NCBI GenBank assembly: GCA_945860895.1
Contig: CAMASK010000003.1
Location: forward strand, 1-64,000
Direction of reading: 5' to 3'
Source: Bacteriovorax stolpii
GTDB lineage: Bacteria > Bdellovibrionota > Bacteriovoracia > Bacteriovoracales > Bacteriovoracaceae
Length of the DNA stretch: 64,000 bases
The notes beneath the pieces were generated by a model that saw only the letters and a list, made by a program, of their open reading frames with translations, was not told the DNA's origin and made no database searches. Numbering within the stretch: position 1 is the first letter of the stretch; every line of letters begins with the position of its first letter. The position numbers and the translations under genes were made by a program. This document shows, piece after piece, positions 1 to 64,000 of this stretch.

Positions 1-1
1 T

Positions 2-856
2 GAAATTTATAAGACACATTTTAATGCTAAGCTCATTCCTCAAAAGCATAAAGCAATGTTTTATAAAGATGGAAAATTTCATGCCTTTAGTGGTCGTGCC
101 AAATCCATGGAGCTTCTTGAGGGAGAAAACTTTTTCCTTTCAAGAGGATATCACATAGAGATTTCTTCTCTCTTCTCAGAGGAGGAATGGAGTAATCTTG
201 ATGACATTATTTCAGCGCATATTGATATTCGAATTATTGAAAGCATTGAAAAAACTCAAGTTCAGGATTTAGTAGAGAAAGAAGAATGGCTTTTGACCTT
301 TAAAGATTTTAAAAAAATAGTCTGCGAGAACCTCCATCTTTCTCTTTCACCTAAGAAATTTTTAGGCCATTTAAAGAATAAAGACATACTGACTCCAGAT
401 GTGATCGACTTTTGTACATCCATCAAAATTCAAAGTGCTCTGTCTATCACTTGGCTTATGAAAAAAGATTTTGGACAGGACGAGAAAACTCTCTTTATCC
501 CTCAAAGCATGACTCATGAGTGGGGACACTTTATTGTTGAATTCGAACAAACTTCACAGGGTCATCTCTGTCATGGACTTTTTTTGATTCATGAAGAAGA
601 GCCCCAATCTGAAGACCTAGCGACTAAGATTAAGCTTATGAAGCGGGTGCTTGAGAGAGTTTTTCCTGAATTTGAAAATAACATCGATAAAGAATACATC
701 CGTTTTGATGAAGATATGTTTATTAGTGATGTAAAAGACAATTTAATCGAACAAATCAGCTTTGATTATCCCACTCTCAAATTTGCAGGTCAGTCATCGC
801 AGATGAAGCCACAATTTAATCAAGAAAAGTTTCTGGCCAGAGTTCTACTAAGTTAG
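2..856 (+). CDS. Hypothetical protein, 5' end cut by window edge
   Basis: The reading frame is open from base 2 to the stop at 856. The ATG at 56 in the ORF track is therefore probably internal, and the true start lies outside the window. At least 285 codons are visible. I recognise no family. The protein looks soluble, with no membrane segment in the visible part, and has alternating acidic and aromatic stretches. The C-terminal part carries a 'SFDYPTLKFAGQ' stretch that could close a Rossmann-type or oxidoreductase fold, but this is only an impression. It sits 39 bases upstream of a secreted protein gene on the same strand. Confidence 0.6.
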   Translation, partial: EIYKTHFNAKLIPQKHKAMFYKDGKFHAFSGRAKSMELLEGENFFLSRGYHIEISSLFSEEEWSNLDDIISAHIDIRIIESIEKTQVQDLVEKEEWLLTFKDFKKIVCENLHLSLSPKKFLGHLKNKDILTPDVIDFCTSIKIQSALSITWLMKKDFGQDEKTLFIPQSMTHEWGHFIVEFEQTSQGHLCHGLFLIHEEEPQSEDLATKIKLMKRVLERVFPEFENNIDKEYIRFDEDMFISDVKDNLIEQISFDYPTLKFAGQSSQMKPQFNQEKFLARVLLS

Positions 857-895
857 TTAATCATTTAGTACTATTTATTTTTTTCAGGAGATTAC

Positions 896-1492
896 ATGAA
901 ACTGGTAATTGCTTTAGTTCTATCCGTTTTCTCAATCACGGCCCTCGCTCAAAACAAAGTCGTCTCTATTGATGCTTTCGATTTCTCTTATACAGGTGGT
1001 TTAAGTTTTAAACATGATAAGGGAAAGAATGAAGATAGAGATGCCACAACTTTCAAAATCAATCTAAATTTCGCTCAAAGCATTCAAGAGTATGTTGGAC
1101 TGATGTGGAAAGCCCAAGCTTATTGGAATCGCGTTGATGTTGATTTTGGAGACTCTGATGAATTAGTTTCTGAGTTCGCCCTTGGTGGTGGTCTTCTGTA
1201 TAATTTCAATGCCGAAGACATAAAGAATTCATACATGGCCGGAGCTCTAGTTGGTATTGAAAGAGCTACTTATGAGCTTTCCGACGAGTCAGACGAATCA
1301 GGCTTCAATCTATTCATGAATCTTGAAGCTGGTAAGCGCTGGGACTTGGGTTCATATTCTGTCGCAAATATTTCCTATGCGCCTACAGTTGCTTTAGTTC
1401 TTAAAAGATACGGCGGCGATATTCGTGACACATATTTCAAGAGCGGTCGCGAGTTAAGATTTAATTTTTTAAAATTTGATATTCTTTTCTAA
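896..1492 (+). CDS. Secreted outer-membrane beta-barrel-like protein
   Basis: 198 residues. A clear Sec signal peptide (hydrophobic core, cleavage after 'ITALA') is followed by alternating polar/hydrophobic beta-strand sequence and a terminal aromatic residue, as in small outer-membrane barrels. A good ribosome site (AGGAG) lies six bases before the ATG. The strand pattern and small size fit an eight-stranded barrel. No specific family can be named. The gene is followed directly by a strong rho-independent terminator, so it may be expressed separately from the next barrel gene. The function could be structural or a small porin. Confidence 0.7.
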   Translation: MKLVIALVLSVFSITALAQNKVVSIDAFDFSYTGGLSFKHDKGKNEDRDATTFKINLNFAQSIQEYVGLMWKAQAYWNRVDVDFGDSDELVSEFALGGGLLYNFNAEDIKNSYMAGALVGIERATYELSDESDESGFNLFMNLEAGKRWDLGSYSVANISYAPTVALVLKRYGGDIRDTYFKSGRELRFNFLKFDILF

Positions 1493-1498
1493 ATCTCC

Positions 1499-1527
1499 AA
1501 AGGACCACTTCATTGTGGTCCTTTTTC
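1499..1527 (+). terminator. Rho-independent terminator
   Basis: Perfect stem AAGGACCAC/GTGGTCCTT with a four-base loop and a T-run, seven bases after the preceding stop codon. Confidence 0.9.
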
Positions 1528-1672
1528 CCTAAGTAGGGGCAAATTACCGTCAAAATTTTGCTGCTATTTTCATTCTCAATTAAGCTATTGCCATTCGAAA
1601 TCAACTTAGTAACACTTTTAGCTACAACATGAATGCTAAATGATTTGATGTCATTTTGAAAAAGGAGATTTC

Positions 1673-2854
1673 ATGAATAAACAATTAATCATTGCTCTAG
1701 GACTTGTCGTTCTTGCAACACCAGCTTTAGCATCTAAGGCTCGTCTAGCTGCTCTTGGTGAAGACATTTACGGATCATTCTATATCAGTGATAACCGTAA
1801 CATTTTCTACAACGCTGCTCAGCTAAATAATCATAAAGATTTAGTAACTATGGAGTGGGGTAATACCACAGCTGCTAAAGATTCAAACCAATCTCCACGT
1901 GCTGAAGGCGGTTTTTTTAAATCGGCTGGAAACCTAGTGTATGGAATTCATTTAGGTTCTGAGTCTAACTCATCTAATGATTTAAGAACCGCTGCAGGTG
2001 TAGTGGCTTATGAAGAAAATAATTTAGATCTCTTTATTGCTGGCGATGCTGGTATTAAATGGGGAGCGAACCTAACTTATTCGAAATCGGCTAAAGATGA
2101 AACAACTTCTACTTTGGGTACAGGTTTTGTAGCTAGCAATAATAAACAAGAAGCCATTCGCACGCGTTTTGGTATGATTGCTGGTGATTTAGAAGGTTAT
2201 GCCAATATTAACATTGCTAATAAAGCCGAAAGCACTCTCGTTGCGCCTGCGCCTGCGCCTGATCCTAGTGGTAATAATGAATTTAAAGAAAATACTAGTT
2301 ATCAAATCGGTGCCATCTATAATTTGATGGATTATAGACTCTTTGCAGATTACCGTTCACAAAGTGGCGAAGCTCAGGGTGGAGCGAATCTCGATGGGAA
2401 GTTGAGTTCTTCTCAGCTTCAAGTTGGAGCTGGTCGTGCAACTAAGTTAAATGACAAGGCGACACTATTCACAAAACTCCAGTATCAAAGAATTAATGCT
2501 GAAAACAAAACTGGTGTTGCACAAGATGTTGGACTTGGTGGTGAGTGGGTAGAGGGTTTAGCAACTTGTGATATCAACAATCCAATCTTCTGCAAAAAAT
2601 TCTCAGCTTCTTTTATCCCTGTTGTAGTTGGTCTTGAGTTCGATGCAGCGTCTTGGCTAGTTCTTCGTGGTTCAGTTGCTCAAGCTATCTGGGGCAATCA
2701 AAAAGCTTCTGATAAATCAGGCATTACGGAATCAACCACGTTAAACGGTGGTGCTTCTGTTAAATTCGGTGAAGCTTCAATTGATGGTTCAGTATCAAAC
2801 GACAACACAACAAACGTAACTTACTCTCGTGTTGCAATGACTTACCGTTTCTAA
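1673..2854 (+). CDS. Outer-membrane beta-barrel protein
   Basis: 393 residues. It has a signal peptide with cleavage near 'PALAS', then an amphipathic beta-strand pattern to a C-terminal phenylalanine ('MTYRF'), a typical outer-membrane insertion signal. A short Ala-Pro repeat ('APAPAPDP') near residue 190 probably sits in an external loop. The N-terminal mature part resembles the porin-like surface proteins common in Bdellovibrionota and Myxococcota, where the role is usually unknown. The ribosome site is AAGGAG, six bases before the ATG. It is single-gene, bounded by terminators on both sides. A passive porin is the simplest inference. Confidence 0.75.
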   Translation: MNKQLIIALGLVVLATPALASKARLAALGEDIYGSFYISDNRNIFYNAAQLNNHKDLVTMEWGNTTAAKDSNQSPRAEGGFFKSAGNLVYGIHLGSESNSSNDLRTAAGVVAYEENNLDLFIAGDAGIKWGANLTYSKSAKDETTSTLGTGFVASNNKQEAIRTRFGMIAGDLEGYANINIANKAESTLVAPAPAPDPSGNNEFKENTSYQIGAIYNLMDYRLFADYRSQSGEAQGGANLDGKLSSSQLQVGAGRATKLNDKATLFTKLQYQRINAENKTGVAQDVGLGGEWVEGLATCDINNPIFCKKFSASFIPVVVGLEFDAASWLVLRGSVAQAIWGNQKASDKSGITESTTLNGGASVKFGEASIDGSVSNDNTTNVTYSRVAMTYRF

Positions 2855-2881
2855 TCTTTCTTAGATCGAATTTGTTGTAGG

Positions 2882-2910
2882 GGCCTGGAGAAATCCGGGC
2901 CTTTTTTTTT
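2882..2910 (+). terminator. Rho-independent terminator
   Basis: GGCCTGGA/TCCGGGCC stem (one G-T pair) followed by nine T residues, 27 bases after the barrel gene stop. Confidence 0.9.
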
Positions 2911-2963
2911 GACGCAATCTCAGTCAATCAGTACAATTTGAATGAAACACAAGGAGCATCTCA

Positions 2964-3902
2964 ATGAAAAAGTTTCTCGCTGTTGCGGCAATGATGGCCG
3001 TTGGTTCAATTTACGCAGAAGAATTGAAATTTGGTGACTTGAACTATTTTCTTAAACAGGGGCAATTCAATGTTGCTGCTGATGCAAAAGTTAATAATGA
3101 AGAAGAAAGAATAGGTGGCAATGATAATCTTCAAGTTGATGGTTTTTATATCAATTCGAAATTTACATATGCATTGGCGAATAATTTAAATATTTTTCTT
3201 GGGTTGGATTATCTCTTTGATGTTGAGACAGACGTTAATGACAAAACATACAACACCTCTGGCCTTCAGAATCCTAAATTCGGTGCGAATTTTCGTGTCA
3301 TGAATCAGAATGATGGCGCTTTCAACTTAGATCTTGGGGCTTTCGCTCAAGTGAAAGTTTTGGACCGTGAAGTTGGAAGTACAGATCCTTCTAAAAAGGG
3401 TAACACTCTTGACCCTCTTTACTCTAATCACAGTGACATAAGAAACACTTTAGGCGTGAACGCTCGTGTGGGTAAAAAATGGAATGAGGCCAACGAAGTT
3501 TATTTCTTAGTTGGTGCCGACTACCATCTCGCTGGAGACTACGATAAAAAAGGGACATCAACTGAAAATGTTGACCTGGAAGATTCTCTGGATCTTAAAG
3601 CAGCTGCCTTCTATCAATATCGTCCAGTGCATGAATTCATGATGACCCTCGGTCTAACAGGAACTCGTTTTGGTGATCTTGATGGTGAAGATTCCAACAA
3701 TGACGTGACTTATACAAATCACATTGATGCTAGTTTTTTATTTGATGCTAAATATCTCATCACCGAGAATTTCATTGCAAAATTTGCTTTCTCAAAAGAC
3801 AGAAGAGGCGAATTTACTTTTGAAGAAGAAGGTAGCTCAGATGCTGATGTGGACAAACGTGAAGCCACTACATATGGCTTAGGCGTCGATTTCTTATTTT
3901 AA
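2964..3902 (+). CDS. Outer-membrane beta-barrel protein
   Basis: 312 residues. The signal peptide is MKKFLAVAAMMAVGSIYA. The mature protein has about a dozen amphipathic strands and ends in 'GVDFLF', a typical barrel C-terminus. Acidic turns ('GEDSNNDV', 'EEGSSDADVD') suggest Asp/Asn-rich loops facing outwards or binding cations. It is the third barrel-like gene in a row and, like the others, has its own ribosome site (AAGGAG). No family can be named. A long hairpin follows within ten bases of the stop and serves as the likely 3' end. Confidence 0.75.
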   Translation: MKKFLAVAAMMAVGSIYAEELKFGDLNYFLKQGQFNVAADAKVNNEEERIGGNDNLQVDGFYINSKFTYALANNLNIFLGLDYLFDVETDVNDKTYNTSGLQNPKFGANFRVMNQNDGAFNLDLGAFAQVKVLDREVGSTDPSKKGNTLDPLYSNHSDIRNTLGVNARVGKKWNEANEVYFLVGADYHLAGDYDKKGTSTENVDLEDSLDLKAAAFYQYRPVHEFMMTLGLTGTRFGDLDGEDSNNDVTYTNHIDASFLFDAKYLITENFIAKFAFSKDRRGEFTFEEEGSSDADVDKREATTYGLGVDFLF

Positions 3903-3910
3903 TAAACATC

Positions 3911-3953
3911 CACTATTGGCCGGAAAGTACACCATACTTCCTGGCCAATAGTG
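3911..3953. terminator. Long bidirectional hairpin between convergent genes
   Basis: CACTATTGGCC pairs with GGCCAATAGTG, and inside this GGAAAGTA pairs with TACTTCC. There is no strong T-run, but the position between two converging genes supports a 3'-end role. The hairpin overlaps the last codons of the small minus-strand gene. Confidence 0.6.
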
Positions 3954-4077
3954 CTCTTATAAGCTGCTCTTCATTTCCCTCAATATGCAACTCTTCCATA
4001 AGCTTTTCTATCAATTGAATTTTGGATTCTACTTTTGAAAGTTGTTCTAAAAGCTGGTTCGAATGACGAATTACCAT
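3913..4077 (-). CDS. Small coiled-coil protein, 54 residues
   Basis: This reading frame is too short for the ORF track. It encodes 54 residues beginning MVIRHSNQLL and ending KYGVLSGQ. An AGGAG ribosome site lies eight bases before the ATG, and a good promoter (TTGATA-16-TAAAAT) ends about 22 bases before the start. Residues 6-30 show a leucine/isoleucine heptad pattern, so a short coiled coil or helical hairpin is likely. There is no signal peptide or membrane segment. The promoter overlaps repeated AACAAT half-sites, which suggests regulated expression. The function is unknown; a small regulator or antitoxin-like partner is possible, but no partner gene is seen beside it. Confidence 0.6.
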   Translation of the reverse strand: MVIRHSNQLLEQLSKVESKIQLIEKLMEELHIEGNEEQLIRALLARKYGVLSGQ

Positions 4078-4098
4078 AGATATTTCTCCTGATAGTCT

Positions 4099-4126
4099 AT
4101 TTTAACCCGATTGTTCGGCATATCAA
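4099..4126 (-). promoter_or_regulatory. Sigma-70-type promoter of the 54-residue gene
   Basis: On the minus strand, TTGATA (-35), a 16-base spacer and TAAAAT (-10) lie just upstream of the small gene. The predicted transcript starts about 15 bases before its ATG, leaving room for the AGGAG site. Confidence 0.6.
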
Positions 4127-4151
4127 ACAATAACTTTATGTATCAAACAAT
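4110..4151. repeat. Operator-like repeats between divergent genes
   Basis: TATCAAACAAT occurs at 4121 and again at 4141, exactly 20 bases apart (about two helix turns). An inverted half-site ATTGTT at 4110 pairs in symmetry with the first AACAAT. The array covers the -35 element of the minus-strand promoter and lies upstream of the YejM-like gene, which is the geometry of a repressor site. Confidence 0.5.
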
Positions 4152-4175
4152 CTTCTGCCTTTTCAGTGACTTAAC

Positions 4176-5807
4176 ATGTTGTTTAAACTACTTACTATGA
4201 ATAAAAAGAAAAAGTCGTTCGTCCTATCATGGGGACGCAAAATGTTTTTTGGCCTGGGTTGGTGCTTAACTAGTTTAGTCGCCCTCAATTATTTCCAGAG
4301 CATGATTTTTCCCCAGAATTCTATGGAGATGGTCTATTTCTTCACAACCTTCATCGGTCACTATGGCCTGATGTTATCGTTACTTTATTTTCTTTTTTAC
4401 TGTCCGGTTGTTTTAATTTTTCCAACATATTACATTTCAAGAATTTGGTCGCTGACTTTAATTTTATCGGTAAATCTATTTATCTTCTTAGATAGTTATC
4501 TTTTTATAAAGTACCGCTTTCATCTTAATTCATTTTTAGGGAAGTTACTGCTTGATGATCAGGCATCAACTTATTTTGGATTCACTCCTTTAAAAATAGG
4601 TTTAGTGGCTCTCTTTTTAGTGATTGCTTTTTTTATTTTCTGGTTACGAGGGGAAAGAGTCTGGAGATGCATGCAAGCTCGATTTAGTAATCCAGTGAAG
4701 AATTGGTATCTGGTTTTAATTTTAATTTGTTTGGCTTCAAGCAATTTAATTTATTTTTTTAGTGATGCTAATCTCACACAGAATATAAATAGAATCTCAA
4801 ATTTATTTCCTCTCCATTACCAATGGACCACGAAACAAGTTTCAAATGGAGCTGTTTCTAAAAATTTGGGTTACAAAGAATTATATTATCCTGGATCACC
4901 TCTTCAGTGCCAGATGAAGTCACCAAATAATATACTCATGATTGTTTTGGATCATTGGTCTGATTCAGATTCCCTGCATGAAATTGCACCTAATTTAAAT
5001 CACTACAAATCTCATGGTCTTTACTTTAGCGAGCATTTCTCTGGTGGACTTGATGAACAGGAAGGATATTTTTCCATTATTTATTCGATGCCTGGTATTT
5101 ATTTATCGCCAATTTTAAATGAATCAAAGCCATCAGAATTTATTTTGCAGATGAAGAAATCAAATATGGACTTAGCCTTCTTTAAGGATGGAGACAATTC
5201 TCCCGCGGGAAATTTCTTGTTTGAGGAAAAAGAAATCTCTTTGGAAAATTTAGAAGCACTATTAGCGGAGCGAAATGCACTGGCCAAGGTTAATGCGTTT
5301 ATGACTCAAGTCTATCTTTCAGGTGGATCTTTGAATGAGAAGGATTTAAAAGTTAAAAGAATTATTAGTTTATTTTTAAAATATAAGCTTTTGCAAAATT
5401 CGATTGTTGTTATTACTGGTGCAACAGGAAATGAAAAAAATCTTAGAACTCCTATGATTCTCATTTGGCCAGGCCAGGAAGCCGCCGTCATTGAAAAAAC
5501 CACGTCACATTATGATATTCTTCCAACCATCATGGGTCAGAATTGGGGATGTAAAAATCCTACAATTGACTACAGTTTTGGAGTTAATATTTTCTCTAAA
5601 GATCTTATACTTCAGCATCCAGTAGGGACTTATAAATCCCTTCAGATTCTGGATTTTAATAAGCACTTAATTACTACTATAGATGAGGAGAAGGGCTTCA
5701 ATGTTTTTGGCCTGGATTCAAACCAAGAAGTAAATAAAGTAAATAAGGTAGATTTCACGGCCTTGTTAAAAACGTTGGAGAAGCTTACTCTTTTTTATCA
5801 GCGTTGA
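4176..5807 (+). CDS. YejM/PbgA-like membrane-anchored sulfatase-fold protein
   Basis: 543 residues. About five N-terminal membrane segments (roughly 20-200) include 'FLDSYLFIKYRFHLN', which closely resembles the DUF3413 region of enteric YejM. A periplasmic alkaline-phosphatase/sulfatase fold follows from about residue 245. YejM (PbgA/LapC) senses periplasmic LPS and controls LpxC turnover in enteric bacteria. Here the usual sulfatase nucleophile region reads 'SGGLDEQEG', without the Cys/Ser or the Thr seen in YejM, so enzymatic activity is doubtful. Starts at 4176 and 4197 are both possible, and neither has a good ribosome site. The 3' end overlaps rlmC by 23 bases. A lipid or lipid A regulatory role is inferred from similarity. 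Confidence 0.75.
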   Translation: MLFKLLTMNKKKKSFVLSWGRKMFFGLGWCLTSLVALNYFQSMIFPQNSMEMVYFFTTFIGHYGLMLSLLYFLFYCPVVLIFPTYYISRIWSLTLILSVNLFIFLDSYLFIKYRFHLNSFLGKLLLDDQASTYFGFTPLKIGLVALFLVIAFFIFWLRGERVWRCMQARFSNPVKNWYLVLILICLASSNLIYFFSDANLTQNINRISNLFPLHYQWTTKQVSNGAVSKNLGYKELYYPGSPLQCQMKSPNNILMIVLDHWSDSDSLHEIAPNLNHYKSHGLYFSEHFSGGLDEQEGYFSIIYSMPGIYLSPILNESKPSEFILQMKKSNMDLAFFKDGDNSPAGNFLFEEKEISLENLEALLAERNALAKVNAFMTQVYLSGGSLNEKDLKVKRIISLFLKYKLLQNSIVVITGATGNEKNLRTPMILIWPGQEAAVIEKTTSHYDILPTIMGQNWGCKNPTIDYSFGVNIFSKDLILQHPVGTYKSLQILDFNKHLITTIDEEKGFNVFGLDSNQEVNKVNKVDFTALLKTLEKLTLFYQR

Positions 5808-6945
5808 TGGATTTCAAGAGAACGAGAGTTTCAAAGTGGTGGGTATGAGGAAACATATCAAATAATTGAGTTTTCAAAATTTTAAAATCATTCTGAAGTG
5901 TGATTAAATCTTCAGCCAGAGTTTCTGCATTACAACTTGAGTAAATAAAATAATCACACTTCGCTTTTGATAAAACTTCAATGGCCTGGCCAAGGCCTCT
6001 ACGTGGTGGGTTTACCAGGATAATTTGTGGGGAAAATTCATTAACTTCCAAATTAACTTTGGCAGCATCCATAGCTTTAAATTTTAAATGACTAAAATTC
6101 ATTTCCTGTGCAGTTGCGTTTGCACGCGCTACAGCTTCAGGATTTATTTCAATCCCTATGGCTTTTTTGACATGTTTTTGAACAAAAAAACTAAAGGCTC
6201 CTTGTCCGCTATAAAGTTCCATAAAGGTCTCGGCCTTAAGCTCCTTTACCCACTCAGCGGCTGTGGAATAAAGCTTTAAGGCAACCTCCTGATTCGTTTG
6301 AACGAAACCCTGAGGATGAAGTTTCATCGTTACAGGACCTATTTGGTGAGAAATAAAATGAGTTTGTGTAAAAAATATTTCTTCTTCGCCCTCTAAAATC
6401 GCATGTGCTATTGGCTGAATATTAGCAGAAAAACACTTAATCTGAGGAAATTTTAATAAAAATCCTCCAAGATGTTTTTTAATCCGATCGAGGCTTTCTT
6501 TTGAACGCAAAATTAAACGCACATATAATTCTTGAGATTCGGAAGAAAAATAAACGATGATCCCTTTCAATTCGCCAGACTTTAATTTAATTTGATAGGG
6601 TCTTAAATTCGCTTGCTTAATAAAATCAGCAAATACGTTTATAAATTGGTTAATCTTAGGATGATGAAGTGGGCAATCTTTTATATCTCTGCCCTGATCA
6701 AGATCCTCTTCACCCACAAGACCTATCAAGGGCTGCTCTATTGTTCCTGTGATACTAAACTTTGCTTTATTTCTGAAATGCGTTTCTGTCGAACTAACAG
6801 GAGAAAGCATCAGGTTATCTGGGGCGAAAGCTAATAAAGTACTTAATTTATCCACCTTCTTCTGGAGCTGGTCCTTGTAAGGCACTTGTATTTGCGTACA
6901 AGATGCACAAATGTTCTGATTATAGTACTTACAAAAAGTCTTCAT
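5785..6945 (-). CDS. rlmC: 23S rRNA (uracil-747-C5)-methyltransferase RlmC
   Basis: 386 residues. It transfers a methyl group from S-adenosylmethionine to U747 of 23S rRNA. The N-terminus carries the iron-sulfur cysteines (CKYY...CASC, then DCPL near residue 92) that distinguish RlmC. The C-terminal Rossmann domain has 'LVNPPRRGLG' and the catalytic 'SSCNAET' motif. The ending 'LFDMFPHTHHFE' is also typical of the TrmA/RlmC/RlmD family. Length and motif order match E. coli RlmC well, better than RlmD. It lies divergent to mtgA (30-base gap). A TATGAT box sits just before the start. Confidence 0.9.
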   Translation of the reverse strand: MKTFCKYYNQNICASCTQIQVPYKDQLQKKVDKLSTLLAFAPDNLMLSPVSSTETHFRNKAKFSITGTIEQPLIGLVGEEDLDQGRDIKDCPLHHPKINQFINVFADFIKQANLRPYQIKLKSGELKGIIVYFSSESQELYVRLILRSKESLDRIKKHLGGFLLKFPQIKCFSANIQPIAHAILEGEEEIFFTQTHFISHQIGPVTMKLHPQGFVQTNQEVALKLYSTAAEWVKELKAETFMELYSGQGAFSFFVQKHVKKAIGIEINPEAVARANATAQEMNFSHLKFKAMDAAKVNLEVNEFSPQIILVNPPRRGLGQAIEVLSKAKCDYFIYSSCNAETLAEDLITLQNDFKILKTQLFDMFPHTHHFETLVLLKSINADKKE

Positions 6946-6975
6946 GAGCTATAATCATACCTTAAATGGTGGGCG

Positions 6976-7731
6976 ATGAAAGACCTTTGGAAAAAACCTT
7001 TATTTAAGTACTTGCTCATATCGGGCATCTTGTTGATGTGTATAACCTCCATTTATATGTATTTTTCTCATGATGTCTCCAAACTCAAAACTCAATTTCC
7101 ACACTTAAAGATATTGCCTGATCAGGAAGTTGAAGTAGAGATCAAGCAAGGTAAACCCGGACATTGGACCAATTTGAAAGATATTTCAAAATATGCCAAA
7201 TGGGCGATTGTTCTATCTGAAGACTGGGCCTTTTATCAGCATGAAGGTCTTGATGTTGAACAAATGAAAGTCGCATTGAATGAAATGATGGCGGCTGAAA
7301 GATTCAGAGGGGCAAGCACCATTACTCAGCAAATGGTTAAAAATGTCTTACTTTCTGATTCGCGCACATTGTGGAGAAAGTTGCATGAAATAGTTCTCGC
7401 ACAAAAAGTCGAAAAAGTTCTCGCTAAAGATCGCATACTAGAACTTTATTTTAATAGCATTGAATTCGGTCCAGGCATTTATGGAATAAAAAAAGCTTCT
7501 CTTCATTATTTTAAAAAAAATCCATCATCATTAAGTCCTAGGGAAGGGGCTTTTTTGGCGTTACTTTTACCAAGTCCCAAGCGCTATTACATTTCTTTCA
7601 AAAAAAAGAAGTTAACAAGATTTGCTCAGATCAGAATAAAGGCGATACTTCGAAAGTTAAGAATGGGAAAAGTTCTGACGCCTGAACAATATGATTATGA
7701 AATTAATCAAAGATTTGATTGGGAAAAATAA
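6976..7731 (+). CDS. mtgA: Monofunctional peptidoglycan glycosyltransferase
   Basis: 251 residues. It polymerises lipid II into glycan strands. One N-terminal membrane anchor (about 10-28) is followed by a GT51 domain with the hallmark motifs 'SEDWAFYQHEG' (catalytic Glu), 'RGASTITQQMVKN' and 'ILELYFNSIEFGPGIYG'. There is no transpeptidase domain, and the length is normal for MtgA. A GGTGGG ribosome site precedes the ATG. It likely works with the elongation machinery encoded at 59-63.5 kb. The 3' end faces trmL with only 17 bases between. Confidence 0.92.
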   Translation: MKDLWKKPLFKYLLISGILLMCITSIYMYFSHDVSKLKTQFPHLKILPDQEVEVEIKQGKPGHWTNLKDISKYAKWAIVLSEDWAFYQHEGLDVEQMKVALNEMMAAERFRGASTITQQMVKNVLLSDSRTLWRKLHEIVLAQKVEKVLAKDRILELYFNSIEFGPGIYGIKKASLHYFKKNPSSLSPREGAFLALLLPSPKRYYISFKKKKLTRFAQIRIKAILRKLRMGKVLTPEQYDYEINQRFDWEK

Positions 7732-7748
7732 TTTTATTCTGATTTAAC

Positions 7749-8219
7749 TCATCTAAAATGCCTCATACATTCATAGGCTACGGCAGTGGCAACATTGGAT
7801 AAATTTAACGATCGAATATGTTCTGAATACATTGGTAATTTATAAAAGTTAGATTTGTACTCATCTTCAATTTCATAAGGAAACCCTTTGGTTTCTCCGC
7901 CAAAGAGAAGATAACAGTCCTGTCCATAAGGAGCATCGTAGTGAACTTTCTCTCCATTATTTTCGAAGAACAGTAGTTTTTCTTTCGGTGGTTTTTCTCG
8001 CATGAGAAAATCTTCCCAAGATTCAAACTCTCTGATTTTGACAAATTTCCAGTAATCGAGTCCGGCCCTTCTCACGGCTTTTTCATCAATTTCAAACCCA
8101 TAAGGCTTGATCAGTAGTAATTCAGCGTTCAGAGCAACGCACGTGCGCCCGATACTCCCGGTATTACCGGGAATTTCAGGCGCAAACAATACGATTTTAA
8201 AAAAAGGCTTATTTTCCAT
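7749..8219 (-). CDS. trmL: tRNA (cytidine/uridine-34-2'-O)-methyltransferase TrmL
   Basis: 156 residues, a minimal SPOUT (SpoU) methyltransferase. It shows 'APEIPGNTGSIGRTC' (motif 1), the central 'LLFGGETKGFP' and the C-terminal 'IRSLNLSNVATAVAYE' knot, all typical of TrmL, which methylates the ribose of the wobble base in tRNA-Leu isoacceptors. Length matches the family. Its start lies 11 bases inside the end of pepA, so the two are translationally coupled. Confidence 0.92.
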   Translation of the reverse strand: MENKPFFKIVLFAPEIPGNTGSIGRTCVALNAELLLIKPYGFEIDEKAVRRAGLDYWKFVKIREFESWEDFLMREKPPKEKLLFFENNGEKVHYDAPYGQDCYLLFGGETKGFPYEIEDEYKSNFYKLPMYSEHIRSLNLSNVATAVAYECMRHFR

Positions 8220-9741
8220 TTACGAGAAGGTGAGTCAGAGTTCTTACAATAAGACCTGAAGCTCCATGAGGTGAACAGTATGGAAGGTGAGATTGAGAAT
8301 CAACTACACCTGCTACATCAAGGTGGGCCCATTTAATATCATTTTTGATGAACTCTTCAAGAAAAGCTGCACCGATAGCTGTACCAGCTCTCATTGGTGT
8401 ACCGATGTTTTTAAGGTCGGCAACCTTAGATTTAATATCCTGGCGCCATTCATTAATGATTGGCAATTGCCACATGTATTCATTCTGAGTTTCAGCAGCA
8501 CCTAGAACTTCGTTAATCCATTTTTGATCGTTACCAAGGATAGCGCAAACTTGATTTCCTAAAGCCACTAAGCAGGCACCCGTCAAAGTTGCCGCATCAA
8601 TGATGTAATGAGGATTCTGATCACAAGCGTAATCAAGTGCATCACCAAGAATTAGGCGTCCTTCTGCATCTGTATTTAAAATTTCTACAGTTTTACCATT
8701 TCTAGCCGTTACTACCGCATCAGGCATCGTGGCATTTTCATTAACGGCATTATCCGTCATAGCAAGGATACAAGTAATTTTAACCGGAGCTTTTTCAAGA
8801 ACAGCTGAACGGAAAGCACCATACACAGTAGCAGAACCACCCATATCGTTTTTCATTCCGGCCATGCTGGCCCCTGGCTTTAAGCTGTAGCCACCAGTAT
8901 CGAAAGTAATACCTTTTCCAACCAGAGCAATGTGTTTAGTTTTTGAAGTTACCTTAGTAGGTTCATACGTTAAGTGTACTAAACGTGGTTCATAAGCAGA
9001 ACCAGCGTTAACTGAAAGAAACATACCCATTTTTTCTTTCTGGATTTGAGCTTTGTTAAGAATCTTGATTTTTACACCTTTAAGATTTTTCTTAACGTCA
9101 GCTTCAATTCTTCTGGCATATTCTTCAGAATGGAGCACATTGGGTACTTCATTGATAAAGTCTTTAATAACATTTATTGATTCGCAAATATTTTTGGTTG
9201 AGGCGAGTGCTTTTTCAATTTTGATGGAGTTTTTCTTTTCTGTATGAGCAAGAATCAGAATGAAATTATATGGCTCAGATTTTTTTGTTTTATATTTATC
9301 AAAAGTATAATCCGTCATCCATGCAGACTCGGCAATTACCCGGGCCGTCTTAGCTTCGTCACGAATAGTATTAAAGCCTGGAACATCGATCCCAATACTT
9401 TCAAATTTACTGCCCCGAGTACCTTTGAGAATTTTAGCGATAACTTTTCGAATATCTTCAGCGTTAAATTTTGTCTTATCCCCAAGACCAACTACCCAAA
9501 CTGTTTCACCAATGGCACCAGTGAATGAAATTGTTTCATCTTTTGCTGCCTTGAAGTTTTTGGCATTTTTTAGATTTTGAAATTCTTCTTTTAAACTATC
9601 ATCATACCAGTGATCTACAGAAACAGTTGTCTCAGATTTCGATCCTTTAGCCTTTGAAATGTGAGTTTTTTGAAAAGCAGTAAGAATTTTTAATTCAGAG
9701 GCGAGAAATTGATCGCCGGTAACATCGAGCTTAATTTGCAT
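8209..9741 (-). CDS. pepA: Leucyl aminopeptidase (M17)
   Basis: 510 residues. A cytosolic, two-metal exopeptidase that removes N-terminal residues from peptides. The C-terminal catalytic domain has 'KGITFDTGGYSLKP' and the signature 'NTDAEGRLILGDAL', with the expected Lys, Asp and Glu metal ligands. The N-terminal macro-like domain is normal. An AAGGAG site lies five bases before the ATG. It leads a pepA-trmL operon and is divergent to lptF. Some PepA proteins also bind DNA in Xer recombination; nothing here tests that. A role in digesting prey or scavenged peptides is plausible but inferred. Confidence 0.95.
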   Translation of the reverse strand: MQIKLDVTGDQFLASELKILTAFQKTHISKAKGSKSETTVSVDHWYDDSLKEEFQNLKNAKNFKAAKDETISFTGAIGETVWVVGLGDKTKFNAEDIRKVIAKILKGTRGSKFESIGIDVPGFNTIRDEAKTARVIAESAWMTDYTFDKYKTKKSEPYNFILILAHTEKKNSIKIEKALASTKNICESINVIKDFINEVPNVLHSEEYARRIEADVKKNLKGVKIKILNKAQIQKEKMGMFLSVNAGSAYEPRLVHLTYEPTKVTSKTKHIALVGKGITFDTGGYSLKPGASMAGMKNDMGGSATVYGAFRSAVLEKAPVKITCILAMTDNAVNENATMPDAVVTARNGKTVEILNTDAEGRLILGDALDYACDQNPHYIIDAATLTGACLVALGNQVCAILGNDQKWINEVLGAAETQNEYMWQLPIINEWRQDIKSKVADLKNIGTPMRAGTAIGAAFLEEFIKNDIKWAHLDVAGVVDSQSHLPYCSPHGASGLIVRTLTHLLVNGK

Positions 9742-9781
9742 AGGGACTCCTTTTATCTAGTCCCGAATATTTTGCCTTTTC

Positions 9782-9810
9782 TTGTATGAAAGGGGAACAC
9801 TTGGTATGTT
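9782..9810 (+). promoter_or_regulatory. Predicted lptF promoter, nearly leaderless
   Basis: TTGTAT, 17 bases, TATGTT. The predicted start point falls at or within a base or two of the lptF ATG at 9817, and no ribosome site is visible upstream of that ATG. Confidence 0.45.
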
Positions 9811-9816
9811 CTATCT

Positions 9817-10950
9817 ATGAGACTTTTATTACAAAGATATCTGGCGGCCCAATTTATTTTGCCTATGGTGGTGAGTACCATCTTTTTCATCTGTTTTTTG
9901 CTCACTTTTGAGCTTTTTAAAATGACTGAACTATTGGTGACGCGTGACATTTCTCTCTGGTTTACGCTCGGATTAATTGGAAATATTGCACTGACCTTTA
10001 TACCCCTTTCATTACCAATTGCAGTATTTTTCTCAACTATTTATTGTGTCAATCGCTTATCAGGTGATTCAGAGTATATTGCGATGCGAGCAGGCGGAAT
10101 TACTAAAGGACGTATTCTTGTTCCTTTTTTAATAGTGGCAGGGCTGCTTTCAGTGAGTGTTTATCAGCTTAACCAAAATTTAATTCCTCAATCCAATAAA
10201 GAATTTAAGCGCAAACTCAATTATCTAACTTCCAGTGGTCTACTTGCCGGAATTAAGCCTGGTCAATTCTTCACGCTTATCCCTGGCCTAACTTTATTTG
10301 CCAGTGAATCCTCTAAATACGGTCGAAATTTAAAAGAAGTTTTTCTTCATTTAAAAGATTTGAAAAAAGCTGACGAAAAAGTGATTTTTGCTTCCAAAGG
10401 AGAACTTGTTTTTGACAGGGATCCGAATTCATTGACTGAGAAGCTTACTCTTACCTTATTTGATGGGAACATTACTGGGCAAAAAAACAAAAATGAGATT
10501 GAAAAAATTATTTTTTCAAAATATATCTTTCCCATTTCTCAAGCTCAGTTCAAAGATCGTTTTTCGGTAAAAGAAACAATGCTTTCTTCCAGAGAACTTG
10601 AAGAAGTTTTAAAGATGAATTTTGAAGAAGCGAAAAAAAATTATAATTTTAATAAAAAAGAATTCTTTAACGCAAAATATGAGTACTGGAACCGAAAGAA
10701 TGGTGCCTTGATTGTTTTTATTTTTTGTTTTTTAGGATTCACGCTTGGTGTGACAGGAAATAGAGGGAAAAGTAAAAATGCAGGGCTTGTCGGCATTATG
10801 TGTCTAATAGTCTATTATGGTTTGTTTTTTTCTCTGGTGAGTCTGGCCAATAAAGAAAGGATACCAGTCCAGCTGGCAGTTTTTTTTCCAGCTGGAATCT
10901 TAGCCTTAATTGGAATTCGATTTTACAAGAAACTAGATTGGCAGTCGTAA
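9817..10950 (+). CDS. lptF: LPS export permease LptF/LptG family
   Basis: 377 residues, YjgP/YjgQ family. Three N-terminal membrane segments (to about residue 125), a periplasmic beta-jellyroll domain (about 130-265) and three C-terminal segments match LptF/LptG, which with LptB extract LPS from the inner membrane and pass it to LptC-LptA. The 'GDSEYIAMRAGGI' coupling-helix sequence (contact to LptB) is clear. I favour LptF from the N-terminus, but LptG cannot be excluded, since only one of the two is in this window. No lptB is nearby. Its stop abuts the end of the rodZ-like gene. Confidence 0.82.
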   Translation: MRLLLQRYLAAQFILPMVVSTIFFICFLLTFELFKMTELLVTRDISLWFTLGLIGNIALTFIPLSLPIAVFFSTIYCVNRLSGDSEYIAMRAGGITKGRILVPFLIVAGLLSVSVYQLNQNLIPQSNKEFKRKLNYLTSSGLLAGIKPGQFFTLIPGLTLFASESSKYGRNLKEVFLHLKDLKKADEKVIFASKGELVFDRDPNSLTEKLTLTLFDGNITGQKNKNEIEKIIFSKYIFPISQAQFKDRFSVKETMLSSRELEEVLKMNFEEAKKNYNFNKKEFFNAKYEYWNRKNGALIVFIFCFLGFTLGVTGNRGKSKNAGLVGIMCLIVYYGLFFSLVSLANKERIPVQLAVFFPAGILALIGIRFYKKLDWQS

Positions 10951-12141
10951 TTACTGCTGTCTTTTCTTTATTTCATCTTCTTCAAGAGTCATACGTTTAA
11001 TGTAGTCTTCTGCTGTGTAAAGGATGGCGTCCTTTGCCTTAGGGAATAATGGCAACATGTACTTAGAGTTATTTTCTTCAGGAAATACCAAACTTTTAAC
11101 ACCCGATTTAGTAGGAGTTTCAATCAGGTAGTTATTGTAAAATATTTTGGTTACGTTCACATTCCCTAAAAACAATCTAATTTCTGTCCCTTGAATGAAT
11201 AAGTCCGATCCTTTATTTATAATTACGCTCTCGATAGGGTTACTATCAATTTTGTAACTAACCCACGTGTTTCCTTCTGAAGCACGAATATAGACATTTT
11301 GAATGGAAGAATTAAGAGAACTCTTAATCTTATCAGGTAATAGGGAAGTATCGTCATTTTCTAGAGCATCAGTCTTAACCGAAAAAAGTTTGCCCTTCAA
11401 CTTTTTGAATTCAATTGTCGGAAAGTTCCTTTCAAAATCTGCGGGCTTTGTTTCTACTTTTATGTCCCCAACTGTTCCGGCTTCAGTTTTCTTGTCTGAA
11501 GAGACACCGAGATTTGAATCAGCAGCAACCACAGCTTGTGGAACTTTAGCAGCATTTATCACCAAGGCTGAACTTGACTCAATTTTTGGTCCTAGATCAG
11601 TTGTCTTCTGGCCATTCACTTCATTGTCAACAATTGAAGAAACTAACTTGTATCCCCCGACAAAAACTAAGATAACTGTTACAAATATGATAACGGGTAA
11701 AATAGATTTTGTATTTTCGAGAATGGAGTCACTACCTTCAATAACTTCATGAGGTGTTTGTTCACCAAAGGGAAGCTCTTTTGAAGGTGATAAAGAAGAA
11801 GAAATACCAGACATTGATTTTGTATGATTAAGGGCCGGGAATGGTTTTCCAAGAATGTTTAAATACGTGAATTCCATCTTAGATATGGCATCCTCAAGAG
11901 GTAATCCAAGAACTTTGACATAACTTGTAACGAAACCTTTTATATAAGCTCCACTTGGAAGATGGTCATAATCATTGGCTTCAAGGCTCTTGAGAATCTT
12001 TACACTAATCTTAGTTTTCTGAGAAAGTTTCTCTATAGAGTAATTCTTATCAAGTCTTTTTTGCTTGAGGTAATCTCCTAATAGACTTGGGCTGGAAGTT
12101 GATCCAGCTTCAGAAGTTAATTCTTCGTTCATCATTTCCAT
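10951..12141 (-). CDS. rodZ: RodZ-like HTH membrane protein
   Basis: 396 residues. An N-terminal HTH_25 domain (about 20-85; 'LGDYLKQKRLDKNYSIEKLS', 'GAYIKGFVTSYVKVLGL') is followed by a linker, one membrane segment (about 147-170) and a periplasmic C-terminal domain resembling DUF4115. In known RodZ proteins the HTH binds MreB and the protein helps set rod shape. An internal ATG at 12135 has better spacing from the AAGGA site than the ORF-track start, so the true N-terminus may be two residues shorter. It lies 11 bases downstream of the TPR lipoprotein gene, the same neighbour pair as pilW-rodZ in gammaproteobacteria. Confidence 0.85.
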   Translation of the reverse strand: MEMMNEELTSEAGSTSSPSLLGDYLKQKRLDKNYSIEKLSQKTKISVKILKSLEANDYDHLPSGAYIKGFVTSYVKVLGLPLEDAISKMEFTYLNILGKPFPALNHTKSMSGISSSLSPSKELPFGEQTPHEVIEGSDSILENTKSILPVIIFVTVILVFVGGYKLVSSIVDNEVNGQKTTDLGPKIESSSALVINAAKVPQAVVAADSNLGVSSDKKTEAGTVGDIKVETKPADFERNFPTIEFKKLKGKLFSVKTDALENDDTSLLPDKIKSSLNSSIQNVYIRASEGNTWVSYKIDSNPIESVIINKGSDLFIQGTEIRLFLGNVNVTKIFYNNYLIETPTKSGVKSLVFPEENNSKYMLPLFPKAKDAILYTAEDYIKRMTLEEDEIKKRQQ

Positions 12142-12152
12142 CCTTGGTATAC

Positions 12153-12989
12153 TCAGAAATCCGCAGACTCAAGCACCTTCCCTGATGCATGAACTTCTTC
12201 GGTCGCAGTTGTTTTTTCAATTTCATTTAATTCCATCATTTTTGTGCGCGCCTTTTGTGCGAACTCAGATGTTTTAAAGCGGGCATCAATCTCATCAAAT
12301 TTCATTCTCGCTTCGTTGAATCTACGAAGTCCCGTTAGAGCCAATCCTTGATAGTAGTGAGCAGCCGGCGATTCATAACAAACACCCATTGATGCCTCTT
12401 TAAAGTTCTTATGAGCTTGAGTGTATTGTTTGCGGGAATATTGCAATAAACCTATTTGGAAGAAAGAAGGGCAGTAGTTTCCATCTTCTTTAGTCGATTT
12501 CTTGAAATAATTTTCAGCTGCTACCAAATTATTTCTTTTAATTTCTAATAAACCTAAATTATAAAGCGTTCGTGCCTGCTTATCGTAAATCAAATCTCTC
12601 AAAACCGTTTTGTAAATTTTTTCAGCATCATCGAGCTTTCCTAATTGAAAATATATTGAAGCAAGATTTACTTTTGCATCAGAATTTTTATTATCAATCT
12701 CGATTGAACGTTTCAAAGTTCTAAGGGCTAGATCTTTCTCACCTTTAAAATAATAGGCCATTCCAAGATTATTCAAAATGCCTGAATTATCTGGATCAAG
12801 TTCATTGGCCTTTAATAAGTTGGTTAATGCATCGGTATAGTCCTTAGACATTAAACTTTGAGTACCAGCACCATAATACAATTCTGATTGAGTTTTTCTT
12901 TTTTTCTCAGCTTTGCTGGAACAAGAAAGCACTATCAAAGCACTAAGAATGATCAATAGGTGTTTAAGCTTAAAAAATCCAGAAATCAT
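12153..12989 (-). CDS. PilF/PilW (Tgl)-like TPR lipoprotein
   Basis: 278 residues from the ATG at 12989, chosen over the ORF-track start 12 codons upstream because a GGGAG ribosome site sits directly before it. A lipoprotein signal peptide ends in 'IVLSC' (Cys23). Six or so TPR units follow (e.g. 'SGILNNLGMAYYFKGEKDLA', 'PAAHYYQGLALTGLRRFNEA'). PilF/Tgl lipoproteins pilot PilQ secretin to the outer membrane for type IV pili. The adjacent rodZ-like gene supports the PilF assignment by synteny, but no other pilus genes are in the window, so a generic TPR lipoprotein is the alternative. Confidence 0.7.
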   Translation of the reverse strand: MISGFFKLKHLLIILSALIVLSCSSKAEKKRKTQSELYYGAGTQSLMSKDYTDALTNLLKANELDPDNSGILNNLGMAYYFKGEKDLALRTLKRSIEIDNKNSDAKVNLASIYFQLGKLDDAEKIYKTVLRDLIYDKQARTLYNLGLLEIKRNNLVAAENYFKKSTKEDGNYCPSFFQIGLLQYSRKQYTQAHKNFKEASMGVCYESPAAHYYQGLALTGLRRFNEARMKFDEIDARFKTSEFAQKARTKMMELNEIEKTTATEEVHASGKVLESADF

Positions 12990-13061
12990 GGACTTCTCCC
13001 GTTTCAAATATATAGGTAGTCTCATTCTATGGAAGGGATGGATTATTGTAAAAAGAAAACG

Positions 13062-14159
13062 CTACTTCTTCTCGAGAAAAGCGACAGTTTCAAAATGGAA
13101 GGTTGAAGGAAAAAAATCGAATAATTGTAAATCGCTAATCTTGTAGTCTATAAGTGAGGAGATATCCCGGACTAAAGTGTGTGGGTCACAGCTAACATAG
13201 ATGATTTTTAGGGGGTTTAATTCTGCCACCCACTCATGCAAATTTTTAACACCAGAACGAGGTGGATCAACTAGTAAAACTTCAGGTTTCATTCCAATTT
13301 GGGATAACTTCTGCTTAACATTTTTAACAGCTTCTGGAGCGTATAAATCCTGAGAGAAAAAATCCGGACTAATTTTTTTTTGATAAATATCAGAACATAA
13401 ACGTTTGGAATAATTCATCTTTTCACTGAGATTTCCATTTCCCGCAAAAAGATCCAAGAGTTCAAATGATGGATCTTTTTTTGACCAACTATTTAACTCA
13501 GCCTTTAGCAATTGATTCATTTCATTAAAAACTTGAGTAAAGCCTCCATGAGCATAATTTTGGTTCCAGGAAATTTTGATTTGACCATCTAGAGCATAAA
13601 TTTCGACATGGCCTTGCTCAGGTTGATGATGGGCAGCTTTCAACCAGTTCTGGTTTTGATAAAGGTTTTTGATTTCATTTAAAATCCCCTCTACGCCAAT
13701 CAAGCAGTCAGGTATAGGGGCAATGGTTTGGTCCTTTGCATCCAACATACCGAGAAGTTTTTTCCCTTTGTGATAATGAAGCTGCATGCGATTTCGGTAA
13801 TGGGTTCGTCTTACGGCCGGAGTCACTTTTATTTCTGGTAGCGCAGTCTTATAAAACATATTTTTCAAGGACTCTTTTTTAAACAATAACTCTTGCTCAT
13901 AAGGCGTGTGCAAATAGTGGCATGATGGGCAATTATTAAAATGTTTGCACTCTGGCTCAGTGCGAAGGGGAGAGGGTTTTTCAAGCTGAGTTAGTTTGCA
14001 AAATTGAACACCCTTTTTTGCCGAGGTGACCCTTGCCTGGCCTTCATCCCCTGGCAGAGTTTTAAAAATAAAAGTAATTTTATCGGTTTCTTTACTTACC
14101 CCTTGTCCAAGGCTATCCATACTTACTATTTTGAAAGGAACCATTCTTTGGTGCTGCAT
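13062..14159 (-). CDS. RlmD/TrmA-family RNA m5U methyltransferase
   Basis: 365 residues, shorter than E. coli RlmD (433). An N-terminal TRAM-like segment ('SMDSLGQGVSK') is followed by the iron-sulfur cysteines ('ECKHFNNCPSCHYLH'), then a Rossmann domain with 'LLDLFAGNGNLSEK', 'LVDPPRSGV' and the catalytic 'VSCDPHTLVRD'. It is a second m5U methyltransferase besides rlmC in this window. The substrate may be U1939 of 23S rRNA, but the family is hard to split by eye, and a tRNA or other rRNA position is possible. It is divergent to ktrB, with a perfect palindrome between them. Confidence 0.8.
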   Translation of the reverse strand: MQHQRMVPFKIVSMDSLGQGVSKETDKITFIFKTLPGDEGQARVTSAKKGVQFCKLTQLEKPSPLRTEPECKHFNNCPSCHYLHTPYEQELLFKKESLKNMFYKTALPEIKVTPAVRRTHYRNRMQLHYHKGKKLLGMLDAKDQTIAPIPDCLIGVEGILNEIKNLYQNQNWLKAAHHQPEQGHVEIYALDGQIKISWNQNYAHGGFTQVFNEMNQLLKAELNSWSKKDPSFELLDLFAGNGNLSEKMNYSKRLCSDIYQKKISPDFFSQDLYAPEAVKNVKQKLSQIGMKPEVLLVDPPRSGVKNLHEWVAELNPLKIIYVSCDPHTLVRDISSLIDYKISDLQLFDFFPSTFHFETVAFLEKK

Positions 14160-14163
14160 GAAC

Positions 14164-14177
14164 TATTCCTAGGAATA
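14164..14177. promoter_or_regulatory. 14-bp perfect palindrome between rlmD-like gene and ktrB
   Basis: TATTCCTAGGAATA is exactly self-complementary and sits in the 44-base divergent intergenic region. It could be an operator for either gene. No clear -35/-10 pair could be assigned around it. Confidence 0.4.
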
Positions 14178-14203
14178 TTTATAAAAGGCAGTAAAATTAT
14201 AAC

Positions 14204-15931
14204 ATGAATTATTTTATCGCAAGATTGCCACTCTTATTAGAGATTGTCATCAATGGCTTCTTTGTAATTATTTATACTTTCCAGAAATCCAAGCAAATGC
14301 CTCAGTTTTTAGCCAAGCTTCCGATGGACTTGATCGTTCAGAATGCTATCTGGATTGTTCCTATTGTACTTTTCATTTCTTTAATTACCAATTTTTTAAA
14401 GTCTGATGGTTTTGAAGATTTTATTCGCAGATATATTTTTTCTTTGATTATTTTTATTCCCGTGATGATTACATGGGGGGATATTGAATTTGTTTATTGG
14501 TTATCTGCGGTCCATTTATTTTCTACGCTAATTTCTTTTTATGAAAAAAAAGATCATGTAAAACCAGTGCAGGCTGCCGGCACCAGTAGTTTTTTATTTC
14601 GATTAAAGCTCCAACCTGGTCAGGTTGTACTCTTTTCATTTGCTGGCTGGATTCTTTTAGGGGCTTTAGTCCTGATGCTTCCTGTTTCAGCTTTGCCTGG
14701 TCGATCCTTAGCTTTCATAGATGCATTATTCATGTCTACATCTGCCACTTGTGTAACAGGACTCGCTACCATCTCTTTAGTGGATGACTTAAGTGTTTTT
14801 GGTCAGATGGCTCTCCTGGTTTTGTTGCAAGTTGGTGGGCTGGGGATTATGACTCTCTCAAGTTCATTGGCCGTAATTATGGGTAAGAATTTACAAATGA
14901 GAGAGCAGGTAATTATGCAGGATGTACTTGATACTTCAAGCTCCGAAGAATTGCTTGATCTGGTGGTAAATGTCATTCGTTATACTTTTGCGATAGAATT
15001 TATTGGTGCAATAATTTTGACCATCGGTTTTTATCAGGAAGGTTTTGAAATTGGTCAGTCCATATACTATGGTTTTTACCATGCAATTTCAGCTTTTTGT
15101 AATGCTGGTTTTGCTCTATGGAACAATAACTTAGAAGATTTTAAATTTATTCCCATCATTCATTTCACAATTGCCTTCCTCATCATTATTGGAGGGATTG
15201 GTTTTTCCGTCATGAAAGATATCACTGAAATGTTTAAATTAAAGCGCTCTTATAAATCACTTTCGGTGCATACCAAGATTGTATTAACTACGAATACACT
15301 GCTTTTAATGATCGGGACGACGTATTTCTTTTTTGGAGAATTTCTTCATGCTTTCCAGGATTATTCACTCTGGGAGAAGTTTCAGGTAGCCTTTTTTCAA
15401 TCCACTACAGCTCGTACGGCCGGTTTTCAAACAATTAACATGCTGGCAATGCAGCCTCATTGTATTTATATGATGATTCTTTTGATGTTCATCGGCGCTT
15501 CACCCGGCTCTACAGGTGGCGGGGTAAAGACTACGACCTTCGCCATATTACTACAATCTGTGACTGCGACTCTTAAAGGTAAACAAGACGTGGAATTCTT
15601 TGAAAGAACAATTCCCGCGGCAACAGTTGTTAAGGCCATTGCTATTTTTATCATTTGCCTGATAGTCGTGAGTACTGGAGTACTTGTGATGGTTAGAGTT
15701 GAGCCAGATAAGAGTTTTCTATCGCTCCTCTTTGAAGTAGTAAGTGGATTTGGCACTGTTGGTTTATCCATGGGGATTACTCCTTTTTTAACCAGCATTG
15801 GAAAGCTTTGTATTATTTCGATGATGTATCTCGGCCGCGTTGGCCCATTAACACTCGTGCTTGCAGTTGGTAGCCGAGTTGTATTACCGACCAATATTGA
15901 GTACCCTGAGGGTAAAGTTTTAATAGGATAA
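14204..15931 (+). CDS. ktrB: Potassium uptake channel subunit KtrB (TrkH family) with N-terminal extension
   Basis: 575 residues. The conserved part (about 140-570) has the four pore loops with filter glycines: 'TSATCVTGLATIS', 'AFCNAGFAL', 'TARTAGFQTI' and 'GFGTVGLSMG'. KtrB/TrkH forms a dimeric potassium pathway gated by a cytoplasmic RCK ring. Typical KtrB is about 450 residues; here roughly 125 extra N-terminal residues add about four membrane segments, which is unusual. It is followed after three bases by a single-RCK KtrA, which argues for Ktr rather than Trk. Confidence 0.88.
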   Translation: MNYFIARLPLLLEIVINGFFVIIYTFQKSKQMPQFLAKLPMDLIVQNAIWIVPIVLFISLITNFLKSDGFEDFIRRYIFSLIIFIPVMITWGDIEFVYWLSAVHLFSTLISFYEKKDHVKPVQAAGTSSFLFRLKLQPGQVVLFSFAGWILLGALVLMLPVSALPGRSLAFIDALFMSTSATCVTGLATISLVDDLSVFGQMALLVLLQVGGLGIMTLSSSLAVIMGKNLQMREQVIMQDVLDTSSSEELLDLVVNVIRYTFAIEFIGAIILTIGFYQEGFEIGQSIYYGFYHAISAFCNAGFALWNNNLEDFKFIPIIHFTIAFLIIIGGIGFSVMKDITEMFKLKRSYKSLSVHTKIVLTTNTLLLMIGTTYFFFGEFLHAFQDYSLWEKFQVAFFQSTTARTAGFQTINMLAMQPHCIYMMILLMFIGASPGSTGGGVKTTTFAILLQSVTATLKGKQDVEFFERTIPAATVVKAIAIFIICLIVVSTGVLVMVRVEPDKSFLSLLFEVVSGFGTVGLSMGITPFLTSIGKLCIISMMYLGRVGPLTLVLAVGSRVVLPTNIEYPEGKVLIG

Positions 15932-15934
15932 TAT

Positions 15935-16630
15935 ATGATTGTTGCCGTAATTGGTTTAGGAACTTTTGGAGCGAAAACTGCTGTTCGCTTGTTTGAAAAG
16001 GGTGCAGAGGTTTTAGCAATTGATTCAAGACCTGATCTGGTGGATCGAATCAAGGATAAAGTTTCACACGCCGTTTGTATTGATGTGACTCAGGAAAAAT
16101 CTTTAAGGGCCATCAATATCTCAGACGTGGATACTGCTGTGGTTGCTATTGGTGACAATATCGAAATGAGTATCATGGCCGTAGCCATGCTAAGAAAATT
16201 AGGTGTTGGCCGGGTCGTAGCAAGAGCAACAACTCAAATTCACGAACACGTCTTGCGTGAGATTGGAGCTTCTGAAATTATTAAGGTGGAAGAAGAAATG
16301 GGAGAAATTGTGGCAAGTAAGATTGCTGCTCCACACGTTCTTCAGCGCTATAACTTTGCAGCTGGTTATTCAATTGTAGAAATTAAGCTGGGACGAGCTT
16401 TCGAAGGAAGAACTTTGGTTGAGTCGCAAATTCGACAAAACTATTCTTTAAACATTGTGGCACTTCAAAAAAGAGTTCCTTACATTAGTGAAGAAGGTAA
16501 AGCCTCTTTTAGGATTGTTATTAACGATTCTCCTCTTCCTATGGATGTAATCGAAGCTGATGATATTGTAGTGTTAGTAGGCAGTGAAAAAAACCTAGAT
16601 AGATTATTCCAGGATTTAGAAGAAGTATAA
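15935..16630 (+). CDS. ktrA: Potassium uptake regulatory subunit KtrA (RCK domain)
   Basis: 231 residues: one RCK_N nucleotide-binding domain ('VIGLGTFGAKTAVRL', a GxGxxG fold with an acidic ribose ligand in 'AIDSRPD') and one RCK_C domain (about 140-225). KtrA octamers bind ATP/ADP and cyclic di-AMP in some species to gate KtrB. The length fits KtrA; TrkA would be about twice this with two RCK repeats. It is translated directly after ktrB and before a HAMP/PAS protein, forming a three-gene unit. Confidence 0.9.
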   Translation: MIVAVIGLGTFGAKTAVRLFEKGAEVLAIDSRPDLVDRIKDKVSHAVCIDVTQEKSLRAINISDVDTAVVAIGDNIEMSIMAVAMLRKLGVGRVVARATTQIHEHVLREIGASEIIKVEEEMGEIVASKIAAPHVLQRYNFAAGYSIVEIKLGRAFEGRTLVESQIRQNYSLNIVALQKRVPYISEEGKASFRIVINDSPLPMDVIEADDIVVLVGSEKNLDRLFQDLEEV

Positions 16631-16642
16631 GCGGAGAATGTC

Positions 16643-17812
16643 ATGCAATTATCGTTAAAACGACGGGTAACCTTCAGTTTCATCATCGCCAACGCGGTGG
16701 TGCTCGTTATGGGATTTACAGTATTTTTCTTTTTAGATTCCCTAAATACTCAAATTTCTAGTATCACTGTGAACTCTAATAAAATTTCTCTTTTGACTGA
16801 TGAAGTGCGGATTTCCGCAGTTTCAATCTTGAAAATGCAGAAGAAAATTTTGACCACTAAACCCACTACTGAAGATTTAAAGCGACTTGAGAATTTATGT
16901 GAGGGATTTCAATCCCAGCTTCAGAGGTTGGACAGCTTTTATTCTGAAGTTGAGGCTAAAAAGATTATTTCTCGAATGCAAGGTTATGTTGATTCTCTTA
17001 AAACAATTGTAGGTAAATCATCATTGTTTTACAGAGATGGAGAAGGTCTTTCCACCATCAACGAATTAACGGACAAAATCCTAGAAGCATTCTCTGAATT
17101 TCAGGACATCCAGTATTTTCAGAACGAGCAGCGTGATAAGCAGGTTAAATCCATCATAGGTGAAACCCGCAGGAATATGTTGATAACTTTGATTATTACA
17201 TTCCTTGGCACCATTTTGCTATCATTGGTCGTTCCGGGTAAAATTGCGATGCCCTTCAGAAAAATCAATGATGCTGTTCGTGAACTGCAAGATTGTAACT
17301 TTGATGTTTCAATTTACTATGATCTTGATGATGAGATTGGAGAGTTGGCGCGAGAGCTTAATAAAATGATTATCAATATGAAAAAGTTTGAGCAGCTGCG
17401 CACGGACCGTATTTCAGTTGAGCATCGCAAATTTGATACTCTTGCCAACATGGTGAAGAAAAATATTATGATTGCGAATGCTAAGGGGGAGCTCATTTAC
17501 ATGAATAATCCCATGTACGCACTTCTGGAACTTCAATCTGATGACGTTATTAATAAGAATATTACTGATACGTTAATGCCTGATTCAATTGTTGAAACCT
17601 TTGAAATGGCGATTAAGCGTCGCTCAAAACTTGAAAATGCCGAAATCTTGATTCCTAAGCGTAAAAAGGTAATTAACCCTGAAACTGGCGAATTTATGTT
17701 TGAGGATACTGAAGAAGCCTACAATGGCTATGCTAATGTTATCCCTATTCGCGCTAAAGAGTCGAATTTAGACTACTACATGATGATTATCTCTAAGGAA
17801 GTTTTTGTTTAA
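16643..17812 (+). CDS. Membrane HAMP-PAS sensor without output domain
   Basis: 389 residues. Membrane segments near residues 10-32 and 175-195 flank a periplasmic helical region (about 33-174). A HAMP linker ('[15 protein letters not shown]...[15 protein letters not shown]') leads into a PAS-like domain (about 270-385: '[26 protein letters not shown]'). The protein ends after the PAS domain: there is no histidine kinase, GGDEF or methyl-accepting module. A CGGAGAA site precedes the ATG, 12 bases after ktrA. Position suggests it senses turgor or salt for KtrAB or signals through a partner protein; that is inference. Confidence 0.75.
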
Positions 17813-17831
17813 TCCTATCACTTGGTGTATG

Positions 17832-17860
17832 CTTGACCCGCAACATTATAAAGGGTCAAG
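17832..17860 (+). promoter_or_regulatory. 8-bp perfect inverted repeat in the lepA leader
   Basis: CTTGACCC and GGGTCAAG are separated by 13 bases and end eight bases before the lepA ATG. The right arm contains the only purine-rich ribosome-site candidate (AAGGG), so folding would hide it. It could be an RNA hairpin or an operator. Confidence 0.4.
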
Positions 17861-17868
17861 CTGCTGCT

Positions 17869-19671
17869 ATGGATACGTCACTAATCCGCAATTTTTCTAT
17901 TATCGCTCACATTGATCACGGAAAATCCACACTAGCGGATCGAATCATTGAAATGTGTAAAGCCGTCACTGATCGTGAAAAATCAGACCGAATGCTCGAC
18001 AACATGGAGCTAGAAAAAGAACGTGGTATTACCATCAAGGCACAAACTGTTCGTTTGTCTTATAAAGCACAGGATGGAAAACTTTATTACTTCAACTTAA
18101 TTGATACTCCGGGACACGTAGATTTTACTTACGAAGTTTCTCGTTCATTAGCTTCTTGTGAAGGGGCCCTTTTAATCGTCGATGCTTCTCAAGGTATTGA
18201 AGCCCAAACACTGGCCAACGTTTATATGGCGCTGGAAAATAATTTAGAAATTCTTCCAGTCATCAATAAAATTGATCTTCCTCATGCTGATCCGGAAAAA
18301 GTTAAAAAAGATATTGAAGATGTTATTGGTATTGATGCTTCAGAGGCTCCTTTAGTATCAGGAAAATCTGGTCTGGGTGTGGATGTCCTTCTGGAAGAAA
18401 TCGTTAAAAAAATTCCGCCTCCGAAGGGTCAAGTTGATTCACCCTTACAGGCCTTAATCTTTGATTCATGGTTTGATCCTTATAGAGGAGTTGTTGTACT
18501 GGCCCGTATTATGGAAGGTACTTTAAAGGTGAAAGATAAAATTCACTTTAAATTTAGCGGCTCAGATTATGAGGTTTTAAAGCTGGCAGTTAACCAACCG
18601 TTTTATCTCGAAGTCCCTCAGCTCGCAGCTGGTGAAGTAGGGATGATTATTTGTGGAATTAAAACAGTTCGCGACGTAAAAGTTGGGGACACGATCGTTC
18701 ACACCGATAAGAAAGATACAACTCCGACACTTGCGGGTTATAAAGAAATCAAGCCGATGGTTTTCTGTGGAATCTTTCCGGTTGATTCTGAAGAGTACGA
18801 AGTTTTAAAAGAAGCTTTGGAAAAACTGGCTTTGAATGATTCTTCATTCACCTACGAGCCTGAAGTTTCTCAAGCCCTGGGCTTCGGCTTTCGATGTGGA
18901 TTCCTGGGACTTCTGCACATGGATATTATTCAGACTCGTCTAGAGCGTGAATTTAATCTGGCACTGATTTCTACTGCTCCTTCTTGTAATTATGAGATTC
19001 ACACCACAACGGGTGATGTTTTCATGATTGATAACCCTGCCAAGTTACCTGATCCAACACAAATTGATTGTATTAAAGAACCAACAGTTAAGCTTTCAAT
19101 TCATTTACCAAATGAATACGTTGGAAAAATAATTAAACTTTGTGAAGATCGCCGTGGTCGTGATCAAAATATCAATTACATTACAGAAGATCGCGTCCAA
19201 TTAAGTTACGTTCTGCCTCTATCTGAAATGATGTTTGATTTTTATGATCAATTAAAGTCACTATCCAAGGGCTACGCTTCCATGGATTATGAGCTAAATG
19301 AATACATGGAATCAGACATGGTTAAGTTGGATGTACTCATCAATGGTGATAAGGTGGATGCTCTTTCAATGATAACCCACCGTTCAAACGCTGCCCAAAG
19401 GGGTAAAGATTTAACGTTTAGATTAATGAAAGTTATTGATCGCCAACAATTTGATATCGCCATTCAGGCGGCCATTGGTTCAAAGATTATTGCCCGTGAA
19501 TCTATTAAGGCCCTTCGTAAAAACGTATTGGCCAAGTGCTATGGAGGAGACGTTTCTCGTAAGCGGAAGCTTTTAGAGAAACAAAAAGAGGGTAAGAAGC
19601 GGATGAAAATGGTCGGAAATGTTGAAATTCCTCAAGAAGCCTTCTTGGCAGTTCTCAAAACTGAAGAGTAG
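17869..19671 (+). CDS. lepA: Elongation factor 4 (LepA)
   Basis: 600 residues from the ATG at 17869. The ORF-track start uses a TTG twelve codons upstream that lies inside an inverted repeat, and known LepA proteins begin only a few residues before '[15 protein letters not shown]', so I chose the ATG. GTPase motifs [14 protein letters not shown] and NKID are intact. EF-G-like domains follow, and the basic LepA C-terminal domain ends near '[14 protein letters not shown]'. LepA is a ribosome-associated translational GTPase affecting initiation, biogenesis and fidelity under stress. It is followed after eight bases by an unknown gene. Confidence 0.95.
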
Positions 19672-19679
19672 AATAGCAC

Positions 19680-20300
19680 ATGCTCGATATCGTTCATGAA
19701 CATCTTGATAAAGTCCTAAGTCTTTACACACAAGGCTCTCATTTCGAAGACTTAAAATCTGCGAAGGAAAAATATTTTTCGATTACTGGCAAGCTCGATG
19801 AAGATAAAGACGAGTTTGAATCAAGGATGAATTGTTTTAATGATTGGTATATTTTTGATTACCGTCACAATGATGGTTCAAAAGTTATTGAAGATTATAT
19901 CCGCACTGGCGAGCTAGACGTTGAATTGTCACAGTCTCTTCTCAACGTGAATCATTCGCTTTTCGAATTCTCTAAAATAAACTTTAGAAAACAGATTGTT
20001 CTTAACGATATTCTTCATGATGAAAAAATAGTTCTCGTAAAAAGTCATCCGACCATTTCTTTAATGGAAGGAGATGTATTTACTGGCCGAGTGATTAAAT
20101 ACAAGGGTGATTATTATCTTTTGAGAGGAGTTTGTATTCTTCCACAAGGTGTAAAATCAATTCTGAAGAAACAATCCAAAAAGATTCGCAAGCTTAATAG
20201 TTTCGAGGAAGAGCTTCAGTTCCTACTTAAACTGGAATGTCTGAAGACCAAGGCAATGCACTATTCGCACATTGATCCATCCAAAATATTTATTTTTTAA
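19680..20300 (+). CDS. Conserved-looking hypothetical protein downstream of lepA
   Basis: 206 residues. It has no signal peptide, no membrane segment and no motif I can assign. The N-terminal half is helical and acidic with a 'FNDWYIFDYR' stretch. The C-terminal half has beta-like segments ('LMEGDVFTGRVIKYKGDYYLL') and then lysine-rich helices. It starts eight bases after the lepA stop, so it is probably co-transcribed and coupled. Its last 11 bases overlap the flippase-like gene on the other strand. A translation-related role is only guilt by association. Confidence 0.65.
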   Translation: MLDIVHEHLDKVLSLYTQGSHFEDLKSAKEKYFSITGKLDEDKDEFESRMNCFNDWYIFDYRHNDGSKVIEDYIRTGELDVELSQSLLNVNHSLFEFSKINFRKQIVLNDILHDEKIVLVKSHPTISLMEGDVFTGRVIKYKGDYYLLRGVCILPQGVKSILKKQSKKIRKLNSFEEELQFLLKLECLKTKAMHYSHIDPSKIFIF

Positions 20301-21255
20301 TTTCTCGTCTTGAAAGCAGATAAGGAATAACTCCCACTACATTTATTACCAGCGTGACTACAAAATACAGATTAAAGAGAGATGCTCCGTTATTAATTCC
20401 AGAGAATTCAAATAGCTTCTGAAAAATTGCATGCCCAACACCCAGGCCAGATGGTGCCACTGGTAAGGCCAGGGCCATTAGTCCTACTGGAATGAAAGCC
20501 AAGGCTTGAACAAAATCCATATGGCCAAAGACAAATGGATAGATAAGGGACCAGAAAATAATCACACCAATTAATTGAATGAGAATTGATAAGCCTACTG
20601 CCTTGAGCATTTGAGACCTAATCATGACCAGGTCATCCCAAAGAATAATAATCCGTGCAAATAATGGTGCAAAAAATTTGCTCTGTAATTTAACTAAAAA
20701 AGCCCGGATATAGTGATGCCAGTAAGTGAACATACTTAAAGAAATCACGACTAAGACAACAAAAAGAAAATTGAATTTAAGTAAGGGAGCCATGGCGGGC
20801 GCATTTTCTAAAATATGACCAGAAAAACAAAGTGAGCTTATTCCAACGAGTAAAATTAACCCGGCCAAACCCATCATGCGATCAATTAAAATAGAAGCGA
20901 ATAAAAACTGTTTTGAAAATGTTTTTTCAAAATTCTGAACGTAGAGAATTTTAATGAGATCACCGCTGACACTTCCTGGAAGTACGCTGCTAAAAAATTG
21001 TCCTATCCAGGTAATTTTAAGCATTCCAAATAAAGGGATATCAGTAGTACTGCGAGCCTTGAGAATACTTGTCCAACGATAAGAAATTAAAATAAAATTG
21101 AACACCGATAAAATAATGGCCACACCCAGAGCTAAAGGATGTTCTTTTAAGGCTCCTAAGAGCTTGAAATCAAGCTTTCCAGAAGTTAATAACCACCCTA
21201 TTAATCCGGCAGCAATCAGCAATTTCACAAGATTTATCAAAGTTGTTTTCAGCAT
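20290..21255 (-). CDS. Flippase-like (UPF0104/YbhN, LPG-synthase TM family) membrane protein
   Basis: 321 residues with about eight membrane segments. The 'SSVLPGSVSGDLIKILYV' stretch is the signature of the lysylphosphatidylglycerol-synthase transmembrane family (UPF0104/AglD-like). Later 'PVAPSGLGVGHAIFQKLF' matches the second conserved block. Members flip or help transfer lipid-linked sugars or aminoacyl lipids. There is no C-terminal aminoacyl transferase domain, so it is not a full MprF. Substrate unknown. It is divergent to the nitrilase gene. Confidence 0.8.
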   Translation of the reverse strand: MLKTTLINLVKLLIAAGLIGWLLTSGKLDFKLLGALKEHPLALGVAIILSVFNFILISYRWTSILKARSTTDIPLFGMLKITWIGQFFSSVLPGSVSGDLIKILYVQNFEKTFSKQFLFASILIDRMMGLAGLILLVGISSLCFSGHILENAPAMAPLLKFNFLFVVLVVISLSMFTYWHHYIRAFLVKLQSKFFAPLFARIIILWDDLVMIRSQMLKAVGLSILIQLIGVIIFWSLIYPFVFGHMDFVQALAFIPVGLMALALPVAPSGLGVGHAIFQKLFEFSGINNGASLFNLYFVVTLVINVVGVIPYLLSRREIKK

Positions 21256-21312
21256 GTTCAGTTGATCTTATAACTTGTACTTAAATCGGTAAACGCGAAA
21301 AGGGTATGTGTT

Positions 21313-22113
21313 ATGAAAGTCGCAGTGATTCAAATTCAATCGGTACTAGATCCACAAGTTAATCTGAGCACCATTAGAAAATTTCTCACACAAGCAAAAG
21401 ATGCCAATGCCGTAGCTGCATTTTTGCCGGAGGCTTTCTATTCCATGTCGGACGGCACCAGGCCAACTCCCTTTCTTGTGCAAGACAAGAATGAGCATTA
21501 TCTGGCCATCAAAGCATTGGCCGAAGACTCAGGTCTTTTCATTTTAGGTGGCTCTGCGGCTACTTTGGTAAATGGTAATGTCATGAATCGTTCTTATAAC
21601 TTTGACCCTCAAGGTAATGATCTGGACGTATATGATAAGATGAATCTTTTTGCCTGTGATCTCTCTAAACACTCTAGTAACCAAATCATTGATGAAGGAA
21701 AAGTCTATACTCCTGGAACAAAGCCTCAAATAATTGAAGTTTTAGATTTCAAAATTGGCTTGTCGATTTGTTTTGATTTGAGATTTCCAGAAATTTTCAG
21801 AGGTTACTCATATCGTGGGGCAAATGTTCTTTCGATTTCATCTGCCTTTACTGTGCCTACAGGAAAAGCTCATTGGCATACTCTTGCTCGCGCTCGTGCC
21901 ATTGAAAATCAATCTTATGTTGTGGCTTCAGCCCAATGGGGGAAACATAACGAGAAGCTCAGCACTTTTGGCCACTCTTTAATTATTGATCCCTGGGGAG
22001 AAATTCTGGCCGATGCAGGTGAAGGTGAAAATATTATTTTTGCAGAGTTCAGTTTGGATCGACTTAAATCAGTCCGAGAGCGCTTAGATGTATTAAGAGA
22101 TCCTAAGATCTGA
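21313..22113 (+). CDS. Carbon-nitrogen hydrolase, NIT1-like amidase
   Basis: 266 residues. Nitrilase superfamily with the catalytic triad Glu in 'AFLPEAFY', Lys in 'YDKMNLF' and Cys in 'LSICFDLRFPE'. The region 'ARARAIENQSYVVASAQWG' and length fit the NIT1/NIT2-like branch, which repairs deaminated glutathione or hydrolyses omega-amides. An AAAGGG site lies eight bases before the ATG. The N-terminal 'MKVAVIQIQS' is typical. The exact substrate cannot be told by eye. It is convergent to the NifU-like gene. Confidence 0.88.
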   Translation: MKVAVIQIQSVLDPQVNLSTIRKFLTQAKDANAVAAFLPEAFYSMSDGTRPTPFLVQDKNEHYLAIKALAEDSGLFILGGSAATLVNGNVMNRSYNFDPQGNDLDVYDKMNLFACDLSKHSSNQIIDEGKVYTPGTKPQIIEVLDFKIGLSICFDLRFPEIFRGYSYRGANVLSISSAFTVPTGKAHWHTLARARAIENQSYVVASAQWGKHNEKLSTFGHSLIIDPWGEILADAGEGENIIFAEFSLDRLKSVRERLDVLRDPKI

Positions 22114-22368
22114 TTACATGTAGGGATTTGTTCCACTTTGATGGTCGGTAACATCCACTACTTCGGTGATATCCGGAAAATTCTGTTTAATGAGTTGTTC
22201 GATGCCGCCTTTTAATGTGGCTTTTGAACTGGAGCATCCCTGGCATCCACCAAAAAATTTCACAAATAGAATATTATTATCTACATCTACGACTTCTACA
22301 TTCCCCCCATGTTGGGCCAAGGCTGGTCGAATTTGCTGATCAAAAAGTTTTTCTATTTGAGTAATCAT
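22114..22368 (-). CDS. NifU C-terminal domain (Nfu-type) iron-sulfur carrier
   Basis: 84 residues, only the NFU domain. 'IRPALAQHGGNVEVVDVD' and the cluster-binding 'GGCQGCSSSKATLKGGIE' with its CxxC pair are clear. Such proteins hold a labile [4Fe-4S] cluster across a dimer and hand it to targets. It lacks the N-terminal A-type domain of E. coli NfuA. It follows the small anchored protein gene by 12 bases on the same strand. A GTGAATTATATCAC near-palindrome fills that gap, where a ribosome site would be expected. Confidence 0.9.
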   Translation of the reverse strand: MITQIEKLFDQQIRPALAQHGGNVEVVDVDNNILFVKFFGGCQGCSSSKATLKGGIEQLIKQNFPDITEVVDVTDHQSGTNPYM

Positions 22369-22380
22369 ACGTGAATTATA

Positions 22381-22890
22381 TCACAAATTAGAGAGATGCT
22401 GACTCTTAAAATCTTGGAGTAAAACCTGTAAGTTCTTGGGTTGATTACCAGCATAAGTAAAAGGTGGTACCCAAGTCAGACTTTCTACTTCACCATTTTT
22501 AGTAATTTTATAAATCAAACCATCAGAAGGTTTACCAGCAAAAAACCAACTAGGATCATCATTTTGTGAATCTCCTGGGGACATTTGAACGAGCGTCAAC
22601 TGCTTCATTTGAGGATCTTCAATACGAAGGGGACAATGATACTTAACAATAGCACTTGAGACGATCCCATCTCGTAATGTAACCAAAAGTTGTGATGAAT
22701 CTGGCAAAATATAAATTAGTGAATTTCTTTGTTGAGAATCGGGAAGACCAAAAGTTTTTTCGAGTTGAGCAGCTGTCATTTGAAGATGTAGATCTTTTAA
22801 GTCAACTTTTCTCGTTAATCGCAAATTAGCATTTATATAAGCCGAAGCTATAATCCCGATAATGATAGCAAGTGTTAAACCTATTTTCAT
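22381..22890 (-). CDS. Membrane-anchored hypothetical, BamE/SmpA-like start
   Basis: 169 residues with an uncleaved-looking N-terminal hydrophobic segment (about 4-20). The sequence 'LQMTAAQLEKTFGLPDSQQ' resembles the helical start of BamE/SmpA-OmlA fold proteins, where a 'GMT..QV...LG.P' pattern is usual. It has no lipobox, so it is not BamE itself. The remainder is beta-rich with a 'WVPPFTYAGNQPKN' tail. It is first of a two-gene unit with the NifU-like gene. Function unknown. Confidence 0.65.
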   Translation of the reverse strand: MKIGLTLAIIIGIIASAYINANLRLTRKVDLKDLHLQMTAAQLEKTFGLPDSQQRNSLIYILPDSSQLLVTLRDGIVSSAIVKYHCPLRIEDPQMKQLTLVQMSPGDSQNDDPSWFFAGKPSDGLIYKITKNGEVESLTWVPPFTYAGNQPKNLQVLLQDFKSQHLSNL

Positions 22891-23069
22891 ATTTTCAGAT
22901 TAGATCATTTGAGTCTGTTTTTGGCTAGTTTTAAGGAGACTGTAATATTTTATTGGTTTGTAAGATGCGTAGCATTGAAACCAAGTGAAATAAATTTCCC
23001 TAATGAAATCATTGTGTCTGAGAGTGAATTTCTTTCGTGGGAAAAATTCTTTTCTATTATCTTGAGTTT

Positions 23070-23981
23070 ATGAATAACCTCTTAATTTTTACCGCACCAC
23101 CAGCATCTGGGAAAACCTATTTCATTGGAAACTTTCTTACACACCTTAATCAAATACCTCTGGTCATTTGTCCACTCCGCGCTTTGGCAGATGAATGCTG
23201 TGCTAAATGGGGTGAAGATTGTGTTGTGATGACTCCAGAAGAATGGTTAAGAAAAAAAAATCGTTCAAAAATTGTTATCTTCGATGAATTTCATCTTTAT
23301 TTTTATTGGGGTGACAGCTTTAGGCATAGCATGTGGGAAGCTTTTTATGAATTAGTTATGGATGCTGAACTTGTTATTTTTTTAACGGCAACAATTTCTG
23401 ATCCTATGCTTGAGGAAATTAAAAATTTTTCGGTTCATTTTGATGAAATTATTTGGATTGATCATGGAAATCAAAAATTAAAAAATCATCCGGCTCACTA
23501 CTACCAAGCTCCTTCCCTGAACTGGATGAGGAAGCTCGTGCTCTATAATGATTGGCAAAAAGGGAATTTGATTTTCTGTGCATTTAGAAAAGAAGTTCTT
23601 CAGTGGGAGAGCCAACTATTAGCTCGGGGTTATAGTGTATGGACTTGCTTAGGCGGAGAGGCCAGTGCTTTTTCTAAAAAAGTAATGAGTCAGGATCCTC
23701 CTGACTTCATTATTGCCACCACCGTTTTGTCCCATGGAGTGAATTTGCCAAATATAAATCGGATATTTTTCACTTATCAGATTAAAAATCATGATTTCTG
23801 GATACAAATGGTGGCAAGGGGTGGGCGAAAAGGTGAAAAATTTGAAGTTTATGCTCTAGAAAAGCCTTTGGGAATAAAGTGGAATTTCTGGTTTAATTGC
23901 TTGGCGATCCTTGGATTAAATCTGAAAATAGAGTGGAATAAATTTTATAGGCAGATTCAAGAATGGTTTTTGAAGGCATAG
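23070..23981 (+). CDS. Miniature SF2 helicase-like ATPase
   Basis: 303 residues from the ATG at 23070; the ORF track begins at a GTG 11 codons earlier, and neither start has a strong ribosome site. The SF2 motifs appear in order: I 'APPASGKT', Ia 'CPLRALADE', II 'IFDEFHLY' (DEFH box), III 'LTATIS', IV 'LIFCAFRKE', V 'IATTVLSHGVNLPN' and VI 'QMVARGGRKG'. Usual SF2 helicases need about 400 residues for the two RecA-like domains alone, so this one is very compact. An A9 run lies within the gene near 23252. The end overlaps recO by 19 bases, suggesting coupled synthesis and a role in recombinational repair. Confidence 0.75.
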   Translation: MNNLLIFTAPPASGKTYFIGNFLTHLNQIPLVICPLRALADECCAKWGEDCVVMTPEEWLRKKNRSKIVIFDEFHLYFYWGDSFRHSMWEAFYELVMDAELVIFLTATISDPMLEEIKNFSVHFDEIIWIDHGNQKLKNHPAHYYQAPSLNWMRKLVLYNDWQKGNLIFCAFRKEVLQWESQLLARGYSVWTCLGGEASAFSKKVMSQDPPDFIIATTVLSHGVNLPNINRIFFTYQIKNHDFWIQMVARGGRKGEKFEVYALEKPLGIKWNFWFNCLAILGLNLKIEWNKFYRQIQEWFLKA

Positions 23982-24745
23982 TCATTCATAAGGTAAATTA
24001 CAAAGAGCGTGATCTCATTGTGAAAATTCTTATGCGAAATGGGACTATGGGTAGTTTTTATATTTATGGTGGTCAAGGTGGTGGAAAGCACCATAAACCT
24101 TCCATCTTTGAACTTGGATCAATGGTAAAAGTGCAAATTAAAGATCAAAAGAATAATCGAATTGAAGGTAATGAGTTAATGGTTGCCAGCGAATCAAGTC
24201 GCTTGTGGGAGCCACATAACATTCGCCATAATATTCAAGCCTTTTACTTAGTGTGTTTATATTTCGAAGTGCTGCAAAAGTTTTCAATGAATTTTCAAAT
24301 TGGAAATAGCGATTATGAAAATAACGAACATGCTGGAATCTTTTCAGTCATCAGTAATGCGCTTTTTCATCTAAATGAGTCCCTCATTAAAGAGCAATTT
24401 AGCGCTTCTCAACATCTAACTCTTTTTATGACCAAACTTTTATTCCATCTGGGAATTATGCCTGATACAGACAATTGTTCATATTGTGGCACTGACTTAA
24501 TGGAGTCTGTGGGGGTGACTTTCCTTGCCTCTCAAGGACAATTCGCCTGCACTCAATGCGTGAATGCTGAAAATGAGAAGGGATTTTTATTAAGAATCAA
24601 AAAAAGTTATCAGACAAGATATCAGGATTATATGGAACTAACTGATACAAATTTTCAGGAAGCAGATAAACTAATTCAATACTTTTGTCATCAATTCCAA
24701 TTAAGACCAGTTGAACTAAAATCTTATGGTTTACTGTTAAGATAG
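23963..24745 (+). CDS. recO: DNA repair protein RecO
   Basis: 260 residues. N-terminal OB fold ('GIVIHKVNYKERDLIVKILMRNGTMGSFYIYGGQ'), a helical middle and a zinc-ribbon-like pair 'CSYCG' and 'CTQC' separated by about 27 residues, as in many RecO proteins. RecO loads RecA on SSB-coated single-stranded DNA with RecR. It starts inside the helicase gene and ends 22 bases inside the GmhB-like gene on the other strand. Confidence 0.85.
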   Translation: MVFEGIVIHKVNYKERDLIVKILMRNGTMGSFYIYGGQGGGKHHKPSIFELGSMVKVQIKDQKNNRIEGNELMVASESSRLWEPHNIRHNIQAFYLVCLYFEVLQKFSMNFQIGNSDYENNEHAGIFSVISNALFHLNESLIKEQFSASQHLTLFMTKLLFHLGIMPDTDNCSYCGTDLMESVGVTFLASQGQFACTQCVNAENEKGFLLRIKKSYQTRYQDYMELTDTNFQEADKLIQYFCHQFQLRPVELKSYGLLLR

Positions 24746-25242
24746 TGGGCAAAGTCTAGCAGTGTTTTATAATAAGGGTATTCTGATTTTTCATCATTTC
24801 TTACCATGATTCCATTGATTCCTGCATTCTTGCCAGATTCTGCATCACCTATTTTATCCCCAAGCATATAAGAATGTTTTGGATCGATGTGATATTTGGT
24901 TACCAACTCCTGAATCATCTGACCTGATGGTTTGCGGCAATGACAATTTTCGTCTGGAGAATGTGGACAAATGGCAAAATCTTTAAATGGGTTAAGTTTA
25001 TTCATGCGCAAATCATTCTGGAGTTGGCGGTGAATTACGTAGACTGATTCAAGGGAAAAATAACCTCTTCCAACTCCGGATTGGTTGGTCACAACAAAAA
25101 GGTCATATCCCAATTTTTGGAATATTTGCAAGGCTTTCATGGTGTCTGAAAAATATTCGATATCCTCTACCCTCGAGAGATAGTTTTTATCGTGGATTAA
25201 AGTTCCATCTCGGTCGAGAAATATTGCTTTTCGTGTTTTAAT
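24724..25242 (-). CDS. GmhB-like HAD phosphatase with ATT start codon
   Basis: 172 residues if begun at ATT (25242). The ORF track starts at an internal ATG and so misses HAD motif I, 'IFLDRDGTLIHDKNYL', which lies just upstream in frame. An in-frame TAA directly precedes the ATT, and no ATG, GTG or TTG lies between it and motif I. An AAAGG site sits eight bases before the ATT. The zinc-binding loop 'CPHSPDENCHCRKP' is typical of D-glycero-D-manno-heptose 1,7-bisphosphate phosphatase, a step in LPS core heptose synthesis. The msbA gene is divergent beside it. A frameshift or sequence error is the alternative explanation for the start. Confidence 0.8.
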   Translation of the reverse strand: MKTRKAIFLDRDGTLIHDKNYLSRVEDIEYFSDTMKALQIFQKLGYDLFVVTNQSGVGRGYFSLESVYVIHRQLQNDLRMNKLNPFKDFAICPHSPDENCHCRKPSGQMIQELVTKYHIDPKHSYMLGDKIGDAESGKNAGINGIMVRNDEKSEYPYYKTLLDFAHYLNSKP

Positions 25243-25276
25243 TTACTTAGCCTTTGTTAAAGCTTAAGATAAGCCC

Positions 25277-26989
25277 ATGTTAAATGTTCTCAAGTTAATG
25301 TTCCCATATCTTCGTCCATTTTGGAAGAAGGCCCTTTTCGCAACCCTTCTTTCTTTTCCTTTAGCAGGGATAAAGGCTTATGAAGCCTTTCTGGTAAAAG
25401 ACATTTTTGATAAGGGGTTTGTGGCCGGTTCATCCTCCGATGATGCCCGAAATCTGGCTCTACTACTGATTGTGCTAGGATTTATTAACTATCCTCTTCG
25501 CTATCTTCATTACTTTACCCTGAGACAAATCGTCGATAAATCTACCCGTTCCATTCGTGGTCAGATCTATAAAAAATTTCAGAATCTCCCTACCAGTTTT
25601 TATTCTCAGAAAAAGCAAGGGACTTTGATCTCAACCATCATGAACGACACAATGGTATTCTCAGAGGCTTTCAAAAATTCTTTGGAAGTCGTTCGTGAAC
25701 CTGTAACGGCTTTGGCACTTTTAGGGGTGGCATTTTATCACGATTGGCAGTTGACTTTAATCATTTTTGCTACGGCTCCATTTTTTGTGGGTACTTTTCA
25801 TTACACTGGAAAGCGTATTCGTAGATATGTAGGAATGGCTCAAAAAGATACTGCTGAGATGACTCATATTGTGAGTGAGGCTCTCGCCGGTCAGAAAATT
25901 ATTAAGGCTTTTGGTTTACGTGACTACATAGTAAATCGTTTTGAAAAAACTCAAGAACTTTTTATTAATCACAGAACGAAAAGTAATTCAGCAGAAGAAC
26001 ATTCTCATCCTTTAGTAGAATTAATCGGATCAGTGGCTTTTGGTGGAGTGATAATTTTCGCTCACTACCGGATTTCCTCTGGCCAATTAACTACGGGTGG
26101 ATTTATTTCTTTTGTGGCATCTCTTGCCATGTTCATGGACCCAGTAAGACGTTTTAGTAAGGCCAATGCCAAACTTAACCAGGCCCAGGCAGCGGCTACG
26201 AGAATTTTCGGTCTATTGGATATTGAAGAAGAAAAAGAATTTGATAAAAAAGAGCTTACCGATTTTCATAACACCATTGAATTTAAAAATGTTTCATTCT
26301 CCTATGGAGAAGGAATGGTTTTAAAAAATCTTAATCTGGTTATCAATAAGGGTGAAAAGATTGGTCTGGTAGGTCTTTCTGGATCAGGAAAATCTACACT
26401 CATCAGTTTACTTCTGCGTTTATATCCAGTCACTGAGGGTGAATTATTAATTGATGGCGTGAATGTGAATAACTACACCTTGTCTTCACTGAGGAGAGTT
26501 TTCGCACTAGTGAGTCAGGACATTTTCCTTTTTAACGACACCATCCGAGAAAATCTCACCACTGGTGATGCTCACACTGACGAAGAAATCCAGCATGCAT
26601 TAGAAATTTCATACGCCTGGGAATATGTTAAAGATTTACCGGAAGGGATTTTAACTCCTATTGGTGATAGAGGTGTGAGATTGTCGGGTGGACAAAGCCA
26701 GCGCTTAACTATTGCCCGCGCCTTCCTAAAAGATCGTGATGTGCTTTTATTTGATGAAGCGACCTCTGCTCTTGATAACGAATCAGAAAAGATTGTACAA
26801 GCGGCACTTGACCGCGTAGCTGGCCATAAAACTGTCATTGCAGTTGCTCACCGCTTATCTACTCTGAAAGATTTCAGTCGCATCGTCGTGATGAAAGATG
26901 GAATCAAAATTGAAGAGGGGACTCATCAGTTCTTGATTGAGAAAAATGGCGAGTATCGTAAATTATTTGAGCTTTCCCAGAGAGCCTAA
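25277..26989 (+). CDS. msbA: MsbA-like lipid A/lipid ABC exporter
   Basis: 570 residues: six membrane segments (about 15-305) and a fused ATPase domain with Walker A 'GLSGSGKST', signature 'LSGGQSQRLT', Walker B 'VLLFDEATSALD' and switch 'AHRLS'. Length and layout match MsbA, which flips lipid A-core across the inner membrane. Nearby heptose phosphatase-like and (more distantly) lptF genes support a lipopolysaccharide role. Other homodimeric lipid or drug exporters look alike, so the substrate is inferred. Confidence 0.82.
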   Translation: MLNVLKLMFPYLRPFWKKALFATLLSFPLAGIKAYEAFLVKDIFDKGFVAGSSSDDARNLALLLIVLGFINYPLRYLHYFTLRQIVDKSTRSIRGQIYKKFQNLPTSFYSQKKQGTLISTIMNDTMVFSEAFKNSLEVVREPVTALALLGVAFYHDWQLTLIIFATAPFFVGTFHYTGKRIRRYVGMAQKDTAEMTHIVSEALAGQKIIKAFGLRDYIVNRFEKTQELFINHRTKSNSAEEHSHPLVELIGSVAFGGVIIFAHYRISSGQLTTGGFISFVASLAMFMDPVRRFSKANAKLNQAQAAATRIFGLLDIEEEKEFDKKELTDFHNTIEFKNVSFSYGEGMVLKNLNLVINKGEKIGLVGLSGSGKSTLISLLLRLYPVTEGELLIDGVNVNNYTLSSLRRVFALVSQDIFLFNDTIRENLTTGDAHTDEEIQHALEISYAWEYVKDLPEGILTPIGDRGVRLSGGQSQRLTIARAFLKDRDVLLFDEATSALDNESEKIVQAALDRVAGHKTVIAVAHRLSTLKDFSRIVVMKDGIKIEEGTHQFLIEKNGEYRKLFELSQRA

Positions 26990-27004
26990 TTTAATCAAAA
27001 AATC

Positions 27005-27853
27005 TTAGTTTGGTCCCCAGGTCTGCGACACGATGTCATAGTGAGCTTTAATAGCTGTGTCAGATCCGCTTTCACGATTCAGAACTCTGATTCTCGGACC
27101 CACTAATTTTTTATAAGGGATTTGTTGAATCGTAGGATTAGTTTCAGTCAATTTCAGATCTAATTCTTTAACCATCACCGCCACATAATTAGCGGGAGTT
27201 TGACCCTTAATAGAATGAAGATTGAGTTGTCCATCTTCTCTTTTGTACCAAGTCTTAATTTGATTTTTTAAGGCTTCACTGTAGATGCCATCAAATATAG
27301 TGACCTCATCAACTTTCACTCCAGCTTCGAGCATTCTTCCAACTGTTCTGCCACCACCGGAATGTGCTGAAACATGCACAGGCATCTCTTTCAGATGATT
27401 TCCGGTAGCACTGTTGATGCCAGCAAAAAACCTTTTAAAATTAGCTGCATCTTTTAATTCCAGATCATAGTCTGCACATTTTCCGGAGCTCTCTGGAAAA
27501 ATAACAGCTTCAGAGCTTTGGCAAATGTCATCTTCCAGGCCAAAAGCTTTTACCATGGATTTAAGATTTTTATCGTACTCTGGAAAAACATTTAACTTGT
27601 GGCCATGAAAATGAACGCGCACTGAAGTCATACTAGGAGGAAGCATCATGAGAACAGGTTTTGAGTAACCCGAAATTTTTCCCAGACATTCTTCATATTC
27701 ACAAGAACCAGTCGTTTTCTTTTCACAGATAAAACTCGACAGACGCAAGGCATTGCTTACGACAGTTGATGAAATAGGTCCGCAGGCTTCTTGAGCAGAG
27801 GCTTGGCCAAGAAAACTGATCAATAATATCAGGAATAATTTTTTTTGCGTCAT
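27005..27853 (-). CDS. Secreted alpha/beta-hydrolase-like protein
   Basis: 282 residues with a signal peptide cleaved near 'GQASAQEA'. It contains 'VHFHGHKLNVF' and a serine elbow-like 'SAHSGGGRTVGRML', followed by 'TIFDGIYSEAL', an order compatible with an alpha/beta hydrolase (oxyanion loop, Ser, Asp). Six cysteines in the mature N-terminal half may form disulfides. An AGGAG site precedes the chosen ATG by five bases. A second overlapping ATG in another frame and an A8 run at codons 3-5 are noted. Substrate unknown; peptide, lipid or prey-derived esters are possible. Confidence 0.6.
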   Translation of the reverse strand: MTQKKLFLILLISFLGQASAQEACGPISSTVVSNALRLSSFICEKKTTGSCEYEECLGKISGYSKPVLMMLPPSMTSVRVHFHGHKLNVFPEYDKNLKSMVKAFGLEDDICQSSEAVIFPESSGKCADYDLELKDAANFKRFFAGINSATGNHLKEMPVHVSAHSGGGRTVGRMLEAGVKVDEVTIFDGIYSEALKNQIKTWYKREDGQLNLHSIKGQTPANYVAVMVKELDLKLTETNPTIQQIPYKKLVGPRIRVLNRESGSDTAIKAHYDIVSQTWGPN

Positions 27854-27956
27854 TCATGCTCCTGTCTGACTCATCGGTAATTCGGGCTTTTTTCTTAGAA
27901 GAGTTTCGTCAAATATGATAAAACTTGAACGTCTATAATTACACCAGGAGAGCATT

Positions 27957-29276
27957 GTGTCAGAAGAGAATCTGAAGTCCATGGCCGATTTAGTCGCCCA
28001 TTCTAAGAGTCGCGGTTTTATTTTCCAAAGTTCAGAAATTTACGGCGGATTAGGGTCTTGTTGGGACATGGGTCCTCTGGGTGTTGAATTAAAAAACAAC
28101 ATTAAAAATTCATGGTGGAAGGCCATGACTTTTCGTGATGATATTGATGGTGTTGATGCTGCGATACTTATGCATCCAACAGTTTGGAAAGCTTCTGGTC
28201 ACGTGGACAACTTCACTGATCCGATGGTGGACTGTAAATCATGTAAAGGTCGCTTTCGCGCGGACAATATTGATCTGACGGCACCTTGCCCAACTTGTAA
28301 GGCAAAAGATTCTTTTACTGAACCAAGAAACTTTAACTTAATGTTCACAACTCACATGGGTCCGGTTGAAGAGACAGCTTCAGTTGTTTATCTTCGTCCT
28401 GAAACGGCTCAGGGAATTTTTGTTAATTTCATGAACGTGCAAGCCACCATGAGAAGAAAACTCCCTTTTGGTATTGCTCAGATCGGGAAAGCTTTCCGTA
28501 ATGAAATTACTCCAGGTAACTTTATTTTTAGAACTCGTGAATTCGAACAAATGGAAATGCAATACTTCATTAAACCAGGCACACAGATGCAAGCGATGGA
28601 GCAGTGGAAAGAAATCCGCTGGAACTGGCATCTTGAAAACGGCTTGAGAAAAGAAAGGCTTCAATTCAAAAAACACGATGCCTTAGCTCACTATGCTGAT
28701 GCGGCTTTTGATATTGAATATCAATTTGCTCACGGCTGGGGAGAAATGGAAGGGATTCACTCTCGGACAGATTTCGATTTGAAACAGCATGCTGAATTTT
28801 CTAAGAAAAATCTTCAATACGTAGATCAAATGGATGGAAATAAAAAATACATACCTTATGTTCTTGAAACTTCGGTTGGATGTGACCGTTGTATGCTGGC
28901 AATAATGAGTGATGCCTATAGAACTGAATTTCCAGGTGATGCAGAAAAAGAGCGTGTTGTGATGAGATTCAAGCCATCACTGGCGCCAATCAAAGCTTCC
29001 GTTATGCCGCTTATGAAAAAACCGGAACTCGAAGGCATAGCGACCGGACTTCTTCGCGAGCTTCAAAAAGATTTTAAATGTGAATACGATACTGCCGGCT
29101 CAATTGGTAAACGTTACCGTCGTCAGGATGAAATTGGTACACCTGCTTGTATTACGGTTGATTTCGATTCGATCACTGACCATTCAGTCACTATTCGTGA
29201 CCGAGATTCAATGGTTCAGGAAAGAATAGCTCTGGATAAAGTGAAGCCATATTTAAAAGAAAAATTTTCTCTCTAG
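27957..29276 (+). CDS. glyS: Glycyl-tRNA synthetase, alpha2 type
   Basis: 439 residues. Class II synthetase of the single-chain dimeric type, not the GlyQ/GlyS tetramer. It shows '[18 protein letters not shown]', motif 2 '[19 protein letters not shown]', motif 3 '[11 protein letters not shown]', an anticodon-binding C-terminal domain and a zinc-knuckle pair 'CKSC'...'CPTC' near residues 90-115. It starts with GTG behind a clear AGGAG. A TATAAT box at 27934 lies in the right place for a promoter, though its -35 is poor. The ppdK gene follows after 13 bases. Confidence 0.95.
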
Positions 29277-29289
29277 TATTGGGGATATC

Positions 29290-31947
29290 ATGACTAAATG
29301 GGTATATAAGTTTTCATCAGACTTAACTGACGGTAACAAAGACTTGAAGGGACTTCTCGGCGGCAAGGGGGCAAACCTCGCAGAGATGTGTAACTTGAAG
29401 TTGGCAGTACCTCCAGGTTTCACTGTTACTACGCAAGCGTGTCTGGATTATTATAAAATGGGAAAAAATATTTCTCCAGAAATCAGGGATCAAATCACTG
29501 AATCACTTGCATGGGTAGAGAAGCTCACAGATAAAAAGTTTGGTGATATAGAAAATCCATTATTATTCTCAGTTCGCTCTGGCGCTCGAGCTTCAATGCC
29601 AGGAATGATGGATACTGTTTTGAATTTGGGCCTTAATGATAAAACGGTTATTGGTATTGCCAAAAAAACAGGTAACCCTCGTTTTGCCTGGGATTCATAT
29701 CGTCGTTTTATTCAGATGTACTCTAATGTGGTTTTAAGCGTAAACACTTCTCACCTTGAATCGAACATGGAAGATTTGAAGGAAGCTCGTGGTGTTCATG
29801 AAGATACTCAACTTACCGCCAGTGATTTAGAAGAATTGGTAAAAGTTTATAAGCAAGTTCTCTTGGAAGATCATGGGATAGTTTTCCCGCAAGATCCTAT
29901 GGAGCAATTGTGGAAAGCTGTCGCTGCCGTTTTTGGATCCTGGTACAACAACCGCGCCATGAAATATCGTGAGATGAATAATATCCCTCATGATTGGGGA
30001 ACGGCAGTTAACATTCAGTCCATGGTTTTTGGAAACATGGGTGACACATGTGCCACTGGCGTATGCTTTACACGTGACCCATCTACGGGTGAGAAAAAGT
30101 TCTTCGGAGAATTTTTAGTCAATGCTCAAGGTGAAGATGTTGTTGCAGGAATCAGGACTCCTCAGCCGATTAATGATGCCTCTAAAATGGAATCAAACAA
30201 ACATCAGAAAACTTTGCAGGAAGTAATGCCTCAGGCATACGCGGATCTTGTCACTGATTACAACACGCTTGAGAAGCATTACAAAGATATGCAGGATATC
30301 GAGTTTACCATTGAAAATAATAAACTTTATATACTTCAAACACGTAATGCAAAACGAACAGTAAATGCTGCTCTGAAAGTTGTAGTGGATTTAGTGGCCG
30401 AAGGAATGATTACCGAACAAGAAGCCATTCTTCGGATCAATCCAGAAGATTTAAACCAACTTCTTCACCCAAGACTTGATCCTAAGGCCAAGAAAAATGT
30501 GATTGCGACAGGACTTCCAGCTTCACCCGGAGCTGCTGCTGGTCAGATTGTCTTCACTTCTCATGAAGCTGAAGTCTGGGCAAAAGAGGGAAAGACAGTA
30601 GTACTGGTACGTGCAGAAACTTCCCCGGAAGATATTGGTGGCATGGCCGCTGCTACAGGGATTTTAACCGCACGTGGAGGAATGACTTCTCATGCAGCTG
30701 TTGTGGCCCGTGGAATGGGTAAACCTTGTGTCGCTGGTTGTACCGCCCTCGTGATTTCAGAAAAAAATAAAACTCTTACTGTTAAAGGTAAGATTTATAA
30801 AGAAGGCGACTTCATTACTTTCGACGGGGCCAATGGCGAAGTTTATGAAGGTGTTATTCCAACGATTGAAGCAAAAATCACCGCTGATTTTGCGACTTTC
30901 ATGACTTGGGCCGATAAAACAAGAAAACTAAAAGTTAGAACTAATGCTGATACTCCGGAAGATTCTAAAGTCGCCATTGAATTTGGGGCCGAAGGAATTG
31001 GTCTATGTCGTACAGAGCATATGTTCTTTGCACCAGAAAGAATTCTGGCCGTTCGAGAAATGATTTTTGCGGAAAATGAAAAAGATCGTAAAAAAGCTCT
31101 GGATAAACTTCTCCCTTTTCAGCGTGATGACTTTACCGGAATTTTTAAGGAGATGAATAATCTACCAGTGAATATTCGTTTGCTAGATCCACCTTTGCAC
31201 GAGTTCTTGCCACATAATCAAAAAGATCAGCAAGAATTGGCAGATGTTTTAAATCTATCGGTTCAGGCAATTAAAGAGCGCAACGATGCTCTTCATGAGT
31301 TTAACCCAATGCTAGGTCACCGTGGTTGTCGTCTGGCCATTACTTATCCTGAGATTTATCTCATGCAGGTGCGTGCCATTATTGAAGCGGCTATTGATTG
31401 TGATAAAAAGAATATCAAAGTTCTGCCTGAAATCATGATTCCACTTACCAGTGAACTTCGTGAGTATTCAACTATCCAGGCTGAATGCAAAGCTGAAATT
31501 GAAAGAGTCTTTAAAGAAAAAAATCACATGATTAAATATAAAATGGGAACCATGCTCGAACTCCCACGTGCCTGTATTATGGCCGCAGAGATTGCCACGG
31601 AGGCTGAATTCTTCTCCTTCGGAACCAATGATCTAACTCAAACTACTTTTGGATTATCACGTGATGATGCTGGTAAGTTTTTACCAAGTTATACTTCCCG
31701 CGGTATTTATCCAAAAGATCCATTTGTTTCCATTGATACTCACGGAGTGGGTTTTTTAATGAAACATGCTATTGCAGAAGGGAAGAAAACTAATAGTCAC
31801 ATCCATTTAGGAATTTGTGGCGAACACGGTGGTGAACCGGCTTCTGTTGAATTCTGTCATCAGATTGGATTAGACTATGTGAGTTGTTCACCTTTTCGTG
31901 TGCCAATCGCCCGATTAGCAGCTGCTCAAGCCGCTTTAAAAAATTAA
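29290..31947 (+). CDS. ppdK: Pyruvate, phosphate dikinase
   Basis: 885 residues. It interconverts pyruvate + ATP + Pi and phosphoenolpyruvate + AMP + PPi. The N-terminal ATP-grasp domain begins 'LLGGKGANLAEM'. The central phosphohistidine loop is 'GGMTSHAAVVARGMGKPC'. The C-terminal TIM barrel has 'EFFSFGTNDLTQTTFG' and the catalytic-cysteine region 'HLGICGEHGGEP'. Full length and normal. It probably shares a transcript with glyS, and a hairpin follows the stop. In this lineage it may feed gluconeogenesis from amino acids; that is inference. Confidence 0.97.
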   Translation: MTKWVYKFSSDLTDGNKDLKGLLGGKGANLAEMCNLKLAVPPGFTVTTQACLDYYKMGKNISPEIRDQITESLAWVEKLTDKKFGDIENPLLFSVRSGARASMPGMMDTVLNLGLNDKTVIGIAKKTGNPRFAWDSYRRFIQMYSNVVLSVNTSHLESNMEDLKEARGVHEDTQLTASDLEELVKVYKQVLLEDHGIVFPQDPMEQLWKAVAAVFGSWYNNRAMKYREMNNIPHDWGTAVNIQSMVFGNMGDTCATGVCFTRDPSTGEKKFFGEFLVNAQGEDVVAGIRTPQPINDASKMESNKHQKTLQEVMPQAYADLVTDYNTLEKHYKDMQDIEFTIENNKLYILQTRNAKRTVNAALKVVVDLVAEGMITEQEAILRINPEDLNQLLHPRLDPKAKKNVIATGLPASPGAAAGQIVFTSHEAEVWAKEGKTVVLVRAETSPEDIGGMAAATGILTARGGMTSHAAVVARGMGKPCVAGCTALVISEKNKTLTVKGKIYKEGDFITFDGANGEVYEGVIPTIEAKITADFATFMTWADKTRKLKVRTNADTPEDSKVAIEFGAEGIGLCRTEHMFFAPERILAVREMIFAENEKDRKKALDKLLPFQRDDFTGIFKEMNNLPVNIRLLDPPLHEFLPHNQKDQQELADVLNLSVQAIKERNDALHEFNPMLGHRGCRLAITYPEIYLMQVRAIIEAAIDCDKKNIKVLPEIMIPLTSELREYSTIQAECKAEIERVFKEKNHMIKYKMGTMLELPRACIMAAEIATEAEFFSFGTNDLTQTTFGLSRDDAGKFLPSYTSRGIYPKDPFVSIDTHGVGFLMKHAIAEGKKTNSHIHLGICGEHGGEPASVEFCHQIGLDYVSCSPFRVPIARLAAAQAALKN

Positions 31948-31959
31948 TTTAAAAATAAC

Positions 31960-31983
31960 CAGGTAGGGATTACTCCTTACCTG
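31960..31983. terminator. Bidirectional terminator hairpin
   Basis: CAGGTAGGGA pairs with TCCTTACCTG (one G-T pair). A T-rich tract follows on the minus strand ('TTATTTTTAAA') and a pyrimidine-rich tract follows on the plus strand. It lies between ppdK and the convergent 46-codon gene, whose stop codon is inside it. Confidence 0.7.
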
Positions 31984-32117
31984 ACTATTTCTTCTTCTAC
32001 ATTTTTAAGAAGGCGTTGGTCCGGAGTGCTAAAGTATTTCACACATCCTCTTATTACTTGTGCCTTTGCACTGATAGTAATAATCAAAAAAACGAACGCT
32101 AAAAAAAGTAATTTCAT
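31977..32117 (-). CDS. Small secreted peptide, 46 residues
   Basis: Not in the ORF track (too short). It begins MKLLFLAFVFLIITISAKAQ, a clear signal peptide with an AKA-Q cleavage site, leaving a mature peptide of about 27 residues with one cysteine ('VIRGCVKYFSTPDQRLLKNV'). A GGAGAG ribosome site lies about four bases before the ATG. The stop lies in a terminator hairpin. No family is recognised. A dimerising or lipid-free periplasmic peptide is possible; the single Cys could cross-link. Confidence 0.65.
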   Translation of the reverse strand: MKLLFLAFVFLIITISAKAQVIRGCVKYFSTPDQRLLKNVEEEIVR

Positions 32118-32218
32118 CTTTCTCTCCAGAATAATTAAAAGTGATTTACGAATTTTCCCACTTCTTGAAAACTGAATAGATTCTTGAGTTTTACAAGTAG
32201 TTAACTTAAGCTATTCTA

Positions 32219-33127
32219 ATGAAAGAAATTATTCACATCGTTAAAACTCTCATGCCTCTTGAATCATTTGATGCCTTGGGAGTTGGAATCATAAATTTTA
32301 ATAAAAATGAATTTCAAGTCATTGAAGCCAATACATTTGAAAATGAGTTAAAATTTAAAACTGAGCCAACTTTATATTTTGATCTAGCTTCTTTAACAAA
32401 ACCTCTCACTAATTCATTATCCTATTTTTTAAAATCCAACGCCTTTGATGCTCAAACCCTACTATGTCTAAATCATCGGGGTGGATTACCGGCATGGGGA
32501 CTTCTGCCAGATAAAGGATGGAAGGAACAAATTCTTTCCTATCCTATAAAAGAGTCTGAAACACTTTATTCTGATTTTTCAGCATTACGTGTAATGCTAG
32601 AGTTGGAAAAAAAAGGCATTAAAGAAAAAGAACTGTGCCAAGAAGTTTGGGACAAGGAAACTAAGTATTGGCTGGATTTAGCACCATGGTTACCGAAACC
32701 TCAGTATGGTTTCAAAAACCAACTCCCAAACTTTGGTGCAGTTCATGATCCTAATGCTTGGGTGATCAGAGATTTTTGTTCGCATGCAGGATTATTTTCA
32801 ACAATTGATGGTCTTTGCCAAACATTATTAAATTACCAAAATAAAACATCATTCATTGAAAAAGTTAAAGCTGATTTGAAGAAACATAATTACCGATTTG
32901 CCTTTGGTTGGGACCGCGTGGAAAATCCTGAGTCGACTTTGGCGGGGACCGGGTGTGGACCATTTACTTTTGGTCACTTAGGTTTTACCGGCACTTCAAT
33001 TTGGATTGACCCCGATAAAAATGTCGGACACGTTATTTTATCCAATGCCACGAAGTATCATTGGTACGAGAAACAAGGACTTAATGACTTGAGACGCGCC
33101 ATAGGTGAAATTGTCTGGAAGATGTAG
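32219..33127 (+). CDS. Cytoplasmic serine beta-lactamase-fold hydrolase
   Basis: 302 residues of the class C beta-lactamase/penicillin-binding-like family. SxxK is 'DLASLTKPL' (Ser58, Lys61), followed by 'LYSDFSAL' in the YxN position, 'CSHAGLFST' and the C-terminal 'HLGFTGTSIWIDP' block. There is no signal peptide, so unlike AmpC it should act in the cytoplasm. The group with mpl downstream suggests action on imported muropeptides or another small amide or ester. The ribosome site is weak. Substrate inferred only. Confidence 0.75.
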   Translation: MKEIIHIVKTLMPLESFDALGVGIINFNKNEFQVIEANTFENELKFKTEPTLYFDLASLTKPLTNSLSYFLKSNAFDAQTLLCLNHRGGLPAWGLLPDKGWKEQILSYPIKESETLYSDFSALRVMLELEKKGIKEKELCQEVWDKETKYWLDLAPWLPKPQYGFKNQLPNFGAVHDPNAWVIRDFCSHAGLFSTIDGLCQTLLNYQNKTSFIEKVKADLKKHNYRFAFGWDRVENPESTLAGTGCGPFTFGHLGFTGTSIWIDPDKNVGHVILSNATKYHWYEKQGLNDLRRAIGEIVWKM

Positions 33128-33150
33128 ATAGAATAAGATTTAATTTGAAC

Positions 33151-33924
33151 ATGAAAAATCTCTCTATCTTGTTAAGTCTCATAATCTCATTCCATGTTTA
33201 TTCTTCAGTTTCAATTATTAGTGACCTGGATGACACCATTAAAATTACTAATTCAGATGATGAAGTTGACGGCACCATTAATGCAGCCTTTAGAAGTGAG
33301 GTCTTCACTGGCGTGACTGAATTCTTTATGGGTACAAAAAATTACGCAAATGAAATGCATGTGCTTTCAGCTTCACCTATTATTTTGCGTGCAAAAATTG
33401 AGGCGACTTTAAAGAAGCGTCACATCGATTACACTTCACTTATTTTGAAGAATGTTCAGTCTAGAGAAACAAAATTTGAATACAAGGTGAGGGCGATAAA
33501 AGTTTTGATGGAAAAAAATCCAGATGATTTTATACTGATTGGTGATGATGTTGGTGAAGACCCTGAGGCTTACGGGGAAATTCAACTTCTCTATCCCAAT
33601 CGAATTCTTGCTATTTATATCCATGTGATTAAGAACCGCCAAATTCCGGCGGGAACTAAATATTGGACCAGTTTTGATTTGTTTTTAAGAGAATACACTG
33701 CCAAACGAATGAATCCAGGATGGGTGGAACATGCTTCCAGAACTATTCTAGCCGAAAAGGAACTAAAAAAAATCATTCCCGATTTTGCAGATTGTCCTGG
33801 TTCCGGCAATGTCTGGAATTGGCAAACTAATGTTTGGCCGGGTAATGAAGCCCAACTAATAACCACAAAGATAACTGGCTATTGCCAAGTTAGAAACTCA
33901 AGTATTTTAACCCTTCAGAAATAA
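33151..33924 (+). CDS. Secreted App1-like HAD phosphatase (DUF2183)
   Basis: 257 residues from ATG 33151; the ORF-track start is a TTG two codons earlier. It has a signal peptide ending near 'HVYSS'. HAD motif I is 'ISDLDDTIKIT' and the motif IV region is 'ILIGDDVGEDPEAY', with 'HVLSASPIILRAKIE' between them, as in the catalytic domain of yeast App1 phosphatidate phosphatase. A periplasmic or outer-membrane lipid phosphatase is the likely role. The C-terminal 60 residues hold two Cys and an unmatched tail. Confidence 0.75.
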   Translation: MKNLSILLSLIISFHVYSSVSIISDLDDTIKITNSDDEVDGTINAAFRSEVFTGVTEFFMGTKNYANEMHVLSASPIILRAKIEATLKKRHIDYTSLILKNVQSRETKFEYKVRAIKVLMEKNPDDFILIGDDVGEDPEAYGEIQLLYPNRILAIYIHVIKNRQIPAGTKYWTSFDLFLREYTAKRMNPGWVEHASRTILAEKELKKIIPDFADCPGSGNVWNWQTNVWPGNEAQLITTKITGYCQVRNSSILTLQK

Positions 33925-33979
33925 TCGCAACTCTTTTTTCTGTCTGCTACAATTGAGGTTCTACTGAAAAAGGATTTTC

Positions 33980-35425
33980 ATGGACCTCACGAACCTCATT
34001 TCCCAAGACGATCTGATTGCTCGTCGCTCTCAAATAAAGAAAGTGTTCTTCTATCGCATCTGTGGCGCCGGAATGGGCCCTGCTGCAGTTTTGGTTAAGC
34101 AAGCTGGCTTTCAAGTGGAGGGGGCTGATTCTGCTTTTTATCCTCCCATGAGTACGTTCTTAGAAAGTACCGATATTCCACTTTTTAAACTCGATCAGGT
34201 GACTCCTGAGTTTTTAAAACAATACGATTTGATAGTCGTTGGAAATTCAGTTTCTGGAAAAGCTGAAGCCGCCCGTATGATTGAAAAAACGGGTGTGCCA
34301 TTTACTTCATTTCCTTCTGCTCTAGGTTCACTTGTCTTAAAAGACAAAAATGTTGTGGGAATCGCCGGTACACACGGAAAAACAACAACTACTTTTTTCA
34401 TGACTCAGCTTTTAGAAAAATTAAATCAGAATCCAGGTAATTTAATTGGTGGAATTATCGAAGGCAGAAATCCTTCTGAGTTAGGTGATAAATATTTTGC
34501 TATCGAATCAGATGAATATGATTCAGCTTACTTTCATAAAATTTCTAAATTTCGTTTATATGAAATGAAACATCTAATTCTCACTTCACTGGAGTTTGAT
34601 CATGCTGATATCTTCGCCTCAGTCGAAAAAATAGAGGACGAGTTCAGGGATGTGATCCCTAAAATGAAGACTTTAATTTTTAATCAAGAATATGTGTCTT
34701 CAATGAAACTCTATAAAGATTATTACGGAAAAAATCCCAACCAGAAATGGTTCCTTTATGGTGATAAGTCTGAAATTGGTCCGCATAACGTGCAGACTTT
34801 TGAGAATGGATCAACTTTTTCTCTCAAGTGGAATAGTGAATCTATTCCTTTCAAATCGTCTATTATCGGTCTGCATAACGTTCTTAACTTGACCAGTTGT
34901 TTGGTTTTTCTGCTTTCAGAGGGATTTAAAATTGAGGAAATTCAAAATGCCGCATCCAATATTGGAATGGTAAAGCGTCGTCAGGAAGTTCGCGGAAAAT
35001 ATAAAGGCATGATTGTTATCGATGACTTTGCACACCATCCACGAGCAATCACTGTAACAATGGACGCTATTCGCGCTCAATTTAAAAATAAAAAAATTAT
35101 TACAATTTTTGAACCAATATCAGCTACAGCTCGCAGTTCAATTTTTCAAAATGAATTTAGAGATTCTCTTGCTGCTTCTGAAAAAGTGATTATCGCTAAA
35201 GCAGATATTGCAACAACAGCTTTGACTGGCACTGATCTTGATGGTGAAAAACTGGCCAAAGAAATTGCGAGTAAAGGAAGAAATTCCGTTTGCGTAAATA
35301 ATCTAAATGATCTTCGAAATACTATTGATGCCTTTGCAGAACCAGATGCTGTTTTACTTGTTTTAAGCAACCGAACATGTCTTGGTTTATGGGAGTCGAA
35401 TTTTGTTTCAGAACTTAAAGCCTAA
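33980..35425 (+). CDS. mpl: UDP-MurNAc:L-Ala-gamma-D-Glu-mDAP ligase Mpl
   Basis: 481 residues. Mur ligase family: N-terminal 'FYRICGAGMGPAAVLVKQAGFQVEGAD', ATP loop 'IAGTHGKTTTTFFM', 'IESDEYDSAYF' and 'LEFDHADIF'. This set, with the Asp-Glu-Tyr-Asp motif, is typical of Mpl, which reattaches recycled tripeptide to UDP-MurNAc, rather than MurC. An AAGGA site precedes the ATG. Its last 23 bases overlap the next gene's start. It shows that the cell recycles murein peptides. Confidence 0.9.
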   Translation: MDLTNLISQDDLIARRSQIKKVFFYRICGAGMGPAAVLVKQAGFQVEGADSAFYPPMSTFLESTDIPLFKLDQVTPEFLKQYDLIVVGNSVSGKAEAARMIEKTGVPFTSFPSALGSLVLKDKNVVGIAGTHGKTTTTFFMTQLLEKLNQNPGNLIGGIIEGRNPSELGDKYFAIESDEYDSAYFHKISKFRLYEMKHLILTSLEFDHADIFASVEKIEDEFRDVIPKMKTLIFNQEYVSSMKLYKDYYGKNPNQKWFLYGDKSEIGPHNVQTFENGSTFSLKWNSESIPFKSSIIGLHNVLNLTSCLVFLLSEGFKIEEIQNAASNIGMVKRRQEVRGKYKGMIVIDDFAHHPRAITVTMDAIRAQFKNKKIITIFEPISATARSSIFQNEFRDSLAASEKVIIAKADIATTALTGTDLDGEKLAKEIASKGRNSVCVNNLNDLRNTIDAFAEPDAVLLVLSNRTCLGLWESNFVSELKA

Positions 35426-37091
35426 GGTCGTTTTCTTTTTGGCGATGATCTTTTCCCTTTCTTCATGTGCTTCACCTTCGGTTAAGTGGGAAGGTGAAAT
35501 CTCTAAACACGTCTCAAGCTACATGGAATCTTTTGCGAAATTCAGAAAACAAATTTGTGTGCCTAAAGCTGAATCAATCTTTGAAGAAAACCTCAAGGCC
35601 TATCGAGGTCAGGGATACTGGATTCCCGAACTAAATGATGATGTGGATGTAAATTCTATTTCAGTTCTTCTTCCGGAATTTGAAAAGAAAGTTGTCTGGA
35701 TTAAAACGCAACTCGAAAAAGTTAATAAGACAGGAATGCCCAAGCCTTCTACTACTAAAGAAGTCAGAGCTATTCTCGCCCGACTCCTGGTTCTTAAAAA
35801 GAGCGAACTATCCACTGATGAATCGGAAAAAATTAAATCTCGCAAAGAGTCCCTCAAACTTCAGGAAAAGCTTCACCAGAGTTATAAAAATCTCATTAAA
35901 AAAGTGTCTTTTCTTTCAAACTATCATTATCCCGTTGATCATCTAAAAAACCGGAAGGTTTTTGATGAGTATCGTGAAAAAGAAGATGACGAGTCCGTTA
36001 AGATTGCGAACTATTCCTTTCTTTACCGAAAACTATTGGAAGACGGCGCTTATAATCAGGATCACACCGGCTCAGATATTTATCTCAGAACCACTATCGA
36101 TACACTTCACTTTGAACTGAAGCAACATGACTTCTACCTCACTGAAGATGCTCGTTATGATCTGGAATTTGTTTTGAGTAAAATTGACAAAGAGCTCGAG
36201 CGCCCAAAAAAGAAAATGCTTGAGCGTCTAATGGAGTGGGAAGAGCGCACCAATCGAACTTTTAGTTTCTATAAATCCCTCACTCTTCCAGAAAACAAGC
36301 AACACAATAAAGCTCTGGTGAAAGAACACAATCAGGCCACGGAGCGCCTCAAAGAATTCGTCTATACAAAGCAAGCTGAAGTTTATCAGTACTGGCTTAA
36401 TCAACCGGAACTCACACGCTCGATCTTTGTTCTCGAAACCATTCTTTTAAATGAAGTAGGCGCTGTGGACGGCGATGATGCTCTGGAGCGTATGGACGTG
36501 GCACGAGTGGTAGTGAATCGTTTAGATAAACCCAAATACCTTGCCATCGGAAAAAATGAATTTATCTATCCCTATCTTAAAAAAGTCACTAGTGATTCCC
36601 ACATCAAAAATGAAAAATGGCTTAATACTTTATTCAAGCAAGGTGAGTTCTCTTTCACTTATTATTACATGAACGGTGTGGCCAAAATCTTCTGCCCAGA
36701 CATGGCAAGCCCGGCAAAAAAATTGCGTACTAAAAATGTGGAAATTGCCCTTCAGGTTCTGAAAGAAGGGGATAGACCACTCATGGCGACTCGCTATTTT
36801 TCTCGGTCCAGTATGATCGGCCGAATCCACATGGATAGTATTTGGGAGGACTACGTGCCTTATCCGGAAAGAGCAGGACTCTTGTCAGAGGGACAGGAAA
36901 AATTATTAAAGGCATTTCAGGCAGGTGATTATACATATCTCTATTCTTTCCAGAATCATGCCTCCGAACACTTTCAAGTATTAGAAATAGAAGGTCAAAA
37001 CTTCGTTCTAACTGAGAAAAACGGTCTCAAGCTCTTCTTCAATCATCGAAATCCGCACTACTTTCGCTACTTCACCAAAGTCGGAAAATAG
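35403..37091 (+). CDS. Lipoprotein with possible SleB-like wall hydrolase domain
   Basis: 562 residues from TTG 35403, chosen because GGGAG lies seven bases upstream and the result is a clean lipoprotein signal 'AMIFSLSSC' (Cys22); the ORF-track TTG is seven codons earlier. Long charged helices with coiled-coil character fill residues 30-330. The C-terminal part has 'ETILLNEVGAVDGDDALERMDVARVVVNRL' and a later 'GEFSF', which recall the cell-wall hydrolase SleB domain (catalytic Glu followed by 'ARVVLNR'). Similarity is weak by eye. Overlap with mpl supports a wall role. Confidence 0.6.
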   Translation: MFQNLKPKVVFFLAMIFSLSSCASPSVKWEGEISKHVSSYMESFAKFRKQICVPKAESIFEENLKAYRGQGYWIPELNDDVDVNSISVLLPEFEKKVVWIKTQLEKVNKTGMPKPSTTKEVRAILARLLVLKKSELSTDESEKIKSRKESLKLQEKLHQSYKNLIKKVSFLSNYHYPVDHLKNRKVFDEYREKEDDESVKIANYSFLYRKLLEDGAYNQDHTGSDIYLRTTIDTLHFELKQHDFYLTEDARYDLEFVLSKIDKELERPKKKMLERLMEWEERTNRTFSFYKSLTLPENKQHNKALVKEHNQATERLKEFVYTKQAEVYQYWLNQPELTRSIFVLETILLNEVGAVDGDDALERMDVARVVVNRLDKPKYLAIGKNEFIYPYLKKVTSDSHIKNEKWLNTLFKQGEFSFTYYYMNGVAKIFCPDMASPAKKLRTKNVEIALQVLKEGDRPLMATRYFSRSSMIGRIHMDSIWEDYVPYPERAGLLSEGQEKLLKAFQAGDYTYLYSFQNHASEHFQVLEIEGQNFVLTEKNGLKLFFNHRNPHYFRYFTKVGK

Positions 37092-37127
37092 AATCAATTT
37101 AGCCTCAAAATAATCCCCAAAATGTTT

Positions 37128-37156
37128 TTGATAAAATGTTTTTCTCAAGGTATAAA
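37128..37156 (+). promoter_or_regulatory. metK promoter
   Basis: TTGATA, 17-base spacer, TATAAA. The predicted leader is only about 48 bases and shows no aptamer I recognise, so a SAM riboswitch is unlikely. Confidence 0.7.
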
Positions 37157-37210
37157 ACCGCCTCTAGATTATTATTTGTTTAGTTCTCAATGCCTTCTAA
37201 GGAGCATGCT

Positions 37211-38374
37211 ATGTTGAAAGATTATATGTTCACCTCTGAGTCAGTTACTGAAGGTCACCCGGATAAAATCGCTGACCAAATCTCTGATGCTGTGCTTGAT
37301 GCGATGCTTGCTCAAGACCCTAAATCTCGTGTAGCTTGTGAAACTTTGATCACAACTGGCCTAGTGGTTGTAGCAGGAGAAATCACAACTGGCGCAAACG
37401 TTGATATCAACGAAACGGTACGCAAAACGATTAAAAAAATTGGTTACGACCATTCAGATAAAGGCTTTGATGCTAATACTTGCGGCGTAACAATAGCAGT
37501 TGGTAAGCAGTCTCAGGATATCGCAGTTGGTGTAAATGAAGGCGAAGGAAAATTCTTGGACCAAGGTGCTGGTGACCAGGGTTTAATGTTTGGTTACGCA
37601 GTAAACGAAACTGAACACTTCATGCCAATGACCATTGATCTGTCTCATAAACTGGCCAAGCAATTGGCCGATGTTCGTCACAGCGGAAAACTTCCACTCC
37701 TTCGAGCTGATGGTAAGACACAAGTGACTGCTCAATACATTGACGGAAAACTTGCTCGTATTGATGCTATCGTTGTTTCTACTCAACACGCTGAAGAGAT
37801 GACTCAAAAGCAAATTGAAGAAGCGATCATGGAAGAAGTGATCAAGAAAGTTGTTGATCCAAAGTACATCGACAAAAACACTAAATATTTCATTAATCCA
37901 ACTGGCCGCTTTGTTATCGGTGGACCAATGGGCGATTGCGGTCTTACAGGTCGCAAAATTATCGTAGACACTTATGGTGGTCATGGTGCACACGGTGGTG
38001 GTGCATTCTCTGGAAAAGATCCTTCTAAAGTAGATCGTTCAGCTGCCTACGCTTCTCGTCACATTGCTAAGAACGTAGTGGCTGCAGGACTCGCTGATAA
38101 AGCGTTAGTTCAGGTTGCTTACGCAATTGGTGTAGCTAAGCCAATGTCACTTTTAATCGATACTTTCGGTACGGCAAAAGTTGATGAGGCCAAACTAACT
38201 GCTGCCATTAACGAACTGTTTGATATGCGTCCTAAAGCAATCATTCAGCGTTTAGATCTTCTTCGCCCAATCTACTCTGAGACAGCTGCTTATGGTCACT
38301 TCGGTCGTACGTCTGCTAAAGGGTTTACCTGGGAAAAGACGGATATGGTTTCTGCACTTAAAGGCTTTTTCTAA
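37211..38374 (+). CDS. metK: S-adenosylmethionine synthetase
   Basis: 387 residues from ATG 37211, chosen over the ORF-track ATG seven codons upstream because AAGGAG lies six bases before it and homologues start near '[15 protein letters not shown]'. The motifs '[12 protein letters not shown]' and '[19 protein letters not shown]' bind ATP and metal and are intact. It makes the methyl donor used by rlmC, trmL and the RlmD-like enzyme in this window. It has its own promoter and terminator. Confidence 0.97.
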
Positions 38375-38397
38375 GATCTTTGAGACAATTTTAATTC

Positions 38398-38430
38398 AAA
38401 AGGCCCTCATGATGAGAGGGCCTTTTTTTT
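38398..38430 (+). terminator. Rho-independent terminator of metK
   Basis: AGGCCCTC/GAGGGCCT stem, seven-base loop, run of eight T residues, 24 bases after the metK stop. Confidence 0.93.
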
Positions 38431-38460
38431 AGCCTTTAGAATTTTAAAATATCATTTAGA

Positions 38461-38715
38461 ATGGTTCATATGAACGAAGTTTACTTCCTAGCTCGCCACA
38501 CACCTTTTTGGGCAGTTCCTTTGCTTGTCTTGGGTTGTGAGTTTGCCTACATGTTTTGGTTAAAGAAGAAGAAGAAAAGCGCCTCATTCAGCCTAATGAT
38601 TGCTTTAATCGGCTTTATGTCCATCAGTTTTTACGTCTGGGCCGGAGGTCCAGAAAGATCAGTGTCATTTCTAAAAAAGCTGCATCGCGACAATTATCGA
38701 ATCGACGGATTATAA
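38461..38715 (+). CDS. Small two-helix membrane protein
   Basis: 84 residues. Two membrane segments (about 16-34 and 43-62) are separated by a lysine-rich loop 'KKKKKS', which by the positive-inside rule faces the cytoplasm. A short basic tail follows. An alternative ATG lies three codons in, and neither start has a strong ribosome site. No family is recognised. It is flanked by a terminator upstream and a regulated promoter downstream. Confidence 0.55.
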   Translation: MVHMNEVYFLARHTPFWAVPLLVLGCEFAYMFWLKKKKKSASFSLMIALIGFMSISFYVWAGGPERSVSFLKKLHRDNYRIDGL

Positions 38716-38781
38716 AGTCTTACATTTGACACCTCCTACATTAACTTCTTGAAATTAAAAAGATTCATTACAGTTCAAAAA

Positions 38782-38811
38782 TTGACACTAGGACTCGGGT
38801 TCTAGTAAATT
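38782..38811 (+). promoter_or_regulatory. Promoter with inverted repeat filling the spacer
   Basis: TTGACA (-35) is followed at once by the inverted repeat CTAGGAC-TCGG-GTTCTAG and then TAAATT as a candidate -10 (18-base spacer). The predicted start is about 14 bases before the response regulator ATG. The placement suggests control by a DNA-binding protein at the spacer. Confidence 0.45.
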
Positions 38812-38831
38812 TGGATTTCCTGGAGGAAACA

Positions 38832-40346
38832 ATGGATGACATAAATTTTCTTCATCAATCATTTGATGGAGCACAAGCTGCAAATAACTTTCCTCCAATC
38901 GTCATTGTTGAGGATGACACACTTCTTGGCATGAGTTTGAAAAAGTATCTCGAACACAGCCTTAAGTTGAAAGTACTTCTGTTTTCAAGTGCAGAAGACT
39001 GCTTGTTGGAATTCGCTAAGAATCACCCACGTGAAAATCCTTTCTGTTTGGTCTCAGATATTAGTCTTGAGAATGGCTCAGACGGGCTTTTGTTAATCGA
39101 CATTTTGAAAGAAAAGGGCTTTGAGTTTGTTTCTATTGTTATGACTGGATTTGCCAGCATTGAAACTGCCATTGCTGCTACTAAAAAAGGATGTTTTCAT
39201 TATTTAACTAAGCCTTTCGAACTTGAAAATTTAAAGATGCTTGTAATTCAAGCACTTCAGACAAAACTTTCTACTAATCTTCCTGTTGATATCATGAACG
39301 AAGGTGTGAATATTTTTGCTGATGGTCCTCGTCGTATGCCATCTAAGCTTAAGATTGATCGTCCAACTGTTGAAGATACTTTTGAAGGCATGATTGGTCG
39401 CTCGCGAATAATGAAAGATGTTTTCGAGAGAATTATTAAGGTTGCCAAGACTGATTCAACGATTCTTATCATGGGACCTTCTGGAACAGGTAAGGAGCTG
39501 GTGGCTTCTGCGATTCATAAATTATCTAATCGTCATCAGAAAAACCGTATTTCAGTTAACTGCGGTGCTATACCGGGTGAGCTTCTTGAGACTGAACTCT
39601 TTGGTCACGTAAAAGGTTCTTTTACTGGGGCCATTTCTAATCGCAAAGGTCGTTTTGAGTTAGCTCAGGGTGGATCAATCTTTTTAGATGAAATTGGCGA
39701 TATGCCAGCACTACTTCAGGTAAAGTTACTGCGTGTTCTTCAAGAGCGCCAGATTGAGCCTGTGGGCTCAACCGAGAATTTACCAATTGACGTGCGCGTG
39801 ATTGCTGCCACTCATAGGGATTTAGAAAAAGCTGTGAATGAAGGTAAGTTTCGCGAAGATTTATTTTACCGTTTGAACGTCATTCCTATAAGAATGCCAG
39901 CACTGAAAGAGCGTCGTGAAGATATTCCTCTTTTGATTTCTCACTTCCTGGATAGATTTGTTTCGGCCGATAGATCAAATGAAATCAGCTTCGCATCTCT
40001 AACCATGGACTTGCTGCTTGGTTATGACTGGCCTGGAAACGTGCGTGAGCTTGAAAACGTAATTGAGCGCTTAGTAATTCTTCGTGGAGGAAATGAAATC
40101 CTCCCTGAGGATCTACCTGCGAAGATTTTCAGGTCAAATCCACTTGCTACTCAAACTTATAAAACATTGTTTGAGCTGCCGGATTTAGGTGTAGATTTGA
40201 AGCAAATCCTCTCTGATATTGAGGACTCTTTGATCCTTCAGGCGATGAATCGCACTCGAGGCAATAAGAATCAAGCCTCGAAGTTGTTGACCTTGAATAG
40301 GACAACCTTGATCGAGAAGATGAAGAAAAAGAATTTAGAACTATAA
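38832..40346 (+). CDS. NtrC-family sigma-54 response regulator
   Basis: 504 residues from ATG 38832, which has GGAGG five bases upstream (the ORF-track TTG is seven codons earlier). A receiver domain (about 23-145) has acidic pocket 'VEDD', phospho-acceptor Asp76 in 'VSDISL' and 'TKPF'. The AAA+ domain has Walker A 'GPSGTGKE', sigma-54 loop 'GSFTGA' and Walker B 'FLDEIGD'. A Fis-type HTH ends the protein ('NKNQASKLLTLNRTTLIEK'). It should activate sigma-54 promoters after phosphorylation. No kinase gene is nearby. It may control the flagellar block that follows; that is inferred from position. Confidence 0.93.
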   Translation: MDDINFLHQSFDGAQAANNFPPIVIVEDDTLLGMSLKKYLEHSLKLKVLLFSSAEDCLLEFAKNHPRENPFCLVSDISLENGSDGLLLIDILKEKGFEFVSIVMTGFASIETAIAATKKGCFHYLTKPFELENLKMLVIQALQTKLSTNLPVDIMNEGVNIFADGPRRMPSKLKIDRPTVEDTFEGMIGRSRIMKDVFERIIKVAKTDSTILIMGPSGTGKELVASAIHKLSNRHQKNRISVNCGAIPGELLETELFGHVKGSFTGAISNRKGRFELAQGGSIFLDEIGDMPALLQVKLLRVLQERQIEPVGSTENLPIDVRVIAATHRDLEKAVNEGKFREDLFYRLNVIPIRMPALKERREDIPLLISHFLDRFVSADRSNEISFASLTMDLLLGYDWPGNVRELENVIERLVILRGGNEILPEDLPAKIFRSNPLATQTYKTLFELPDLGVDLKQILSDIEDSLILQAMNRTRGNKNQASKLLTLNRTTLIEKMKKKNLEL

Positions 40347-40351
40347 ATAAT

Positions 40352-40375
40352 AGCCACCTTAGGGTGGCTTTTTTT
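40352..40375 (+). terminator. Rho-independent terminator
   Basis: AGCCACC-TTAG-GGTGGCT with a seven-T run, right after the response regulator gene. Confidence 0.93.
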
Positions 40376-40437
40376 GCCTTTTGTTAAGGCAATGTCAAGA
40401 ATGTCAGGCCACGATCACGATTCTGTTAATTCTCCTT

Positions 40438-40452
40438 CCCCCCCCTTTTTTA
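40438..40452 (+). repeat. C9T6 homopolymer tract
   Basis: Nine C followed by six T, about 75 bases upstream of a secreted protein gene. Long C runs are rare in such AT-rich DNA and are prone to slippage. Confidence 0.8.
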
Positions 40453-40478
40453 TCTTTTTAGAGTTCGCTACAAGGCAT

Positions 40479-40492
40479 TCACACAAGTGAAC
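40479..40492. promoter_or_regulatory. Inverted repeat upstream of secreted protein gene
   Basis: TTCAC-ACAA-GTGAA, 32 bases before the ATG at 40525; a possible operator or leader hairpin. Confidence 0.3.
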
Positions 40493-40524
40493 TAAAACTT
40501 AAAATCTCATTAAAGGAGAAAATT

Positions 40525-40974
40525 ATGAAAATGTTTTTTATCGCTCTTGCTTTAGTAGTAGCTGCTGCAGCTTCTCAAGCTGGCGAAATCAAAGTTAAAT
40601 CAATCAGTCAGTACGTGCTTTATGGTTCTTCAACTGCAACGCCATCTTTTGCTGTAAATCCTTCAATGGGCCGCGCTTGGATTGAAGTAACTGTTACATC
40701 GAATGATCCAGAAGGTGGAATTTCTGAAGTTGAACAGATTAAAATCCCAGGTCTTTCATTCGATGCTCAGACAAATTCAATCAATATTGATTTTGAAGGT
40801 AAAATTACAACTTGTGCTGAATTGAAAACAACTGGTCGCTCAATCTTCCGTCATACAACAATCAAGATGACTCCTAATTGTAAGTTTGAAGGTCGTTGGA
40901 GAAAATTTAGTTACGATAATGGATTTGAAATTAAAAAGACTGCAGCCTATGAAATCTTTCTCATTGTAGAATAA
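40525..40974 (+). CDS. Small secreted protein of unknown function
   Basis: 149 residues with a signal peptide cleaved near 'AASQAG'. The mature part is beta-rich with two cysteines about 20 residues apart ('TTCAELK' and 'TPNCKFE'), probably one disulfide. AAAGGAG precedes the ATG by six bases. It stands alone, downstream of a C9T6 tract and an inverted repeat and upstream of two hairpins. No family is recognised. Confidence 0.7.
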   Translation: MKMFFIALALVVAAAASQAGEIKVKSISQYVLYGSSTATPSFAVNPSMGRAWIEVTVTSNDPEGGISEVEQIKIPGLSFDAQTNSINIDFEGKITTCAELKTTGRSIFRHTTIKMTPNCKFEGRWRKFSYDNGFEIKKTAAYEIFLIVE

Positions 40975-40986
40975 TATTTTCGTGGA

Positions 40987-41007
40987 AAGGGGTCACACTG
41001 GCCCCTT
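40987..41007 (+). terminator. Hairpin after secreted protein gene, no T-run
   Basis: AAGGGGTCA-CAC-TGGCCCCTT, nine-bp stem with one G-T pair. It lacks a T-tract, so it may be an mRNA 3' stabiliser rather than a terminator. The next hairpin has the T-run. Confidence 0.5.
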
Positions 41008-41091
41008 GCAAAAACAGCTTCATAACTATACCGATTTTAGCGGTTAATAATAATTTTTATTAAGTTACTGTAATCGTTCTAGTGCCAAATT

Positions 41092-41119
41092 TTCTGTCAA
41101 TTACTCGACAGAATTTTTT
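41092..41119 (+). terminator. Probable rho-independent terminator
   Basis: TTCTGTC/GACAGAA stem with an eight-base loop followed by six T residues. It lies between the secreted protein gene and the flagellar block. Confidence 0.65.
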
Positions 41120-41239
41120 GCCTATGGGAAAAATATGTCTTTTGGATTTTAAAAACTGAGTTACACTGAAAAAGAGGTAGGTAAAAATGACCATAAGATG
41201 TGGTCACCTCGATTGATGAAAGACAGGAAGTCTTCCAGA

Positions 41240-43942
41240 ATGAAAAAAATGTTTTTGCTTTTTATGACACTCTTTGCTGCCAGCGCGTTTAGCGCAGCTT
41301 CTGTATTAGCTGATATCTTTAATCAAGAAACATTCAAAACACACATCCGCTGGAATCTTCTGGTTCCCAAAGATCAATTCTTTATAAATAAAAAAGAAAG
41401 TACGTTGTTTATTGAAACTGTCAATTTAGAATTGTTTGAACGCTTGACACTAGAATTGACTAAGGTTGAAACTAATAGTCAGTTTATGGAGAGTATCTCC
41501 TTTTCTAAAGCAAATTTTCCGGCGATTGCCGCCACTATTACTGTTAAATTAAAAAATCCTTCAGTGGAGTTATTTTCTTTTTATCGTGATGCTGACAAAA
41601 AATACATTCTCGATTTTTGGATCAATACAGATTTAATTTCTGAAAAAAATGCAGTTTATCAAAAGCCACTGCCTTTACCTATGGCTCAAGAGCCCATAAT
41701 GGAGCTGAAGAAAGCTATTGCCACTAAGGCAAAGGCTAAGAATCCCCTGGCTCCTCGTAAGGGAGGCATTCTACCTATTCTAGAGGTTGACCAAGACTTA
41801 ATTGATGAAAAGATGCCAAACCCTGGTTATAAAGACTTCAGATATGGTGCAAGTTTCATTTGGGACTATCGCCCAATGATTCCTCAAATTGAAAAAGATA
41901 TTAATCTTGCTTCTAAAATTCCTGATTCTCTTTATCAAATTAAAGACCGCGACAATTTAGATGATCCTAAAGAAGCCCACATGCAACTCACGATTAATTT
42001 TTATCGTGAAGAGAAATGGGGCTTGATGAATAAATCAATTACGTTTTATGAGAAGAAATATGGTCGTGACAAAAATGCTGTAACAAACGAGTTTCTTAGG
42101 GCCAACGCCTTGTTAAAAGTGAATATTGCCAAGCCAAACCGTGGAATCACGCAGTCTGCGATGGTAATTATTTCTAATATCAAAGAAATGACTGATGATT
42201 ACGAATTGAAATCGGCCATTCTACGTTATCTCATTCAGTACAGTGTAGATATGAAGGATCATGTCAGGACGCTGGAACTCGCAAAACAACTTTTTGTAGA
42301 GGCCAGAGGCGAATTCGATCAAACCATGGTGATCCAATCCGCACTAACGATCCTTCATGCACTGGCCGAATTAAAGCAAGTTGAAAAAATTGAAGAATTT
42401 TTATCCGATAAAAAATTGGCGAGCATTCTTCCCTCTCAAATGGGAATTGCTTACACCACCTTTGCTCTACTATCTAGAGATGAGACCAAAGAGATTATCA
42501 AGCGTTATAACTCAGTTGCAAAGTCGCTGGTCAAGCCCATTCATCCAGCCATTTTATACAATGTAGCTGAGAGTTATTTTCGTCGTGCTGATTATGTTTC
42601 AGCTGCTAAAATTTTCGATGAATTTCTTGCTACTTATTCTTATCTTCTGCAGGCACCTTTTGCTCGCCTCAGACTCGCCCTGAGTTATGAGCTTTTGGAT
42701 CGAAATGTTGATGAAAACCTCATACTTTACAAAAATGCCATTGATCGTTCTACCGATGCAGCTGCGCGCTTTGAAGCTAAGCTTCGATATGTAGCTTTAA
42801 GAGTTGGTCGCAAGATTAATGTGAATGAGTCTGATAGAGAAACTGAAATTTTTCTTGAACAATCTCCTGATGAAACTAAAGCCATGAGTGCAGATCTTCG
42901 CAAACTCCTTTGGCTTGTTCGTTTGAGAATTTTTATTGCCAATAAAGAATATGAAAAGGCTTTGGCGTACCTTACCTCGATTCCTCTTGATTCAATTAAA
43001 CCAGGTGATAGAAAAGTATTTGAAGCCGATGGAGCAGAAATCATATTTGGAATTATTAAAGATTCTTACTTTAAAGAAGACTACACCAAGGTCGTCAAGG
43101 TTTGGGAAGTTTATAATAGTAAGTATGAAGCTAAAGTGGCTAAAGACCTTTATATCAATTTTGTTGTTTGTGATTCTTTTATTAAGCTTGGATTATATAA
43201 GAGTTATGACCGTGCATTGGAGAATTTCAAAGCTGTACAAGGTGAAGAGAAGAGACTCTTTCCAATTTGGGTTGAGCGAGTTAAATCTATAAATCTATCT
43301 GAGTCAGTGGAAGAATTAGAGATGATCAGAATGGTGGCAGATAAGGACTGGCAAGGTGCCAGCGACAAACTGGCCACATATCCAGTGTCACTTAGGGACT
43401 CATTAAATTATCCATTTTACAGGGGTCTGATCCATTTTAATCAGAAAAACTACTCCGAAGCGGTGTTGGAATTTGAAAAAGTACTGATTAATCAGAACAA
43501 AAATAATCAATTAACACCGAGACAAACAGCTGACCTATTAATGGGTTATGTGGATTCCTTGTATCAGTTGAAAGACCAGGATCGCTTTAAGACAGTAGTG
43601 CGTGCTTTAAGTTCTGACATTAATAATTCAAAGTCGGCACCGATCTTGAATGTTTCTGAGCGAGTCAACTACCTCCTCATCGAGTCATTCGCTGGAGAGG
43701 CAAATCCAGAATGGAAGGAGCTCGAGATGATGACAGGAAAGTTTAGAGAAAAATTTCAAAAATCTCCTTACACTGCGCGAATTGGATACCTTTACGGGTT
43801 ATCATTAATAAAGAACTCGCGCACAAGAGAAGGCAAAGAAGTTCTTAGTCTTTTAACAAAAGATGAAAATGTTCCTCTTCATATTAAGGAAATGTGTAGA
43901 AGTGAATTAGCGACAATGCAATTGCTAGAAAAGAAATTATAA
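41240..43942 (+). CDS. Large secreted TPR protein heading the flagellar block
   Basis: 900 residues from ATG 41240, chosen because AGGAAG lies nine bases upstream and a signal peptide (MKKMFLLFMTLFAASAFSA) begins there; the ORF-track start is 14 codons earlier. A beta-rich N-terminal region (about 20-135, 'PSVELFSFYRDADKKYILDFW') resembles an AMIN-like domain. The rest is helical with many TPR-like pairs, e.g. 'ILYNVAESYFRRADYVSAAKIFDEF' and 'FYRGLIHFNQKNYSEAVLEFEKV'. It lies 34 bases before the FlbD-like gene. A periplasmic scaffold for flagellar or motor assembly is inferred. Confidence 0.72.
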   Translation: MKKMFLLFMTLFAASAFSAASVLADIFNQETFKTHIRWNLLVPKDQFFINKKESTLFIETVNLELFERLTLELTKVETNSQFMESISFSKANFPAIAATITVKLKNPSVELFSFYRDADKKYILDFWINTDLISEKNAVYQKPLPLPMAQEPIMELKKAIATKAKAKNPLAPRKGGILPILEVDQDLIDEKMPNPGYKDFRYGASFIWDYRPMIPQIEKDINLASKIPDSLYQIKDRDNLDDPKEAHMQLTINFYREEKWGLMNKSITFYEKKYGRDKNAVTNEFLRANALLKVNIAKPNRGITQSAMVIISNIKEMTDDYELKSAILRYLIQYSVDMKDHVRTLELAKQLFVEARGEFDQTMVIQSALTILHALAELKQVEKIEEFLSDKKLASILPSQMGIAYTTFALLSRDETKEIIKRYNSVAKSLVKPIHPAILYNVAESYFRRADYVSAAKIFDEFLATYSYLLQAPFARLRLALSYELLDRNVDENLILYKNAIDRSTDAAARFEAKLRYVALRVGRKINVNESDRETEIFLEQSPDETKAMSADLRKLLWLVRLRIFIANKEYEKALAYLTSIPLDSIKPGDRKVFEADGAEIIFGIIKDSYFKEDYTKVVKVWEVYNSKYEAKVAKDLYINFVVCDSFIKLGLYKSYDRALENFKAVQGEEKRLFPIWVERVKSINLSESVEELEMIRMVADKDWQGASDKLATYPVSLRDSLNYPFYRGLIHFNQKNYSEAVLEFEKVLINQNKNNQLTPRQTADLLMGYVDSLYQLKDQDRFKTVVRALSSDINNSKSAPILNVSERVNYLLIESFAGEANPEWKELEMMTGKFREKFQKSPYTARIGYLYGLSLIKNSRTREGKEVLSLLTKDENVPLHIKEMCRSELATMQLLEKKL

Positions 43943-43976
43943 TCCACGAACCCAATAACAACGGACAGGAGGTCTA

Positions 43977-44918
43977 ATGTTAACTCAAGGTTTAGTACTC
44001 GTAGGTAATCACCCTAAATTCAACACCACTCTTGAAATGGCTCGTAATGTAGCTGTTACCAAGACTCCTATCTTAATTTTAGGAGAAACTGGATCAGGGA
44101 AAAAAGCTATTGGAGCTTACATTCATCAGAATTCAGCTCGCAAAAATGCCAAGCTTGAAATCGTAGATTGTAGCCTTGATACACAAACTGTTGAGAAGAT
44201 CGTCCTGGGTTTTCGTGATGATGAAACTGGTCGTTTCAACCGTGGCGTTTTAGAAGTTGCCAATGGTGGTACGGTAATATTTTCCAATGTTGACGCACTG
44301 GATGAAGTTTTTCAGAAACGCCTCTATACTATCCTTCAAGAGCTGCCTGATTATGAATTAGATGTCCGCGTACTTGCTACTTCTTCTAAGAATCTTTCAA
44401 AGTTGGTTGGTGCAGGTAAGTTCTCTCGTGCTCTTTATACTTATTTTAGCGGAGCGCAGATCGATATGATCTCTCTTCGTGAAAGAGGAACAGACGTGGA
44501 ATTGATTGCTCGTCATTTCATTAATGAGTATGCCTCAGAAAATTCTTCTGGCGAACTTTCACTTTGCGAAGAAGCTGCTCGCAAACTTTCTGATTACAAC
44601 TGGAACCAAAATCTAATCGAACTTCGTTCTTTCATCCGTAAGACTCTTACAAATATGGAAGGGAGAACTCTTGATCTTGCTGCCATTGAAAATGGTGAGC
44701 GTAAAGTTGAATTCAAATCATCTGAAATTGATGAGGATGGATTCAAACTGATGTCCTTGAAAGAAGCTGAAAAGCTGTTGATCAAGAAAGCATTAGTATT
44801 TACTTCTGAAAACAGAACACAAGCTGCAAAAATTCTTGGTGTTTCTATTCGTACACTCAGAAATAAGATCAATGAGTATAGAGGCGAAGGCGCAACTTAC
44901 TTTATTAATTTAAGATAA
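43977..44918 (+). CDS. FlbD-like flagellar regulator with degenerate AAA+ domain
   Basis: 313 residues. There is no receiver domain. Walker A is kept ('GETGSGKK', about 36-43), but the sigma-54 loop GAFTGA is missing (its place reads 'LGFRDDETGRF') and Walker B is 'GGTVIFSNVD' instead of 'GGTLFLDEI', losing Asp and Glu. The Fis-type HTH is intact ('NRTQAAKILGVSIRTLRNKI', about 279-298). It lies immediately upstream of flgB with GGAGG before the ATG. It likely binds flagellar promoters but cannot remodel sigma-54 alone; it may act as a repressor or pair with a complete activator. Confidence 0.82.
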   Translation: MLTQGLVLVGNHPKFNTTLEMARNVAVTKTPILILGETGSGKKAIGAYIHQNSARKNAKLEIVDCSLDTQTVEKIVLGFRDDETGRFNRGVLEVANGGTVIFSNVDALDEVFQKRLYTILQELPDYELDVRVLATSSKNLSKLVGAGKFSRALYTYFSGAQIDMISLRERGTDVELIARHFINEYASENSSGELSLCEEAARKLSDYNWNQNLIELRSFIRKTLTNMEGRTLDLAAIENGERKVEFKSSEIDEDGFKLMSLKEAEKLLIKKALVFTSENRTQAAKILGVSIRTLRNKINEYRGEGATYFINLR

Positions 44919-44947
44919 ATAGTTTTTTAATTGTTTAAGGCAATCAC

Positions 44948-45355
44948 ATGGATGTGAATGACAAGACACTAAAAGCACTTACGACCGCGCTGAACTTTCG
45001 GGAGATGCGCCAGGAGTTGATCTCCTCCAACGTCGCCAATGCTAATACGCCAGGATTCAAAGCCAAAAAAATGGACTTTGAAGAGGCGCTAGCTCGAGCA
45101 CTGGATGTTGACGGTAATATGGGCATGAATGTGACTGATGGGCGTCATCACAATGTTGGTAATGGTGGCTTTAATAATTTAGAACCGGAAATTTATGATA
45201 ATCCAAATGGAGTCGTGAGTGAAAATGGAAACACGGTAGATGTTGAAGCTGAAATGGCCCAGATGGCAGAGAATAAATTGATGTATGATGCCCTGGTTCA
45301 GCTGATCAATAAAAAGATGGGTATTATGAAATACGCCATTAATCAAGAGAAATAA
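44948..45355 (+). CDS. flgB: Flagellar basal-body rod protein FlgB
   Basis: 135 residues, proximal rod subunit. The 'LISSNVANANTPGFKAKKMDFEEAL' rod signature near residue 25 and the C-terminal 'ENKLMYDALVQLINKKMGIMKYAI' helix are typical. AAGG precedes the ATG. First structural gene of the block, 29 bases after the FlbD-like gene. Confidence 0.97.
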   Translation: MDVNDKTLKALTTALNFREMRQELISSNVANANTPGFKAKKMDFEEALARALDVDGNMGMNVTDGRHHNVGNGGFNNLEPEIYDNPNGVVSENGNTVDVEAEMAQMAENKLMYDALVQLINKKMGIMKYAINQEK

Positions 45356-45367
45356 CAGAGGTAAGAG

Positions 45368-45808
45368 ATGGATTTACTCTCAAGTCTTAGAATTAGTTCA
45401 AGTGGTCTGGCAGCGCAGAGAAAGAGAATGGAAGCCCATTCTTCTAACATTGCAAATGCTCAGACAACTAGAACAGCTGAGGGTGGACCTTATCGAAGAA
45501 AAGAAGTGGTATTTGGTTCTGAGCCTGAGCGTGATTCATTTTCAGAAATTTTGGAAGGTGAATTAGCTGAAAATGCTCAGACCGTTCATGCTACTGAAGT
45601 TGTACATTCTGATAAAGTGATTTTTAAGCATGATCCAAGCCATCCTGATGCCAATGCTGAAGGATATGTAGCTATGCCAGATATAAATCCAATGGTGGAA
45701 ATGGCAAACATGATTGAAGCTCAACGAGCTTATGAATCAAACGTAACGGCAATCAACACGACAAAACAAATGGCAACTAAGACTTTAGAAATTGGCCGTG
45801 GTAACTAA
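45368..45808 (+). CDS. flgC: Flagellar basal-body rod protein FlgC
   Basis: 146 residues, proximal rod subunit. 'LRISSSGLAAQRKRMEAHSSNIANAQTT' at the N-terminus and 'NMIEAQRAYESNVTAINTTKQMATKTLEIG' at the C-terminus form the paired coiled-coil ends. Twelve bases after flgB, AGAGG site. Confidence 0.97.
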   Translation: MDLLSSLRISSSGLAAQRKRMEAHSSNIANAQTTRTAEGGPYRRKEVVFGSEPERDSFSEILEGELAENAQTVHATEVVHSDKVIFKHDPSHPDANAEGYVAMPDINPMVEMANMIEAQRAYESNVTAINTTKQMATKTLEIGRGN

Positions 45809-45831
45809 GATATTTTAACAAGGATTGAACC

Positions 45832-46191
45832 ATGTCGATTAAAGACATTACTAGCTTTCAGAAAACTCTTGGGAATGCAGATGCCAAGGGCTGGAGCCGT
45901 GCGGTCGATAATGACTTTGGTGGAAATTTTAATATTGAAGGTGCTCCATCAGTTGGTGAGACTGGTGATGCTAAATCTTTTGGGGATTTCTTAAAAGATT
46001 CAATTGGCAAGGTGAATGCATTACAAGGGGACGCGAACATTGCCATGGAAAAATTGGCAAGTGGTGAGAGTCAGAATCTGCATGAAACATTGCTTGCGGT
46101 CGAGAAAGCGGATATCGCTTTCAGAACGATGAACCAGGTACGCACGAAAGTAATCGATGCATACCGTGAAATCATGAAAATGCAGATATAA
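45832..46191 (+). CDS. fliE: Flagellar hook-basal body protein FliE
   Basis: 119 residues, adaptor between the MS-ring and the rod. 'FGDFLKDSIGKVNALQGDANIAMEKLASGES' and 'VEKADIAFRTMNQVRTKVIDAYREIMKMQI' are diagnostic. An AAGGA site precedes the ATG. Confidence 0.97.
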   Translation: MSIKDITSFQKTLGNADAKGWSRAVDNDFGGNFNIEGAPSVGETGDAKSFGDFLKDSIGKVNALQGDANIAMEKLASGESQNLHETLLAVEKADIAFRTMNQVRTKVIDAYREIMKMQI

Positions 46192-46224
46192 GCTCAATTT
46201 GTTATATGAATCAGGAGGATTCAG

Positions 46225-47913
46225 TTGGATAAATTCTTTACGCAGATCACACAGAACTTCACGGACTTCTTTAAGTCATTAGACATGACCAGAAGAATAG
46301 GACTGATTGGTATTTCGTTCGTCGTGATAGCTCTTATGGGCGCCATCCTGATCTGGGCCGGTAAAACCAATTACAAGGTCCTCTATACTGACTTAACTAA
46401 GGATGATGCCGCAGTTATTTCAAGAATGCTTGAAGAAGGTAAAATTTCATATCAAGTTAAAGATGACGGTAAAACTATTCTCGTATCTGAAGATATGGTT
46501 GAGATCTGGCGTTTAGAAATTGCTAAAAAAGGTGTTAACTTCACCGGTACGGTGGGATACGAAGTTTTTGATAAACAATCTTTCGGAACAACTTCATTTG
46601 TACAAAAAATTAACAAGCAAAGAGCTCTCGAAGGAGAGTTAGTAAAAACGATTATGCACATTAAGGGCGTTACCCGCGCTCGTATTCACTTATCAATTCC
46701 AGAATCATCACCATTTGTTTCTGAAAGAAAGCCACCTAGTGGTTCGGTTGTTTTAGATATTGAACGTGGCGTAACAATGACGAATGATGAAATCAAAGGT
46801 GTACAGTCTCTTGTGAGTTCAGCTGTTGATGGGATGAGATCGCACAATGTTGTCGTTATTGATTCTCGCGGTAAAAAATTATCTGAAAATGACGGCGATC
46901 AAATGTCTACCGAAACAGCTAATCGTATTGCTCTTGAAACAAGATTGAATTCTCAATATGAAAAGAAAGTGGAAGAAATTCTTTCACGTGTAATTGGTGA
47001 AGGTAAGGTTATAGCAAAAGTATCACTTAAGATGGATTTTACTGAAAAAGTTGAAACACAAACATCTTATGATGGTGAGAACTCTGCCATGGTTTCTGAA
47101 GTCCGAAATGAGCAGAAAATGGTTGGAGTTCGTCCTTCTCCTCAGGGTATTCCGGGTGCAAGATCAAATTTACCTGGTGAAGCGCCACAGCCAGGGATTC
47201 CTGAAACAAGAAACGATGTCGATAAGTCTTTAGTCACTAGAAATATGGCAGTGCCAACGATTGTGACGAAATCTAAAAAACCAACGGCAGAAATTTCAAA
47301 TATCTCAGTAGCAGTGATGGTAGATGGTAAAAAAGTTCCTGTTCTCTCTAAAGACGGGAATCCCATGGTTAACGATGACGGCGTTAACATAACTAAGTAT
47401 CAGGCGTGGTCAGAAGAAGAACTTCAAAATTTTCAACAAATTGTTTCCAGTTCACTTGGTATCAATGTTAATCGTGGTGACAAACTCGTTATTAAGAACA
47501 TGGAATTTGCCACTGAAGATCTGAATGAAATGGAAGCCATAATGAGAGCACGTGAGAATCGTGAGCTTATGAAGAACATTACAAAGTACCTGATGATTGG
47601 TGCAATCATCTCATTATTCTTCTTCATGGTTGTAAGACCATTCATTCAATGGCTTACTGAGAACTCAGTTGAGTCGATAGAAGACTTTTTGCCAAAAACA
47701 ATTGAAGAACTTGAGAAACTTCAGGCGCATCAACGCTTGCCTGGCCTTGAAGATCTCTTGCCTTCCATTGAGGACAAGTTAAATCCCGAGAAGATTGAGG
47801 GGAATATGTTACGGGAGAAGATTATTTCTCTGGTTGAAGCTAACCCAGGTAAGGCCGCTCAGGTGATTCATGATATGATTCACATAACAGACGGCCAGAA
47901 AGAAATTGCTTAA
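46225..47913 (+). CDS. fliF: Flagellar MS-ring protein FliF
   Basis: 562 residues from a TTG start behind a strong AGGAGG. Two membrane segments (about 24-46 and 452-470) flank the ring-building domains. The YscJ/FliF region ('YKVLYTDLTKDDAAVISRML', 'ALEGELVKTIMHIKGVTRARIHL') is clear. The short C-terminal cytoplasmic tail should bind FliG, the next gene. Length normal. Confidence 0.97.
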   Translation: MDKFFTQITQNFTDFFKSLDMTRRIGLIGISFVVIALMGAILIWAGKTNYKVLYTDLTKDDAAVISRMLEEGKISYQVKDDGKTILVSEDMVEIWRLEIAKKGVNFTGTVGYEVFDKQSFGTTSFVQKINKQRALEGELVKTIMHIKGVTRARIHLSIPESSPFVSERKPPSGSVVLDIERGVTMTNDEIKGVQSLVSSAVDGMRSHNVVVIDSRGKKLSENDGDQMSTETANRIALETRLNSQYEKKVEEILSRVIGEGKVIAKVSLKMDFTEKVETQTSYDGENSAMVSEVRNEQKMVGVRPSPQGIPGARSNLPGEAPQPGIPETRNDVDKSLVTRNMAVPTIVTKSKKPTAEISNISVAVMVDGKKVPVLSKDGNPMVNDDGVNITKYQAWSEEELQNFQQIVSSSLGINVNRGDKLVIKNMEFATEDLNEMEAIMRARENRELMKNITKYLMIGAIISLFFFMVVRPFIQWLTENSVESIEDFLPKTIEELEKLQAHQRLPGLEDLLPSIEDKLNPEKIEGNMLREKIISLVEANPGKAAQVIHDMIHITDGQKEIA

Positions 47914-47941
47914 TTTTTTGATATAGATTCAAGGAGCATAT

Positions 47942-48976
47942 GTGGCCGAAGAACAAAATTTAGATCCTGAAGTGCAATACGCGCTTCTGTCCGGACAGGA
48001 GAAAGCCGCAATTCTATTATCTGCACTTGGTCCAACCACAACTAAGTTAATTTTTAAACACATGAAAGACAATGACGTTAAACGCATGATTAATTCAATG
48101 TCGAGTATTTCAAAGTCACCAATTTGGATGGTAAAGAAAGTGCTGGGAGAATTTTATTCTTTCATAAATGAAGATGCCGATCTCTTATTCTCAGAGAATA
48201 AAGGCCGAGACTTCATCCTTGGTACTTTAGGTGAAGATCGCGCTAAACAGCTTCTCGGTCAGATTGTGGATGTTGGAAACAACAATACACTCGAGTCTCT
48301 TGAACTCGTGGATACTAGAACTCTTGCGAACTTCCTTATCAATGAGCATCCTCAGACGATTGCACTTATTTGTGCTCACTTACCAGTGGATAAAAAAGTG
48401 GATGTTCTTCGTAAATTGCCTGAAGGACTTCAGGCTGAAGTTGTTCTTCGTGTAGCTAATCTCGATTTTGTTTCGCCAGAACTAATCGCACAATTGGATG
48501 ACGTTCTAAAAACTGAACTTTCTACCCTTGGATCAATTGATACAAAACAGCTTGGTGGTGTTGAACCAATCGCTGACATGCTCAATCTCATGGATAAAAA
48601 TACTGAGAAGAACATCATGTCACGTGTTGAAGAAAAAGATCCTGAACTCGCTGAAGAGATCAGAAAACTTATGTTCGTTTTCGAAGATATTATCTACGTA
48701 GATGATCGAGGTATTCAAGAGCTTCTTAAGAATGTGGATAACACAAAACTTGTCACTGCTCTCAAAACTGCTCCAGATGACGTAAAAGCGAAGCTCTTTA
48801 AAAATATGTCAAACCGTGCAGCGAGTCTTCTTAAGGAAGATCTTGATGCCTTGGGACCAACGAAAATTTCCGATGTAGAAAAAGCTCAGCAGGAAATCGT
48901 TATGAAACTTAAAGATCTTGAAGCTAAAGGTAAAGCATTTATTGCTCGTGGTGGCGAAGGCGACGCTTTCGTTTAA
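47942..48976 (+). CDS. fliG: Flagellar motor switch protein FliG
   Basis: 344 residues with a GTG start behind AAGGAG; an ATG two bases earlier is out of frame. The middle domain has the 'NEHPQTIALICAHLP' EHPQ motif. The C-terminal torque helix region is 'FEDIIYVDDRGIQELLKNVDNTKLVTALKTA'. FliG couples the stator to rotor rotation. A lysine-rich tail of about 30 residues follows. Confidence 0.97.
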   Translation: MAEEQNLDPEVQYALLSGQEKAAILLSALGPTTTKLIFKHMKDNDVKRMINSMSSISKSPIWMVKKVLGEFYSFINEDADLLFSENKGRDFILGTLGEDRAKQLLGQIVDVGNNNTLESLELVDTRTLANFLINEHPQTIALICAHLPVDKKVDVLRKLPEGLQAEVVLRVANLDFVSPELIAQLDDVLKTELSTLGSIDTKQLGGVEPIADMLNLMDKNTEKNIMSRVEEKDPELAEEIRKLMFVFEDIIYVDDRGIQELLKNVDNTKLVTALKTAPDDVKAKLFKNMSNRAASLLKEDLDALGPTKISDVEKAQQEIVMKLKDLEAKGKAFIARGGEGDAFV

Positions 48977-48991
48977 GAGGTTGAATAGATT

Positions 48992-49795
48992 ATGCAAAAG
49001 TACCGTGACTCTGAAGTTAAATCATTTGAATTCTCTGATCTGAAGGGAGTACGTGATGTTCAAAAAGATGAATTCAAAGAATTTAGATTTAATGAATTGA
49101 ATGGTGAAGTCTTCAAGAATGAAAAAGTTACTGAAGATACTTTAAGAAATGAAAGAATTTTTGAGAAAAAGCATAATTTTAAAATTGATACAGCTGTTCG
49201 TGATTCACGCGGATTGTCTCGTCAGGAAAAAATTGATTACGAGTCTACTACACAACAGGAAGTCCAGAAACGTCTGGATGCTGCTTATCAAGAGGCCTTC
49301 AATCAAGGTCTAGATAAAGGTAGGGAAGAAGGTAAAGCTGAAGCCTTGGCACTGCATGAAGCCGAATTAAAATTGAAAATTGATGAGTTCGCTGAAGTCA
49401 TTAATAAGGTTGATGGACAAAAAGACAGACTGATTGAAAAAAACCGTACTGAAATTTATGAATTTGTAAAAAGATTTACAAAATGGATTGTGCTAAAAGA
49501 AATTAACGAAAAGGTTTATCTTGAAAATCTTTTAGAAAAACTACTTCTCGAACTTAATGCACGTAAAAATCTTATAGTAAAAGTAGGCAAGGCAAACTTC
49601 AGCAGTATGCCTGAGATTATACAAAATATTGAAGCTCGTCTTGGCCCGCTTTCGAATGTCAGGGTAGAAGTTGTGCCTGAAATCCAGTATCCAGGAATTA
49701 TTCTTGAATCTGAAAATAGTTTAATAGATGGCTCACTTGAAGGTGTTTTTCAGAGTATGGATAAAATTTTTGAGCAGGTATTAAAACATGAGTGA
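48992..49795 (+). CDS. fliH: Flagellar assembly protein FliH
   Basis: 267 residues. It binds and regulates FliI at the export gate. The central glutamine/glutamate-rich helix ('YQEAFNQGLDKGREEGKAEA') with a GxxxG-like repeat is typical, as is the C-terminal 'VRVEVVPEIQYPGIILESENSLIDGSLE'. The N-terminal 90 residues are charged and repetitive ('FKEFRFNEL', 'VKSFEFSDL'). Its end overlaps fliI by eight bases. Confidence 0.9.
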   Translation: MQKYRDSEVKSFEFSDLKGVRDVQKDEFKEFRFNELNGEVFKNEKVTEDTLRNERIFEKKHNFKIDTAVRDSRGLSRQEKIDYESTTQQEVQKRLDAAYQEAFNQGLDKGREEGKAEALALHEAELKLKIDEFAEVINKVDGQKDRLIEKNRTEIYEFVKRFTKWIVLKEINEKVYLENLLEKLLLELNARKNLIVKVGKANFSSMPEIIQNIEARLGPLSNVRVEVVPEIQYPGIILESENSLIDGSLEGVFQSMDKIFEQVLKHE

Positions 49796-51155
49796 TTACC
49801 ATCCATCTGATGATCTCAAGTTGAACCAAATAATCCGTCACATTGAAAATAGAATACCTTACGAAAAAATCGGCAAAATTATTGCCTCTCGCGGGATGGT
49901 TTATGAAGCCGCTGTTCCTCGTGCTGTTCTCGGAAGTAATGTTGAATTTGTAGCCGAAAACGGCGAGAGAAGTCTTGGCGAAGTGGTGGCCATTCAGGGA
50001 TCAAATTGTATGGTGATGCCATATAATGAAATTTCAGGCATCAATTCGCAGACAAAAATTCATTTAAAAGACATTGTTACCGAAATCGAAATTTCCTCTA
50101 ACATGCTTGGTCGTGTGATCGATTTTCAGGGTAATCCAATAGATAATAAAGGACCAGTTGCTGGACCTCATGAAAGGCGATCAATGTTTGGTATACCCTT
50201 AAATCCACTTGATCGTCCGCCAATTCGTGAGGCTTTAGACACTGGAATTAAATCCATTAATTGCTTTATTACGGCCGGTAAGGGTCAACGTATGGCGATT
50301 ATGGCAGGATCTGGTGTTGGAAAATCTGTTTTGATGGGAATGATCGCCAGAAATACCAATGCTGATATTAACGTTATTGCTCTTATTGGTGAGCGAGGAC
50401 GTGAGGTTTTAGAATTTATTGAATCAGATCTCGGTGTAGAAGGCTTGAAACGCTCTGTTGTCATCGTTGCAACTTCAGATACCTCCGCCCTGATCAGGAC
50501 CAAGGCCGCTTACACCGCTACAACCATTGCAGAATATTTTCGTGATCAAGGAAAAGATGTCCTCCTTATGATGGATTCTATCACTCGCTTTGCCATGGCC
50601 AATCGTGAAATAGCACTTTCTACCGGGGAGCCGCCAGGACAAAAAGGCTACACTCCAAGCGTATTTGCGAAACTTCCAAAATTAATGGAGAGAGCAGGAA
50701 CGAAAAAAGGTGCAGGGACTATTACGGGAATTTATACTGTCCTCGTTGAAGGTGGTGACATGGATGAGCCCATTGCTGATGCTGTTCGTGCGATTTCAGA
50801 TGGACATATAGTTTTATCCAGACAACTTGCTACAAGAAACCATTATCCAGCGATTGATATTTTGGCTTCTATTTCCCGAGTCATGCCTAAAGTAACTTCA
50901 AAAGAACATAAAATTGTGGCAAGTCATTTGCGAGATCTTCTTGCGGCCTATAAAGAATCTGAAGATCTGATTACTGTTGGTGCTTATGCCAGGGGCTCAA
51001 GTCCAAAAGTGGATAAAGCAATCGCTATTTACGACGACTTAATTAATCTCCTACGACAGCAGGTTGAAGAATCATTCACTTTGGAAGAACTTTTTGATCG
51101 TATGCTTGATATAGCAAGAAAAGCTGAAACTGCAGTCGATCCAAACTTTAAGTGA
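49788..51155 (+). CDS. fliI: Flagellum-specific ATPase FliI
   Basis: 455 residues, F1-beta-like type III export ATPase. Walker A 'AGSGVGKSVLMGMIA', 'GERGREVLEFIE', Walker B 'VLLMMDSITRFAMA' and 'STGEPPGQKGYTPSVFAKLPKLMERAG' are intact. It energises unfolding and entry of export substrates with FliH and FliJ, its neighbours. Confidence 0.97.
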   Translation: MSDYHPSDDLKLNQIIRHIENRIPYEKIGKIIASRGMVYEAAVPRAVLGSNVEFVAENGERSLGEVVAIQGSNCMVMPYNEISGINSQTKIHLKDIVTEIEISSNMLGRVIDFQGNPIDNKGPVAGPHERRSMFGIPLNPLDRPPIREALDTGIKSINCFITAGKGQRMAIMAGSGVGKSVLMGMIARNTNADINVIALIGERGREVLEFIESDLGVEGLKRSVVIVATSDTSALIRTKAAYTATTIAEYFRDQGKDVLLMMDSITRFAMANREIALSTGEPPGQKGYTPSVFAKLPKLMERAGTKKGAGTITGIYTVLVEGGDMDEPIADAVRAISDGHIVLSRQLATRNHYPAIDILASISRVMPKVTSKEHKIVASHLRDLLAAYKESEDLITVGAYARGSSPKVDKAIAIYDDLINLLRQQVEESFTLEELFDRMLDIARKAETAVDPNFK

Positions 51156-51161
51156 TAATCC

Positions 51162-51614
51162 ATGAAACTCTATACTTTTCGCCTTGAACCAGTTCTAAAA
51201 ATCAGAAAGCTCAATGAAGAGACCTGCCGAATGGAATTAGGTCGATTGCTCAAGCATCTTAACAAGATTGAGAGTCAACTGGCCCATGATCGTAAAGAAA
51301 TTGAAAGTTACTTTCAGATCCAAGAGATGGCAATGAAGAGTGGAATTAAAGGAATTCAGGTTCAGGCATTTCCTATGTTAGTGGCTGCCAAAGATGCTAA
51401 TATTCAGGCTCTTTTAAGAGATAAAAAAAATCAGGAAGCTTTAATTGAAGAGAAAAAAAAAGAACTCTCGACTCTTCGGGGTGAATTAAAAGTTATCGAA
51501 AATCTCAGAGAAAAAGACTATACTGAATACCGTAAAGCTCTTAACAAAGAAATTGACCAGAAAGTCGAAGAACAGACTCAAAATTGGTTACAACACAAAG
51601 AGCAGAAGGGTTAA
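51162..51614 (+). CDS. fliJ: Flagellar export protein FliJ
   Basis: 150 residues, nearly all alpha-helical coiled coil rich in Lys, Glu and Leu, starting 'YTFRLEPVLKIRKLNEETCRMELG', the usual FliJ N-terminus. It is the central stalk of the FliI ring. Starts six bases after fliI. Assignment rests on N-terminus, coiled coil and position. Confidence 0.88.
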   Translation: MKLYTFRLEPVLKIRKLNEETCRMELGRLLKHLNKIESQLAHDRKEIESYFQIQEMAMKSGIKGIQVQAFPMLVAAKDANIQALLRDKKNQEALIEEKKKELSTLRGELKVIENLREKDYTEYRKALNKEIDQKVEEQTQNWLQHKEQKG

Positions 51615-51615
51615 G

Positions 51616-52146
51616 ATGAAAATTTTTATTCTACTTCTTGCTTTTCCACTTTCTACTTTAGCAGTAACGAAAAAGACCTATAGTGAAGAAGAGTTACAAA
51701 AGAAATTAAGTGAAGAAGTAAGAAAGAAAGTTGATTCAATAAAAAACTCTTCTGTCTCTGATTTAGCCAAAGAGCTTCTTGATAAAGAAGAAAAACTTCG
51801 TTTACGAGAAATAGAGCTGGTAAAACAACAGGATTCTTTAAAAGTATCAGAAAACGACCTCGTTAAAAGATATGCTGAACTTTCCGCTAAGCAATCAAGC
51901 TTCATTGGTTGCGTTGAAAAAAATAATGAAGAGTCTAAGGGACGTATTGGTCAGCTGGTTGAAATGATTTCCAATATGAAGCCTGAAAAAGCGTCATCAG
52001 TATTATCTGTTCAGGATATTGATATTGCCGTTCAAATTCTTCAGATGATTGATCCTAAGAAGGCTTCTAAGATTTTTAATTTTATGGATAAAGATATTTC
52101 CGCAAAGCTTCAAAAACAGTACCTATTGATGAAAAAATCAATCTAA
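51616..52146 (+). CDS. MotE-like periplasmic protein (MgtE N-domain type)
   Basis: 176 residues from ATG 51616; the ORF-track start lies inside fliJ in another frame, and AAGGG precedes the chosen ATG. Signal peptide MKIFILLLAFPLSTLA, a coiled coil (about 30-115), then an MgtE_N-like helical domain ('MISNMKPEKASSVLSVQDIDIAVQILQMIDPKKASKIFNFMD'). MotE proteins chaperone MotC and stator parts in the periplasm. No motA, motB or motC genes are in the window. Confidence 0.78.
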   Translation: MKIFILLLAFPLSTLAVTKKTYSEEELQKKLSEEVRKKVDSIKNSSVSDLAKELLDKEEKLRLREIELVKQQDSLKVSENDLVKRYAELSAKQSSFIGCVEKNNEESKGRIGQLVEMISNMKPEKASSVLSVQDIDIAVQILQMIDPKKASKIFNFMDKDISAKLQKQYLLMKKSI

Positions 52147-52262
52147 TCGGCAAAATTTTCCTAACTAATAAATAGATCTAAAGTATTTTGGAAGTTTCTG
52201 CCCGGCTTCATTTTTCACTACGATTTATGCGAGAATAATCCATAGGACCACTAAGGAACCAG

Positions 52263-53516
52263 ATGATTCAGGCAGATACGATTAAATCAATTGAACAAAA
52301 AGCGACCAACAAATCGCAAAGTGCATCTGCGTCTGAAGCAAAAACAAATGCCAAAGATCTAAATACAAATCTTTGTGTAGATATTTTTGCCAATGAGTTA
52401 GAAGCTGCTGTTCAAGTTGGTGAAGAAAATACGCTTAAAGTTAAAGCTATTGAAGTATCTCCAGAACAGTTAATGAATCCTTCTCAAATTGAGGGAGATG
52501 TTAATGCTATTAAACCTGAATTTTTTGACCCTGCTTTAACTAAGAATGTAGATCAAATCATTCAACCTAAAGCCACCGCAGTTGAAGGTGAAGTAAAAGT
52601 CGATGTGCCAGATATGGCAAAAGGCGCTGTCACTATTGAATTAAATACTCAGAATTTAGAACAAATCTCTGATGGCAAATCAGTAAATAGTGAGCATGAT
52701 GGCGAGATAGCACAAGTGCTGTTAAAAACTCCACAAGTTCACACTGGACGAACTCCTGCTGTTGATTTGGGCAAAGGTGAAGTTGATCCACAACTTTTAA
52801 ACCTGGACGATTTCGTTGCTCAAAAAAATCTAGCAATAAAAAAATCTCTTAATAATGCTTCTGCTTACGGTATGCCTGCAAAAGGTCAGACAGCTAAAGC
52901 AGGTATTGATACCGGTCTTAATTCTACGCAGACTGTGAATCAGCTTGAATCAGGGGAGAATGGCTCATCAGCTATGAACTCTCAGCAATTTATTCTGAAT
53001 GCACAAGTTGACTTGGGAACAAATGCTAAAGGCAATGAGGCTCAAATAGTAGCAAAAACGTTTAATATATCTGATTTAAAGACTGACAATTCTAACCAGA
53101 TCATGACTCAAATTACAGATTATATAGTTCAGGCAAAAGCGGCGAAGGAACCAACTGTGAACATGAGAGTGATTCATGAAGAATTAGGAATTATCGATAT
53201 TACAGTTAATAAAATGATTCAAGGCCAGGATGCCATTGCCATTAATATCGGAACTCATTCTATTGATGGAAAAAACTTTTTTCAGGCAAATTCAAAAGAT
53301 TTATTTTCTCACTTAACAAATTCGGGTTTGAATGTTTCGGACTTTAAAGTAGAGACACCAACTCAAACTGCTAAAAATGATTTTGATTTCAATAGTCAGT
53401 CTAATAAGGGTTCTTCAGGTCAGGAAAAACAATTCGGCTCTGAACAAAATCAGCGCCGTCATGAATCGGATCGTCGTAAAGATCTCTGGGATCTTCTAAA
53501 TAAGGAAGCCGCGTAA
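52263..53516 (+). CDS. fliK: FliK-like hook-length control protein
   Basis: 417 residues. A polar, Ala/Gln/Asn-rich region of low complexity (1-280) leads to a C-terminal Flg_hook-like domain ('VNMRVIHEELGIIDITVNKMIQGQDAIAINIGTHS', about 300-370), then a Ser/Gln-rich tail. FliK measures hook length and switches export specificity. The stop overlaps the flgD start (TAATG). AAGGA site before the ATG. Sequence conservation is low, so position carries weight. Confidence 0.82.
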   Translation: MIQADTIKSIEQKATNKSQSASASEAKTNAKDLNTNLCVDIFANELEAAVQVGEENTLKVKAIEVSPEQLMNPSQIEGDVNAIKPEFFDPALTKNVDQIIQPKATAVEGEVKVDVPDMAKGAVTIELNTQNLEQISDGKSVNSEHDGEIAQVLLKTPQVHTGRTPAVDLGKGEVDPQLLNLDDFVAQKNLAIKKSLNNASAYGMPAKGQTAKAGIDTGLNSTQTVNQLESGENGSSAMNSQQFILNAQVDLGTNAKGNEAQIVAKTFNISDLKTDNSNQIMTQITDYIVQAKAAKEPTVNMRVIHEELGIIDITVNKMIQGQDAIAINIGTHSIDGKNFFQANSKDLFSHLTNSGLNVSDFKVETPTQTAKNDFDFNSQSNKGSSGQEKQFGSEQNQRRHESDRRKDLWDLLNKEAA

Positions 53517-54457
53517 TGCCTGAAATGGGAAGACCAATATCTCCACAGCAAGCTCAATACGGCAATGTTCAAATGGCTCCGAAGTCCCTTGCCGGCAAAG
53601 GTCGCTCTGAGGCCCAAGAGCGCGAAGCTCTCATTAATCGAGCCACGGGCTATAAGCCAAAAGATAATACTTTCAAAGATGGTCCACACAACCAACTTGG
53701 AAAAGATGAATTCATGAAGCTTTTGACTTTCCAATTGCAGAACCAAGATCCGATGAATCCCATGGATCAAAGTAAATTCACTGGTGAACTTGCTCAGTTC
53801 TCACAACTAGAACAACTTACCAATTTGAATAAAAAATTTGAGGATGGAAATAAGAACCAGGGAATACAGGATAAATTTTACGCGGCTTCATTTGTCGGTA
53901 AAAAAGTTGTGACTACTGGTTCGACTATGGACTTAAAAGAAAATGGTGATGAAGCTGATGTTCTGTTCAAGCTTGATGGACAGGCGAATAAAGTTTTAAT
54001 TCGTATTCTCGATTCAAAAAATAACGTTGCTGGTGAAATTTGGAAAGAAGGTCTCTCAGAAGGTGCTCATCAAGTGACATGGGATGGGGTTGCTCTAGAC
54101 GGTTCACCTGCAGTGAAAGGAAAATATACAGCACAGGTGAAAGCTTGGGATGACTTGAATCAACCAATTGGCACAAGAACTGAAGCCACTGGTATTGTCC
54201 AAAGTGTAACTTTTGATTCAGGTGAACCAGTTCTTACAGTAAATAATCAGAAAGTATTTTTAAGAGATGTTGCTAGTTTTCACACTGCTGAAACTGAAAC
54301 TCATTTTTCAAATAGTAATGCAGCACAGGCATTAAATTCCGACTTGTCGGGGCAAAACGGTTCTATACAATATAATAATAACGGAGCAAACGTGAAAGCA
54401 GTTCCGACTCAACAAGCAGTGAATGCTTATACTGAGAATAAAGGTATCTACGATTAA
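53516..54457 (+). CDS. flgD: Hook assembly scaffold protein FlgD
   Basis: 313 residues. 'LGKDEFMKLLTFQLQNQDPMNPMDQSKFTGELAQFSQLEQLTNLN' is the diagnostic FlgD N-domain. The Tudor/FnIII-like part ('AHQVTWDGVALDGSPAVKGKYTAQVKAWD') follows. FlgD caps the growing hook. The N-terminus is extended by about 55 residues and the C-terminus by about 70 Asn/Gln-rich residues. Translationally coupled on both sides (TAATG). Confidence 0.95.
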   Translation: MPEMGRPISPQQAQYGNVQMAPKSLAGKGRSEAQEREALINRATGYKPKDNTFKDGPHNQLGKDEFMKLLTFQLQNQDPMNPMDQSKFTGELAQFSQLEQLTNLNKKFEDGNKNQGIQDKFYAASFVGKKVVTTGSTMDLKENGDEADVLFKLDGQANKVLIRILDSKNNVAGEIWKEGLSEGAHQVTWDGVALDGSPAVKGKYTAQVKAWDDLNQPIGTRTEATGIVQSVTFDSGEPVLTVNNQKVFLRDVASFHTAETETHFSNSNAAQALNSDLSGQNGSIQYNNNGANVKAVPTQQAVNAYTENKGIYD

Positions 54458-54891
54458 TGAGTAAGGTTAATTCGTTCTTAATTCCAAACGTTTCTTCGCT
54501 TCCTTCTGATACTCAGAAGGCCGAAAAAGCAAATACCCTCAAACAGGGTGAGAAGAGCGAGTTTAAAGGCTTAGTCGATCAACTCTCGCAAGTTGATCTT
54601 CGTCAGCCACAACTTATGCCAACTGACGTTGGCCCTGAAGTAAAAGTTTCAACTCATGCAATGAAAAGATTGCAGGAGAGAAATATCGAGCTTGATGGTG
54701 ACGAATTCATGAAGCTTAAAGAAGCGATTGGTAAATTACGAGGTAAAGGCGGACATGATTCTCTGGTGATTACTAATAAAGCGGCTTATGTGGTCGACGT
54801 GGATAAAAACACGGTAGTAACAGCAGTAGATAAAAACAACATGAACGAAAACGTATTTACTAAAATCGATTCGACTATATTTATGATGTAA
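54457..54891 (+). CDS. Flagellar operon protein (TIGR02530-like)
   Basis: 144 residues. The C-terminal 80 residues ('STHAMKRLQERNIELDGDEFMKLKEAIGKLRGKGGHDSLVI...') match the small flagellar operon protein usually found between flgD and flgE in many phyla, function unclear. The N-terminal 60 residues are variable. Coupled to flgD by TAATG. Confidence 0.88.
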   Translation: MSKVNSFLIPNVSSLPSDTQKAEKANTLKQGEKSEFKGLVDQLSQVDLRQPQLMPTDVGPEVKVSTHAMKRLQERNIELDGDEFMKLKEAIGKLRGKGGHDSLVITNKAAYVVDVDKNTVVTAVDKNNMNENVFTKIDSTIFMM

Positions 54892-54938
54892 ATCTACATA
54901 GGAGTTGTAGAGAAACATAGGTTTTTAATATTAATTGT

Positions 54939-55002
54939 TTGAGGTGGCTGGTCCTTTTCTGGAAGCCATGGATGAGAGCCTGTAGTGCTCAATTCCCCTC
55001 AA
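54939..55002 (+). promoter_or_regulatory. Structured flgE leader, candidate three-way junction RNA
   Basis: TTGAGG (54939) pairs with CCTCAA (54997) as a closing stem. Inside, TGGCT..AGCCA (54945-54968, with a TCC/GGA inner stem) and GAGC..GCTC (54976-54990) form two hairpins. The element ends about ten bases before the flgE ribosome site AGGAGG, so it could control translation. It does not match the c-di-GMP riboswitch consensus as I know it. It is more GC-rich than the flanks. Confidence 0.45.
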
Positions 55003-55021
55003 CGGATCCAGGAGGGACAGC

Positions 55022-56305
55022 ATGAGTATTCTTTCTTCTTTTAACATCGGTGTTACAGGCTTAAACGCTGCAGGTCAGTCGATGTCAGTGGTAGGTGATA
55101 ACATCGCCAACGCTGGTACTTACGGTTTTAAATCTTCCCGTGCAGAATTTCAAGACATGTTATCAAACTCTCTAAAGGGTATTGATGGCGGTGATCAAGT
55201 TGGGTCTGGTACAAAACTAGCTCACATTACTTCTCAGTTCAATCAAGGAACTGTTGCTCGTACACAAAATATTACTGATCTTGCTATTAATGGTAATGGT
55301 TTTTTTGAAGTCAATTCACCATCTGGAAAAGGCTATACTCGTGATGGCGCTTTCCACTTTGATAAAGAAGGCTTCCTGGTTAACGGTGATGGTTATAAAG
55401 TTAATGGATTTCAGCCTGATGAAAAGGGAGAGATCTCAAATCAAGCTGCTGCAATCAAATTAGGTAATACAACTATTCCAGCGACTCCAACTTCAGAAGT
55501 GACTATATCAATGAATCTGGATTCTCGTGAGCCTGTGAAAAAATTTGATCAGGAAAATCCTGAAAAATCTTCTAACTTCAATACATCAATGACAGTTTAC
55601 GATAATGTCGGTTCTGCCCGTTTGATGACTGTTTACTACAATAAAGCTGCTGATGGTGCGACTTGGGAATACCACGCAATGATTGACGGGGCTGATGCTG
55701 CTAACGGTACTCCAGGTAAGATGGTTGAAATGGCCAATGGTTCATTGAAGTTCAACCAAAAAGGTGTTTTAGAAGAAGAAATCCCTGGTTCTAATAGCTT
55801 CAACTTTAATAAAGGTGCAGCTCCAGGCCAAAAAATTAACATGAACTTCGGTGCTTCTATTAAAGAAGGCGGAACTGGTCTTGATGCTTGTACTCAATTT
55901 GGATCTAAATCATCTATGGCCCGTCATACTCAAGATGGATCAACTGCAGCAACTCTGGCTTCAATGTCTTTCAATGATCAAGGTGTTCTGACTGCTGTCT
56001 ACGACAATGGTCAACAACGTAACCTTGGTCAAGTGCTTGTGGCTAAGTTTGAGAATAATGAAGGTCTGTTCAAAATGGGTAAAAACTTATTCAAACAAAC
56101 TCTTAAATCTGGCCAGGCTGCTAATGGAAAGCCAGGTGCTGATGGTCGCGGTGAAGTACTTGCGAAATCAATTGAGCAATCAAATGTGGATATCGCCAAT
56201 GAGTTCATTGGATTGATGGCAGCTCAACGTAACTTCCAAGCCAACACTAGAACGATCACAACTTCTGACCAAATGTTGCAAGAAGTTCTTAATATCAAAC
56301 GTTAA
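55022..56305 (+). CDS. flgE: Flagellar hook protein FlgE
   Basis: 427 residues. N-terminal 'SFNIGVTGLNAAGQSMSVVGDNIANAGTYGFKSSRAEFQDML' and C-terminal 'EQSNVDIANEFIGLMAAQRNFQANTRTITTSDQMLQEVLNIKR' are the paired hook/rod ends; the variable outer domain lies between. It polymerises into the universal joint under the FlgD cap. AGGAGG site before the ATG. It is the last gene of the block, followed by a strong terminator. Confidence 0.97.
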   Translation: MSILSSFNIGVTGLNAAGQSMSVVGDNIANAGTYGFKSSRAEFQDMLSNSLKGIDGGDQVGSGTKLAHITSQFNQGTVARTQNITDLAINGNGFFEVNSPSGKGYTRDGAFHFDKEGFLVNGDGYKVNGFQPDEKGEISNQAAAIKLGNTTIPATPTSEVTISMNLDSREPVKKFDQENPEKSSNFNTSMTVYDNVGSARLMTVYYNKAADGATWEYHAMIDGADAANGTPGKMVEMANGSLKFNQKGVLEEEIPGSNSFNFNKGAAPGQKINMNFGASIKEGGTGLDACTQFGSKSSMARHTQDGSTAATLASMSFNDQGVLTAVYDNGQQRNLGQVLVAKFENNEGLFKMGKNLFKQTLKSGQAANGKPGADGRGEVLAKSIEQSNVDIANEFIGLMAAQRNFQANTRTITTSDQMLQEVLNIKR

Positions 56306-56332
56306 TAGTTAAAACCTAGTCTCTAAAACTCC

Positions 56333-56362
56333 AAAGGAGGTCAGCTTTTGCTGACCTCCTTT
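56333..56362 (+). terminator. Perfect 13-bp terminator ending the flagellar block
   Basis: AAAGGAGGTCAGC-TTTT-GCTGACCTCCTTT is a perfect hairpin 27 bases after flgE. Confidence 0.9.
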
Positions 56363-56376
56363 ATAAAATCAGAATC

Positions 56377-56709
56377 ATGAAAACTATTCTTATTTTTTTA
56401 ATCTTCACTGTTACTTCTGCTTTTCCTTCAGTTCAACCACTGAAAGGACTTTATGAATGCAAAAATGGAAATGAAGAAAGCATCTGCGACCAAATTGTTA
56501 AACCTTTTTATGTAGGTTATGAATTAACTGCTATTTCTGTTGAATATGTAGGGTGGTGTGGTTCTATGGGACCTTATCTTTATGCCTGCGAAAATGAAGT
56601 GTGCGAAGATCCGGGATTGAAATTTAAATTTAAGTCATCCACAAAATATCATTGGGAAAATAAGCAATATGGTTTTCGCTGCGATTTTGAGAAAAAAAAT
56701 AAATCATAG
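56377..56709 (+). CDS. Small cysteine-rich secreted protein
   Basis: 110 residues with a signal peptide (MKTILIFLIFTVTSAFPS). The mature part has six cysteines ('YECKNG', 'SICDQ', 'GWCGSMGPYLYACENEVCED', 'FRCDF'), consistent with three disulfides in a small extracellular or periplasmic domain. It starts 14 bases after the flagellar terminator. No family is recognised. An inhibitor-like or surface protein are both open. Confidence 0.6.
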   Translation: MKTILIFLIFTVTSAFPSVQPLKGLYECKNGNEESICDQIVKPFYVGYELTAISVEYVGWCGSMGPYLYACENEVCEDPGLKFKFKSSTKYHWENKQYGFRCDFEKKNKS

Positions 56710-56846
56710 AAAAGCACTTTGAAATTGCGTTGCTCTTAATTGTGCCAAATTTTTTCAATACCTTAACTTTTTCAGCTTTAAGTTCTTGCTCCGAATGATA
56801 GACAGCTCAAGCAATGCCAGTACTCTTATAAAAAGAGGGGGCAAGC

Positions 56847-57140
56847 ATGAAAACGTTGATTCTCATTCCGTTAATCACTTTCTCTTTACAGAGCTTTGCT
56901 AAACTTAAGGATTGCTACGGAAAGGTTAGCCAAGCCGAAAAAAATGAATGTATGACTTTTGAAAAAGATCAGGTCATCGGTCAATTAATGACTAAGATAA
57001 CTCTGATTTGTTCTGAAAAAGATGAGATTCAGGACTCAAAAGGCGGATCAATTTATCCTATGATTCTCGACGAATGCATAGCCAAAGAAATTACAAAATT
57101 ATTAAAAAAGTATCCAAAAGAAGTACCCAAAGAAAACTGA
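56847..57140 (+). CDS. Small secreted protein, faint LprI-like pattern
   Basis: 97 residues. Signal peptide MKTLILIPLITFSLQSFA, then 'DCYGKVSQAEKNECMTFEKDQV', a Cys-x11-Cys start that recalls lysozyme-inhibitor LprI (DUF1311) proteins, followed by two more cysteines. The similarity is weak. A strong AGAGGGGG ribosome site precedes the ATG, suggesting high translation, and a TATAAA box lies 15-20 bases before it. Convergent to the ferredoxin gene. Confidence 0.6.
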   Translation: MKTLILIPLITFSLQSFAKLKDCYGKVSQAEKNECMTFEKDQVIGQLMTKITLICSEKDEIQDSKGGSIYPMILDECIAKEITKLLKKYPKEVPKEN

Positions 57141-57147
57141 AAATAGC

Positions 57148-57378
57148 TCAACCATTGTTACCAATGGCTTCTACTGGACATGCAGCAAGTGCATTTTCAG
57201 CTTCTTCGATTTCCGCTGGCGTTATAGGCTGAAGGTTAACAAACGCATGGCCTTCATTATCATTCATGGCGAAGAATTTAGGAGCTTCCACACAACAAGC
57301 ATCACAAGCGATACATTGATCATCTACGTAGTATCTACCCAGTACATTTTCTTTGTTTCGCGAATTTTTATCTGCCAT
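57148..57378 (-). CDS. Single-cluster 4Fe-4S ferredoxin
   Basis: 76 residues. Cluster ligands are in 'DDQCIACDACCVEAPKFF' (CxxCxxC) and 'ALAACPVEAI' (CP), the pattern of monocluster bacterial ferredoxins. Electron carrier; partner not visible. It follows ppiD on the same strand after 24 bases. A GCTCCC-TCGA-GGGGGC hairpin (57383-57398) covers its ribosome site. Confidence 0.9.
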   Translation of the reverse strand: MADKNSRNKENVLGRYYVDDQCIACDACCVEAPKFFAMNDNEGHAFVNLQPITPAEIEEAENALAACPVEAIGNNG

Positions 57379-57402
57379 ATGAGCTCCCTCGAGGGGGCTA
57401 AT

Positions 57403-58887
57403 TTACATTAAAGACGGGTTTGTGACAATCTTAGCTTTATTATTCATAGCTTTTATCAACTCTTCACGCACTTTTCTGGAAAAAGCCTGGTTTTGAGCAG
57501 TCACTTCGGTAGTTAGTAGCTCAGAGATATTGGTTTCCTGACCCATTGATTTCGAGTTCACTTTTACGAGATAGATGGTACCGGCATTACCAAAATTCAA
57601 AGTATCACCAACATTGGCCTTAAAAAGGTCGTCAGACTCTTTCGGAGAGAGGTTAAGTTTACCAATTACCTGGTCATATTGATTCACCATAGTGTTCTTA
57701 AACAATTGCGCATCGAGTTTCTTTTGAAGAGCATCCAGTTCCGTTACTTTATTTTCTTTCATTAGGTTAATGATTCTTTCTTGCTCAGATTGCAGTAACT
57801 TATCCAGATCCTGAGCTTTGGTTTTTTGAATTGCCATTTGAGCAAGTTCAGATTTTACTGCTTCAAGTGGCTTTGTTTGAGCAGCTTTTTTATCTTCAAG
57901 ATAAATCAAGTGATAACCAAACTGTGTCTTCACTGGTTCAGAGATTTGACCGGGCTTCATTTTGAAAGCCACATTTTCAAATTCTGGAACCATTCTACCT
58001 TTAGCAAACCAACCAAGGTCCCCACCATTGGTCTTGCCAGAAGGATCTTCACTTTCTTTAGCAGCAATTTTTTCAAAGTTTTTAGTATTCACAGTTGCTT
58101 TAATAGCTTTGATCTTATCCAGGGCTTTAGGATCTTCAGCTTTGATTAAAATGTGACGAGCTTTGATTTCTTCCGACTGGTTATATTTAGCATAATTCAC
58201 AGTGTAGTCTGCTTCTAGAGCTTTCATATTTGCTGGATTTGCGATGTAATCTTTAATTTCTTGCTCAGAAACACTGATAAGAGGTGCAAGAGATTGACGA
58301 CTGATTTTGATGGCAGTGACATTTAAATTGTTATTTTTGAACGTAAGGATATCTTTTACCGAATTTTCTGAAACGATTGTTGTGTTGAAAATGCTATCAA
58401 CTTTCTTCTGCTTTAAGTCATTACCAATTAGTTCTTCAAACTGAGTAGGAGTATATCCATTTGATTGCAATACATTGCGATAAAGATTTACATCAAATTG
58501 CTCATTTCTTTTGAAATACGAAAGATTCTTAATTTCATTTTTGATCTCGTCTAATGACACAATGAGTCTCATTTGCTCAGCTAGGTTACCAATTAATTTT
58601 TGCTGAATAAGACCATTTAATACCGATTGTTTGATTCCCATTTCTTCGAGTTGTTTTTGACTAATGCCTTTTCCACCCATCATCTGATTAAAGAATTCTA
58701 CCTGACGGTTAAGAGCAATTTGATACTCTTTAGTCGTGATAGGTGTTCCATCAATAGAAGCTACATTTTTACCGCCTCCCATTGAGGAAAACTTGTCAAA
58801 ACCACTGAACAAAAAGCTCGCAATAATGACTAGGAAAATAAAAGTTAAGATAAAATAGGACATTTTACTCGCAAATGCGTTTCTCAT
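57403..58887 (-). CDS. ppiD: PpiD/SurA-type periplasmic peptidyl-prolyl isomerase
   Basis: 494 residues. One N-terminal membrane anchor (about 11-29), a SurA_N-type chaperone region ('VASIDGTPITTKEYQIALNRQVE', 35-190), then a parvulin domain (about 245-345: 'EIKARHILIKAEDP', 'GGDLGWFAKGRMVPEFENVAFKMKPGQISEPVKTQFGYHLIYLED'). PpiD helps outer-membrane proteins fold as they leave SecYEG. One parvulin domain and a C-terminal helical region; shorter than E. coli PpiD (623). Divergent to mreC. Confidence 0.9.
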   Translation of the reverse strand: MRNAFASKMSYFILTFIFLVIIASFLFSGFDKFSSMGGGKNVASIDGTPITTKEYQIALNRQVEFFNQMMGGKGISQKQLEEMGIKQSVLNGLIQQKLIGNLAEQMRLIVSLDEIKNEIKNLSYFKRNEQFDVNLYRNVLQSNGYTPTQFEELIGNDLKQKKVDSIFNTTIVSENSVKDILTFKNNNLNVTAIKISRQSLAPLISVSEQEIKDYIANPANMKALEADYTVNYAKYNQSEEIKARHILIKAEDPKALDKIKAIKATVNTKNFEKIAAKESEDPSGKTNGGDLGWFAKGRMVPEFENVAFKMKPGQISEPVKTQFGYHLIYLEDKKAAQTKPLEAVKSELAQMAIQKTKAQDLDKLLQSEQERIINLMKENKVTELDALQKKLDAQLFKNTMVNQYDQVIGKLNLSPKESDDLFKANVGDTLNFGNAGTIYLVKVNSKSMGQETNISELLTTEVTAQNQAFSRKVREELIKAMNNKAKIVTNPSLM

Positions 58888-58985
58888 TGGATTCCTTTAA
58901 GCAATAAATGAATGCGAGTTATTTTATCGGGGAACTAGGGGTCCGGTCAAAGACTTTTAACTCGAAACTTCATTGGCATCAGGCA

Positions 58986-59013
58986 TTGTTTTCGATTACT
59001 CTTAAGGTATTAT
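58986..59013 (+). promoter_or_regulatory. Promoter of the mreC-rodA operon
   Basis: TTGTTT, 16-base spacer, TATTAT. The predicted start lies about 20 bases before the TTG start of mreC, leaving room for the GAAGGG ribosome site. Confidence 0.55.
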
Positions 59014-59038
59014 AGAAAAATTTTGAAGGGCCCTAAGC

Positions 59039-59923
59039 TTGAAACTGATTAACGAATCTTCCAAGACTAAAATTGTCAATAATATCATCGTAGGTATGCT
59101 GGCAATCTATGGCATCTCGCAAAAACGCTTTGATTTGAGTGAATCAACCCTCTTTCACCAGTTAGTGACGGAAGTGATTTCTCCTATGCAGGAGGGATTA
59201 GCGAGTTCAAAAAAATCTCTCTCATCTTTATGGGAAAACTATCTTGTGATTGTGAATACCAGCAAAGAAAACACTGTGCTTAAAAAGCAAATTTCCCGAC
59301 TTGAAAGTGATATCACAACGATGGAAGAAGTTCGCAAAGAAAATCTTCGTCTAAAGCGCTTACTTAATTATTCAGATGAGATGTCTCATGAGCGAGTAAT
59401 GGCTCAGGTAGTGGGCTGGGACTCTGCCAACGAATTCAAAGTGATTCGTTTGAACAAAGGGAAAAATCACGGCGTTAAAGTAATGGCTCCGGTAATTACA
59501 GATCACGGACTAGTTGGTTATGTTTACCGCGTGACTGACAACTATGCTGACGTCTTAACTATTCTTGATCAGAACAACCGTGTGGATGTCATAGTAGAGA
59601 GAAGTCGCACTCATGGAATTGTTGAAGGCGTAATTAATTTTAAATGTGCGCTTAAATACATAATGAGAAATGAGCCCGTAGAAGTTGGCGACAAGCTTAT
59701 TACTGCTGGTGTAGGTGGAATTTATCCAAAGGGCGTAAAAGTTGGAATGATCACTAATATTGACAAAGAAAACTTTGGGATGACGCTTTCAATTGAAGTT
59801 GTTCCGAGTGTCGATTTTGACAAATTAGAAGAAGTTTTGGTTTTAATCCCAGTTGATACTGCTTCTACTACCAACGTAGTTATCCCTGCTACTGCTCCAG
59901 CTAATGTAGAGGCTAAAAAATGA
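59039..59923 (+). CDS. mreC: Rod shape-determining protein MreC
   Basis: 294 residues from a TTG start with GAAGGG eight bases upstream. One N-terminal membrane segment is weakly visible. A coiled coil ('NTVLKKQISRLESDITTMEEVRKENLRLKRLLNY', about 80-115) leads into the MreC beta-barrel domain ('QVVGWDSANEFKVIRLNKGKNHGVKVMAPVIT', 'GLVGYVYRVTDNYADVLTILDQNNRVDVIVERSR'). It links the MreB cytoskeleton to the elongation synthases. The stop overlaps mreD (ATGA). Confidence 0.95.
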   Translation: MKLINESSKTKIVNNIIVGMLAIYGISQKRFDLSESTLFHQLVTEVISPMQEGLASSKKSLSSLWENYLVIVNTSKENTVLKKQISRLESDITTMEEVRKENLRLKRLLNYSDEMSHERVMAQVVGWDSANEFKVIRLNKGKNHGVKVMAPVITDHGLVGYVYRVTDNYADVLTILDQNNRVDVIVERSRTHGIVEGVINFKCALKYIMRNEPVEVGDKLITAGVGGIYPKGVKVGMITNIDKENFGMTLSIEVVPSVDFDKLEEVLVLIPVDTASTTNVVIPATAPANVEAKK

Positions 59924-60456
59924 GAATGAGATTTTCACAACTCCTTATATCTTTTGCTATTACTCTTGCTTTTCTTGTTGGATTAGAAATAGTCACTGCG
60001 ACGATTCTTCCGGCGCTTGGATGGAATGAATATCGACTTACTTTCAATGTGCTGATTATCCTCTTCCTCGCCATTAGAATGGATTCACCTATCGTTCCTT
60101 GGTTAATTCTTGGACTCCAGATGCTCCATTCCATTTTTTCCATAGAAGGATGGGCTCTTGGAACGTTAGCTGGCCTCATTGTCATGATGTCTGCCAATTA
60201 TCTTAAAGAAGTGCTGCATCTTACAACTGCATTTATGACTATGCTCACAGTGCAATTGTTCCAGATCGTCTGGTTTATGACCGTGACGATTGTCATTTGT
60301 TTAAAAATTTCCGACTTTGATAAATTTGGCATGATTCTTTGGAGCTTCATTCCGGGAAGCATTCTCTTGTCCCTTATTTCGCCGGTACTCTTTTGGCTTT
60401 TAGGTCTTATTTGGAGAGTTCCTAGCGAAAGTGGCCCTCGAGGAGTAGAGATTTAG
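59920..60456 (+). CDS. mreD: Rod shape-determining protein MreD
   Basis: 178 residues with five or six membrane segments and little soluble sequence, as expected for MreD. Overlaps mreC by four bases and precedes the PBP2 gene by two, so the assignment leans on operon position. Confidence 0.82.
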   Translation: MRMRFSQLLISFAITLAFLVGLEIVTATILPALGWNEYRLTFNVLIILFLAIRMDSPIVPWLILGLQMLHSIFSIEGWALGTLAGLIVMMSANYLKEVLHLTTAFMTMLTVQLFQIVWFMTVTIVICLKISDFDKFGMILWSFIPGSILLSLISPVLFWLLGLIWRVPSESGPRGVEI

Positions 60457-60458
60457 TC

Positions 60459-62420
60459 ATGTTTGGTGAAGAAGAACTAGTCAAAATTCATAAAGATAGA
60501 GCAACCCTGCTTTCCTACATTATCACTGCCGCGTTTGGCTTAGTCCTTTCGCGTCTTTGGTATTTGCAAGTCTATAAAGGTGAAACGCTTCATAATTACT
60601 CCATTCAAAATCGCTTAAGAAAAGAAGTCGTTTGGGCCCCAAGAGGATTAATTTTCTCCAGGGATGATCAGTTAATTGTGGATAATATTCCCCGTTTCGA
60701 TGTTATTTTAACTCCACAGTTTTTGATAAATAAGGACGAAACATTAGTTAAGCTTTCTAAAATACTTTCCATGGATTCAGAGGCGATTAAGGCAATTCTT
60801 AAGAAGAACTCCAATCAAGCGAAGTACCGTCCAATCATTATTAAAAAGAATGTTACTTTCAAAGAACTTGCCCAAATTGAAACACAGAATGCTGATTTGC
60901 CTGGAATAAGTGTTAATACTTTCATTTCCCGGGAATATCGCGATAAAGAAATTGGGGCACATTTACTTGGATATATTTCAGAAGTTTCACAAACGCAGCT
61001 TCCTAAACTGCGAGAACGCGACAAGATGGATTATCGTCTTGGTGACTTTATTGGACAGTTTGGTATTGAAGAGCAGCTTGATAAATATCTTCGCGGGCAG
61101 AATGGTCTTGAATTCGTTGAGGTAGATGCTCGAGGAAGAAGAAAACGCTACATCAATACTGATAATTTATTTAAAGGAATTGAAGCTGAAAAACCACTAT
61201 CGGGAATGAATGTGAAGCTCACTATTGATCGTGATATGCAGATCGCTGCATATAATGCCATGGAAGGAAAAGTCGGAGGCATTATTGCCATTGATATTGC
61301 TTCTGGTGAAGTTCTTACGATGATTTCTCGTCCTTCATTTGATCCTTCACAATTTTCTCGAGGTTTAACCCCCGAGTATTGGAGAAGTCTTATTACCAAT
61401 AAAGAACATCCACTTCGTGATAGAAATATCCAGGAACATTTCTCGCCAGGTTCAACCTTCAAAGCTTTGACTGGAATTGCTGCTTTTGAAGAGGGTGAGA
61501 TTGATGAAAATACTGAAGTAAACTGTACTGGTAAATGGATGTTTGGAAGACGGGCTTATCACTGTTGGAAAAAAGAAGGTCATGGTGCCACGAATTTAGT
61601 GAAAGCAATTCGAGAATCTTGTAACGTTTATTTTCAGAAGGCTGCCAACAGAATGCCTATTGATGCTCTGGCAAAATATGCCAAAGCCTTTGGTCTTGGC
61701 GGTCGAACAGGAATTTCACTACCAAGAGAAGTTGCCGGATTAATCCCTACTTCAGAATGGAAGAAAAAGCGTTACGGGCAAGAATGGCAACCAGGTGAAA
61801 CTCTTTCTTGTGCCATCGGTCAGTCCTATGTACTTGCCTCTACAATTCAATTAGCAACTGCCTATGCTGCCATTGCTAATGGTGGAAAAATTTATCGTCC
61901 GTTTGTGGTTAAAGATGTTTACGATACCAATGGCGAATTAGTTAAAACTTACACGCCTGAACTACTTTCAAGTATCCAAATGAAAAATCCTAAAACTCTA
62001 AAATTTATCCGCGAGGGTTTATTTCAAGTTGTTAACAGTCCTAAAGGGACTGCCTGGTACCGTCGAGGTCAGGGAATTCTTATGGCCGGTAAAACTGGAA
62101 CTGCACAAGTTAAAGGTGCCAGTGCGGATAAAGTTCACCAGAAATGTGAATTGATGGATTATGAATCTCGTCACCATGCTTTATTCGTAGGCTTTGCTCC
62201 AGCTGACAATCCTAAAATTGCTGCAGCTGCCATCGTGGAGCATGGTTGTCACGGTTCAAGTGCTGCTACTCCAATTGTAGAAGCGGTAATTACTAAATAC
62301 ATGCAAAAGTATCATCCAGAAATTTATCTTCAAAATTTAGAAAAAGATAAAACCATCAAGGACAACTGGATTAAATCTCTTCGAGCTGCTCCGGCAAAAC
62401 CAGCAGTGGGTGACGAATAA
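60459..62420 (+). CDS. mrdA: Penicillin-binding protein 2 (elongation transpeptidase)
   Basis: 653 residues. N-terminal anchor (about 18-38), a PBP dimer domain, then a transpeptidase domain with SxxK 'FSPGSTFKAL', SxN 'RESCNVYF' and KTG 'MAGKTGTAQV'. 'GIEEQLDKYLRGQNGLEFVEVD' is typical of PBP2. It cross-links new lateral wall with RodA, the next gene (overlap TAATG). Confidence 0.96.
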   Translation: MFGEEELVKIHKDRATLLSYIITAAFGLVLSRLWYLQVYKGETLHNYSIQNRLRKEVVWAPRGLIFSRDDQLIVDNIPRFDVILTPQFLINKDETLVKLSKILSMDSEAIKAILKKNSNQAKYRPIIIKKNVTFKELAQIETQNADLPGISVNTFISREYRDKEIGAHLLGYISEVSQTQLPKLRERDKMDYRLGDFIGQFGIEEQLDKYLRGQNGLEFVEVDARGRRKRYINTDNLFKGIEAEKPLSGMNVKLTIDRDMQIAAYNAMEGKVGGIIAIDIASGEVLTMISRPSFDPSQFSRGLTPEYWRSLITNKEHPLRDRNIQEHFSPGSTFKALTGIAAFEEGEIDENTEVNCTGKWMFGRRAYHCWKKEGHGATNLVKAIRESCNVYFQKAANRMPIDALAKYAKAFGLGGRTGISLPREVAGLIPTSEWKKKRYGQEWQPGETLSCAIGQSYVLASTIQLATAYAAIANGGKIYRPFVVKDVYDTNGELVKTYTPELLSSIQMKNPKTLKFIREGLFQVVNSPKGTAWYRRGQGILMAGKTGTAQVKGASADKVHQKCELMDYESRHHALFVGFAPADNPKIAAAAIVEHGCHGSSAATPIVEAVITKYMQKYHPEIYLQNLEKDKTIKDNWIKSLRAAPAKPAVGDE

Positions 62421-63532
62421 TGAATCAAAGACTTGTAGATTTTTTTAAAAGATATGATTTCAGCTTCATAGGAAGCATGTCAGCTATTTTTTTAGTTGGG
62501 ATTCTGAATCTCTACAGCGCCACTCACTCACAAGCACATGAAGGTCTTGATTCATTATATAAATCCCAATTGATGTGGTTTTTTATATCGGCAGTAGTGG
62601 CCATTTGTATAAGTTTCTTGAATCCAAAAACGTTTGAGCGTTTTTCCTATGTTGGTTATGTTCTGACTCTCTTTTTAGTTTTCCTAGTAATGCTAATGGG
62701 TAAAGTAGGGATGGGTGCACAACGATGGCTTGTTCTCGGGCCAATCAGAATGCAGCCATCTGAGTTTATGAAAATGGGGCTTGTGCTCGCTATGGCCAGA
62801 TTCTTTACTAAGGTAAATCCTGAAGTAGAGTTAGGCTTCAAAGAGCTGATACTACCTGGCATAATTGTGATGGTTCCAGCAGTCATGGTTATTCTTCAGC
62901 CAGACTTAGGAACTGGGATGCTTTTATTATTTATTTTTTCCATGATGATTTTCTATAAGCGTTTAAAATGGAAAACAATTGCAACTCTGGGAGTAATCTC
63001 AGTGCTTTCTGGAGTGCTGATGTATAATTTTGGATTGCGAGAATATCAACGTAAGCGTATCCATACATTTATAGATCCTTATCAAGATGCCCGAGGTTCT
63101 GGTTATAATGCCATTCAATCTGAAATTGCTATTGGTTCAGGTCGACTTTTTGGAAAAGGGTTCAAAAATTCATCCCAAGCTTCTCTTAATTATCTTCCTG
63201 AAAATCACACTGATTTCGTGTTTGCTATTTTTAACGAAGAGCATGGATTCTTTGGCTCTGTTTTTTTAATCATTCTTTATTTGGTATTCTTTATGAGGCT
63301 GATCTGGCTCGCCACTTCAGTTCAACGTTTTTATGACTCTGTCCTGGTCGTGGGAATTATGTCTATTTTCTTCTGGCATGCCTTTATTAATATGGCGATG
63401 GTGTCAGGACTCTTACCAATTGTGGGTATTCCGCTTCCGCTTATGAGCTATGGTGGATCGAGTATGCTTACCTTTGGCGTTGGAGTAGGAATGGCGACTT
63501 CTATATCAAATACTAGAAATTTCTTTAACTAG
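62420..63532 (+). CDS. rodA: Peptidoglycan polymerase RodA
   Basis: 370 residues, SEDS family with about ten membrane segments. 'MGAQRWLVLGPIRMQPSEFMKMG', 'ILQPDLGTGMLLLF' (conserved Asp), 'YNAIQSEIAIGSGRLFGKGF', 'LPENHTDFVFAIFNEEHGF' and 'PLPLMSYGGSSMLTFGVGVG' are all present. It polymerises lipid II during elongation with PBP2. Ends the mre operon. Confidence 0.96.
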   Translation: MNQRLVDFFKRYDFSFIGSMSAIFLVGILNLYSATHSQAHEGLDSLYKSQLMWFFISAVVAICISFLNPKTFERFSYVGYVLTLFLVFLVMLMGKVGMGAQRWLVLGPIRMQPSEFMKMGLVLAMARFFTKVNPEVELGFKELILPGIIVMVPAVMVILQPDLGTGMLLLFIFSMMIFYKRLKWKTIATLGVISVLSGVLMYNFGLREYQRKRIHTFIDPYQDARGSGYNAIQSEIAIGSGRLFGKGFKNSSQASLNYLPENHTDFVFAIFNEEHGFFGSVFLIILYLVFFMRLIWLATSVQRFYDSVLVVGIMSIFFWHAFINMAMVSGLLPIVGIPLPLMSYGGSSMLTFGVGVGMATSISNTRNFFN

Positions 63533-63613
63533 CATCTTCGTATAAACTTTCGACATTTTATCGGGGCATCTCCTTGAATTTTCATGCATAAAATTGGCGA
63601 CTAGTTTGCATCA

Positions 63614-63826
63614 ATGGTTGTTATGATAAAATTAATCCTTATAGTTTACCTAGTAGCTTCCTCCTCTTTAGTGAGTGCATCACCCATGGAGCACTCTATG
63701 TCCATGAAGGAGCGATTGAGAATTTCTCTCTGGTTCAATGGCATAGAAGAGAAGCCTAAGGCCAAGACCGTAATCTCAGAAAAACGGCTGCCAGAAGAAA
63801 TAGAAAGACCCCTCAGAAAATGGTAA
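63614..63826 (+). CDS. Small secreted protein, 70 residues
   Basis: A signal peptide (MVVMIKLILIVYLVASSSLVSASP; the ATG three codons later is equally possible) is followed by about 45 charged residues with 'ERLRISLWFNGIEEKP' and a proline-rich basic end. It has no cysteines. The ribosome site is weak. No family is recognised. It lies between rodA and a MarR-type gene. Confidence 0.5.
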   Translation: MVVMIKLILIVYLVASSSLVSASPMEHSMSMKERLRISLWFNGIEEKPKAKTVISEKRLPEEIERPLRKW

Positions 63827-63827
63827 T

Positions 63828-63855
63828 TTGATCTTTTAAATATATATAGTATGAT
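63828..63855 (+). promoter_or_regulatory. Promoter of the MarR-family gene
   Basis: TTGATC, 16-base spacer, TATGAT. The predicted start is only about five bases before the ATG at 63867, implying a very short or absent leader. Confidence 0.5.
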
Positions 63856-63866
63856 TGTGAGACTAT

Positions 63867-64000
63867 ATGAAACGAATAGCGAATATTGGAAGTTTGCTTA
63901 AGAAGATCTACCGTATTTACAGTATTGAACTAATGAAAGAACTTCAATCCCGTGGCTTCAATGATCTGAGACCGAGCTTCCTTGAAATTTTAATGTACCT
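63867..64000 (+). CDS. MarR-family regulator, 3' end cut by window edge
   Basis: The frame is open to the window end; 44 full codons are visible. 'LLKKIYRIYSIELMKELQSRGFNDLRPSFLEILMYL' matches the N-terminal dimerisation helix and first winged-helix segment of MarR proteins. Target unknown. It could control the adjacent small secreted protein gene or itself. Confidence 0.65.
   Translation, partial: MKRIANIGSLLKKIYRIYSIELMKELQSRGFNDLRPSFLEILMY

Follow-up and report, generated by a model that had tools for sequence, protein, structure and literature searches.

A receiver-less bEBP of the flagellar TPR-X-flgB operon without recognisable sigma-54 motor motifs, and a putative sigma-70-type promoter of its operon in Bacteriovoracaceae

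The window analysed here, a stretch of 64,000 nucleotides from Bacteriovorax stolpii, carries a flagellar operon in which the gene of a TPR protein is followed by a gene for a degenerate bacterial enhancer-binding protein (bEBP) and then by flgB. The product of the gene in this position (TPR-X-flgB) is referred to below as the slot protein, or X when orthologues are compared. The position between the TPR gene and flgB, given by a first-pass annotation made from the letters only, was confirmed and proved syntenic across the phylum. The genes and protein features are as follows.

38811..40346, + strand: complete paralogue with receiver, AAA+ and HTH (REC paralogue), GSFTGA and DE intact
41240..43942, + strand: TPR protein gene, first of the operon; likely start ATG 41240, signal peptide MKKMFLLFMTLF...
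43977..44918, + strand: degenerate receiver-less bEBP (slot protein), 313 aa; from ORF, Pfam and alignment
44082..44105, + strand: Walker A GETGSGKK, residues 36-43, retained; Lys42 in 32/32 Bacteriovoracaceae
44205..44252, + strand: replacement of loop L1, residues 77-92, LGFRDDETGRFNRGVL, conserved, GAFTGA deleted; from alignment
44274..44294, + strand: Walker B VIFSNVD, residues 100-106, Asp-Glu changed to Ser-Asn; from alignment
44340..44354, + strand: loop L2 deleted, conserved replacement ELPDY, residues 122-126; from alignment
44418..44453, + strand: arginine-finger segment KFSRALYTYFSG, residues 148-159, both Arg gone; canonical FREDLFYRLN
44601..44624, + strand: sensor II segment WNQNLIEL, residues 209-216, without Arg; canonical WPGNVREL
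44748..44885, + strand: Fis-type HTH, residues 258-303, the most conserved part by column conservation
44886..44915, + strand: C-terminal tail YF[V/I]NLR, residues 304-313, specific to Bacteriovoracaceae and conserved by column
44948..45355, + strand: flgB, the next gene of the operon

The slot reading frame (43977-44918, + strand) opens with ATG and codes for 313 aa, in which Pfam finds Sigma54_activat (76 bits), AAA_lid_14 (43 bits), and HTH_8 (35.5 bits) and no receiver domain. Motifs were called from an alignment of the protein to the orthologues of relatives and to the complete bEBPs encoded in its own genome. The GAFTGA region aligns as LGFRDDETGRF--NRG, that is, with a deletion, FREDLFYRLN of the arginine-finger segment is replaced by FSRALYTYFSG, and GNVREL of sensor II by QNLIEL, while the place of the switch Asn is taken by D64 and the sensor-I Asn is also lost; the Walker B Asp-Glu pair is mostly A/S-N across Bacteriovoracaceae. 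Neither GAFTGA nor DE occurs at any alternative aligned place in the slot protein. The first-pass annotation had reported the loss of GAFTGA and of the Walker B Asp-Glu beside a retained Walker A and Fis HTH; the alignment bears this out and adds L2, both arginine fingers, the switch Asn, the sensor-I Asn, and the sensor-II Arg, so the damage had been understated. The AlphaFold model has block pLDDT values of 86-95 over the AAA+ core (80.8 as the mean of the whole protein), and among the PDB structures matched by Foldseek the AAA+ domains of FlrC (top), FleQ, and NtrC1 are the best, with VpsR at rank 32. The slot protein is thus predicted to keep the bEBP fold, an AAA+ domain with its lid and a Fis HTH. 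In bEBPs GAFTGA contacts sigma-54, while the Walker B Glu, the arginine fingers, and the sensors drive ATP hydrolysis and loop movement (PMC7175178, PMC12054792). Since L1, L2, Walker B, the arginine fingers, and the sensors are all gone, the slot protein should not open sigma-54 promoters alone, as had been proposed at the outset.

A column-by-column check was made in 32 representatives of Bacteriovoracaceae (31 genera), the family, coded f1, that holds the source genome G000. GAFTGA is deleted in 32/32, the Walker B pair, both arginine fingers, and the sensor-II Arg are found in 0/32, and the Walker A Lys is present in all 32, these counts being descriptive, as the genomes are mostly drafts and the members are phylogenetically non-independent. 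The losses seen in the window are therefore shared by relatives, which was one of the checks suggested for this gene. The median dN/dS of the slot gene over 55 pairs within the genus is 0.07 (0.067 for AAA+ and 0.024 for the HTH). The mean column conservation of the HTH block is 0.95 in Bacteriovoracaceae vs 0.71 in the intact orthologues of other families, and that of the tail YF[VI]NLR 0.77 vs 0.29. Because the HTH is more conserved than in intact orthologues and the tail is newly conserved, the slot protein is constrained in new ways rather than relaxed. It is under strong purifying selection.

The order TPR-X-flgB-flgC-fliE-fliF-fliG/H/I is conserved across the phylum, with TPR-X-flgB present in 8/8 flagellated Bacteriovoracaceae loci for which both sides were retrieved and also in other families. 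X was inspected in about 70 genomes. It is a complete receiver-less bEBP in the families f3, f8, f11, f14, f15, f21, f25, and f27, and 27/27 intact orthologues of other families have GAFTGA or GSFTGA, DE, both arginine fingers, and the sensor-II Arg. By synteny and motif content, the slot gene descends from a canonical receiver-less sigma-54 activator of the FlbD type occupying TPR-X-flgB across Bdellovibrionota. Three further families have a degenerate X: in f6 (Bdellovibrio-like; L150-L157) the erosion is different from and deeper than that in f1 (257-313 aa), in f12 L1 and L2 are altered and the second arginine finger and the sensor-II Arg retained, and in f23 X is at an early stage, with GAFTGA and DE lost and the rest largely retained. 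Since a tree of FliF+FliG+FliI places f12 beside the intact f8 and f6 with the intact f11 and f21, both with 100% support, the motor is judged from these sequences to have been lost at least three times independently in one syntenic gene. The recognition helix G(V/I)SIRTLRNK is retained in each motor-loss lineage. Taken together, the alignments show that in Bacteriovoracaceae the whole predicted sigma-54-remodelling engine has been lost, and that strong selection still maintains the fold and Walker A, and the HTH most of all.

Promoter types were compared across lineages at the TPR-X-flgB operon, one flagellar operon, with a hand-weighted -24/-12 matrix (TGGCAYnnnnnnTGCW). Of the 26 operons with intact X, 25 have a sigma-54 site ahead of the TPR gene, and it ranks first or second in the whole locus. 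With the same hand-set matrix no such site was found before the TPR gene in any of the 15 Bacteriovoracaceae loci or the two f12 loci; it is kept in six f6 loci and in the f23 locus despite the degenerate X. Within the 64-kb window 28 sites were found vs 27 expected, which is the chance level. Sigma-54 itself has not been lost, as rpoN is present in every genome tested. In Bacteriovoracaceae the place of the sigma-54 site is taken by another element.

41095..41110, + strand: TGTC-N8-GACA dyad upstream of the promoter; half-site YGTCA, enriched before intact-lineage operons too
41105..41167, + strand: 63-bp promoter element of the TPR-slot-flgB operon, Bacteriovoracaceae-wide; ungapped motif, profile search
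41116-41132, + strand: dyad TTTTGCC-TAT-GGGAAAA within the element; from its self-match on the other strand
41162-41167, + strand: -10-like TACACT at the end of the element; a reading of the conserved footprint

The element is ungapped and ends in TANANT (the TANAAT box), to which its spacing is fixed, and its core is the dyad, which matches itself on the opposite strand. It was found in 19 of 21 Bacteriovoracaceae loci with scores of 37-61 vs a shuffle maximum of 7.1; as it was derived from the same loci, its presence there is partly by construction, but its uniqueness is not. A profile search gave one strong match per genome (37-55 bits), at the TPR-slot-flgB operon, in 11/11 Bacteriovoracaceae genomes, the next-best matches reaching at most 19.4 bits, so that no second site of a wider regulon stood clearly over background in these 11 genomes. 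In one genome from each of four other families (G054, G065, G082, and G049) nothing scored above 18.1 bits. The element is missing in two Bacteriovoracaceae loci, G028 and G216, both of which keep the slot protein. A YGTCA half-site occupies a fixed position just upstream in 12 of the 19 promoters (4% in shuffles), and in intact lineages the words TGTCA and GTCAAA are likewise over-represented ahead of the sigma-54 promoters; the pattern fits a protein whose recognition helix has not changed and which has kept its ancestral half-site. From the conserved TANAAT and the dyad upstream of it we infer a promoter of the sigma-70 type, the assignment of -10 and -35 being a reading of the footprint with a poor -35. 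A classical FliA promoter (TTAAG-N16-CCGATA, PMC3627812) was considered and rejected: in some genomes the dyad contains letters resembling GCCGAT, but their spacing is wrong for FliA. The f6 operon retains its sigma-54 promoter and an upstream site containing TGTCGG beside a motorless slot protein, so some other bEBP must open that promoter, and loss of the motor does not have to entail a change of sigma factor.

The TPR gene probably starts at ATG 41240, which opens a signal peptide, and not at the upstream ATG 41198 (41198-41240). A short hairpin (aagac-AGGAA-gtctt, 41220-41234), a putative CsrA-type site, carries the ribosome-binding site of the TPR gene in its loop; its stems vary compensatorily between genera (gaaac/gtttc, aagac/gtctt, gagc/gctc), and it has similar counterparts in most Bacteriovoracaceae loci and in some other families. 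A stem of at least 5 around a GGA loop is found in 20/49 loci vs 2.5 in shuffles, and csrA is present in the source genome. In relatives within the genus (L065, L167-L178), a small gene for a lipoprotein-like product diverges from the TPR gene on its upstream side, with an apparent FliA-like promoter (TTAA-N16-CCGCTAA) on the opposite strand.

The REC paralogue is linked to the slot gene in most Bacteriovoracaceae loci, including those of flagellum-less genera; in G034 the 3 kb preceding the TPR gene hold no REC paralogue, and outside Bacteriovoracaceae the two genes are not neighbours. The HTH recognition helices of the two proteins differ. Among the HTH_8 proteins of G000 no second one has the slot recognition helix, and in G016 and G027 the search for such a protein gave only the slot gene and one more distant HTH. 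Two other bEBP paralogues of the source genome also have no GAFTGA.

G000:C22:20404-21267 (L008): bEBP paralogue without GAFTGA, IDDI in the place of Walker B
G000:C52:9799-10248 (L009): bEBP paralogue without GAFTGA, VDEV in the place of Walker B

Some Bacteriovoracaceae have no recognisable flagellum. A flgB match is absent from the genera g36 (four genomes) and g50 (one genome), as is FliI, and FliF gave no match in g36 and a remote one only in g50. The slot protein is retained in all five genomes, at 49-53% identity and with an HTH that has hardly changed, and the 63-bp element is kept in the three g36 loci examined. The g36 slot gene has metK, the REC paralogue, and a shortened TPR gene on one side and a lone divergent FliF-like protein on the other; such genes were annotated in two loci.

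L187 (G127) 5032-6324, - strand: lone divergent FliF/YscJ-like gene (Pfam YscJ_FliF), directly downstream of the slot gene
L190 (G216) 8095-9690, + strand: lone divergent FliF/YscJ-like gene (Pfam YscJ_FliF), directly downstream of the slot gene

The G216 gene is followed by SurA- and MreC-like genes, which also come after the flagellar cluster of the window. Because flagellum-less g36 and g50 keep the slot protein, and g36 also the promoter element, its role is, on this gene content, not only flagellar.

The reading we prefer, with a probability of about 0.55, is that the slot protein was once a flagellar activator working with sigma-54 and has been remodelled at the same locus into an autoregulator that binds DNA and acts on a promoter of the sigma-70 type. 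It would bind the operator region of its own operon, at the TGTCA dyad and/or the TTGCC-N3-GGNAAA dyad adjoining the weak -35, and would act as an oligomer, possibly binding a nucleotide without hydrolysing it, so that nucleotide-gated oligomerisation may be involved. Control of the sigma-70-type promoter would be direct, and most likely that of an autoregulatory activator like VpsR and Rhodobacter capsulatus NtrC. It has precedent in the GAFTGA-less bEBPs R. capsulatus NtrC, Caulobacter NtrC, and VpsR, which act at sigma-70 promoters, the first of them by binding ATP without hydrolysing it (PMC10274813). An activator is preferred over a repressor because the dyad adjoins a weak -35 and the ancestor was an activator. 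Against this reading, the operator may be that of the linked REC paralogue or of some other regulator, f6 is motorless yet keeps its sigma-54 promoter, and G028 and G216 keep the protein without the element. A wider scenario is put forward tentatively, at less than even odds: the bEBP and the promoter of its operon would have been converted together from sigma-54 to the sigma-70 type in one family, sister lineages losing the same motor independently (f6 keeping the sigma-54 promoter), and the motorless protein would since have become independent of flagella, so that in relatives without them it serves a different function together with a residual FliF-like ring protein.

The single high-scoring element per genome, at the protein's own operon, the hyper-conserved HTH, and a dyad abutting the core promoter would also suit a pure DNA-binding autorepressor with the AAA+ domain as an oligomerisation platform only; yet the dyad ends upstream of the -10 and adjoins a weak -35, a position typical of activators, and descent from an activator also makes repression unlikely. 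Alternatively, the slot protein might enter a mixed ring as an inactive subunit and there either anchor the complete REC paralogue from 38.8 kb to DNA or poison it. The linkage of the two genes even in flagellum-less loci and the AAA+ fold and lid kept under selection speak for such a ring, and to this extent the pairing proposed in the first-pass annotation stands; but the slot protein has lost both arginine fingers along with further residues that act in trans, the recognition helices differ, the operon has no sigma-54 site, and the paralogue is missing from the 3 kb ahead of the TPR gene in G034 and does not adjoin the slot gene in other families. A mixed ring is accordingly rated as improbable, and less likely than direct control by an autoregulator.

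The initial suggestion of an antagonist competing with a complete sigma-54 activator on shared sites is not borne out, as no other HTH_8 protein of the source genome shares the recognition helix and the operon has no sigma-54 promoter. That the slot protein still activates sigma-54 through an unrecognised contact would agree with rpoN in every genome tested, but with L1, L2, Walker B, and the arginine fingers all absent, and the sigma-54 promoter of the operon too, we regard it as very improbable. Lost catalytic motifs could also mean decay, a pseudogene, a frameshift, or an assembly error, which is excluded for practical purposes by identical losses in 32/32 representatives, open frames, a dN/dS of 0.07, and newly conserved loops and tail. 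The argument that intact relatives would imply decay or error does not apply, as the intact relatives are other families and the loss in Bacteriovoracaceae is shared under purifying selection.

To our knowledge, sigma-54 activators are usually thought to depend on GAFTGA and on hydrolysing ATP; bEBPs without GAFTGA are few, and those that we know of, VpsR and some NtrCs, are isolated cases. Here one syntenic gene offers a graded natural series, from intact through early loss (f23) and deep loss with the sigma-54 promoter kept (f6) to deep loss with the promoter apparently switched (Bacteriovoracaceae). The series makes testable how a regulator changes its sigma factor, what use the AAA+ domain has once ATP hydrolysis is gone, and why the slot protein outlives the flagellum.

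FlbD is a flagellar bEBP of Caulobacter, and the first-pass label FlbD-like holds in that FlbD is the best-scoring named family (NCBIfam NF050807, 157 bits), though far below the curated cut-off of 750. The two share a flagellar gene neighbourhood and a Fis HTH; however, the slot match begins at position 120 of the 454-position model, the slot protein having no receiver-sized N-terminal part, and FlbD has GAFTGA (PMC10274813), whereas the slot protein is without the sigma-54 and ATPase motifs. FleQ and FlrC share the AAA+ fold but keep a working ATPase and sigma-54 contacts, and FleQ acts at both sigma-54 and sigma-70 promoters (PMC10723142). VpsR of Vibrio cholerae (PDB 7v2b), the third sequence match to the slot protein and a significant fold match too, is likewise GAFTGA-less, with a shortened L1 and an altered Walker B (LLLNDI), but it has an extra N-terminal domain, keeps the L2-region and sensor-II residues (GNVREL), is activated by c-di-GMP, and is not an orthologue. 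The R. capsulatus and Caulobacter NtrCs combine a deleted L1, a loss shared by the slot protein, with sigma-70 promoters (PMC10274813); they have receivers and control nitrogen genes, while the slot protein has also lost Walker B, the arginine fingers, and L2, and, unlike in those NtrCs, the promoter change of its linked operon is visible in the sequence.
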